A DNA stretch of 39,454 bases from Defluviitalea phaphyphila (GTDB lineage Bacteria > Bacillota > Clostridia > Lachnospirales > Defluviitaleaceae). Both the position numbers and the translations under genes were made by a program. The notes under the pieces are model-generated. The model saw only the letters and a program-made list of their open reading frames with translations. It made no database searches and had not been told where the DNA came from. The stretch spans positions 1-39,454 of the forward strand of contig NZ_JWID01000015.1 of the NCBI RefSeq assembly GCF_001466305.1, given 5' to 3'. Positions 1 through 39,454 of this stretch are shown here, one piece after another. Position 1 is the first letter of the stretch. Every line of letters starts with the position of its first letter.

Positions 1-286
1 CAATATAATTTTCTATGCAAAATATGGTATATTCAACATCTTCAACTAAATCCTCTATGGGCATACCTGCTGAATACATTGCACGTATCTTTTTCATTTC
101 ATACCTAGTACTAGTTTGATATTTTGACCAAATAATCTCTTCATTATCTCTTGAATATCTCTGTATTCCATTTTTTATATCTTCCTTTAAAAGTTTTATT
201 TTATCTTTTCTTTTCTCTACACATTGTTCTGCAAAATTTATTTCCTCTTCGAAATATTCCAATGTTTTAAACTTATCTCTTACCAT
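1..286 (-). CDS. PoNi-like immunity protein, DUF1910 N-terminal part (partial, runs off left edge)
   Basis: The gene starts at 286 with an ATG behind the ribosome binding site AAAGGAGGG and reads leftward for 95 codons without a stop before the window edge. The protein opens MVRDKFKTLEYFEEEI and contains a run like YSAGMPIEDLVEDV. Both resemble the DUF1910 domain of PoNi immunity proteins (R-D-K...YF near the start, then a YS-x-G-x-x-I-E-x-L helix). It is helical, charged and has no signal peptide. In that family the protein neutralises a cognate PoNe-type DNase toxin in the cytoplasm. The stub of a nuclease-like C-terminus directly upstream on the same strand (307-470) supports the assignment. 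The C-terminal DUF1911 half should lie left of the window. Family membership is judged from memory of the motif, not from a search. Confidence 0.62.
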   Translation of the reverse strand, partial: MVRDKFKTLEYFEEEINFAEQCVEKRKDKIKLLKEDIKNGIQRYSRDNEEIIWSKYQTSTRYEMKKIRAMYSAGMPIEDLVEDVEYTIFCIENYI

Positions 287-306
287 AAATTACCCTCCTT
301 TATTTA

Positions 307-470
307 TTATGACCAAGGACCGATACGGTTTGCCTCTTTATCTAGTCTAAAAGTTTTTATCGTTCCATCAGCATTTATATTAAATAATACCTTTATTTCT
401 TAAATTTAGATTCAACAATAATATACTTATTCTCTATTTTACCTAATTTAGGGTTTAAAATCAATTTTAG
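307..470 (-). pseudogene. Degraded C-terminal stub of a PoNe-like nuclease toxin
   Basis: Two minus-strand frames join to make a toxin tail. The upstream frame reads ...ENKYIIVESKFKK and stops at 400-402. An overlapping frame continues as KVLFNINADGTIKTF RLDKEANRIGPWS and stops at 307-309. The I-V-E-S-K run looks like the E-x-K core of a PD-(D/E)xK nuclease. A tail ending RLDKEANRIGPW is typical of polymorphic-toxin C-termini. There is no start codon with a ribosome binding site, and an upstream in-frame stop lies near 470. A frameshift and loss of the N-terminal part have therefore killed the gene. It sits 21 bp upstream of the immunity gene, the usual toxin-immunity order. Confidence 0.55.
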
Positions 471-482
471 TATTTAATACAA

Positions 483-535
483 AAAACTCCTTTCTGGTCT
501 TATCGTTATTTGATTTATGTCCAGAAAGGAGTTTT
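483..535 (-). terminator. Rho-independent terminator of the biotin operon
   Basis: The 15-bp perfect inverted repeat AAAACTCCTTTCTGG / CCAGAAAGGAGTTTT has a 23-nt loop. On the minus strand it is followed by six T's. It lies about 65 bp beyond the bioA stop. The T-rich flank on the other side could let it act in both directions. Confidence 0.8.
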
Positions 536-601
536 ATTTCAACTACTTTTTTTGTTATTTTTATAGGTTGTTAAATAAAAAATTATCATTAAAATATATA
601 T

Positions 602-1957
602 TTAAAAATTATTATTTTTAAAAAATTCTTCTATACTATCAAAACAGGTATTAACCATAAATTTTATTTCGTCTTTATTAATTACATATGGAGGAATAAA
701 ATATAATACATTGCCCAAAGGTCTTAATAATAATCCTTTTTTAATAGCTATTTTGTAAATTTCATAACCAACTCTTTTACTCCAATGAAATGGCTCTTTT
801 GTTTCTCTATTCTGTACTAATTCTATAGCTGTTATCATTCCTATACTTCTTACTTCTCCTATATATTTAAAATCTTTTGCCCTTTCTATAGTAAGATTTT
901 TTATTAAATTACTCTTTTCTTTATTATTTTCTATTATATTCTCTTCTTCAAATATTTTTAGATTTTCAACAGCAATAGCACAAGCTAGTGCATTTCCAGA
1001 GTAAGTATGACTATGTAAAAAGGCTTTTCTTTCATTATATTCTCCATAAAAACAATCATATATTTCATCACTTGTCATAACTACTGACATAGGCATATAT
1101 CCTGCTGTTATCCCTTTAGATAAACACATAAAATCTGGACTTATATTTGCATGATTACAAGCAAACATTTTCCCAGTTCTTCCAAATCCCATAGCAATTT
1201 CATCTGCAATGAGATGTATATTATATTCATCACAAAGTTTACGAAGCTTTTTTAAATATACTGGAGAATAAATTTTCATTCCTGATGCACCTTGCACCAT
1301 TGGTTCAATTATTATAGCACTTATTTCTTCATGATTTTTTACAACACTTTCTTCCATAGCTTTAAAACATTCAGCATTACAAGTATCTCTATTACATCCA
1401 TATTTACATCTATAACAATCAGGACTTTCCACTTTAATAGTATCTAATAATAATGGCTTATATATAACACTGTATTCATCTATTCCTCCAACTGATAAAG
1501 CTCCTAATGTTTCCCCATGATATGCATCTGTTAAAGTTAAAAATCTTTTTTTTCTAGTATTTCCTTTCTGCATATTATAATGAAAACTCATTTTTAAAGC
1601 TATTTCTACAGCCGATGAACCATTATCTGAAAAAAATACTTTAGTTAATCTATCAGGAGTTATTTTAACTAATTTTTCTGATAACTTTATGGCTGGTTTA
1701 TTAGAAAAATTAGCAAATATAACATGTTCAATATTATCTGCCTGCGTTTTTACAGCTTCATTTATTCTTTTATTACTATGACCTAAAGTATTAGTCCACC
1801 AAGAAGAAATACAATCTAAATATTTATTTCCATCTATATCATAAAGCCAAACTCCTTCTCCTTTTTCTATCACTATAGGTTTAAAATCTTCATAATCTTT
1901 CATTTGAGAAGATGGATGCCATATGTATTTTAAATCTTTTGCTACATAATCTTTCAT
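602..1957 (-). CDS. bioA: Adenosylmethionine-8-amino-7-oxononanoate aminotransferase
   Basis: This PLP enzyme (451 residues, normal length) transfers the amino group of S-adenosylmethionine to 8-amino-7-oxononanoate to make 7,8-diaminononanoate in the cytoplasm. Class III aminotransferase signatures are visible: SSWWTNTLGH (51-60), DNGSSAVEIAL (111-121), the DAYHGET segment (144-150), ADEIAMGFGRTG (251-262) and the PLP lysine in LSKGITAGY (K281). A cysteine-rich insert follows at 181-197 (C181, C184, C188, C193, C197), spaced so that it could bind metal. Similar inserts occur in other Firmicute class III aminotransferases. It is the last gene of bioY-bioB-bioD-bioA, 15 bp after bioD, with ribosome binding site AAAGGAAG before the ATG. 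Control is by the BirA operator upstream of bioY. Confidence 0.95.
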   Translation of the reverse strand: MKDYVAKDLKYIWHPSSQMKDYEDFKPIVIEKGEGVWLYDIDGNKYLDCISSWWTNTLGHSNKRINEAVKTQADNIEHVIFANFSNKPAIKLSEKLVKITPDRLTKVFFSDNGSSAVEIALKMSFHYNMQKGNTRKKRFLTLTDAYHGETLGALSVGGIDEYSVIYKPLLLDTIKVESPDCYRCKYGCNRDTCNAECFKAMEESVVKNHEEISAIIIEPMVQGASGMKIYSPVYLKKLRKLCDEYNIHLIADEIAMGFGRTGKMFACNHANISPDFMCLSKGITAGYMPMSVVMTSDEIYDCFYGEYNERKAFLHSHTYSGNALACAIAVENLKIFEEENIIENNKEKSNLIKNLTIERAKDFKYIGEVRSIGMITAIELVQNRETKEPFHWSKRVGYEIYKIAIKKGLLLRPLGNVLYFIPPYVINKDEIKFMVNTCFDSIEEFFKNNNF

Positions 1958-1972
1958 CTTTGTCTTCCTTTC

Positions 1973-2698
1973 TTATAGAGATTCCATACAATTTATTATG
2001 GTTTTTATATCAAAAACTTCTTCTGCATTTTTTCTAATGTTTTCTACTAAATTATTTTCTAAATTTTCTATGTATTTAAATTTACCTATAATAGGCACTT
2101 TAGTTAGTTTTTCTATCATTTGAATATTATCATCATAAAGTATCTCTTCTTTATAATTATTTATTATAATTCCTTTGATATTAATCCCTATTTTTTTTAT
2201 GTATTCCACAGTTAAAACTGTATGATTTATTGTTCCTAACCCTGCTCTAGCGACAATTATTACACTCATCTTTAAATCTTTAATTAAATTTTCAAGAGTA
2301 TATAATCCTCTTTTATCATCTATCAAAGGACATATTATTCCTCCACTACCTTCGGCAACTATATAATCATATTTTTCTTTTAAATAAGAATATTTTTCCT
2401 TAATTACATTTAATTTTATAGGTTTATTTTCTATTTTTGCTGCCAAATGAGGAGATACAGCTGTTTTGTAGACATAAGGAGTTATATTATTATAATCTTC
2501 TTTTAAATTACTTACTTCACTAACTATCTTAGTATCCTGTGGAATAAGCATATTTTCTTTTTCTAATGCTCCACTTAATGCCCCTTTAAAGTATGAAGTA
2601 TTATATCCATTACTTCTTAGAACATATATAAGTCCTGCCGTTATAATAGTTTTTCCTACATCTGTATCTGTTCCTACTATAAATACTCCCTTAGCCAT
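1973..2698 (-). CDS. bioD: Dethiobiotin synthetase
   Basis: This ATP-dependent enzyme (241 residues) carboxylates 7,8-diaminononanoate to form the ureido ring of dethiobiotin. The N-terminal P-loop GTDTDVGKT (9-17) is the BioD hallmark. The segment [12 protein letters not shown] (about 114-125) matches the conserved substrate/metal loop, and [13 protein letters not shown] is the usual BioD strand-helix. The start overlaps the end of bioB by 8 bp, and the ribosome binding site GGAGG lies inside the bioB coding sequence, so translation is probably coupled. It sits between bioB and bioA in the BirA-controlled operon. Confidence 0.95.
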
Positions 2699-3674
2699 TT
2701 TTTCTAACCTCCAAATTAAGATCTTCTAACATTTTTTTATCATCACATATTTTATTTCCTGATGTAGTCAAATAGTTACCTGTTATAGTTGCATTAACTC
2801 CTGCTTTAAAACAGTTCTTTCCAAAATTATCTATAAGGTTTCTTCCTCCGCCTAATCTTATAAAAGCTTTAGGATGTATAAATCTAAAAATTGCCATAGT
2901 CTTTAGTATTTCATTTTGAGTTAAAGGCTGTTCATTTTCTAAAGGAGTTCCTTTAACAGGGTTAAGTATATTTATAGGAATTGAATTAACTTTTAATTTT
3001 TTTAATTCAAATGCTAATTTTATTCTATCTTCAAAAGTTTCTCCCACTCCAATAATTCCACCAGAACAAACCTTCATTCCAGCTTTTTTGGCATTGTTTA
3101 TTGTTTCTACCCTTTCTTCATAACTGTGAGTTGTACATATTTTTTTATAATATTCTCTACTAGTTTCTAAATTATGATGATACATTGTTACACCTTTTTC
3201 TTTTAATTTCTTAAGTTGTTCATATTCTAATATCCCCAAAGATGCACATAAATCAAGATTAATTTCTTTATTTAATTCTTCATAAATTTCTAAAATATTT
3301 TCAAATTCCTCTTTTGTCACTGTTTTCCCACTAGTTACTAAAGAAAATCTATTTACTCCTTCTTTCTCATTTTCTTTTGCTAATTTTAAAACTTGTTCTT
3401 TCGATACTAACCCATATACTTCTACATTTGTTTTATAGTGAGAAGATTGTGCACAAAATTTACAGTCCTCAGAACATCTCCCTGATTTTCCATTCATAAT
3501 AGTGCAAAGGTCTACTTCTCTACCTCCAAAATATTCTTTAATTTTATTGGCACTACAACATAATTGATTAATATCTTCATCCTTTTTAACTTTTGATAAC
3601 TTTAAAGCTTCTTCAAAAGTTATAGACTGCCCTTTAAGAACCTTTTCTTCTAATTCTTTAATAAATTCTTTCAT
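2691..3674 (-). CDS. bioB: Biotin synthase (radical SAM)
   Basis: BioB inserts sulfur into dethiobiotin using one [4Fe-4S] cluster for SAM cleavage and a second cluster as sulfur donor. The radical SAM motif CSEDCKFC has C67, C71 and C74. Downstream are [23 protein letters not shown] and the C-terminal [13 protein letters not shown] stretch, all standard BioB blocks. An upstream ATG at 3680 lies only one base after the ribosome binding site AAGGAG. The ATG at 3674, seven bases away, is therefore preferred (327 residues). This start overlaps the bioY stop as ATGA, so bioB translation is likely coupled to the shortened bioY. Confidence 0.95.
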
Positions 3675-3973
3675 AAACATGCTCCTTTTTTCTTATTTTC
3701 ATAAACTATATATCCATTTTTTCTTAACACAGGTAATAATTTCATTGATACATATGAAGTAAATATTGTTACCGGTACTCCTGCAAGTCCAACTGCTACA
3801 TATATTATTTGAGATAATGCTCCTAACTTTGAACCAAGGATAATACCAGCCAAAGCACAAAATAAATATTGAAGAGTAAATGGTACATAAGGGATAGGAA
3901 TTTTAATAAACGCACCAACAGCAGTTAAAGCTGCAAATATTCCTACCAAAATTAAATTTTTAGTATTTTTCAT
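3671..3973 (-). pseudogene. bioY: Biotin transporter substrate-binding subunit BioY, internally deleted
   Basis: BioY is the membrane S-component that binds biotin for an ECF-type importer and normally has about 180-190 residues and six membrane helices. This frame has 100. Residues 1-70 are ordinary BioY N-terminus: a first hydrophobic helix, the IPIPYVPFTLQ loop and a second hydrophobic block ending YVAVGLAGVPV. The sequence then jumps to YVSMKLLPVLRKNGYI, which resembles the extreme C-terminal end of BioY. About 85 central residues, including most later helices and biotin contacts, appear to be lost in frame. The ribosome binding site is AAGAGGTG, and the stop overlaps the bioB start. The product is probably not a working transporter, but the frame may be kept for coupling to bioB. 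Confidence 0.7.
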
Positions 3974-4009
3974 AAATACACCTCTTTCAAAAATTTTGAT
4001 TTTTTTATA

Positions 4010-4038
4010 ATAATACTCAAAGTTTGGTAGATTGTCAA
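4010..4038 (-). promoter_or_regulatory. Biotin operon promoter
   Basis: On the minus strand the -35 box TTGACA (4033-4038) is followed after exactly 17 bp by the -10 box TATTAT (4010-4015). This is a near-consensus sigma-A promoter about 37 bp before the bioY start. The -35 box lies inside one half of the BirA operator. Confidence 0.82.
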
Positions 4039-4063
4039 CATTATTTTAATTATAGGTTAACAA
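4032..4063. promoter_or_regulatory. BirA operator (biotin-responsive)
   Basis: TTGTCAAC (4032-4039) and GTTAACAA (4056-4063) are separated by 16 bp. The known BirA site in Firmicutes is TTGTTAAC-N14-16-GTTAACAA, so this matches with a single base change. It covers the -35 box of the bio promoter, the expected place for repression by biotin-bound BirA. Confidence 0.88.
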
Positions 4064-4151
4064 TTTGCATTTAATTATTTAATTAATTTTTCTCAACTTT
4101 TAAAATCATTATATTTTTTAACAAAATTTTATTGAATAAATTACTTAAATA

Positions 4152-4180
4152 AAAAACACAAGCATACAACTTGTGTTTTT
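4152..4180 (-). terminator. Terminator of the ABC exporter operon
   Basis: The 11-bp stem AAAAACACAAG / CTTGTGTTTTT has a 7-nt loop and is T-rich on both sides. It lies about 50 bp past the stop of the second ABC exporter gene. Confidence 0.75.
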
Positions 4181-4228
4181 ATCATAAAACTCTATATTCA
4201 AATCAAATTATAAATATAGTATAAACAA

Positions 4229-5959
4229 TTAAGAATATTGTAATTTATATAATTTCTTATATACTCCTCCCTTTTTCAATAATTCTTCATGATTTCCTAC
4301 TTCTTTAATTTCTCCTTTATTTAATACTATAATTTTGTCTGCATTTTTTATAGTAGAAAGCCTATGAGCAATAATTAAAGTTGTTCTTTCTTTGGAAATT
4401 TTTTCTAAAGAATTTTGTATTATTTTTTCATTTTCTGTATCAATATTAGCAGTGGCTTCATCTAGAACTAAAATCGAAGGATTAAAAGCAATAGCTCTAG
4501 CAAAGGACAATAGCTGTCTTTGTCCTGCTGAAAGTGTACGTCCTCTTTCCCTTACTGGTTCATCATAGCTATTTGGCAATTTTTCTATAAAAGAACTAGC
4601 ATTAACATACCTAGAAGCTTTTATAACATCTTCATCTGATATATCTTTATTTTCTAATCTAATATTGTATTTAATATCCCCTTCAAACAGAAATACATCT
4701 TGCATAACAACTACTATTGCTTTTCTTAAATCTTTTAAATTAATATCTTTAATATTTATTCCATCTAAAAATATTTCTCCTTTTTGAATATCATAAAATC
4801 TACCTATTAGATTAATAATAGTTGATTTTCCTGAGCCTGTAGCGCCAACAAAAGCTACTGTTTCACCTGGTTTTACCTTAAAATTTATATTTTTTAAAAC
4901 CCAATCTTTATTATTGTAAGAAAACCACACATTTTTAAATTCTATTTCGCCTCTTATATTTTTTATCGAAATTCCTTTTTCCATATTTTCTAATCCATGA
5001 TTATTATCTAATAATTCAAAAATCCTTTCTGCAGAAACACTCCCCGACTGAATGGTACTATATTTATCAGCTAAATCTCTAATAGGTTCAAAAAATTTTT
5101 TTACATATGTAATAAAAGCATACAATACTCCTATTTCGATAGTATTATTAAGCACTCCTTTAGCACAAAAGAAAATTAAAATAGAGATAGCTAAAGTATT
5201 TATAAACTCTACTCCTGGTCTAAAAATAGCCATAAGATAAACTCCAAATACACTAGCCTTATTATATTTATCATTTAGATCTTTAAATTCTCTAAACTTT
5301 TCTTTTTCTCTATTAAAAATTTGAACTAAACTCATTCCAGATATATTTTCAGCTAAAAATCCATTAATTCTTGCAATTAAATTTCTAATCTTCATAAAAT
5401 TCTTTTTTATCTTTTTATTATAAAAATATGTTATTCCTATCATAATTGGAAGAATACTAAAACTTACTAAAGCTAATTCTAAATCCATTTTTATCATTAC
5501 AATTACAATTCCTATAATCATAAATATATCTTTTACTAAAGCTACTAAAACCCCTGAATAAAGCTCATTTAAAGCTTCCACATCATTAGTTACTCTAGTT
5601 AATATGCGACCTGAAGAATTATTATCAAAAAAAGTTAATGGCATATATTGTATATGAGAAAATAATTCCATTCTAATGTTATGTATAATATTTTGTCCCA
5701 TGAGATTTAATGTATAAACTTGAGCAAATTGAAAAAAAGCTCCTAATACTACAGTAAATAAATAAATACTTCCTAATAAAAATATATTAATACTTTCTTT
5801 ACTCCCTATAATATAATCATCAATTATAATTTTAGTAATATATGGGCTAATAAGTTCTGCTCCATTTACTAACAGCGCAAAAACCAAACTACTAAATAAT
5901 AAAAAGGTATAGGGTTTAATATAATAAAACATCCTTATCCATTTGTTTTTACTTTTCAT
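4229..5959 (-). CDS. Heterodimeric ABC exporter, subunit with the catalytic glutamate
   Basis: This 576-residue half-transporter has an N-terminal six-helix ABC exporter domain (about 15-310) and a C-terminal nucleotide-binding domain (about 335-575). Walker A is GATGSGKS (372-379). The signature motif is altered to LSAGQ (476-480). Walker B ends in LDE with the catalytic glutamate at 501, and the H-loop histidine is H532. The gene begins inside the last four bases of its upstream partner (ATGA overlap). A canonical Walker B with a deviating signature, paired with the opposite pattern in the partner, is the BmrCD/TM287-288 type of heterodimer. Substrates in that family are drugs and other amphiphiles. 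The true substrate cannot be read from sequence. Confidence 0.9.
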   Translation of the reverse strand: MKSKNKWIRMFYYIKPYTFLLFSSLVFALLVNGAELISPYITKIIIDDYIIGSKESINIFLLGSIYLFTVVLGAFFQFAQVYTLNLMGQNIIHNIRMELFSHIQYMPLTFFDNNSSGRILTRVTNDVEALNELYSGVLVALVKDIFMIIGIVIVMIKMDLELALVSFSILPIMIGITYFYNKKIKKNFMKIRNLIARINGFLAENISGMSLVQIFNREKEKFREFKDLNDKYNKASVFGVYLMAIFRPGVEFINTLAISILIFFCAKGVLNNTIEIGVLYAFITYVKKFFEPIRDLADKYSTIQSGSVSAERIFELLDNNHGLENMEKGISIKNIRGEIEFKNVWFSYNNKDWVLKNINFKVKPGETVAFVGATGSGKSTIINLIGRFYDIQKGEIFLDGINIKDINLKDLRKAIVVVMQDVFLFEGDIKYNIRLENKDISDEDVIKASRYVNASSFIEKLPNSYDEPVRERGRTLSAGQRQLLSFARAIAFNPSILVLDEATANIDTENEKIIQNSLEKISKERTTLIIAHRLSTIKNADKIIVLNKGEIKEVGNHEELLKKGGVYKKLYKLQYS

Positions 5960-7716
5960 ATCACTATACCCCTTTTCTCATTATCCTCCAATATTTGTGA
6001 GCAATATAATTTATAATATTCTCCTTTTTTATTTAATAGGCTCTCATGGGTTCCTCTTTCAATTATTTCTCCCTTATCTAATAATATAATTTCATCAGCA
6101 TATTTTATAGTAGATATTCTATGAGCAATTATAATTCCTGTTCTTTCTTTTAAAATAGATTTTATGTTTTTTATTATTTCTTCTTCAGTTTTTGTATCAA
6201 CTGCTGACAGACTATCATCTAAAATCAAAATAGAAGGATTTTTAATAACTGCTCTAGCTATTGATATTCTTTGTTTTTGGCCTCCTGAAAGGGTAATGCC
6301 CCTTTCTCCCACTAAAGTATCGAACCCTTTTGGAAAATCTATAATATTATTATATACACTAGATATTTTTGTAGCTTCTTCTATATCTTTATCATCATAT
6401 TCATCAGAAAAAAACGAAATATTTTCTTTGATAGAAGAAGAAAATAAAAAATTATCTTGTGGAACATATCCTATATTTTCCCTTAAAGTAGGTAAAGGAA
6501 TATCATTTATATCTATATCATCAATAAAAATATGTCCTCTTTCTACATCATATAATTTAAGTAATAAATTTAATAAAGTAGTTTTTCCACTTCCTGTTTT
6601 ACCTATAATGGCTAAAGTCTTACCCGGTTGTATTTTTATATTTATATTTTTTAATATTTTTTGATTTGAATTAGGATAATTAAAGTTAAGATTTTTTATC
6701 TCTATTTTCCCTTTAAATTTTTGTATGTTACTATTATTTAAATCTTTTTCCTTAACATATGTTTTTTCTTCAAAAATTTCATCTAAACGTTTTATAGATG
6801 CTAAAGCTCTCTGCCATACTTCTACTATTCGTCCTAATTGATTTATAGGCCTTACAAAAATCCCTATATATGTATTAAAAGCAATAAAATCTCCTAAAGA
6901 AATTTCTCCATTTTTTACTAAAAAACTTCCTATAATCAATACTAAAGTGAAACTTACTCCAAAACAAATTTTCCCTATAGGATTTAAAAAGCCCGATACC
7001 TTTATATAATTTAATTGAACTTCTTTTTTATATATACTAGATTTTTCTAATTTTTTTATCTCATTTTTTTCTTGTACATAAGATTTTACAACTCTTATTC
7101 CAGATATATTTTCTTGAATCTTATCAGATAAATTAGCAAAAGCTCCTTGAACAATGCTAAATCTTTCTCTTATTATTTTCCTTAATTTTATAATCGACAA
7201 AAGAGCTGTTATAATAGGTACTATTGCTATAATAGTTAATTTAAAATTAATTGTTTTACTCATAACTATAATAGATGCTATATTAATAAATAATCCTTCT
7301 ATTAAAAAAACTAACCCAAAAGCAAACGCCATTCTAATTGCTGATAAATCATTAGTAGCATAAGCCATAAGATCCCCTGTTTTTTTATTATTATAAAATT
7401 CAGGTGGTAAACTTTGAAGATGAGAAAATAGTTTTTCTCTTAAAAAACACTCTAAATCTCTAGACTTCCCCATTAAAAAAATTCTATAGAAAAATTTAAA
7501 TATAAATATTATAATTCCTAAACCAAGCATTAAAAATACTAAGCCATAGATTTTATTTATAGATACTGACTGCTGCTTAAAAAGGTCAATTATATATCCT
7601 AATAATTTTGGCATAATAAGTTCTATTATATTAGCTAATATTACAAATATAAATCCTACAATATACGTTATAATATTTTTTTTAATAAACTGATTTATTA
7701 TTAGCTTTTTTACCAC
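5956..7716 (-). CDS. Heterodimeric ABC exporter, subunit with the degenerate catalytic site
   Basis: This 586-residue half-transporter has a six-helix membrane domain (about 12-300) and a nucleotide-binding domain. Walker A is GKTGSGKT (372-379), the Q-loop has Q420, and the signature LSGGQ (476-480) is perfect. Walker B reads ILILDDS, with Asp501 where the catalytic Glu should be, so this half forms the non-hydrolytic site. H532 is present. It starts with GTG, eight bases after the strong site AGGAGG. It is the first gene of the pair and overlaps its partner by four bases. The organisation matches BmrC/YheI-type subunits. Confidence 0.9.
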   Translation of the reverse strand: MVKKLIINQFIKKNIITYIVGFIFVILANIIELIMPKLLGYIIDLFKQQSVSINKIYGLVFLMLGLGIIIFIFKFFYRIFLMGKSRDLECFLREKLFSHLQSLPPEFYNNKKTGDLMAYATNDLSAIRMAFAFGLVFLIEGLFINIASIIVMSKTINFKLTIIAIVPIITALLSIIKLRKIIRERFSIVQGAFANLSDKIQENISGIRVVKSYVQEKNEIKKLEKSSIYKKEVQLNYIKVSGFLNPIGKICFGVSFTLVLIIGSFLVKNGEISLGDFIAFNTYIGIFVRPINQLGRIVEVWQRALASIKRLDEIFEEKTYVKEKDLNNSNIQKFKGKIEIKNLNFNYPNSNQKILKNINIKIQPGKTLAIIGKTGSGKTTLLNLLLKLYDVERGHIFIDDIDINDIPLPTLRENIGYVPQDNFLFSSSIKENISFFSDEYDDKDIEEATKISSVYNNIIDFPKGFDTLVGERGITLSGGQKQRISIARAVIKNPSILILDDSLSAVDTKTEEEIIKNIKSILKERTGIIIAHRISTIKYADEIILLDKGEIIERGTHESLLNKKGEYYKLYCSQILEDNEKRGIVI

Positions 7717-7758
7717 TTCTTTTTCCTCCTAGGCTTTTTTATTTCAACCTATTATATA

Positions 7759-7787
7759 ATTTTATTATAAAACTTTAATTATGTAAA
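7759..7787 (-). promoter_or_regulatory. Candidate promoter of the ABC exporter operon
   Basis: On the minus strand TTTACA (7782-7787) is followed after 17 bp by TAAAAT (7759-7764). The predicted start point is about 36 bp before the GTG. The DNA is so AT-rich that chance matches are common. Confidence 0.45.
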
Positions 7788-7859
7788 TCTGAAACAGTTT
7801 TCAATCTTTTTTAATGATATTTCTTGTATTACTTTTATACTTATAATTAAATATAAAAA

Positions 7860-7886
7860 AATTAGAGTACAAGTCGTACTCTAATT
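7860..7886 (-). terminator. Terminator after the MATE gene
   Basis: The 11-bp perfect stem AATTAGAGTAC / GTACTCTAATT with a 5-nt loop is followed on the minus strand by a run of T's. It lies about 26 bp beyond the MATE stop. Confidence 0.85.
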
Positions 7887-7911
7887 AATATAAATTTTAT
7901 AAAAAATTTAT

Positions 7912-9273
7912 TTATAAGGTTTCCAAAGATAATTTATATTCTTTATCTAATTTTTTCATTTCTCTCCAAATAAAAACTCCTGTAATTAATGCAGATAAAG
8001 CGTCTGAGGTAGGTGCAGATAACCAAACTCCTGTTAATTTAAATATAGGTGGTAATATTAATAAAAGAGGAATTAATAATATTACTTGTCTTAATAAACT
8101 TAAAAATATAGATATTTTAGCTTTCCCAATAGCTTGAAAATAATTAGAACTCACTATTTGAAATCCTATTATAGGTAGCATGGCTAAATATATTCTAATT
8201 CCATTACTTCCTATATTAATTAGGTCTGGACTATCATTAAAAATTCGTATCACTGTTTCTGGAAATAATTCTATTATAATAAAACCTAAGGTAGAAAACA
8301 TGGTAGCCGCTCCTACAGCTAGCTTATAAGCTTTTTTTACTCTATCATACTGTTTGGCTCCATAATTATATCCAATAATTGGTTGAGAACCTTGGTTAAT
8401 CCCAAAAATAGGCATTAAAAACATCATTGCTACACTAAATATAACACTCATAGCCCCTATAGCTAAATCTCCACCATAGTTTTTTAATGCATTATTAGAT
8501 ATAGTATTAACAACACTGGCTGCTAACTGCATTGAAAAGGGAGACATTCCTATAGAAAAAATTCCCAGAATAATATCTTTAGATAATTTCATATTTTTTA
8601 TATGAAAATTTAAAGTACTATTTTTGCTTTGTAAAAATAAAAGTACATATATAGCACTAACTGTTTGTGCAAATACTGTAGCATAAGCTGCTCCTTTTAT
8701 TCCCATGTTAAAAATAAATATAAATACTGGGTCTAAAATTGTATTAATAATAGCTCCCATTAACATAGTAGCCATTGCTGCTTTAGGATGTCCTTGAGAA
8801 CGTATCATATGATTCATTCCAAATCCTATGGTATTAGCTAGTGCTCCATATAAAATAATCGTAATATAATCTTTAGCATATTTAAAAGTATCTTCACTAG
8901 CTCCAAATATCATAAGTAAAGAATCCCTAAAAATAAGTCCAAAAATAGTAATAATGGATGTAATAATAATCATTAATACAAAAGAATTTCCCAATATTTT
9001 TTCTGCATCTTCTATTTTATTCTGTCCTAATCTAATAGAAATAAGCGAAGCTCCTCCTATTCCTACTAACATAGCAAATGCCATTAAAATAGTCATAAAT
9101 GGAAAAACTATTCCTATACCTGTAAGAGCTAGCTCATCTACTCCTTTACCAACAAATATTCTATCTGCAATATTATATAAAGCATTTACAATCATTCCAA
9201 TTATGGCTGGAATAGAAAATTTAAGAAGTAAGATCCCTACTTTTTCGTTTCTTAATTGTTCTTGTCTATCCAT
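7912..9273 (-). CDS. MATE-family multidrug efflux protein
   Basis: The protein (453 residues, typical length) has about twelve hydrophobic segments in two homologous halves. MATE features include the opening NEKVGILLLKFSIPAIIGM, the segment ADRIFVGKG near residue 40, GASLISIRLGQ near 75-85, and the half-two equivalent NQGSQPIIGYNYGA near 295-308. Such pumps expel cationic compounds by Na+ or H+ antiport. The start overlaps the stop of the MarR regulator by one base (TAATG), so the two are co-translated. Expression is probably controlled by that regulator through the palindrome upstream. Confidence 0.9.
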   Translation of the reverse strand: MDRQEQLRNEKVGILLLKFSIPAIIGMIVNALYNIADRIFVGKGVDELALTGIGIVFPFMTILMAFAMLVGIGGASLISIRLGQNKIEDAEKILGNSFVLMIIITSIITIFGLIFRDSLLMIFGASEDTFKYAKDYITIILYGALANTIGFGMNHMIRSQGHPKAAMATMLMGAIINTILDPVFIFIFNMGIKGAAYATVFAQTVSAIYVLLFLQSKNSTLNFHIKNMKLSKDIILGIFSIGMSPFSMQLAASVVNTISNNALKNYGGDLAIGAMSVIFSVAMMFLMPIFGINQGSQPIIGYNYGAKQYDRVKKAYKLAVGAATMFSTLGFIIIELFPETVIRIFNDSPDLINIGSNGIRIYLAMLPIIGFQIVSSNYFQAIGKAKISIFLSLLRQVILLIPLLLILPPIFKLTGVWLSAPTSDALSALITGVFIWREMKKLDKEYKLSLETL

Positions 9274-9719
9274 TATTCATCTGCCTTTCTTTTATAATAT
9301 AAGTCTATATTTCTTGTCATAGCTTCTAAAAGTTTTATAGTCTTTTCTTTATCTTCTTCTGAAAAATCTGATATCAATATCTGCGTCCAATTTTTTAAAA
9401 CCTTGTATATTTTTCCTCTAATCTTATAGGCTTTTTCAGTTAAAAATACTAATTGAGCTCTATGGTCTTTGGGATCAGTCTTTCTACTTATATATCCTGT
9501 TTTTTCTAATTTTTTTATAGCTCTTGCAGTAGTTCCTTTATCTATATTTAATAAATTAGATATTTCCTCTTGATTAATTCCATCCTTATGATAAAGGATA
9601 TTTAAAAATATAAACTGTCCACTACTTATTCCATAGGGTTCTAACTCTTTATTTATATAACATTGCTGCTGTCTATATAAAATAGAAATATATTTTCCAA
9701 TAGATTTTGGAACAATCAC
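9273..9719 (-). CDS. MarR-family transcriptional regulator
   Basis: A 148-residue winged-helix regulator of standard MarR length. The DNA-binding part spans about 45-105: ISNLLNIDKGTTARAIKKL is the recognition helix, followed by the wing RKTDPKDHRAQLVFLT with its D-x-R. The N-terminal and C-terminal helices form the dimer interface. It starts with GTG, eight bases after AGGAAGGAG. It is the first gene of a two-gene operon with a MATE pump, the usual arrangement for local repression relieved by a pump substrate. Confidence 0.9.
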   Translation of the reverse strand: MIVPKSIGKYISILYRQQQCYINKELEPYGISSGQFIFLNILYHKDGINQEEISNLLNIDKGTTARAIKKLEKTGYISRKTDPKDHRAQLVFLTEKAYKIRGKIYKVLKNWTQILISDFSEEDKEKTIKLLEAMTRNIDLYYKRKADE

Positions 9720-9753
9720 TTATAGTCTCCTTCCTAATTTAATTGCGATAACA

Positions 9754-9794
9754 ACTATATCACAATATAAAATAGTTGTCAATGCAACTATTTT
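9754..9794 (-). promoter_or_regulatory. marR-MATE promoter with palindromic operator
   Basis: On the minus strand the -35 TTGACA (9777-9782) and -10 TATAGT (9754-9759) are spaced by 17 bp. The 10-bp inverted repeat AAAATAGTTG / CAACTATTTT (9769-9778 and 9785-9794) overlaps the -35 box. A third copy of the half-site, CAACTAT, lies at 9753-9759 over the -10 box. This is the layout expected for autorepression by the MarR protein. Confidence 0.78.
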
Positions 9795-9927
9795 ATTTTA
9801 AAATTTTCAACTTAAAAAATCTTCTACATTTATAAATAACTATTAAAATGTAATTTTTATAGTATCTAATAACATTTTTATTTTATATTGATTAATTAAT
9901 TGTAATTATACTATTAAGGAGAAATAT

Positions 9928-10629
9928 ATGATGTATAAGATTCAGTCCAATCGTATTTGGGAAATTGATTTTCTAAGGGGAATTGCTATTATTCTTATGA
10001 TGATATTTCATTTTTTATTTGATCTTTCTAATTTTTATAATATTAAAATTCCTTTATGGAATAATTTTTGGTACTACGAAGGAAAACTTTCTGCAATTTT
10101 ATTTATAATTTTATCGGGAATAAGCAGTAATTTAAGTAAAAATAATTTTAAAAGAGGAATTAAAATTCTTGGTATCGGATTATTTCTAACTATTAGTTCT
10201 TTTTTAATTATGCCATCAAAGTATATTCGTTTTGGTATTTTACATCTTTTAGGAACTAGTATGATTTTGTATCATTTTCTTAATGGTTTATCATTAAATT
10301 TAATTTTCTTTTTATCTATAATAGTTATTATTTTAGGGATAATTTTTGATTTTATAATTGTAGATACTTATTTTTTTATTCCTTTAGGACTTATCCATAA
10401 TAATTTTATTTCTATGGATTATTATCCTATTTTACCATGGTTTGGAGTCTTTTTATTTGGAACAATTTTGGGAAAACTTTTTTATAAAGAAAAAAAGAGC
10501 ATCTTCCATAAAAACTATTCTAATGATTTTCTTTGCTTTATTGGAAGACACTCTTTGTTTATTTATTTAATACATCAACCGGTATTTTTAATATTCCTTG
10601 AATTAACTAATTCTTTATTTCCTTTATAA
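9928..10629 (+). CDS. DUF1624 (HGSNAT catalytic-like) membrane protein
   Basis: The protein has 233 residues and about seven hydrophobic helices. The opening IWEIDFLRGIAIILMMIFH is the DUF1624 signature (D-x-x-R-G at the start of helix 1 and a histidine at its end), and RHSLFIYLIHQP near the C-terminus is the conserved last helix. The family is related to heparan-alpha-glucosaminide N-acetyltransferase and to membrane acyltransferases. The substrate in bacteria is generally unknown. AAGGAG at 9916-9921 serves either the ATG at 9928 or the one at 9931. It is a lone plus-strand gene whose 3-prime end overlaps the convergent ilvB2 gene by 6 bp. Confidence 0.8.
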   Translation: MMYKIQSNRIWEIDFLRGIAIILMMIFHFLFDLSNFYNIKIPLWNNFWYYEGKLSAILFIILSGISSNLSKNNFKRGIKILGIGLFLTISSFLIMPSKYIRFGILHLLGTSMILYHFLNGLSLNLIFFLSIIVIILGIIFDFIIVDTYFFIPLGLIHNNFISMDYYPILPWFGVFLFGTILGKLFYKEKKSIFHKNYSNDFLCFIGRHSLFIYLIHQPVFLIFLELTNSLFPL

Positions 10630-12294
10630 ATCTTCTACTATTACATCTTCTATAGCCTTTCCTGGTGGCACCATTGGCAATACTTTTTCATCTATATTTA
10701 TATGACAATCTAAAATAATAGGTTCTTCTAAATTAAATGTTTCAGATAAAGCTTTTTCTAATTCTTTTTCTGTAGTTACTTTATATGCTTTTATATTATA
10801 AGCTTCCCCTAATTTTACAAAATCAGGTCCTCTATCTAAAGTAGTCGATGAATATCTTTTTCCATAAAACATAGTTTGCCACTGTCTAACCATTCCCAAA
10901 GCTCCATTATTAATAATTATAATCTTTATTGGTAATTTATAAGCACTAATAGTAGCTAACTCATTACAATTCATCCTAAAACTACCGTCTCCAGCTATAT
11001 GAATTACTTTTTTATCAGGCTTTCCTATTTGAGCTCCTATAGCTGCTCCTGTGCCATATCCCATAGTTCCAAGTCCTCCAGAAGAAATATAAGTACGAGG
11101 TTTTGTAAATTTATAATATTGAGCAGCCCACATCTGATGCTGACCTACTTCAGTAGTAATAATTGCTTCTCCATCACTGATTTCGTATAACTTTTCTATA
11201 ATATATTGTGGCTTTAAATTGCCATCCTGTATGTAACCTACAGGATATTCTTTCATTAAATTTTCTATCTTTTCGTTCCATGTATTAGAGGGTCTATTTT
11301 CTAATTTACTATTTAACATACTTAATACTGTTTTTACATCCCCAATTATATAATGATATGTACGAATGTTTTTATTAATTTCTGCTGGGTCAATATCTAT
11401 ATGAAGCACCTTAGCTTCTGGTGCAAATCTTTCTAATTTACTTACTACTCTATCACTAAATCGAGCCCCTATTGCAATAAGTAAATCACATTCTGTAGCT
11501 GCTATATTAGAAGCTTTTGTTCCATGCATTCCTATCATACCTGTATAAAGTTTATGAGTTGCTGGAAACACTCCTTGTCCCATTAGGCTACATGCTACTG
11601 GAGCATTTAATTTTTCTACAAAACTAAGTAGTTCTTTTTCTGCATTAGCATATCCTACCCCTCCTCCTGCATAAACAAAAGGCTTGGTAGAATTTTTAAT
11701 TAACTTTATAGCTTTTTCTATATCCTTTTCTTTTATTTGTTCCGTATGGATTTCTACTGGCTTCGGTTCTTTATAAGAATATTCTGCCTTTAAAGCTGTT
11801 ATATCCTTTGGAATATCAATAAGTACGGGCCCTGGTCGTCCTTCCTTTGCTATATAAAATGCTTTTCTTATCGTATCTGCTAATTTATTTACATCTTTTA
11901 CAATATAATTATGTTTTGTAATAGGCATTGTAATTCCTCTAATATCTACTTCTTGAAAACTGTCTTTTCCTAATAACGGAACTGCAACATTTCCTGTTAT
12001 AGCTACCATAGGAACAGAATCCATGTAAGCTGTTGCTATTCCTGTTACTAAATTAGTTGCTCCTGGTCCAGATGTAGCAATACACACTCCTACTTTCCCA
12101 GTTGCTCGTGCATATCCATCAGCAGCATGAGCAGCCCCTTGTTCATGAGCAGTTAAAATATGTTTTATTTCATTTTGATGTTTATATAATTCATCATATA
12201 TATTTAAAACAGCTCCTCCAGGATAACCAAAAACTGTATCTACTCCTTGTTCTTTTAAACATTCTATTAATATCTGTGCTCCTGTAAGCTGCAT
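10624..12294 (-). CDS. ilvB: Acetolactate synthase large subunit (second copy)
   Basis: This ThDP/FAD enzyme (556 residues) condenses two pyruvates to acetolactate, or pyruvate and 2-oxobutanoate to acetohydroxybutyrate. The catalytic glutamate is E51 in TAHEQGAAHAADGYAR. The FAD region includes GMIGMHGTKASN. The ThDP/Mg motif runs from GDGSFRMNCNELAT to the IIINN end. The C-terminal lid VLPMVPPGKAIEDVI is complete. It is the last gene of the operon, behind AGGAGG and a palindromic hairpin after ilvD. The operon has one regulatory subunit gene (ilvN), next to the other copy. The two proteins are clearly paralogous but well diverged, for example A-H-E-Q-G against R-Q-E-Q-A around the catalytic Glu. 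A catabolic AlsS role is less likely, given its place in the operon. Confidence 0.92.
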   Translation of the reverse strand: MQLTGAQILIECLKEQGVDTVFGYPGGAVLNIYDELYKHQNEIKHILTAHEQGAAHAADGYARATGKVGVCIATSGPGATNLVTGIATAYMDSVPMVAITGNVAVPLLGKDSFQEVDIRGITMPITKHNYIVKDVNKLADTIRKAFYIAKEGRPGPVLIDIPKDITALKAEYSYKEPKPVEIHTEQIKEKDIEKAIKLIKNSTKPFVYAGGGVGYANAEKELLSFVEKLNAPVACSLMGQGVFPATHKLYTGMIGMHGTKASNIAATECDLLIAIGARFSDRVVSKLERFAPEAKVLHIDIDPAEINKNIRTYHYIIGDVKTVLSMLNSKLENRPSNTWNEKIENLMKEYPVGYIQDGNLKPQYIIEKLYEISDGEAIITTEVGQHQMWAAQYYKFTKPRTYISSGGLGTMGYGTGAAIGAQIGKPDKKVIHIAGDGSFRMNCNELATISAYKLPIKIIIINNGALGMVRQWQTMFYGKRYSSTTLDRGPDFVKLGEAYNIKAYKVTTEKELEKALSETFNLEEPIILDCHINIDEKVLPMVPPGKAIEDVIVEDL

Positions 12295-12312
12295 AATTCC
12301 CCTCCTCTTGAT

Positions 12313-12340
12313 AAGAAATGCGGCTATAGCCGCATTTCTT
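12313..12340. repeat. Perfect 28-bp palindrome (hairpin) between ilvD and ilvB2
   Basis: AAGAAATGCGGC (12313-12324) and GCCGCATTTCTT (12329-12340) flank a TATA loop. In the direction of ilv transcription it is followed by TTATCAAGAGGAGG with no real T-run. It is therefore more likely a weak attenuator or RNA processing/stability hairpin than a full terminator. Confidence 0.75.
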
Positions 12341-12348
12341 TATTTTAT

Positions 12349-14013
12349 TTAATTAGTTTTTAATACTCCACCGGTACTTGCAGATGTTACTAATTTTGCA
12401 TATCTTGCCAAATATCCTGTCTTTATTTTAGGTTCTGGTGCTTTCCAATTTTCTTTTCTTCTTTGTAATTCTTCATCAGAAACTTCTAAATTAATAGTTC
12501 CTTTTATCATATCTATAGATATAATATCTCCATCTTCTACCAAAGCAATAGGTCCTCCTTCTGCTGCTTCCGGAGATATATGTCCAATAGATGCTCCTCT
12601 TGTAGCTCCACTAAAACGTCCATCTGTAATAAGAGCTACATCTTTATCAAGTCCCATTCCTGCAAGGGCGGAAGTTGGAGAAAGCATTTCTCTCATTCCT
12701 GGACCTCCTTTAGGGCCCTCATAACGAATGACCACTACTTCTCCTTTATTAATCTTTCCTCCAAGAATAGCTTTTATTACTTCTTCTTCTGAATCAAATA
12801 CCCTAGCAGGACCTTTATGAACTAACATTTCTTCTGCTACTGCAGAACGTTTTACAACACATCCATCGGGAGCTAAATTACCTTTTAATACTGCAATTCC
12901 TCCAGTTTTACTATAAGGATTTTCAATAGGACGAATTACTTCTTTATTACGGTTAACTGCTCCTTTTATATTTTCCCCTAATGTTTTTCCTGTTACAGTC
13001 TTAAGTGATAAATCTAATAAATCTTTCTTAGATAACTCTTTCATTACAGCTTGCACTCCACCAGCTGCATATAAATCTTCTATATGATTAGGTCCAGCAG
13101 GAGATAATTTGCAAAGATTTGGAGTTCTTGAACTTATTTCATTTGCTATTTCTAAATTCAATTCAACCCCTGCTTCATGAGCAATAGCTGGAAGATGAAG
13201 CATACTATTAGTACTACATCCCAAGGCCATATCTACTGTTAAAGCATTATAAAATGCTTCTTTTGTCATGATATCTCTTGGTTTTATATCCTTTTCTAAA
13301 AGTTTCATAACAGCCATACCTGCTTTTTTAGCTAAACGAATTCTTTCTGCATATACAGCAGGTATTGTTCCATTTCCTGGAAGCCCCATACCTAATACTT
13401 CTGTTAAACAATTCATACTATTAGCAGTAAACATTCCTGAACAAGAACCACATCCAGGACAAGCTGTCTCTTCACAATGATATAGTTCTTCTTCTGTCAT
13501 CTTTCCTGCTTTTACAGCTCCAACTGCTTCAAACATAGTGGATAAACTAATACTCTTACCTTCTATTTTCCCCGCAAGCATAGGTCCTCCACTTACTACT
13601 ACTGTTGGAATATTTATTCTAGCGGCAGCCATAAGCATTGCAGGAACAATTTTATCACAATTTGGAATCATAACTAAGGCATCAAACCCATGAGCCATTG
13701 CCATAGTTTCAATAGAATCAGCTATTAATTCTCTAGAAGCTAAGGAGTAATGCATTCCTATACTTCCCATAGCTATTCCATCGCATACTCCTATGGCTGG
13801 AAATTCAATAGGAGTTCCTCCTCCCATTCTAACTCCTGCTTTTACGGCTTCTGTTATAGTATCTAGATGAATATGCCCTGGAATTATTTCATTTTTAGCA
13901 TTAACAATTCCTACTAAAGGCTGATTTATTTCTTCATCTATATATCCCATAGCCTTAAATAGAGAACGGTGAGGAGCTTTTTCTATTCCTTTTTTTACAC
14001 GGTCACTTCTCAT
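12349..14013 (-). CDS. ilvD: Dihydroxy-acid dehydratase
   Basis: An Fe-S dehydratase of 554 residues that converts dihydroxyisovalerate and dihydroxymethylvalerate to the branched 2-oxo acids. Visible IlvD/Edd features are the N-terminal R-S-D-x-V-K-K-G-x-x-x-A-P-H-R-S-L block, the cysteine in [12 protein letters not shown], the [16 protein letters not shown] segment, and [10 protein letters not shown] near the C-terminus. The cluster should be oxygen-sensitive. Start ATG follows AAGGAG. It lies 11 bp after ilvE and about 54 bp before ilvB2 in the T-box-controlled operon. Confidence 0.96.
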
Positions 14014-14024
14014 ATTTTCACTCC

Positions 14025-14909
14025 TTATTCATATATTGGTTCTCCATTATTTCTTGCATACTCTTGGAACGCTTTTAATAATTTTTTTGTTATAGGTCCT
14101 GCTACTCCACTTCCTATAGTTCTTCCATCAACTTGAGTAACAGCTATAGCTTCTGCAGCTGTTCCTGTAAGAAAACATTCATCTGCGTTATATACATTAT
14201 ATAAAGTAAATTCTTTTTCATATATTTCTATACCCATTTCTTTAGCTAAATCCATAATAGTTCTTCTTGTTATTCCATCTAATATTCCTACATGAATAGG
14301 AGGAGTATAAATAACACCATCTTTTACAATGAAAATATTATCTCCTGTACATTCTGCCACAATTCCATCATGATTTAACATTAAAGCTTCAGAAGCTCCC
14401 GCACGATTAGCTTCTATTTTAGCTAATATATTATTTAAATAATTTAAAGATTTTACTTGAGGGTCAACGATAGTCGCTTTATTTCTTCTTTGAGCAGCAG
14501 TAATTATAGGCATTCCTTTTTCATACATTTCTTTTGGATATAATGTAATAGTAGAAGCAATACAAAATACTGTAGGCTTAGGACATTTTGTAGGACTAAG
14601 ACCTAAATCTCCTCTCCCTCTAGTTACAACTAATCTAATATATCCATCTTTTAAATTATTTCTTCTACATGTTTCTATTAATACTTCTTTCATTTCTTCT
14701 TTACTCATTGGAATTTCTAACATAATAGCTTTAGCTGCTGCAAATATTCTATCAATATGTTCTTTACACTTAAAAATTCTACCATTATAAAAACGAATTC
14801 CTTCAAATACTCCGTCTCCATATAATAGCCCATGGTCAAATACTGATACTTTTGCTTCTGATTCCTTTACATATTCTCCGTCTAAATAAATAATCAATTC
14901 ATCCGACAT
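14025..14909 (-). CDS. ilvE: Branched-chain amino-acid aminotransferase
   Basis: A class IV PLP aminotransferase of 294 residues that catalyses the last step to valine, isoleucine and leucine. The family blocks [18 protein letters not shown], the PLP lysine in [33 protein letters not shown] and [10 protein letters not shown] are all present. These assign it to the IlvE type rather than D-amino-acid transaminase, though a broader specificity cannot be excluded. It sits between leuB and ilvD with short gaps and an AGGAGG ribosome binding site. Confidence 0.93.
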
Positions 14910-14935
14910 ATTAATTCCTCCTATTTTTTATAATA

Positions 14936-16006
14936 TTATAAAGCATTAATAATTAATTCTCCCATTTCTTTTGTTCCAACTAATTTCATGCCTTCGCTCA
15001 TAATATCTCCTGTACGATAGTTTTCCTCTAGCACTTTTGTAACTGCATCTTCTATACAAGAAGCTTCTTTTTCTAAATTAAAAGAATAACGAAGCATCAT
15101 AGCTGCTGACAAAATAGTAGCAATAGGATTAGCTTTGTTTTGTCCTGCAATATCAGGAGCGGAACCATGAATTGGTTCATACATTCCAAGAGTACCCTCT
15201 CCTAAACTAGCAGAAGGAAGCATTCCAATAGACCCTGTAATCATACTAGCTTCATCAGATAAAATATCTCCAAACATATTACTTGTAACTATTACATCAA
15301 ATTGTTTTGGATTTCTTACTAATTGCATCGCAGCATTATCTACATACATATGGTTAAGTTCAACTTCTGGATAATCTTTTGCCACTTTTTCTACTACGGA
15401 TCTCCAAAGTCTTGAAGATTCTAAAATATTAGCTTTATCAACGCTGGTTACTTTTTTATTTCTTTTCATAGCTGAATCAAAAGCTATTTTTGCTATACGT
15501 TCTACTTCTTTTACAGAATAGCATTCTGTATCATAAGCTTCTTCACCATTTATACTATCTCGTCTTCCTCTTTCTCCAAAATAAATTCCACCTGTAAGTT
15601 CACGAACTACAAGAATATCTAATCCATCTCCTATAATTTCAGGTTTTAAAGGACAAGCATCTTTTAAAGCTTTATGAAGTGTAGCTGGTCTAAGATTTGC
15701 AAAAAGTCCTAATTCCCCTCTAAGCCCTAATAAAGCTTTTTCTGGTCTTTTATCTCCTGGTAAATTATCCCATTTAGGTCCTCCTACAGCACCTAACAAT
15801 ACAGAATCACTTTTTTTACAAATATCTATAGTTTCTTGTGGAAGAGGTTCTCCTTTTGCATCAATAGCTGCTCCTCCTGCTAATACCTCCGTGTAATTAA
15901 ATGTATGACCAAATTTTTCTCCTATTTTATTTAAAACTAATACTGCTTGTTCTATAATATCTGGTCCAATTCCATCTCCTGGAATAGTTGCTATATTGAA
16001 ATTCAT
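14936..16006 (-). CDS. leuB: 3-isopropylmalate dehydrogenase (also methylmalate dehydrogenase)
   Basis: A 356-residue NAD-dependent beta-decarboxylating dehydrogenase. LeuB hallmarks are [12 protein letters not shown] at the N-terminus, [28 protein letters not shown] and [14 protein letters not shown]. It oxidises 3-isopropylmalate for leucine. With cimA in the same operon it is expected also to oxidise 3-methylmalate to 2-oxobutanoate for isoleucine. It begins after an unusually long 170-bp gap from leuD that contains a long hairpin. The ribosome binding site is GGAGGG. Confidence 0.95.
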
Positions 16007-16064
16007 TTTTTTCCCTCCATTTTATCAAAAAGTAATTCTTTTGTATTATGACTATAAAAAGATT

Positions 16065-16125
16065 GGGAATACTCAAATATTTCTAAGGTTTTATTTAATT
16101 CCTTAGAAATATTTGATTAATTCCC
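16065..16125. repeat. Long inverted repeat (hairpin) between leuD and leuB
   Basis: A 16-bp perfect arm pair, TCAAATATTTCTAAGG (16073-16088) and CCTTAGAAATATTTGA (16101-16116), has a 12-nt loop. It is extended outward by GGGAAT (16065-16070) and ATTCCC (16120-16125). On the transcribed strand it is followed by AATCTTTTTATAG, only a weak T-run. It sits mid-operon, so partial termination, mRNA processing or a remnant mobile repeat are all possible. Confidence 0.8.
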
Positions 16126-16176
16126 TTTATAATTTAATTTATATAATTTGATTATATTTCTAATTTATCTCTATAT

Positions 16177-16668
16177 TTATACTAAATCTTTTTGAATATA
16201 TTTTATTAATCCATCTGATTCTATGATTTTTTGCATGAATTCTGGAAATGCTTGTGCTTGATAAGTTTCATTTTTAGTTATATTTTTTATAGTTCCTGTA
16301 GAAAAATCTATTTCTACTTCATCTCCTGCATCTATCCCTTTTACAGCTTCTTCACATTCTAATATTGGAAGTCCAATATTAATTGCATTACGATAGAAAA
16401 TTCTTGCAAAAGTACTTGCTATAACACAGGATATTCCTGAAGCTTTAATTGCTATTGGAGCATGTTCTCTTGATGAACCACATCCAAAGTTTTTATCCGC
16501 TACAATGATATCTCCTTGTTTTACTTCCTTAACAAAATTAATATCTATATCTTCCATACAATGTTTTGCTAATTCTTGTGGGTCTGATGTATTTAGGTAA
16601 CGTGCTGGAATAATTACATCTGTATCCACATTATCTCCATATTTAAATACTCTTCCTTTTACTTTCAT
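16177..16668 (-). CDS. leuD: 3-isopropylmalate dehydratase small subunit
   Basis: The 163-residue swivel subunit that partners LeuC in isomerising 2-isopropylmalate to 3-isopropylmalate and, in this operon, citramalate to 3-methylmalate. [13 protein letters not shown] near the N-terminus and [13 protein letters not shown] near residue 60 are the LeuD substrate-binding blocks. The short form without long insertions is the bacterial/archaeal LeuD2 type. The ATG at 16668 lies seven bases after AAGGAGG. An adjoining GTG at 16671 is only four bases away and less likely. It starts 15 bp after leuC. Confidence 0.94.
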
Positions 16669-16683
16669 CACTAGTCCTCCTTA

Positions 16684-17946
16684 TTATGCTATATTTTCTG
16701 GATTGGTGATTTTACCCGTAAGGGCTGATGCTGCTGCAACTGCTGGACTTGCAAGATAAACTTCTGATTCTGGATGTCCCATACGTCCTACAAAATTTCT
16801 ATTGGTTGTTGCAATAGCTCTTTCTCCTTTTGCAAGTATACCCATATGTCCTCCAAGACAAGGACCACAAGTAGGAGTACTAAATACTGCTCCTGCTTCT
16901 ACCATATCCGCAACAAGTCCTTCTTTTAATGCTTGAAGATAAATATTTTGTGTTCCAGGAAATACTATAACTCTAACTCCTTTTGCTACTTTCTTTCCTC
17001 TTAATATACTTGCTGCTACTCTTAAATCTTCCATTCGTCCGTTTGTACAAGACCCTATTACTACTTGGTCTATTTTAATATCCCCTACTTCATCAATAGT
17101 ACGAGTATTTTCTGGAAGATGAGGAAATGCTACTGTAGGACGAATTTTACTAAGATCTATTTCATATACTGCATCATATTCTGCATCTTCATCCGCTTCA
17201 TAAACTTTATATTCTTTTGTAGAATGTTCCTTTACATAAGCTATAGTTTTTTCATCTACTGGGAAAATACCATTTTTAGCTCCTGCTTCTATTGCCATAT
17301 TTGCTATTGTAAATCTATCATCCATGGAAAGATTACTAATGCCTTCTCCTACAAATTCCATAGATTTATATAATGCACCATCTACTCCAATCATACCTAT
17401 AATGTGAAGTATTACATCTTTACCACTAACCCATTTATTCATTTTACCTTTTAAAACAAATTTTATAGCAGAAGGTACTTTAAACCATGCTTTTCCAGTT
17501 GCCATACCTGCTGCCATATCTGTACTTCCTATTCCTGTTGAAAAAGCTCCAAGAGCTCCATAAGTACATGTATGAGAGTCTGCTCCAATAACAACATCTC
17601 CTGGTACAACTAATCCTTTTTCTGGAATAAGAGCATGTTCAATACCCATTTCTCCTACTTCAAAATAATTTTCAATTTCTTTATCTCTTGCAAATTCACG
17701 AATATATTTACATTGTTCTGCAGCTTTAATATCCTTATTAGGAGTAAAATGGTCTGGTACAATTGCAACTTTCTTTTTGTCAAATACTTTGTCAACTCCA
17801 ATTTTTTTAAATTCTTTTACTGCAACTGGAGTTGTAACATCATTCCCAAGTACTAAATCTAAATTAGCTTCTATAAGTTGTCCTGCCACAACTTTTTCAA
17901 GCCCTGCATGAGCCGCTAATATTTTTTGTGTCATTGTCATTCCCAT
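16684..17946 (-). CDS. leuC: 3-isopropylmalate dehydratase large subunit
   Basis: This aconitase-type subunit (420 residues, the shorter LeuC2/HacA-like class) binds the catalytic [4Fe-4S] cluster. Ligand cysteines lie in [13 protein letters not shown] and in the CGPC of [31 protein letters not shown] and [13 protein letters not shown] are the other family blocks. It should serve both 2-isopropylmalate (leucine) and citramalate (isoleucine). The ATG follows AAGGAG by eight bases, just after cimA. Confidence 0.95.
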
Positions 17947-17961
17947 AGTCTCATCTCCTTG

Positions 17962-19554
17962 TTACAAATATGTTTTGAATTTTTTTTCTATATCTTTAAT
18001 TAATTTATATTCTATAGAATCTACTAACGCTATCCAACTAGCTTCTATAATATCAGAAGAAACCCCTACTGTGGTCCAAATATCTTCTCCATCAGTAGTT
18101 TCAATCAACACTCTAACTTTAGCTGCTGTAGCTGTTTTTGTATCTAATACTCTAACTTTATAATCTGTTAAATGAATTTGCTTAAGTCCTGGATAAAACA
18201 CTTCCAAAGCTTTTCTTAATGCTTTATCTAAAGCATTAACTGGGCCATCTCCTTCAGCTGCTGTAATTTCAACTTCTCCATCAACATTAATTTTAATCAT
18301 AGCTGTAGAACTAAATTTACCATTTTCAGAAGGTTGTTCTCCTATAATTTTAAAATGTTCTAGTTCAAAAAATGGCTTATATTTTCCTAATTGTTTTCTA
18401 ACAATAAGTTCAAAACTACTTTCTGCTCCTTCAAATTGATATCCTTTATATTCTAATTCTTTTAATTTGTCTATAATTTCTTTTGCTTCTTTGGAATCTT
18501 TTGTAATATTAGGGTTAATTTTTTGTAGCTTAGATAAAATAGTAGTTCTTCCTGCTACTTCTGACATAAGAAATCTTCTTTCATTACCTACTAATTCAGG
18601 ATTAATATGTTCAAAAGAATTACTAGATTTAGAAACTCCATCTATATGCATACCACCTTTATGGGCAAAAGCACTTTTTCCCACATAAGGCATTCCATCA
18701 CTCAAACTAACATTAGCAATCTCAGCTATTTTTCTTGCTACCTTAGTAAGATTTTTCATTTGTTCTTTAGGTATACATTCAAAATTTTTCTTTAATTGAA
18801 GATTTCCTATTATAGTTGATAAATTGGCATTTCCACATCTTTCCCCAAAACCTATAAAAGTTCCTTGGACATGTGTAGCTCCAGCTTCTACTGCCATAAT
18901 AGCATTAGCTACAGCCATTCCTCCATCATCATGAGTATGAATTCCTATTTTGACATCAAAAGTTTCTACTACTTTTTTAGTAATCTCATATATCTCATTA
19001 GGAAATGCTCCTCCATTAGTTTCGCAAAGAACAAGAGTATCTGCTCCTCCTTCTACTGCTGCAAAAAGAGCTTTCATAGCATATTCTGGATTGGCTTTAT
19101 ATCCATCAAAAAAATGTTCTGCATCAAATATTACTTCTTTCCCTTTATCTTTAAAAAAACTTAAAGTTTCTCTTATCATATTTAAATTTTCTTCTAAAGA
19201 AGTTTTTAAAATATCTGTAACATGGAAATCCCAACTTTTCCCAAATATTACTACAACTTCGGTATCCGCTTTTAATAAAGACTGTACATTATTATCTTCT
19301 TCAACAGAAATATTTCTTCTTCTTGTACTTCCAAAAGCAGCTAACTTTGCATTAACAAGTTTCATTTGTTTTACTCGATTAAAAAATTCCAAATCTTTTG
19401 GATTTGAACCGGGATTACCCGCTTCAATATAGGCAACTCCCAGTTCATCAAGAGTTTTTACTATTTTTAATTTATCTTCTACAGAAAATGAAATACCTTC
19501 GCCTTGTGCTCCATCCCTTAAACTAGAATCAAAAATTGCAATTTTTCTTGCCAT
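17962..19554 (-). CDS. cimA: (R)-citramalate synthase
   Basis: CimA condenses acetyl-CoA and pyruvate to citramalate, the first step of the threonine-independent route to isoleucine. Blocks include DSSLRDGAQGEGISFS (metal/substrate site), VVIFGKSWDFHV, AEHFFDGYKANP, HTHDDGGMAVAN (metal histidines) and KSAFAHKGGMHIDGV. A C-terminal regulatory domain (about 400-530) contains AEGDGPVNALDKALRKAL. The FDGYK and KGGMH blocks are those of the CimA/LeuA3 family rather than of true LeuA. The ATG at 19554 follows GAGGTG, while an upstream ATG at 19569 has no ribosome binding site, giving 530 residues. It lies between ilvC and leuC and would pair with leuCDB to make 2-oxobutanoate. It is probably feedback-inhibited by isoleucine. 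Confidence 0.93.
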   Translation of the reverse strand: MARKIAIFDSSLRDGAQGEGISFSVEDKLKIVKTLDELGVAYIEAGNPGSNPKDLEFFNRVKQMKLVNAKLAAFGSTRRRNISVEEDNNVQSLLKADTEVVVIFGKSWDFHVTDILKTSLEENLNMIRETLSFFKDKGKEVIFDAEHFFDGYKANPEYAMKALFAAVEGGADTLVLCETNGGAFPNEIYEITKKVVETFDVKIGIHTHDDGGMAVANAIMAVEAGATHVQGTFIGFGERCGNANLSTIIGNLQLKKNFECIPKEQMKNLTKVARKIAEIANVSLSDGMPYVGKSAFAHKGGMHIDGVSKSSNSFEHINPELVGNERRFLMSEVAGRTTILSKLQKINPNITKDSKEAKEIIDKLKELEYKGYQFEGAESSFELIVRKQLGKYKPFFELEHFKIIGEQPSENGKFSSTAMIKINVDGEVEITAAEGDGPVNALDKALRKALEVFYPGLKQIHLTDYKVRVLDTKTATAAKVRVLIETTDGEDIWTTVGVSSDIIEASWIALVDSIEYKLIKDIEKKFKTYL

Positions 19555-19578
19555 TTTACACCTCGCCATTGCTATATA

Positions 19579-21092
<1,514 letters not shown>

Positions 21093-21117
21093 ATAATCCT
21101 CCTAACTTTTATATTTA

Positions 21118-22728
21118 TTAAAGGGTACTTTCTTTAGGGTCTACTATACATTCGATTAAAAAAGATTCATCAGATTCAATAGCTTCATTAACTGCATCTT
21201 TTAATTCATCATCTTTAAAAACCCTTTTCCCTTTTATTCCATAAGCTTGTGCTAATTTTATAAAATCAGGATTTTTATTTAAGCTTACCCCATACTCTGC
21301 TTTATAAACTTTATGCTGTATTTCTCTAACCATTCCCAACCCTTCATTATTAAATAACAATATAATCAATTTAATTTCATTTTGTTTTATGGTAGCTAAC
21401 TCAAATAAACTCATTTGAAAGCCTCCGTCTCCCATTACTGCAACTACCTGTCTTTTAGGATTTGCTATGGCTGCTCCTATAGCTGCTGGAAGACTATATC
21501 CCATAGTTCCTAATCCTCCAGAAGTTAAAAATTTTCTATCTTCAATTATTTTAAAATTTAATGCTGCCCACATTTGATTTTGTCCGACATCAGCTACCAT
21601 GATAGCATTATTATCTAAAATTTCAGAAATAAGATTAATAGCATATTTAGGATTAACATTATTCGTAATATTCCTTTTTCTCTTATAATTTTGTCTTAAA
21701 CTATTTAAATATTCCATCCATTCTTCTGTATTTAAAGGAGTAATTAACTCTAAAAATTGTTCTAAAATCTTTTTAACATCTCCAACTACTGGAATAGCTG
21801 TTCCTAAATTTTTACCAATTTCTGCAGGATCAACATCTATATGAATTATATCTGCATTTTTTGCAAATAATTTGCTTCCACCTGTTGCTCTATCTGCAAT
21901 TCTAGCTCCTAAAAACATAACTACATCAGCTTCCGCTATAGCTCTATTGGCAAAATTAAAACCATGAGATCCTATCATTCCTATGTAATATGGTGAATTA
22001 TGATCTATTCCTCCTAGCCCCATAAGAGTAGATACAACAGGAATTTTTGTTTTTTCTACAAATTTTAAAAGTTCTTTTTCTGCTTTAGCACTAACTACCC
22101 CTCCGCCAATACATAAAATGGGTTTCTTACTTTCTTTAAGTCTTTTAATAGCTCTTTTTACTTGGCCTATATGTCCTATATAAGTAGGCTTATATCCTCT
22201 TATATTTATTTCCATATCATAAGAAAATTTTATGTCTTCATTTTGAATGTCTTCTGGAATATCAATTAAAACCGGCCCTGGTCTTCCAGTTTTAGCAATA
22301 TGAAATGCTTCTTTCATAATCTGCGGAATATTCTTTGCATCTTTTACCAAGTAACTATGTTTTATAAAGGATTCAGTAGCTCCTGTAATATCTACTTCTT
22401 GAAAAACATCTCTTCCAATAAGTGTTGATTTTACTTGTCCGGTAATCACTATAAGGGGAATAGAATCCATATAAGCAGTTGCAATACCTGTAATTAAATT
22501 AGTAGCTCCAGGTCCTGATGTAGCAATGCAAACTCCTACTTCCCCAGAAGTTCTAGCATAACCATTAGCACTATGAGCAGCGGCTTGTTCCTGCCTAACT
22601 AATATGTGTTTTATATTAGAATTTCTTAAAGCTTCATATACTGGCATAATAGCTGCTCCTGGATATCCAAAAATTACGTTAACTTCTTCCTTTTCAAGAC
22701 ACTTTACAATGGCCTCTGCTGCTTTCAT
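21118..22728 (-). CDS. ilvB: Acetolactate synthase large subunit (first copy)
   Basis: First enzyme of the operon (536 residues). The catalytic glutamate is E47 in VRQEQAAAHSANGYAR. ThDP binding is marked by GDGGFQMSLFELAT and the NN end of ILLFNN, and FAD binding by the SHGFNFANRAI region. The protein ends ...ECIVDPKESTL and lacks the C-terminal V-x-P-M-V-P-P-G lid present in the second copy (10624-12294). The next codons are stops, with no sign of a frameshift. An ATG at 22770 lies inside the T-box terminator and is rejected. The ATG at 22728 follows AAAGGAGGG. It is followed immediately by ilvN. Confidence 0.93.
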   Translation of the reverse strand: MKAAEAIVKCLEKEEVNVIFGYPGAAIMPVYEALRNSNIKHILVRQEQAAAHSANGYARTSGEVGVCIATSGPGATNLITGIATAYMDSIPLIVITGQVKSTLIGRDVFQEVDITGATESFIKHSYLVKDAKNIPQIMKEAFHIAKTGRPGPVLIDIPEDIQNEDIKFSYDMEINIRGYKPTYIGHIGQVKRAIKRLKESKKPILCIGGGVVSAKAEKELLKFVEKTKIPVVSTLMGLGGIDHNSPYYIGMIGSHGFNFANRAIAEADVVMFLGARIADRATGGSKLFAKNADIIHIDVDPAEIGKNLGTAIPVVGDVKKILEQFLELITPLNTEEWMEYLNSLRQNYKRKRNITNNVNPKYAINLISEILDNNAIMVADVGQNQMWAALNFKIIEDRKFLTSGGLGTMGYSLPAAIGAAIANPKRQVVAVMGDGGFQMSLFELATIKQNEIKLIILLFNNEGLGMVREIQHKVYKAEYGVSLNKNPDFIKLAQAYGIKGKRVFKDDELKDAVNEAIESDESFLIECIVDPKESTL

Positions 22729-22764
22729 CTTCTTCCCTCCTTTTATATAAGGTATATAAAAAAA

Positions 22765-23057
22765 CCTCATCCCTGCTAATGCAGGGACGAGGATATTCTC
22801 CGCGCGTTACCACCCTTCTTAACTTTATTTTGCAATAAAGTTCACTTACTAGGTTCTAACAAACCTTTGCCTGTAACGGGGCTTACCGTTTATCTTCTAC
22901 CTACATACTTATATGCATAAGTATGCGTTCAAAGAAACTGCTCTGGAGAGATTCATATTTTGCTATAGGATCGGTTTGCACCAACCACCGATTCTCTGAA
23001 ACCTATATTATGCAAAATATCGGGCTCCTTCATTGCATTTATCTGAAAATTAAATTT
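22765..23057 (-). promoter_or_regulatory. T-box leader of the ilv-leu operon
   Basis: The leader carries a canonical T-box antiterminator core, AGGGTGGTAACGCG (22803-22816 on the minus strand). The terminator follows: CCTCGTCCCTGC / GCAGGGATGAGG (22765-22792) and seven T's. The CGTCCCT half can pair with AGGG...ACG of the core, giving the mutually exclusive antiterminator. Stem I carries the AGAGA and G-G-T-T-G-G-T-G conserved elements (near 22964-22998). The specifier strand reads TGAATCTCTCC, so ATC (Ile, 22950-22952) and CTC (Leu, 22948-22950) overlap. Uncharged branched-chain tRNA would permit read-through into ilvB. Confidence 0.92.
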
Positions 23058-23063
23058 GTAAGT

Positions 23064-23092
23064 ATTTTAGCAGGATTCTGAAATAATGTCAA
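23064..23092 (-). promoter_or_regulatory. Promoter of the ilv-leu operon
   Basis: TTGACA (23087-23092) and TAAAAT (23064-23069) on the minus strand are exactly 17 bp apart. The predicted start near 23057 fits the beginning of the T-box leader. The promoter begins only 24 bp beyond the regulator gene. Confidence 0.82.
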
Positions 23093-23115
23093 TAACTTTT
23101 TTAATTTATTTTTAT

Positions 23116-23802
23116 TCATCTTTCTAATTCATCTTCTAATTTTTTCAAATCTTTTATAATAATAGTTTTTCCATCTACATCTATATAATTTTTCTTTTTT
23201 AACTGACTCATTATTCTACTCGAAGTTTCCCTTGTTGTTCCTACAATATTCGCTATATCTTGCCTTGTCATTCCTAATTCTAATTCTATACCTTTAGATG
23301 TATTTTTCCCATATTGCTTTGCCAGTTTTATTAGCACTTTGATTGTCCTTATATATGAATCATGTAGAGCCATTTCTTTTACATTTGCTTGGGAATGATA
23401 TAGTCTTCTACTTAATTCCTTTATAATTTGAAGAGATAACTCCCTATTTTCTAATACCATTTTTTCTATATCCTTATTATAAATCATACCAACAATAGCA
23501 TCTTCTATAACTTCTGCGGTAGCAGGATATTCCATATCATTAAACATGGTTACTTCTGCTATAATATCCCCTTTTCCAAATATATTTAAAATAATCTCTC
23601 TTCCATCAAAAGATGTTTTATACATTTTGATTTTCCCTGATTGAATATAATAAAAAGCTTTCCCTTTTTCTCCTTCTAAAAAAATTTTTTCTCCTTTTTT
23701 ATATTCTTTTTTTATTTCTAAATTACTAATTTTTATAAGTTGATCCTCTGATAATCTTGAGAAAATAGGTATATGCCTTAATGCTTCTATATGATTTTTC
23801 AT
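23116..23802 (-). CDS. Crp/Fnr-family regulator, predicted activator of hcp (HcpR-like)
   Basis: A 228-residue Crp/Fnr protein. The cyclic-nucleotide-type beta-barrel spans about 10-120, a long dimer helix about 120-150, and a Crp-type HTH about 165-220. The recognition helix T-R-E-T-x-S-R keeps the R-E-T-x-x-R pattern of E. coli CRP, which reads GTGA. Palindromes GTGA-N6-TCA(C/T) indeed sit in front of this gene and of hcp. The protein has no cysteine at all, so it cannot hold an FNR-type Fe-S cluster. Known HcpR/DNR proteins sense nitric oxide through heme, which is possible here but inferred. The ATG at 23802 follows GAGGAG. A site in its own promoter region suggests autoregulation. Confidence 0.85.
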   Translation of the reverse strand: MKNHIEALRHIPIFSRLSEDQLIKISNLEIKKEYKKGEKIFLEGEKGKAFYYIQSGKIKMYKTSFDGREIILNIFGKGDIIAEVTMFNDMEYPATAEVIEDAIVGMIYNKDIEKMVLENRELSLQIIKELSRRLYHSQANVKEMALHDSYIRTIKVLIKLAKQYGKNTSKGIELELGMTRQDIANIVGTTRETSSRIMSQLKKKNYIDVDGKTIIIKDLKKLEDELER

Positions 23803-23836
23803 TTTATCTCCTCTTTTCATTAAAATATATTAATAT

Positions 23837-23850
23837 GTGATATATATCAT
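23837..23850. promoter_or_regulatory. Crp-like operator, shared by the regulator and the divergent operon
   Basis: GTGATATATATCAT is a near-perfect palindrome (GTGA-N6-TCAT) centred at 23843.5. It is 41.5 bp upstream of the start point (23885) predicted from the plus-strand TATAAT at 23873-23878. That is the standard class II activator position. The same motif lies before hcp (34601-34614). Confidence 0.78.
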
Positions 23851-23872
23851 AGTAGAGTATTCCTATATATTT

Positions 23873-23878
23873 TATAAT
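23873..23878 (+). promoter_or_regulatory. -10 box of the 219-residue protein/DUF1858 operon
   Basis: A consensus TATAAT lies 31 bp before the gene start, with no good -35 box upstream. This is typical of a promoter that depends on an activator bound at -41.5. Confidence 0.7.
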
Positions 23879-23909
23879 GATTGTATCATTAAATGCAAGG
23901 AGGATTTTT

Positions 23910-24569
23910 ATGAGTGCTTTTTTAGGACCTATACATTATTGGTTATATAATAAAATTATTTTATTTGAAGAATTAGAAGATACTTTAGTAAATATTTATT
24001 CAGAAAAATATGGAGATTCTATAAAAGATATTTTTAGACAACATTGTGATAAATATGACTATCCTCTTCCCAAAAATGAACCTTTAGAAAATTTAATTGA
24101 TCAAAGTAATATACACGGTTGGCTTCAAAACAAAATAAGTATTGCCGAAACCCGTCAAGCCTCTTTTTTAAACGAAATATTTAATACTTATAAAGAGGAA
24201 GCTATAAACATAGCTTTGGAAGCACATAAGAATCAAGGAAGTGAAGTAGGCAAAAAAAGTAGAAAAATTGAAAAAGCTTCTTCTGCCCCTGAATTATTTA
24301 AAGCCTTAAATAATTATATTTTAGATGGAATGCCTTGTGACCGAGTAAATAGCATAATTATATCTGAAAACGATATATTAGAATGGGAAACTGTATCTTG
24401 CCTTCATATAGATTATTGGAATTCTGTAGGTGCAGATCCTAATATATTTTATAACTTAAGGAAAACATGGATAGAAGCTTTTATTAAAAATGCTAATCCA
24501 GAATATAAATATGAATTTAAAAACACTTCTAATTCATTATTTAATAAAATTATAAAAGGAGAAAATTAA
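23910..24569 (+). CDS. Uncharacterised 219-residue protein of the predicted Hcp regulon
   Basis: I do not recognise a family for this soluble, mostly helical protein. There is no signal peptide or membrane segment. It opens MSAFLGPIHYWLYNKI and holds three cysteines (C46, C143, C164) and histidines at 9, 45, 69, 106 and 166. Pairs H45-C46 and C164-H166 could bind metal or heme. Tryptophans lie near three of these residues (IHYW, IHGW, HIDYW). An earlier ATG at 23877 overlaps the TATAAT box and is rejected; the ATG at 23910 follows AAGGAGG. It is followed after one base by a DUF1858 gene and is divergent from the Crp-like regulator, whose site lies at -41.5. Context suggests a role in nitric oxide/hydroxylamine or other redox stress. 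Confidence 0.85.
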   Translation: MSAFLGPIHYWLYNKIILFEELEDTLVNIYSEKYGDSIKDIFRQHCDKYDYPLPKNEPLENLIDQSNIHGWLQNKISIAETRQASFLNEIFNTYKEEAINIALEAHKNQGSEVGKKSRKIEKASSAPELFKALNNYILDGMPCDRVNSIIISENDILEWETVSCLHIDYWNSVGADPNIFYNLRKTWIEAFIKNANPEYKYEFKNTSNSLFNKIIKGEN

Positions 24570-24570
24570 T

Positions 24571-24756
24571 ATGCAAATTACAAAGGATATGATTATAGCA
24601 GATATATTAAAAATTAATCCTAATGCAGCTAGAATATTAATGGAAAGTGGTATGGGATGTTTAGGTTGCCCATCTTCACAAGGCGAATCCTTAGAAGATG
24701 CTGCTGCTGTTCATGGAATAGATGTTAATAGTTTATTAGAAAAATTAAATGCTTAA
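24571..24756 (+). CDS. DUF1858 domain protein
   Basis: A 61-residue protein consisting only of the DUF1858 domain. ITKDMIIADILKINPNAARI is followed by the diagnostic MGCLGCPSSQGESLEDAA with C-L-G-C. Related domains are found in hybrid-cluster-associated proteins and at the N-terminus of ScdA/RIC-type Fe-S repair proteins. A role in Fe-S or NO chemistry is plausible but not shown. The start is one base after the upstream stop, behind AAAGGAG, so both genes form one operon. A terminator follows. Confidence 0.9.
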   Translation: MQITKDMIIADILKINPNAARILMESGMGCLGCPSSQGESLEDAAAVHGIDVNSLLEKLNA

Positions 24757-24785
24757 TAATTAAATTATTAATATTTCTTGTATAT

Positions 24786-24813
24786 AAAAATTCCCCTACT
24801 AGGGGGAATTTTT
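24786..24813. terminator. Bidirectional terminator between DUF1858 and gapN
   Basis: AAAAATTCCCC / GGGGAATTTTT with a short loop, T-rich on both strands. It serves the plus-strand DUF1858 operon and touches the stop of the convergent gapN gene. Confidence 0.85.
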
Positions 24814-26278
24814 ATTGTAAATCTTTATCTAAGTTAATAACTATTGCTTTTGACCTTGTCATTGCTTCAATACTATATCTAATTCCTTGAGTTCCAAGTC
24901 CTGAAGCCTTAACTCCAAGGAATGGAAAATGATCCGGTCCTCTTTCTGTTTTATTATTAATCTGAACTGTACCAACTTCTAATTTTTGAGCTATAGCAAA
25001 GGCTTTATCAATATTTTTAGTAAATACTGCTCCTTGCAAACCATATTCTGATTTATTTGAGATTTCAATAGCTTCTTCAATATTTTTTACCCTAATTATA
25101 GGTAGGACAGGTCCGAAAGGTTCTTCCCAAGCAATTCTCATATCTTCGGTAACATTATCAAATACTGTTGGCCAAATATAATTTTTTTCTCTTTTATTTC
25201 CTATCAGAAGTTTAGCTCCTTTTTCTATAGCATCATCTATTAGCTCTTGTACAAAATCTGCTGCTTTATTACTTATTAATGGAGTTATTTGTGCATCATC
25301 TTCTGGTTTCCCCACTGATAATTTTTCTACTTGTTCTACAATTTTATTTGCTAATTCATCTGCTATCTCTTCCATTACTAATACTCTTTTTACTGCAGTA
25401 CATCTTTGTCCTGAATAATTAAAAGCCCCTTTAACAATATTTTGCGCCGTTTCATCTAAATCACAATCTTCTAATACAATAGCTGCGTCTTTTCCTCCTA
25501 ATTCTAATAAAAGAGGAATCATTCCTGCCTTATTAGAAATACGATGACCTATCTCTGTACTTCCTGTAAAATTAATCATATCTATTTCTGGATGAGTAAT
25601 AAGATAATCCCCTATCTCTGAACCTTTACCTGTAATAATATTTAATACTCCTGCTGGAATTCCTGCCTCGCAAAAAATTTGTCCTAAATACATAGCACTA
25701 ATAGACCCTTGAGTAGGAGGTTTAAATACAACACTATTTCCTGCAACTAATGCTGGAGCAATCTTTGAAGCTGATAAATTAACTGGATAATTAAAAGGTG
25801 AAATACATAATATAACTCCTAAAGGAACTCTATCTACTAAAGATATTTTTGTTTTATCAAATCCTGGGAAGGAATCACCATATATAGTTTCTCCAGTCAT
25901 TCTTTTAGCTGTCTCTGCAGTAAAATGTATGAAATCAATAGTTCTTTTTACTTCAGAAATAGCTGAACTTTTTGATTTTGCAATTTCTTTCATCAAAATA
26001 TCAGCAATTTCTTCTTCATATTTTTCCATAATTCTTGCTGCCTTATGAATAATATTCGCTCTCTCACTAATTGGAGTTTGAGCCCACGCTTTTTGAGCTT
26101 TTTTAGCACTATCTATAGCAAAATCAACATCTTTTTTACTCTGAGCTTGGATTTCTCCTACTAAAGAATCATCTACTGGAGAATATATTTTTATTCTTTC
26201 ACCACTTTTTGATTCTAACCATTGTCCATTTACTAAATTTTTATATGTATTACCTTCTCGAAATACACATGAAAACAT
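24812..26278 (-). CDS. gapN: NADP-dependent non-phosphorylating glyceraldehyde-3-phosphate dehydrogenase
   Basis: An aldehyde dehydrogenase of 488 residues. It oxidises glyceraldehyde-3-phosphate directly to 3-phosphoglycerate, giving NADPH without ATP. Blocks matching the GapN subfamily rather than general ALDHs are ISPFNYPVNLSASKIAPAL, FKPPTQGSISA, FTGSTEIGHRI, LELGGKDAAIVLED (catalytic Glu), FNYSGQRCTAVKRVLV (catalytic Cys), WEEPFGPVLPIIRV and NNKTERGPDHFPFLG. The ATG follows GAGGTG. It is a single gene, with its own promoter presumably in the AT-rich gap towards zupT. Confidence 0.92.
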   Translation of the reverse strand: MFSCVFREGNTYKNLVNGQWLESKSGERIKIYSPVDDSLVGEIQAQSKKDVDFAIDSAKKAQKAWAQTPISERANIIHKAARIMEKYEEEIADILMKEIAKSKSSAISEVKRTIDFIHFTAETAKRMTGETIYGDSFPGFDKTKISLVDRVPLGVILCISPFNYPVNLSASKIAPALVAGNSVVFKPPTQGSISAMYLGQIFCEAGIPAGVLNIITGKGSEIGDYLITHPEIDMINFTGSTEIGHRISNKAGMIPLLLELGGKDAAIVLEDCDLDETAQNIVKGAFNYSGQRCTAVKRVLVMEEIADELANKIVEQVEKLSVGKPEDDAQITPLISNKAADFVQELIDDAIEKGAKLLIGNKREKNYIWPTVFDNVTEDMRIAWEEPFGPVLPIIRVKNIEEAIEISNKSEYGLQGAVFTKNIDKAFAIAQKLEVGTVQINNKTERGPDHFPFLGVKASGLGTQGIRYSIEAMTRSKAIVINLDKDLQ

Positions 26279-26534
26279 ATTATCACCTCTTCTTATTGTA
26301 AAATCACCAATATTATTTTATAATAATTATTATATAATAGTTATTATATTTATTCTACTATTTTATTAAAATAAATTATTTTATGTGAAAATTATAGATA
26401 TAATAATATTTTTATATTAAAATATTATTCAACTTTAATTATCTCCTTATATTTATTTTTTATAATAAAACTTGTAAATTATCATTTATTTAATTAATAT
26501 TATAATAAACAACTAAGATTGGATGTGACCAATT
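26279..26534. other. AT-rich divergent intergenic region, gapN/zupT
   Basis: No gene is visible. The stretch holds short AT palindromes: ATAATAATTATTAT (26320-26333) and the 11-bp inverted repeat AATAATATTTT / AAAATATTATT (26402-26429). It must carry promoters for both flanking genes, but the base composition makes any single -10/-35 call unreliable. Confidence 0.5.
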
Positions 26535-27344
26535 ATGGAATTAAAAAATTTTTTAATGGCTTTTAGTTTAACCTTATTTGCAGGATTATCAACTGGGATT
26601 GGAAGTATTCTAGCTTTCTTTACTAAGAGAACAAATACTAAATTTCTATCTGTTAGTTTAGGATTTTCAGCAGGGGTTATGATTTATGTATCTTTTGTAG
26701 AAATATTTATGGAAGCAAAAAACTCTCTAACCTTAGCTTTAGGAAATATTAAAGGTTCTTGGCTTACGGTAATAGGATTTTTTGGAGGAATACTTTTAAT
26801 TGCAATTATTGATAATTTTATTCCCTCTGAACAAAATCCCCATGAACTTTGTAAAGTAGAGGATATGACTAATCAAAATTGTTCTAAAAATAATAAATTA
26901 TTTCGTATGGGATTACTTACTGCTATTTCTATAACTATACATAATTTTCCTGAAGGATTAGCTACATTTACTGCTGCTTTAAAAGACCCTTCCCTAGGAA
27001 TTCCTATAGCAGTAGCTATTGCAATTCACAATATCCCTGAAGGAATAGCTGTTTCTGTTCCCATTTATTATGCTACAGGAAATAGAAAAAAGGCATTTTA
27101 CTATTCATTTTTATCAGGCCTTTCAGAACCTCTAGGGGCATTAGTAGGTTATCTTCTTTTGTCATCAATATTTAATGATATTACCTTTGGAATTTTATTT
27201 GCTTCTGTAGCAGGAATAATGGTCTTTATATCCTTAGATGAACTTTTACCTGCTGCTGAAAAATACGGAGAACATCATTTATCCATATACGGGGTAGTTT
27301 GTGGAATGATAGTTATGGCTGTAAGTCTTTTATTATTTCTATAA
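26535..27344 (+). CDS. zupT: ZIP-family metal (zinc) transporter, ZupT-type
   Basis: A 269-residue membrane protein with about eight helices that imports zinc and possibly iron or manganese. The two metal-pathway motifs HNFPEG (in [13 protein letters not shown]) and HNIPEG (in [13 protein letters not shown]) are intact. A cytoplasmic loop with [13 protein letters not shown] precedes them. Length and motif spacing match bacterial ZupT. The ribosome binding site is weak (GGATGTGA). A strong terminator follows the stop. Confidence 0.92.
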
Positions 27345-27396
27345 AAATAGCTATTCACGAATAACTTTTTAGTTAAATGTGAATAGCTATTTTTTT
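27343..27396. terminator. Bidirectional terminator between zupT and the sugar-enzyme operon
   Basis: The 16-bp arms AAAAATAGCTATTCAC (27343-27358) and GTGAATAGCTATTTTT (27379-27394) enclose a 20-nt loop. Runs of T's flank it on both strands, so it can end zupT and the convergent operon. Confidence 0.82.
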
Positions 27397-28474
27397 AGTT
27401 AAAATAAACTGGCTTTCCCGTTCTTCCTGATTCATAAATCGCTTCTAATATTTGAGTAACAACTAATGCCTGTTCTGGTTTTACAACTAATTCTTTTCCC
27501 TTAGTTATAGCTTCATAAAATACTTTTTGTTCTATATCCTCTGCCTTTTCTGATTCTCCTTCATAAAACGCTACTCCTCCAGAGTTAAGATCTGGTTTTT
27601 CTACATACTGTTTATTGTATTTTACTCCATTTATTCTAAGTCCATCTTTCATATCTGCCCCTGCTTTAGTTCCACATAGAGTAGTTTTTGCTTCATCCAC
27701 ATCTAAAGTATTTAATGCCCAAGAAGCTTCTAAATTAATGGTAGCACCATTTTTCATCTTTATAAATCCAAAAGCTGAATCTTCCACTGTAAATTCCTTA
27801 GGATCCCATTCTCCAAAAGCATTTCCTGTTTCTGTTTGATCTGCTAACTTACGATACACTGACCCCATTACTACTTCAGGTTCATAATTATTCATCATCC
27901 AAAGAGTTAAATCAAGGGCATGGGTTCCAATATCAATTAATGGACCTCCCCCTTGTTCTTCCTCATTTAAAAATACTCCCCAAGTAGGCACTGCTCTTCT
28001 TCTTATGGCATGAGCTTTAGCATAATATACTTCTCCTAATTCTCCATTTTCACAAACTCTTTTTAAATATCCAGAATCTGCTCTAAATCTATTCTGATAT
28101 CCTATAGTTAAAATTTTACCTGTTTTTTTAGCTGTTTCAACCATCTTTTTTGCATCTTCATAGGTTTTAGCCATAGGTTTTTCGCACATTACATGTTTTC
28201 CTGCTTCCATAGCAGCTATGGATATATAAGCATGAGATTTATTTGGAGTTAATACGTATACAGCTTGAATATCTTTTTCCTTAACTAATTCTTTATAATC
28301 AGTATAAACTCTCGCATCAGAAGTTCCATATTCTTTTTTAGCTTTTTCAGCCCTTTCTTTTATAATATCGCAAAAGGCTACTATTTTCATATTCCCATTT
28401 CTTTTTATCGCTGGTAAATGCTTTCCATTAGCGATGCCTCCACACCCTATTACTCCTACCTTTATTTTATTCAT
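27395..28474 (-). CDS. Gfo/Idh/MocA-family NAD(P)-dependent dehydrogenase (A)
   Basis: A 359-residue sugar or polyol dehydrogenase. The Rossmann motif GVIGCGGIANGKH is at 8-20. The catalytic E-K-P motif is in HVMCEKPMAKT (about 93-103). The second-domain motif GGGPLIDIGTHALDL carries the Asp and His of the active site. Such enzymes oxidise or reduce a ring hydroxyl, often at C3 of a glycoside. It is the last gene of a four-gene operon alternating dehydrogenases and TIM-barrel enzymes, 26 bp after its neighbour. The exact substrate cannot be assigned. Confidence 0.88.
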   Translation of the reverse strand: MNKIKVGVIGCGGIANGKHLPAIKRNGNMKIVAFCDIIKERAEKAKKEYGTSDARVYTDYKELVKEKDIQAVYVLTPNKSHAYISIAAMEAGKHVMCEKPMAKTYEDAKKMVETAKKTGKILTIGYQNRFRADSGYLKRVCENGELGEVYYAKAHAIRRRAVPTWGVFLNEEEQGGGPLIDIGTHALDLTLWMMNNYEPEVVMGSVYRKLADQTETGNAFGEWDPKEFTVEDSAFGFIKMKNGATINLEASWALNTLDVDEAKTTLCGTKAGADMKDGLRINGVKYNKQYVEKPDLNSGGVAFYEGESEKAEDIEQKVFYEAITKGKELVVKPEQALVVTQILEAIYESGRTGKPVYFN

Positions 28475-28500
28475 ATTTTATCCCCTCTCTTATAAAAATT

Positions 28501-29280
28501 CTACCATCCTAATTTTTTTAAGTACTCTATACTTATTCTTGCATCTTCCATAGGCTTATTTTGGGTATGCTTATCCTGTTCTACTACTACCCATTTAGCT
28601 CCAGATTCTATACTTACTTTTAAAATACTTGGGATATCTTGAACTCCCTGACCTAAAGGTCTAAATTCAAATTTTTTATCCATATTTTCTGATTTAGAAC
28701 CAACAAAATCCTTTAAATGTATTAATGGACAGCGTCCAGAATATTTTCTAATATATTCTACTGGAGATTCTCCAGCTACTTTTACCCAGCAAGTATCTAA
28801 TTCAGTTTCTAATCTCTCTTTAGGTATTTCATTATAAATATAATCTAAAGCATATATTCCACTTTCCATTTTAACAAATTCAAAGTCATGATTATGATAT
28901 AGTAGGGTTATATTACGTTCTTTGCATAAGCTCCCCATTTTACCAATGTTTTCTAAAACTAATTTAAAATTATCATGTCCTGGTCTTAAATCCTCTTCTA
29001 AATATGGCACTGCTATATATTCACAGCCAAGAAAAGCATATTTTTCTATTGTTCCTTTCATATCCTCTATGATTTCTTCATATGGAACATGGGCAGATAT
29101 TATCTCTAATCCAATACTATCTGTGTGTTCTTTAATATATTCAGGAGTATATCCATATAATCCTGCCAATTCAACCCCATCATACCCCATATCTTTAACA
29201 GATTTCATTGATTTTTTAAAATCTTTTTTTGCCTCTTCTCTAATAGAATGCACCTGAAGAGCAATTGGTAATTTTTTCAT
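28501..29280 (-). CDS. TIM-barrel sugar isomerase/epimerase-like protein (YcjR/IolE type)
   Basis: A 259-residue AP-endonuclease-2-fold protein. Metal ligands of this fold are visible: Glu in YDGVELAGLYG, His in ISAHVPYE, the YHNHDFEF strand, Asp in LETELDTCWV, His in LIHLKDF and a C-terminal Glu in VVVEQD. The YHNHDFEF-LDTCW pattern is close to 3-keto-glucoside epimerases such as E. coli YcjR and to inosose dehydratase-like proteins. Being sandwiched between two Gfo/Idh/MocA dehydrogenases, as in ycjQRS, it probably acts on a 3-keto sugar. That is inference. Confidence 0.82.
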   Translation of the reverse strand: MKKLPIALQVHSIREEAKKDFKKSMKSVKDMGYDGVELAGLYGYTPEYIKEHTDSIGLEIISAHVPYEEIIEDMKGTIEKYAFLGCEYIAVPYLEEDLRPGHDNFKLVLENIGKMGSLCKERNITLLYHNHDFEFVKMESGIYALDYIYNEIPKERLETELDTCWVKVAGESPVEYIRKYSGRCPLIHLKDFVGSKSENMDKKFEFRPLGQGVQDIPSILKVSIESGAKWVVVEQDKHTQNKPMEDARISIEYLKKLGW

Positions 29281-29295
29281 TGACCCTTCTCCTTT

Positions 29296-30351
29296 TTATT
29301 CAAAATTAATTACTTTTTTAGATTCTGCTGATTTAAAAATTGCTTCCATTAATTTCATAACCCTCATAACTTCATATAGCTTTATTTTTGACTCTTCTTT
29401 ATTTTCTATTACTCCTATAACATTTTTATAAAAATCTTTAATATCACTTTTTACTATAGGAATTTCTCTTTTAGCTATGGTATCTTTTCTTCTTGGAGCC
29501 ATAGTTTTAGTTATTCCCGATGCTGTTTTTACTGGTATGACATCCTTTTCATCTTTACCAGTTGCATAAATTATTTCTCCATTTAAATCCCAGTCTTTTA
29601 TAATGGCACTTCCATTATTTCCAAGCATATACCATCTAGGTAAAGAAATAAAATTATTAGTTCCAACTTCTATTAAGGCTATAAGTCCATTTTCAAATTC
29701 CAATTCTGCAGTAAACCCATCATCTACTAACTGATTTGTAATATTAGTTAAATTGGCATATACTCTTTTTAACTTTTTATCCTTAAGTAATATTAATATT
29801 TGATCTAAGAGATGTACTCCCCAATCTAGCACCATTCCGCCTCCATATTCTTTTTCTTGACGCCAGTCACCTGGAATTCCTCTTGATCCATGAACTCTTG
29901 ATTCAATTTTAAATACTTCTCCTAGATAATTTTCTTCATAAATCTTTTTAATAGTTAAAAAGTCTTCATCCCATCTGCGATTTTGGTGAACCGTTAAAAA
30001 TTTTCCTGTTTCCTTTGATACATCAATCATTTCCTGTAAATCTTTTGAAGTTAGTGTAACTGGTTTTTCACATACAACATGTTTCTCTTTTTTCATTGCT
30101 TTTATAGCGATTGACTTATGAACATCATTAGGAGTAGCAATTACTACAATATCTATAGTCTTATCATCACATAAAGCTTCTAAACTTTCATAAGCTTTTA
30201 TGCCACATTCTCTTGCATACCTCATTCTAGATTCCTTTATATCATAAATTCCTGCTACTTCTAATCCATCTATAGATTCGATGGTTTCTCTATGCCAATT
30301 ACCCATACCTCCAAAACCCACAATTCCAACCATATAATTATCCTGTAACAT
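29296..30351 (-). CDS. Gfo/Idh/MocA-family NAD(P)-dependent dehydrogenase (B)
   Basis: A 351-residue paralogue of the dehydrogenase at 27395. GIVGFGGMGNWHRET is the nucleotide loop, VVCEKPVTL carries E-K-P, and YGGGMVLDWGVHLLDQ carries the active-site Asp and His. GSRGIPGDWRQEK is a substrate-loop region unlike that of paralogue A, so the two probably act at different steps or on different sugars. It lies 15 bp upstream of the YcjR-like gene in one operon. Confidence 0.87.
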   Translation of the reverse strand: MLQDNYMVGIVGFGGMGNWHRETIESIDGLEVAGIYDIKESRMRYARECGIKAYESLEALCDDKTIDIVVIATPNDVHKSIAIKAMKKEKHVVCEKPVTLTSKDLQEMIDVSKETGKFLTVHQNRRWDEDFLTIKKIYEENYLGEVFKIESRVHGSRGIPGDWRQEKEYGGGMVLDWGVHLLDQILILLKDKKLKRVYANLTNITNQLVDDGFTAELEFENGLIALIEVGTNNFISLPRWYMLGNNGSAIIKDWDLNGEIIYATGKDEKDVIPVKTASGITKTMAPRRKDTIAKREIPIVKSDIKDFYKNVIGVIENKEESKIKLYEVMRVMKLMEAIFKSAESKKVINFE

Positions 30352-30372
30352 AATATTTCTCCCCCAATTATA

Positions 30373-31344
30373 TTAAGCCCAATACATACTTCCTCTTTCT
30401 TCAAATAATAATACATTCTTTAAGAATTGAATTGCTTTTAAAAGCCCTTCTTGACCAGACATTAAACTATCCTCATGTTCTATACTAATTGCATAATCAT
30501 ATCCAGCTAATCTTAATTCGGAGATTATATTTTTCCAATATTCTTCTCCATGACCATATCCTACGGTTCTAAATATCCAAGAGCGATTTATCTCATCTCC
30601 ATAATGTGCTGTATCCAAAACCCCATTAATATCACAATTTATTTTATCAATTTTAGTGTCTTTGGCGTGGAAATGAAAAATAGCCCCTTCTTTTCCTAAT
30701 TCTCTGATACTAGCACATGGATCCATACCCTGCCAAATTAAATGACTTGGATCAAAATTAGCTCCTATTTCAGGACCAACTGCTTTTCTTAATTTAAGTA
30801 AAGTTCTTGTATTATAAACACAAAATCCTGGATGTAGTTCTAGGGCAATCTTTTCTATACCATGTTCCTTTGCAAATTTAACTTTTTCTCTCCAATAGGG
30901 AATTAAAACTTCATTCCACTGATAATCTAAAATCCTTGAAAAATCTTCTGGCCAAGGACATGTTACCCAGTTCGGTTCCCTATCATAAGGACTACCTCCT
31001 GGACATCCAGAAAAAGTATTAATAACTTTTACTCCCAATTTTTCTGCTAATAATATGGCATTAGTAAAATCTTTATCAAACTTTTCTGCTATTTCCTTAA
31101 CAGGATGAACCATATTCCCATGACTACTTAATGCACTTATTTCTAAATTATTTTTCTTAAGAGTGTTTTTAAATTTTTCTAATTCCTGTTCATTATTTAA
31201 TAAAATTTCTGGATTACAATGTGCTTTACCGGGAAAACCTCCACATCCTATTTCCACCATTTGAACTCCATTTTTTGATAAAAATTCACATGCTTTATCA
31301 AAATTCATATTCCCTATTACAACATTAAAAACTCCTAATTTCAT
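30373..31344 (-). CDS. TIM-barrel sugar isomerase/epimerase or 3-keto-glycoside lyase-like protein
   Basis: The first gene of the operon encodes 323 residues. Metal ligands of the xylose-isomerase-like fold are visible: Glu in IALELHPGF, Asp in GANFDPSHLIWQ, His in FHFHAKDT and Glu in ISIEHED. The segment SGCPGGSPYDREPNWVTC, continuing into CPWPEDF...YQW, is typical of a large sugar phosphate isomerase/epimerase subgroup. That subgroup includes the catalytic subunits of C-glycoside deglycosylases (DgpC/CarB type). No small partner subunit gene is seen here. The ATG follows AAGGAGAG. A divergent AraC-family gene 155 bp away is the likely regulator. Confidence 0.82.
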   Translation of the reverse strand: MKLGVFNVVIGNMNFDKACEFLSKNGVQMVEIGCGGFPGKAHCNPEILLNNEQELEKFKNTLKKNNLEISALSSHGNMVHPVKEIAEKFDKDFTNAILLAEKLGVKVINTFSGCPGGSPYDREPNWVTCPWPEDFSRILDYQWNEVLIPYWREKVKFAKEHGIEKIALELHPGFCVYNTRTLLKLRKAVGPEIGANFDPSHLIWQGMDPCASIRELGKEGAIFHFHAKDTKIDKINCDINGVLDTAHYGDEINRSWIFRTVGYGHGEEYWKNIISELRLAGYDYAISIEHEDSLMSGQEGLLKAIQFLKNVLLFEERGSMYWA

Positions 31345-31386
31345 AATATTCTCTCCTTAAATAATAGTATTCTATTCACAATGTTC

Positions 31387-31415
31387 TTGACTAATAGTTA
31401 AGTAAATTATATTAT
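31387..31415 (+). promoter_or_regulatory. Candidate promoter of the AraC-family gene
   Basis: TTGACT (31387-31392) and TATTAT (31410-31415) are 17 bp apart on the plus strand, about 85 bp before the gene start. The divergent operon has no comparably good promoter, as expected if AraC activates it. Confidence 0.55.
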
Positions 31416-31499
31416 CTATTTATAAAGTTCTCTATTATTTTTTTGCCATTTACTCATATGATACTGCTATTTTATTTTTAAAATTAGAAAGTGATAATA

Positions 31500-32315
31500 A
31501 TGAATACCTTAAAACTATACGAAAAGAAAATTATTTCTGATAAGGAATTTCCCGTACAAATATTTGAAAATAAAATTAAAAAAAAGGGGGTATATTATCC
31601 CCTTCATTGGCATGAGCATTTAGAAATGCATTATATTCTTAAAGGTAAAGGAATCATGTATTGTAATCAAAAAAAATTTAATGTTAATGAAGATACATTA
31701 GTGATAATTAATAGTAATGAACTACATAAAGGAATAAGCAACTCTACTAATTTTCATTCTTTGGTTATGATTTTTGAAATGGATGTATTCTCTAAAGAAA
31801 TAGCTAATCATCACGTGATTTTCCAAACTCTCATTAATTCAGATAAAAAAATAAAATCCCTTTTCTTATCTATTTTCAAAGAAAACTTTGAGAAAAGATT
31901 TGGATATAAATTGGCTATGAAAGGAAAAATTTATGAATTAATCTCTTATTTGATCAGAAATTATGTAAGTAAAGCATTATCTAATAAACAAAATATAATA
32001 AGAACTAAAAATTTAACTCGTTTAAATACAGTCATTCAATATATTCAAGAAAATTATACTTCTAATATTACTGTTAAGGATTTAGCAAAACTAATTCATT
32101 TAAGTGAATATCGTTTTTCCCATTTATTTAAAGAAAATATAGGACAAAGTCCTATAAATTATATTAATGAAATTCGTTTAAAAAAAGCATATAATTTGTT
32201 AAAACAACATGATATGTCTATGTTAGAAATATGCTTTGCTGTAGGATTTAATGATTATAATAATTTTGGACGACTTTTCAAAAAATATTATGGATTTCCT
32301 CCTTCTAAAGTTTAA
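31500..32315 (+). CDS. AraC-family transcriptional regulator with cupin sensor
   Basis: A 271-residue regulator. The N-terminal cupin domain (about 15-90) has YYPLHWHEHLEMHYIL, a sugar-binding AraC hallmark, and the ELHKG end. The C-terminal part (about 175-271) has two helix-turn-helix units: ITVKDLAKLIHLSEYRFSHL, then MSMLEICFAVGFNDYNNF and GRLFKKYYGFPPS. A GTG at 31491 exists, but the ATG at 31500 is better placed behind AGAAAGTGAT. It is divergent from the dehydrogenase/TIM-barrel operon and probably activates it on binding its sugar. Confidence 0.9.
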   Translation: MNTLKLYEKKIISDKEFPVQIFENKIKKKGVYYPLHWHEHLEMHYILKGKGIMYCNQKKFNVNEDTLVIINSNELHKGISNSTNFHSLVMIFEMDVFSKEIANHHVIFQTLINSDKKIKSLFLSIFKENFEKRFGYKLAMKGKIYELISYLIRNYVSKALSNKQNIIRTKNLTRLNTVIQYIQENYTSNITVKDLAKLIHLSEYRFSHLFKENIGQSPINYINEIRLKKAYNLLKQHDMSMLEICFAVGFNDYNNFGRLFKKYYGFPPSKV

Positions 32316-32360
32316 TCCCCCTTACCTATCCAAGTATAAAAGGATAAATAAGGGGGAATT
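32315..32360. terminator. Bidirectional terminator between the AraC gene and the 143-residue gene
   Basis: ATCCCCCTTACCTATCC (32315-32331) pairs with GGATAAATAAGGGGGAAT (32342-32359) apart from minor mismatches. It separates two convergent genes. The poly-T tails are short on both sides. Confidence 0.7.
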
Positions 32361-32364
32361 TCTA

Positions 32365-32796
32365 TCAATAACAAATTCTTTGATAATATTTTCTCATAAG
32401 ATTATATGCATAGATTTGTTCTTCTTTAATATGTTCAATAAGAGTTTGCCATATCTTATCATCTTCTCCATAATCCTTTAAAGTTTCTAAAAGATTTATC
32501 CAATATTGATCTAAAGCTATAAAATCTCTTAATATAAGACAAATTTCTCTTAATATATTCCCTTGCATATAGGGCATACTATATTCTATTCTTCTTTGAA
32601 GATGCCTTGCTCTTTTTTGTATATCCTCAAATTTAGAAGTATAACTTAATACTTCCTTTGTTAATTTTTTAGGTAAATTTTTATCAGTTAATTGGGCTAC
32701 TGTATCAATAACTATAGGATGTTCTTTTGAAATTTCAGTCCAGAATATTATTTGATCTAATATATCTTTTATAAAATATTTATTTATCCCATTCAT
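32365..32796 (-). CDS. Small all-helical protein, possibly ferritin-like (DUF2935-like)
   Basis: The 143-residue soluble protein appears to be a four-helix bundle. Candidate metal residues occur in a repeated pattern: IIFWTEISKEHPIVI (E-x-x-x-E-H), SKFEDIQKRA, then DFIALDQYW and LIEHIKEEQIYAY (E-H...E). The FW-x-x-I-x-x-E-H opening resembles half of a DUF2935 protein, but I am not certain of the family. It lies 76 bp after hcp on the same strand with no convincing terminator between. Its ribosome binding site GGAGGG is buried in a hairpin (32802-32840). It could be read with hcp and serve in NO or oxygen defence, or iron handling. Confidence 0.75.
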   Translation of the reverse strand: MNGINKYFIKDILDQIIFWTEISKEHPIVIDTVAQLTDKNLPKKLTKEVLSYTSKFEDIQKRARHLQRRIEYSMPYMQGNILREICLILRDFIALDQYWINLLETLKDYGEDDKIWQTLIEHIKEEQIYAYNLMRKYYQRICY

Positions 32797-32801
32797 AAAA
32801 T

Positions 32802-32840
32802 CCCTCCATTCACTAACATACTATGAAGTGATATGGAGGG
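32802..32840 (-). promoter_or_regulatory. Hairpin that sequesters the ribosome binding site of the 143-residue gene
   Basis: On the minus strand CCCTCCAT (from 32840) pairs with ATGGAGGG (to 32802), extended by CACT/AGTG around a small internal loop, with a 12-nt terminal loop. GGAGGG is the ribosome binding site. No T-run follows, so it is not a classical terminator. It may limit translation or be a processing site after hcp. Confidence 0.6.
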
Positions 32841-32872
32841 AAGTGCATTTTCAATATTATTTTTGTTATATT

Positions 32873-34504
32873 TTATGCCATAAACATTTTTAAATCGTCT
32901 TCTACATTTGTAATTCCACCAATTCCAAAGTTTTCTACTAATACTTTAGCAACATTTGGTGAAAGGAATGCTGGCAATGTTGGCCCTAAATGAATATTTT
33001 TAACTCCAAGATATAAAAGGGCAAGTAGTACAATAACAGCTTTTTGTTCATACCAAGCAATATTATATGATATAGGAAGTTCATTAATATCATTTAATTC
33101 AAATACTTCTTTTAATTTAAGAGCAATAACTGCAAGTGAATAGGAATCATTACATTGTCCGGCATCTAATACTCTTGGAATTCCTCCTATATCTCCTAAA
33201 TCTAATTTATTATATTTATATTTTGCACAACCTGCTGTTAAAATAACAGTGTCTTTTGGAAGTGCTTTTGCAAAATCTGTATAATAATTTCTGCTTTTCA
33301 TTCTTCCATCACAACCAGCCATTACAAAGAAACGTTTAATAGCCCCTGATTTTACTGCATCTACTACTTTATCTGCTAAAGATAAAACTGTATTATGAGC
33401 AAATCCTCCTATAATTTCTCCTCTTTCTATTTCTGTTGGAGGAGCACATTTTTTAGCATGTTCAATAATCTCTGAGAAATCTTTTTTACCATTTTCCCCA
33501 TCAGGAATATGTTTTACACCTTCAAATCCTACTGGACCTGTTGTATATACCCTATCTTTATAAGAATCTTTTGGTGGAACTAAACAATTTGTAGTCATTA
33601 AAATAGGTCCATTAAATTTTTCAAATTCTTCATTTTGCTTCCACCATGCATTTCCATAGTTTCCTACAAAATGGTCATACTTTTTAAATGCTGGATAATA
33701 ATTAGCTGGAAGCATTTCACTATGAGTATATACATCTACTCCTGTTCCTTCTGTTTGTTTTAAAAGTTCTTCCATATCTTTTAAATCATGTCCACTAATT
33801 AAAATAGCAGGATTATTTCTAACACCTATATTTACTTTTGTAATTTCAGGGTGCCCATAGGTTGATGTATTAGCTTTATCAAGAAGTGCCATTACATCTA
33901 CTCCATATTTCCCTGTTTCCATAGTAAGATTAATTAAATCATCTACAGATAAACTATCATCTAATGTAGCAGCTAATGCTCTTTGAAGAAATGCATGAAT
34001 TTCATTATTTTCATATCCAAGATTTATAGCATGTTTTCCATAAGCAGCCATTCCTTTTAATCCATAAGTAATTAATTCTCTTAATGAACGTATATCTTCA
34101 TTTTCTGTAGTTAATATACCTACAGTTTCAGCTTTTTTATCATATTCTTCTTCACTTATATTGAAATTTGCTGCATCATGGTTAATATTAGTATTTCCAC
34201 CTGCTTTAGCTACTTCAGCTTTAACTTCTTCACGTACTTCTAAAGCTTTTGTAATTCTCTTTATAAAATCATTTCTATCAAAATTAGCATTAGTAATCGT
34301 TGCAAATAAATTTTCCATGATAAATCTATTTACTTCTTTATTTTCTACCCCTACTTTTCTACCTTCTGTTGTATACATTGAAATTCCTTTAAGGGTATAA
34401 ATTAATAAATCTTGAAGATTGGATACATCACCTGTTTTTCCACATACCCCTCTTAAAGTACATCCTGTACCTTTAGCTGTTTCTTGACATTGATAACAAA
34501 ACAT
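32873..34504 (-). CDS. hcp: Hydroxylamine reductase (hybrid cluster protein)
   Basis: A 543-residue class I Hcp, cytoplasmic. It reduces hydroxylamine and in other bacteria acts on nitric oxide and in protein S-nitrosation. The N-terminal [4Fe-4S] site has C3, C6, C15 and C21 ([15 protein letters not shown]...C). Hybrid-cluster ligands lie in [45 protein letters not shown] and [11 protein letters not shown]. An upstream ATG at 34534 has no ribosome binding site. The ATG at 34504 follows GAGGAGG. The GTGA-N6-TCAC palindrome at -41.5 indicates activation by the Crp-like regulator at 23116. Confidence 0.96.
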
Positions 34505-34572
34505 TAAAATTCCTCCTCTATTATAATCTAACAATTATATAGTTCATACTTTTTAGTATGTTTTCTAAGACT

Positions 34573-34614
34573 ATAATATAGGAGGTATAAAGATAAATCA
34601 GTGATATAAATCAC
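34573..34614 (-). promoter_or_regulatory. hcp promoter with Crp-like operator at -41.5
   Basis: A perfect palindrome GTGATATAAATCAC (34601-34614, centre 34607.5) lies upstream of the minus-strand -10 box TATTAT (34573-34578). The predicted start is 34566, so the site centre is at -41.5. There is no consensus -35 box, as expected for class II activation. It matches the site at 23837-23850 in all but two core positions. Confidence 0.8.
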
Positions 34615-34634
34615 ACATAAATTTGAAAACTTTA

Positions 34635-35258
34635 TTATTCCTGTTTATTTTCTTGGTTTTCTGGCATATAATTAACTAAAATTTTTTGAATAAAATAAAT
34701 AGATGCTATAGCATAAACACTTACTCCCATAAAAAAGTACATAGGTATTGTTAACATTAATAAAACAGTTATCACTAATAATGCTACACATATAATAGTT
34801 GTTAAAATATGTCTATTCCCTATTATAAAAGACATTTTAAATACTCCTGGAACAGTTACATAAAATCTAGATAATAGTGGAAAAATATAAATCCCAATTA
34901 TAATAAATTGAATTAAAATTGCATACTGAAAAATCACAAAAAATTTTTGCATATTTCCAAAAACCCATAAATTATTTAAATTAAACCAAATTATAAAAGC
35001 CATAATAAGCATTATAATCCATATTATAGTTGATTGTTTAAAATTCATTTTAAAACTTTTCCAAAAATCTCTAAATATATATCCATCTTCTTTTCTTACT
35101 TTTTTACCTGTTGCATAAAATAAAGCTGTAGTTGATGCTCCTATTGTTATAATAGGAATACTAAAAATAAACCAAATAATATTTAAAGCAATTAAATCAA
35201 ATATTAATGTTCCTATTCGATTAAATGGTCCATCTAAATCAAAAAATCCTTTCCACAT
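34635..35258 (-). CDS. DUF624 (YesL-type) membrane protein
   Basis: A 207-residue integral membrane protein with about five helices. The opening FFDLDGPFNRIGTLIFDLI and the following SIPIITIGASTTALFYATGKKVR are the DUF624 signature. The family usually accompanies carbohydrate ABC transporter operons, but no transporter is adjacent here. Function is unknown. GGAGG precedes the ATG. It is a single gene lying head-to-tail upstream of the hcp promoter. Confidence 0.85.
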   Translation of the reverse strand: MWKGFFDLDGPFNRIGTLIFDLIALNIIWFIFSIPIITIGASTTALFYATGKKVRKEDGYIFRDFWKSFKMNFKQSTIIWIIMLIMAFIIWFNLNNLWVFGNMQKFFVIFQYAILIQFIIIGIYIFPLLSRFYVTVPGVFKMSFIIGNRHILTTIICVALLVITVLLMLTIPMYFFMGVSVYAIASIYFIQKILVNYMPENQENKQE

Positions 35259-35508
35259 AAATCTTCCTCCATCCAGTTGTCAATTTCATTGTTATTATAA
35301 CATTATTTTTATATATGTACATATAATTAATAAAATAATTTTAATATAAACACTTTTATATCTTAAAAAATATATAACTGTATTTTGTTATAATTAACCA
35401 TTTATTTTTTGAATTATTATTTTTAAAAAAGGGAAACATAAATAATAAATTTAATTTTTTATAACTTTAGTTTTTATTTGTTTTTATTAATAAATTGGAG
35501 GTATAAAA

Positions 35509-35877
35509 ATGAATAATAAAATTCAAAATGACATTAATGAAAAATCTGGAATTGGACACATTATACTGCGATTAATAGGAACTGCAATTGTTTTAGCTGT
35601 TACTGCTTTCTTAACTCCACGTTTTTCTATAGATGGAATATGGGCCCTTATAATTGCTTCTATTGTTATTACTTTTATAGATTATTTAATTGAAAAATTA
35701 ACTGGAATTGATGCTTCTCCCTTTGGAAGAGGTTTTGTAGGTTTTATTGTATCAGTTGCTATAATTTATTTTACAAAATATATTGTTAGCGGTTTTGAAG
35801 TAACTATTTTAGGTTCTATCCTTGGTGCATTAGTTATAGGAATTATAAACGCTATCACACCTGGGAAAACTATGTAA
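35509..35877 (+). CDS. Phage-holin-family (YvlD-like) membrane protein
   Basis: A 122-residue protein with four hydrophobic helices: about 20-37, 45-62, 78-95 and 100-118. FLTPRFSIDGIWALIIASIV and GALVIGIINAITPG resemble the chromosomal phage_holin_4_2/YvlD family. That family is linked to envelope stress rather than lysis, and there are no phage genes nearby. The ATG follows GGAGG. A terminator follows. Confidence 0.78.
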   Translation: MNNKIQNDINEKSGIGHIILRLIGTAIVLAVTAFLTPRFSIDGIWALIIASIVITFIDYLIEKLTGIDASPFGRGFVGFIVSVAIIYFTKYIVSGFEVTILGSILGALVIGIINAITPGKTM

Positions 35878-35880
35878 CAA

Positions 35881-35917
35881 AAAATTAAAGGGCTTTAATT
35901 TGCCCTTTAGTTTTTTT
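35881..35917. terminator. Bidirectional terminator between the holin-family gene and leuA
   Basis: AAAGGGC (35887-35893) and GCCCTTT (35902-35908) are extended by A/T pairs. T-runs lie on both sides, between convergent genes. Confidence 0.8.
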
Positions 35918-35918
35918 G

Positions 35919-37574
35919 TTAATTTTTAATCATTTTATTAAATGCACTTATAAACGCCTTCATAGATGAAGTATTAATATTGGCATCAATTCCTGCTCCA
36001 AAGAAAGAATTTCCATTCTCATCCTGTAATTGTATATAAGAAACAGCTCTAGAATCAGACCCTTGTTCTAAAGAATGTTCATCATAAGATACTACTTTAA
36101 ATTTAACAGAAGAATATTTTCTAACAGCATTACATAATGCATCTATAGGTCCATTTCCATCTCCATTTATATCTTCCTCTTTTCCATTTTTCTCAATCAC
36201 AGCAGAAACTGAAACTTTTCCATTTTGATTACTTACATTATAACTTTTTAAGCAGAATGGATTATCAATATTCATATATTCTTTTATAAAAATCTCATAA
36301 ATTCTTTGTGGAGATAATTCTTCTTGCTTTTTATCCGATTCATTAGTAATTATTAAACTAAAATCCTGTTGCATATTTTTAGGTAAACGATATCCAAAAT
36401 CATTTTCTAAAATATAGCTTACTCCACCTTTCCCTGACTGACTATTTATACGAATAATAGGATCATAATTTTTTCCAATATCCATAGGGTCTATAGGAAG
36501 ATAAGGAACTTCCCAATATTTTGGTTTTTCTTTTCTATACCTATCCATACCTTTTTTAATAGCATCTTGATGTGAACCTGAAAAAGCAGTATATACTAAA
36601 TCTCCTACATAAGGATGTCGTGGAGAAACTTCCATTCTTGTTGATTCTTTGTAAATATCTACAATAGCATCCGCATCGCTAAAATCTAATTTAGGGTCTA
36701 TTCCTTGAGAATATAAATTCATTGCTATAGTAATAATATCAGCATTTCCTGTTCTTTCTCCATTTCCAAATAATGTTCCTTCTATTCTCTCAGCACCAGC
36801 TAGCATTGCTAATTCACTAGCAGCAACAGCTGTTCCTCTATCATTATGAGTATGAACACTTAATATTATTGATTCTCTATTTTTTATATTATCACAAAAA
36901 TATTCTATTTGATCTGCATATACATTAGGAGTTGACATCTCTACTGTAGCAGGTAAGTTTATAATTGCCTTATTTTCTTTAGTTGGCTTCCACACATCTA
37001 ATACTGCCTCGCAAATTTCTATAGCATAATCAAGTTCTGTTCCTGTAAAACTTTCTGGAGAATATTCATAAATAATGTTTTCTTTCTCCATCTCATCTGC
37101 AAATTGTTTTACTAGTTTTGCTCCTTGTACAGCTAACTCTTTTATTTCTTCCTTATTTTTATTAAAAACAACTTTCCTCTGAAGTACTGAGGTTGAATTA
37201 TATAAATGAACAATAGCTCTTTTTACCCCTTTTAAAGCTTCAAAAGTTCTTTTTATAATATGCTCTCTTGCTTGAGTTAAAACTTGAACTGTAACATCAT
37301 CAGGTATTAAATCTTCTTCTATAAGTTTTCTTAAAAAAGTAAATTCTGTTTCTGAAGCCGCAGGAAATCCTACTTCAATTTCTTTAAATCCCATATTAAC
37401 AAGAAATTTAAAGAACTTTAACTTTTGTTCTAAATTCATAGGAATTTCTAAAGCTTGATTTCCATCTCTAAGGTCTACACTACACCAAATTGGTGCCTTT
37501 TTTATAGTTTTATCTGGCCATTTTCTATTTTTTAATTTTACAGTTGGATATGGTTTATACTTTTTATAATTCAT
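35919..37574 (-). CDS. leuA: 2-isopropylmalate synthase (long, LeuA2 type)
   Basis: A 551-residue enzyme that condenses acetyl-CoA with 2-oxoisovalerate, committing carbon to leucine. The catalytic barrel has WCSVDLRDGNQAL (metal Asp), VGFPAASETEF, PESFTGTELDYA and SVHTHNDRGTAVA (metal histidines). The GNGERTGNADI block and a C-terminal dimer-regulatory domain (about 425-551) with GDGNGPIDALCNAVRK follow. The FPAASETEF and long N-terminal extension (PTVKLKNRKWPDK) place it in LeuA type 2. It is a single gene, separate from leuCDB, behind AAGGAGG and a double T-box leader. Leucine feedback inhibition is expected. Confidence 0.95.
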   Translation of the reverse strand: MNYKKYKPYPTVKLKNRKWPDKTIKKAPIWCSVDLRDGNQALEIPMNLEQKLKFFKFLVNMGFKEIEVGFPAASETEFTFLRKLIEEDLIPDDVTVQVLTQAREHIIKRTFEALKGVKRAIVHLYNSTSVLQRKVVFNKNKEEIKELAVQGAKLVKQFADEMEKENIIYEYSPESFTGTELDYAIEICEAVLDVWKPTKENKAIINLPATVEMSTPNVYADQIEYFCDNIKNRESIILSVHTHNDRGTAVAASELAMLAGAERIEGTLFGNGERTGNADIITIAMNLYSQGIDPKLDFSDADAIVDIYKESTRMEVSPRHPYVGDLVYTAFSGSHQDAIKKGMDRYRKEKPKYWEVPYLPIDPMDIGKNYDPIIRINSQSGKGGVSYILENDFGYRLPKNMQQDFSLIITNESDKKQEELSPQRIYEIFIKEYMNIDNPFCLKSYNVSNQNGKVSVSAVIEKNGKEEDINGDGNGPIDALCNAVRKYSSVKFKVVSYDEHSLEQGSDSRAVSYIQLQDENGNSFFGAGIDANINTSSMKAFISAFNKMIKN

Positions 37575-37599
37575 TTTATTTCCTCCTTATTTATAAAAT

Positions 37600-38025
37600 A
37601 AAAAGTCCTATCATCTCTAAATATTAGAGACGAAAGGACTCCTTCCGCGGTACCACTCTCATTCATTCATAAAGAATGCAACTTTAAAGATACCATCAAG
37701 TAAATATTATTTCCCATACCAAACAATCTATTTTATATTAATAAATTTATAAAATAAAAAAAACTTTCATCCCAAAAGAGACGAAAGAATCGTTATACCA
37801 CTCTTTATAAAAATAAAATTGGATACGAGCTATGGAAATAAATACTTACTTGCCGATATCCTGTCAAAATAACGGTTGACCTCCGTCTCCTCCTACTTAA
37901 ATTTCAGGGAGCAACTCCAAGGCGAGTTCAGTTTTTTTCCGATACTGTTTTGCACCAACCAACAGCTCTCTATAATCTTCCAAAAACCTACTACTCCTCT
38001 TCATCGTCTTTAATCAATTTTATTG
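37600..38025 (-). promoter_or_regulatory. leuA leader: T-box leader of leuA with two tandem antiterminator/terminator modules
   Basis: Stem I carries AGAGA and GGTTGGTGC elements (about 37952-37971) and a specifier strand TGAACTCGCC with CTC (Leu) at 37924-37926. Module 1 is AGAGTGGTATAACG (37791-37804), then terminator CTTTCGTCTC / GGGATGAAAG (37764-37787) with eight T's. Module 2 is AGAGTGGTACCGCG (37646-37659), then a 16-bp terminator (37604-37640) with T's. In both, the usual AGGG is AGAG and the pairing strand is changed from CGTCCCT to CGTCTC, so pairing is kept. Only about 100 nt lie between the modules, too short for a second Stem I. Confidence 0.85.
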
Positions 38026-38031
38026 CTCATT

Positions 38032-38060
38032 ATAATATCATAAATAATTTTTAAAGTCAA
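38032..38060 (-). promoter_or_regulatory. leuA promoter
   Basis: TTGACT (38055-38060) and TATTAT (38032-38037) on the minus strand are 17 bp apart. The predicted start near 38025 is just before Stem I of the T-box leader. Confidence 0.8.
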
Positions 38061-38206
38061 TAACTAATTTAACTTTTTTGAAAAAATTATACATTAAAAT
38101 ATATTTTGATATTTAAAAGAATTAACATTTTAAAAAATATACTTTTAAAAATATAAACATTATAATATACTATAAATGTATATTATTTTAAGATAGGAGA
38201 AATGTT

Positions 38207-38665
38207 ATGGAAATCGAAAGAAAATTTTTGGTTAATGAAATTCCTAATAATTTAAATCAATATGAAAAAAAAGAAATTATTCAAGGGTATATATCCATAG
38301 ACCCTATCATAAGATTAAGAAAAAGCAATTATGAATATTATTTAACAATAAAAAGTAAAGGACATTTAAAAAGAGAAGAATTTGAACTTACTATAACCAA
38401 AGAACAATTTGAAAATCTTTGGTCTAAAGTTGATTCTGCAACTATTTATAAGACACGTTATAACATACCCTTAGAAAATGACTTAATTGCTGAACTAGAC
38501 ATATACAAAGGAGATTTAAAAGGTTTAATTACAGTTGAAGTTGAATTCACATCTGAAAAAGATTCCTTTTATTTTACTCCTCCAAAATGGTTCGGCAAAG
38601 ATGTGACTCACGATAATAGGTATAAAAACAGCAGTATAGCCGTTTTTGGCCTTCCCAAACAATAA
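38207..38665 (+). CDS. CYTH-domain (triphosphate tunnel) phosphatase-like protein
   Basis: A 152-residue protein that is a single CYTH domain. It opens MEIERKFLV with the E-x-E-x-K metal/triphosphate motif (E2, E4, K6). Alternating basic and acidic strands follow: IIRLRKSNYEYYLTIKSK, KTRYNIP, AELDIYKGDL and ITVEVEF. Bacterial short CYTH proteins hydrolyse tripolyphosphate or other triphosphates, and some are adenylate cyclases. The short form here favours triphosphatase. AGGAG precedes the ATG. It stands alone between the leuA leader and the tRNA cluster. Confidence 0.88.
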   Translation: MEIERKFLVNEIPNNLNQYEKKEIIQGYISIDPIIRLRKSNYEYYLTIKSKGHLKREEFELTITKEQFENLWSKVDSATIYKTRYNIPLENDLIAELDIYKGDLKGLITVEVEFTSEKDSFYFTPPKWFGKDVTHDNRYKNSSIAVFGLPKQ

Positions 38666-38696
38666 AAAATCCATGATTTTAATCATGGATTTTTTT
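38665..38696. terminator. Terminator between the CYTH gene and the tRNA cluster
   Basis: AAAAATCCATGAT / ATCATGGATTTTT with a short loop and T-runs on both strands. It ends the CYTH gene and probably also the convergent tRNA transcript. Confidence 0.88.
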
Positions 38697-38700
38697 AAAG

Positions 38701-38781
38701 TGCGGATGAAGGGAGTCGAACCCCCACGCCAAAGGCGCTAGATCCTAAGTCTAGTGCGTCTGCCAATTCCGCCACATCCGC
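38701..38781 (-). tRNA. tRNA-Leu (anticodon TAG)
   Basis: Acceptor GCGGATG/CATCCGC with discriminator A. Anticodon loop CTTAGGA between CTAGA arms. The long type II variable arm (CGCC TTT GGCG) is as expected for tRNA-Leu. CCA is not encoded. Last gene of the seven-tRNA transcript. Confidence 0.96.
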
Positions 38782-38804
38782 ATATAATTTAAAATTAAAA
38801 AACA

Positions 38805-38877
38805 TGAGCTACCCGGGACTCGAACCCGGGACACCTGGATTAAAAGTCCAGTGCTCTACCACCTGAGCTAGTAGCCC
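38805..38877 (-). tRNA. tRNA-Lys (anticodon TTT)
   Basis: Acceptor GGGCTAC/GTAGCTC with one G-U pair, discriminator A. Anticodon loop CTTTTAA between CTGGA and TCCAG. CCA not encoded. Confidence 0.96.
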
Positions 38878-38884
38878 ATAAAAA

Positions 38885-38956
38885 CTGGGTAGGAAGGATT
38901 CGAACCTTCGCATGCAGGAGTCAAAGTCCTGTGCCTTACCGCTTGGCGACTACCCA
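38885..38956 (-). tRNA. tRNA-Gln (anticodon TTG)
   Basis: Acceptor TGGGTAG/CTACCCA with discriminator G, normal for tRNA-Gln. Anticodon loop CTTTGAC between CAGGA and TCCTG. CCA not encoded. Confidence 0.96.
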
Positions 38957-38967
38957 TTACTTACAAG

Positions 38968-39042
38968 GGTGAATGGTGGGAGTCGAACCCACGACCTCCA
39001 GAGCCACAATCTGGCGCTCTAACCAACTGAGCTACACCCACC
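38968..39042 (-). tRNA. tRNA-His (anticodon GTG)
   Basis: Acceptor GTGGGTG/CATTCAC with two G-U pairs. The extra G at position -1 faces C73, the histidine identity feature. Anticodon loop TTGTGGC between CCAGA and TCTGG. CCA not encoded. Confidence 0.95.
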
Positions 39043-39059
39043 ATAATCACCAAAACTAA

Positions 39060-39133
39060 CGTGCCTGCAGGGATTCGAACCCCGGACACGTGGCTTAGAA
39101 GGCCACTGCTCTATCCAGCTGAGCTACAGGCAC
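39060..39133 (-). tRNA. tRNA-Arg (anticodon TCT)
   Basis: Acceptor GTGCCTG/CAGGCAC, discriminator G. Anticodon loop CTTCTAA between GTGGC and GCCAC, reading AGA/AGG codons. CCA not encoded. Confidence 0.96.
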
Positions 39134-39138
39134 CTATA

Positions 39139-39209
39139 AGCGGGTGATGGGAATCGAACCCACGTATCCAGCTTGGAAGGCTGGTGTTCTACCATTGAAC
39201 TACACCCGC
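39139..39209 (-). tRNA. tRNA-Gly (anticodon TCC)
   Basis: Acceptor GCGGGTG/CACCCGC, discriminator T. Anticodon loop CTTCCAA between CCAGC and GCTGG. CCA not encoded. Confidence 0.96.
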
Positions 39210-39214
39210 AAACA

Positions 39215-39289
39215 TCGGGGTGACAGGATTCGAACCTGCGACCTCTTGATCCCAAATCAAGCGCTCTAGCCAAGCTGAGCCACACCCCG
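39215..39289 (-). tRNA. tRNA-Pro (anticodon TGG)
   Basis: Acceptor CGGGGTG/CACCCCG, discriminator A. Anticodon loop TTTGGGA between CTTGA and TCAAG. First gene of the tRNA transcript. CCA not encoded. Confidence 0.96.
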
Positions 39290-39308
39290 CAACCCGACGA
39301 CAACGACT

Positions 39309-39337
39309 ATTATATATTATTCTATTTCATTCGTCAA
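39309..39337 (-). promoter_or_regulatory. Promoter of the tRNA cluster
   Basis: TTGACG (39332-39337) and consensus TATAAT (39309-39314) on the minus strand are 17 bp apart. This strong promoter is 20 bp before tRNA-Pro. Confidence 0.87.
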
Positions 39338-39421
39338 TACTTTTTTTAAAAAATTTTAATCTATTTAAATTGGTTCGTTGTAAAATTAAATGCAACAGAT
39401 AAAAAAATATAAAAAAAATAA

Positions 39422-39452
39422 TTGACAACCATAGTGAGAAATCATGTATGAT
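39422..39452 (+). promoter_or_regulatory. Possible plus-strand promoter for a gene beyond the window
   Basis: TTGACA (39422-39427) and TATGAT (39447-39452) have a long 19-bp spacer. The window ends before any gene is seen. Confidence 0.3.
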
Positions 39453-39454
39453 TT

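Follow-up and report, generated by a model that had tools for sequence, protein, structure and literature searches.

The closest described systems are the HcpR1 and HcpR2 regulons. In the portions of text available from PMC1274295 and from the 2026 work on C. difficile hcpR (PMC12915319), these regulons share with the locus studied here a Crp/Fnr-family regulator and a palindrome upstream of hcp, as well as anaerobic hosts and nitrogen-oxide genes. In C. difficile, a NO donor raised hcp about 206-fold in an HcpR-dependent manner (PMC12915319, in the same portions). The gene product of interest here, an uncharacterised protein of 219 residues that we call X219, is not named in the text of PMC1274295, although its Table S1 and RegPrecise may list homologues, and it is not among the direct HcpR targets (frdX and hcp) in the C. 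difficile results available from PMC12915319. No paper describing X219 was found, as judged by title or start of abstract. The comparisons below suggest, with a probability of about 0.72 for the explanation as a whole, that X219 is a core and formerly unnamed member of a NO/nitrosative-stress regulon in anaerobic Clostridia.

The window, a stretch of 39,454 nucleotides from Defluviitalea phaphyphila, contains X219 at positions 23910-24569 of the forward strand, directly followed on the same strand by a DUF1858/TIGR03980 protein of 61 amino acids (P0004, 24571-24756). Divergent from X219 is the gene for a Crp/Fnr-family regulator, P0001 (23116-23802, reverse strand). Its open reading frame, as listed, begins at 23820; the second ATG, at 23802, has a GAGGAG sequence before it and is the likelier start. 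The hybrid cluster protein gene, hcp (hydroxylamine reductase family), lies at 32873-34504 on the reverse strand and matched NF003658 (909.3 bits) and TIGR01703 (814.4 bits), both over cut-off; the genome search placed it at 34504-32882. A predicted regulator site, GTGATATATATCAT, is located upstream of X219 (23837-23850, forward strand) and a second, GTGATTTATATCAC, upstream of hcp (34601-34614, reverse strand). The respective -10 boxes, TATAAT (23873-23878, forward) and TATTAT (34573-34578, reverse), each begin 22 nt downstream of the site, which puts the site center at -41.5, a class II position, when the box is taken to span -12 to -7. Both the GTGA-N6-TCA(C/T) palindromes and their spacing had been reported in the sequence-only reading of this DNA, and both were confirmed in the sequence.

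The regulator has the architecture of its family (Pfam cNMP_binding, HTH_Crp_2, and Crp) and has orthologues in all eight genomes of the host's taxonomic family. Alignment of the recognition helix gave R-E-T-S-S-R, the R-E-T type previously noted for the Crp-family protein of this locus, and this helix fits the GTGA-N6-TCAY site found before hcp in all eight genomes. P0001 contains no cysteine and hence no FNR-type cysteine cluster. In a regulator tree built without named HcpR1, HcpR2 or Crp2 references, P0001 fell in a clade of 22 rows (support 98/100) that contains none of the R-P-S and R-T-S regulators found at HcpR2-type loci. The HcpR2 branch is marked by an R-P helix and a GTAAC-N4-GTTAC site; P0001, with its R-E-T helix and separate clade, lies outside it. 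The label 'HcpR-type' therefore suits the apparent role of P0001 and does not describe its descent.

The promoter of X219 was compared across Clostridia using 110 loci (115 less the near-copies L058, L076, L092, L093, and L157), of which 107 had an upstream region of at least 150 nt when starts were assigned from the conserved motifs. The published HcpR2 motif, GTAAC-N4-GTTAC, was detected in 46 of these 107 regions (38 exact, eight with one mismatch) and a GTGA-type site (GTGA-N6-TCAY or RTGA-N6-TCAC, exact match) in 20; no region had both, and 41 had neither. Counting from the longest ORF start gave 47 and 21 of 110 loci. Upstream regions of unrelated genes from the same loci had the two motifs in five and 13 of 565 cases, respectively. 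A TATAAT-like box at offset 22 after the site was present in 40 of the 46 GTAAC-type and 19 of the 20 GTGA-type promoters, with offsets counted without preference for 22. Classical FNR sites (TTGA-N6-TCAA) were found before X219 at none of the 110 loci. The regulators encoded at loci with GTGA-type sites were R-E-T in ten of ten cases, and those at loci with GTAAC-type sites were R-P-S (three), R-T-S (two), and R-E-T (one, L160). This pairing of helix and motif agrees with the specificity rule of Rodionov 2005, as given in the available text (PMC1274295). The 110 loci yielded 32 regulators, and for 16 of them the locus has no site immediately upstream of X219. The use of two regulator types with one promoter geometry suggests that the target gene has been kept under NO-type control as regulator and motif changed.

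X219 belongs to a large unnamed protein family, present in 34 of 196 genomes sampled from the order and in 44 of 391 from the class; Clostridium beijerinckii and Ruminiclostridium papyrosolvens are among the species with a copy. No Pfam or NCBIfam model matched it above cut-off and no relative was found in the PDB; where individual family members hit Pfam weakly (best E 0.0063), the hits do not agree with one another. One weak PADLOC match (PDC-S20, E 0.0019, residues 11-119) was set aside as an indication of a defense system. The conserved motifs are FLGPIHxWLYNKI, NIHGWLQ, AExR, GMPCD, and CLH. His9, His69, Glu80, Cys143, and His166 are conserved, and these five positions read HHECH in 142 of 155 alignment rows, a pattern that suggests a single metal or cofactor site.

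A gene for a hemerythrin-like, DUF1858, Hcp or siroheme-reductase-like protein lay no more than 2.5 kb from X219 at 88 of the 110 loci, and 22 loci had no partner gene inside that distance. When genes within 2.5 kb (523 kb in total) were compared with those at 4-7.5 kb (664 kb), the near and far counts were 54 vs. 0 for hemerythrin-like proteins, 48 vs. 1 for DUF1858, 27 vs. 2 for the regulator, 18 vs. 0 for siroheme-reductase-like proteins, and 19 vs. 5 for Hcp. In the order sample, hcp was present in 33 of the 34 genomes with X219 (the exception being G086) and in 52 of the 162 without it, so that Hcp can do without X219. In one genus (G005 and G006), the P0001 orthologue is retained, as is the site before hcp, and X219 is missing. 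An even draw at the class level gave a partner or a site at 35 of 44 X219 loci and neither at nine; with P0001 as the query in that draw, no regulator was near (0 near, 3 far). The co-occurrence of X219 with DUF1858, hcp and the regulator, proposed earlier as a check, was seen.

Another related known system is that of the hemerythrin-like and RIC/YtfE/ScdA di-iron proteins. A hemerythrin-domain family is the commonest neighbor of X219 (54 of 110 loci) and shares its site type in the host's taxonomic family. In that family, the hemerythrin-like genes behind a conserved site in four inspected genomes each matched all 56 hemerythrin-like neighbors of X219 found elsewhere, with best identities of 57-60%. 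Hemerythrin and RIC models of Pfam and NCBIfam did not match X219 itself, and those of Pfam did not match 20 family members either. P0004 is a member of TIGR03980/DUF1858 by score (TIGR03980, 99.4 bits against a cut-off of 44.95; Pfam DUF1858, 78.9 against 32.2). The link between DUF1858 and hcp drawn in the sequence-only reading is not new, since the NCBIfam name, 'hybrid cluster protein-associated redox disulfide', already contains it; a literature search found no paper that pairs the two. The pairing with X219 is the sole new point about P0004.

In the host's family, the genes found behind matching sites encode hemerythrin-like, RIC/ScdA-type, flavodiiron NO-reductase-like, and DUF2249 proteins and a nitrite/formate transporter. 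Three of the sites are hard to interpret: one in G003 lies inside an ORF (L216), one in G001 precedes an ORF of 151 residues (L218), and for one in G004 (L223) the region ended before any downstream gene. Conservation of the palindromes and co-occurrence support a regulon, under a Crp-family protein, that includes hcp, X219 and DUF1858. The genes listed above behind matching sites support, in addition, a function in countering NO or similar nitrogen oxides. We propose that a Crp/Fnr-family activator binds the 14-bp palindrome at -41.5 and, in the class II manner of Crp, would bring RNA polymerase to the X219-DUF1858 promoter and to hcp, with NO as the probable signal. P0001, acting on GTGA-N6-TCAY, is the likely reader here; in many other Clostridia an HcpR2-type protein would read GTAAC-N4-GTTAC at the same position. 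X219 may then work beside Hcp, the hemerythrin-like di-iron protein and the DUF1858 protein in removing NO or nitrogen oxides, or may mend iron centers that these have damaged. Its action would probably depend on a metal or cofactor bound by His9, His69, Cys143, and His166 within a fold like that of the H-NOX/V4R/TRAPP proteins. X219 is widespread, unnamed and apparently co-controlled with Hcp in many Clostridia, and is a candidate for a missing part of the protection of strict anaerobes against NO. It may also form a bridge from H-NOX-fold sensors to metal chemistry.

Other accounts of the regulation were weighed against this one. The bare 14-mer is weak evidence when taken alone: the window had three strand-matches with 0.89 expected, a number also reached in seven of 100 shuffles, and the genome-wide scan advised in the sequence-only reading showed no enrichment (32 strand-matches vs. 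87 for the reversed pattern), as would be expected if the palindromes were chance occurrences or served as general Crp sites unconnected with X219 and hcp in particular. The palindromes rise above chance because they are conserved in relatives and have a fixed geometry. A site plus box precedes X219 in all six X219-bearing genomes of the host's taxonomic family and hcp in all eight genomes of that family, where the relaxed site-plus-box pattern had, in sum, 69 matches vs. 23 for its reversed counterpart. Control rates were also low, and the same genes use, independently, the HcpR2 motif; together, these results leave a chance origin scarcely credible, and it was rejected. This genome encodes another R-E-T regulator (G000 C34, helix L-T-R-E-T-V-S-R), which has the same key helix residues as P0001, adjoins a RIC gene and the site of that gene, and could read some of the sites. 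That it, instead of P0001, reads those of X219 and hcp is improbable, since P0001 is divergent from X219 and next to the site, and since the hcp site is kept in G005 and G006, where the second regulator has T-P-E-[TS]-I-S-R and the P0001 orthologue is the only R-E-T protein among the regulators found. Nor does a response to sulfite or general redox stress, in place of NO, seem probable. It would account for the site in this genome that is followed by the nitrite/formate transporter and asrABC, the small NIR_SIR-domain protein near X219 at 17 of 110 loci, and the rubrerythrin gene that follows the hemerythrin-like gene; yet nitrite, too, may be a substrate of siroheme reductases, and matching sites are followed by hcp and by genes of the RIC and flavodiiron NO-reductase-like types. 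The HcpR-dependent response of C. difficile hcp to a NO donor, as described in the available text of PMC12915319, likewise argues for NO as the signal.

The predicted structure bears on what X219 itself might do. The AlphaFold2 model (pLDDT 93.3, pTM 0.90) and a second X219 model weakly resemble H-NOX (HNOB), V4R and TRAPP/Bet3 proteins, with which both models align over much of the chain. H-NOX proteins were the top Foldseek matches (best E 0.0028 and 0.014 for the two models), and 49 of 50 VIA rows for each model were H-NOX, TRAPP or V4R, with a best Z of 8.2. A Z of about 8 is middling, TM-scores were low, ribosome recycling factors and designed proteins were also among the matches, and no sequence similarity to H-NOX/V4R/TRAPP proteins was found. 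The HNOB profile had no match in X219, in 20 members of its family, or anywhere in this genome, and profile-profile comparison with 22 clostridial H-NOX domains (from 24 loci, with L249 and L252 dropped and L273 outside the set) gave a probability of 4.6%, so an H-NOX identity by sequence was rejected. The H-NOX signature consists of a proximal histidine and the YxSxR heme motif. In the sequence alignment, YxSxR is not among the conserved columns of X219, whose His/Cys set appears to differ from that motif. These results, and the fact that X219 stands alone without a fused output domain, make it unlikely that X219 is an H-NOX-type sensor of NO or another ligand, with heme or otherwise, that modulates Hcp or the regulator and is neither an enzyme nor a repair factor, despite the fold matches and the promoter type that it has in common with NO-defense genes. 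Somewhat less doubtful, and still tentative, is a helper function in maturation of, or electron transfer to, Hcp, DUF1858 and the hemerythrin-like partners, with a His/Cys site that is merely structural, for example for zinc. On a Paraclostridium plasmid, a NifU-annotated gene accompanies X219, DUF1858 and two hcp genes, a MrpORP-annotated gene lies beside DUF1858-X219-hemerythrin in Peptoclostridium, and zinc sites occur in similar regions of V4R/TRAPP proteins (PMC10933270, in the text available). Against a helper function, none of ten annotated neighbor clusters contained a cluster-assembly gene, and the conserved residues, with three histidines and a glutamate among them, are spread along the full length of the protein, which appears to exceed a typical structural zinc site. 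A bolder form of the preferred reading, in which X219 handles NO or its products directly, is no more than possible. X219 would then represent a new family of non-heme metalloproteins on the H-NOX/V4R/TRAPP fold in strict anaerobes, with a His3-Cys site in place of heme and induction by HcpR-type activators, and would be a chief partner to both Hcp and a dedicated di-iron protein. Five divergent X219 rows (family f81) lack the conserved motifs, and three of these five lie beside hcp.

X219, the uncharacterised 219-residue protein encoded at 23910-24569 (+), is the new part of the present results: an unnamed family that appears, in many Clostridia, to form part of HcpR-type regulons and looks central to regulons of the Hcp type. 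The host genome comprises 2.54 Mb in 76 contigs, of which the window is contig C7. Both GTGA-N6-TCA(C/T) palindromes (23837-23850 before X219; 34601-34614 (-) before the second gene), their -10 boxes and the R-E-T-S-S-R recognition helix of P0001, the divergently transcribed Crp/Fnr-family regulator likely encoded at 23116-23802 (-), were present as the sequence-only reading had described, and its observation was confirmed. X219 gave nothing over cut-off in Pfam or NCBIfam and had no relative in PDB, and no paper naming it was found in the literature searched. The adjacent DUF1858 protein (24571-24756 (+)) scored well above the cut-off of TIGR03980, the "hybrid cluster protein-associated redox disulfide domain," and the second palindrome precedes hcp (32873-34504 (-)). 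Published work describes induction of hcp (about 206-fold) and frdX by NO via HcpR in C. difficile (PMC12915319), and DUF1858 elsewhere in an NnrR-controlled gene set and in a protein from a nitrate-respiration gene group (PMC6710368, PMC6282519).

The 14-mer by itself is no more than chance, whereas its position and conservation are more than chance. The bare motif had three strand-matches in the window vs. 0.89 expected (three or more in 7 of 100 shuffles) and was not enriched genome-wide (32 vs. 87 for the reversed pattern). X219 is present in six of the eight family genomes, and GTGA-N6-TCAT followed by TATAAT after exactly 22 nt preceded it in all six; hcp had site and box at the same offset in all eight, including the two genomes without X219 (G005 and G006). 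Palindrome conservation in related genomes had been named beforehand as a test, and it was found at both genes. The site-plus-box pattern had 69 matches in the eight genomes vs. 23 for the reversed pattern, and its geometry centres the site at -41.5, as in class II Crp promoters.

For X219, a scan of genome contigs yielded at least 559 relatives; the best 80 of these and 35 from an order search made 115 loci, or 110 once near-identical X219 proteins were removed. Among the matches listed, the closest named relatives were in two Candidatus Epulonipiscium MAGs (71% identity). Genes within 2.5 kb (near; 523 kb in total) were compared with those at 4-7.5 kb (far; 664 kb): hemerythrin-like genes numbered 54 near vs. 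0 far, DUF1858 genes 48 vs. 1, regulator genes 27 vs. 2, Hcp genes 19 vs. 5 and NIR_SIR proteins 18 vs. 0, and 88 of the 110 loci had one or more of the four partners other than the regulator nearby. Upstream sequence of at least 150 nt was available for 107 X219 genes. GTAAC-N4-GTTAC, given as the HcpR2 motif in PMC1274295, preceded 46 (38 exactly, the others with a single mismatch), and an exact GTGA-type site preceded 20; none had both and 41 had neither. As controls, 565 upstream regions of genes lying over 3.5 kb away in the same loci contained 5 GTAAC-type and 13 GTGA-type sites. A TATAAT-like box stood at offset 22 in 40 of the 46 GTAAC-type and 19 of the 20 GTGA-type promoters; the runner-up offset, 17, had 17 and 5.

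Because the 80 named loci were the closest relatives, an even class-level draw was also taken. X219 occurred in 44 of its 391 genomes; three genomes already in the set were left out, and 44 loci from 41 genomes, including some repeats of named loci, were used. A partner lay within 2.5 kb at 27 loci, a site was present at 13 (8 exact HcpR2, 5 GTGA), and one or the other at 35. In an order-level draw, hcp (TIGR01703 over cut-off) was found in 33 of 34 X219 genomes vs. 52 of 162 others (Fisher p ~3e-13, ignoring kinship). The proposed co-occurrence of X219 homologues with DUF1858, hcp and the regulator was borne out; among the 44 class-level loci the P0001 query found no regulator near and three far.

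At 17 of the 110 loci X219 had near it a NIR_SIR protein that stands alone, is about 226 residues long (L097 1745-2425 and similar) and matches NirB models in their C-terminal part. Short Hcp-like proteins of about 196 residues (profile positions 31-198) adjoined DUF1858 and X219 at L076 9448-10038 (-) and L081 7456-8046 (+), and DUF1858 and Hcp matches shared a single open frame beside X219 at L077, L078, L085, L088, L094, L133, and L134, suggesting a fusion. A Paraclostridium plasmid had the order hcp, X219, hemerythrin, nifU, DUF1858, hcp. X219 was a "hypothetical protein" in five of six plasmid records and had no gene listed in the other. The DUF1858-X219 pair also occurs outside Clostridia, on a plasmid of a Cetobacterium (Fusobacteriota), where it follows a hypothetical gene of 229 residues (L274 3125-3814); a Streptomyces plasmid record also matched X219.

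P0001 orthologues with the R-E-T helix were found in all eight family genomes. The match in G006 has in-frame stops, as does the orthologue beside X219 in G007 (contig 2, 43364-44055), where X219 and hcp nevertheless retain their sites. The host also encodes an R-E-T paralogue, 37% identical to P0001, and an R-T-S regulator. The second regulator found in G005 and G006 has T-P-E-[TS] and the hcp site is kept there, which points to P0001 as the reader. Across the 110 loci the P0001 query matched 32 regulators; helix and site were compared for the 16 whose locus has a site in front of X219, the other 16 being uninformative on this point. All 10 at GTGA-type loci were R-E-T, and the six at GTAAC-type loci were R-P-S (3), R-T-S (2), and R-E-T (1), in agreement with the published rule (PMC1274295) by which the bases contacted depend on residues 180 and 181. 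In a tree of 41 regulators, which included no named HcpR1, HcpR2, or Crp2 reference, P0001 fell in a 22-row clade (support 98/100) of R-E-T and T-P-E proteins with none of the R-P-S or R-T-S regulators. The sequence-only interpretation was right in substance, with P0001 lying outside the HcpR2-like branch. An FNR-type cluster in P0001 is excluded since the protein has no cysteine. A haem-based NO sensor role for P0001 is suggested only by analogy with Desulfovibrio HcpR1, described as haem-binding in PMC5701242.

Genes behind sites were read in 18 further regions from the site-plus-box list and in three hcp regions. The host genome had 10 matches vs. 4 for the reversed pattern; five were clear, two chance-like and three left out (two on C1, one on C76). 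The clear sites preceded X219, hcp, a formate/nitrite transporter with asrABC, a hemerythrin-like gene then rubrerythrin, and a RIC-type gene, which scored 138.6 bits with TIGR03652 (below the cut-off of 204.7) and 81.9 bits with ScdA_N (above the Pfam cut-off). The two sites that look like chance precede genes taken to be glmM and rnfC. Relatives had sites before a flavodiiron gene whose match to models of anaerobic NO reductase flavorubredoxin fell short of the cut-offs, a DUF2249 gene, and what we take to be pyruvate formate-lyase. The RIC and some flavodiiron sites differed in their core, which was ATGA-N6-TCACAGTTTT; these could be sites of the second R-E-T regulator.

X219 from the window and a Ruminiclostridium relative both gave confident AlphaFold2 models, each with a pLDDT of 93.3. 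For each model, 49 of 50 VIA rows were H-NOX, TRAPP, or V4R, with a best Z of 8.2, although the tool cautions that values of this size are common; Foldseek E values were only 0.0028 and 0.014, in lists that also held ribosome recycling factors and designed proteins. The resemblance of the predicted models to these folds is weak, and a search for sequence similarity between X219 and H-NOX gave none. PMC10933270 describes these folds as related in structure and V4R/TRAPP members as able to hold Zn and hydrophobic ligands. Residues 9/69/80/143/166 were HHECH in 142 of 155 rows (110 + 44 + X219 itself, some repeated). Among the other 13, four were fragmentary, two lacked only His166, and seven were complete and lacked both His69 and Cys143; these seven were L083, L304, and five of family f81, thus about three events. 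No complete row lacked just one of the pair. Residue 164 was Cys in 121 rows and Asp in 25. This pattern suggests one putative metal or cofactor site, and X219 probably carries a metal or cofactor. Divergent relatives without His69 and Cys143 were L304, L083, L313, L316, L317, L318, and L319; some occur in genomes that also encode a canonical copy (L304 alongside L293, L317 alongside L303, L083 alongside L082), and L316, L318, and L319 adjoin hcp. These relatives could be partner subunits.

Elsewhere in the window, a 143-residue ORF (32365-32796 (-)) closely follows hcp in the same orientation, and a 100-residue BioY-like ORF (3671-3973 (-)), presumably shorter than a normal BioY, adjoins biotin genes. 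T-box leaders at 22780-23042 (-) and 37774-38013 (-) precede genes that we take to be acetolactate-synthase-like and isopropylmalate/citramalate-synthase-like, respectively, and a cluster of seven tRNA genes occupies 38701-39289 (-).
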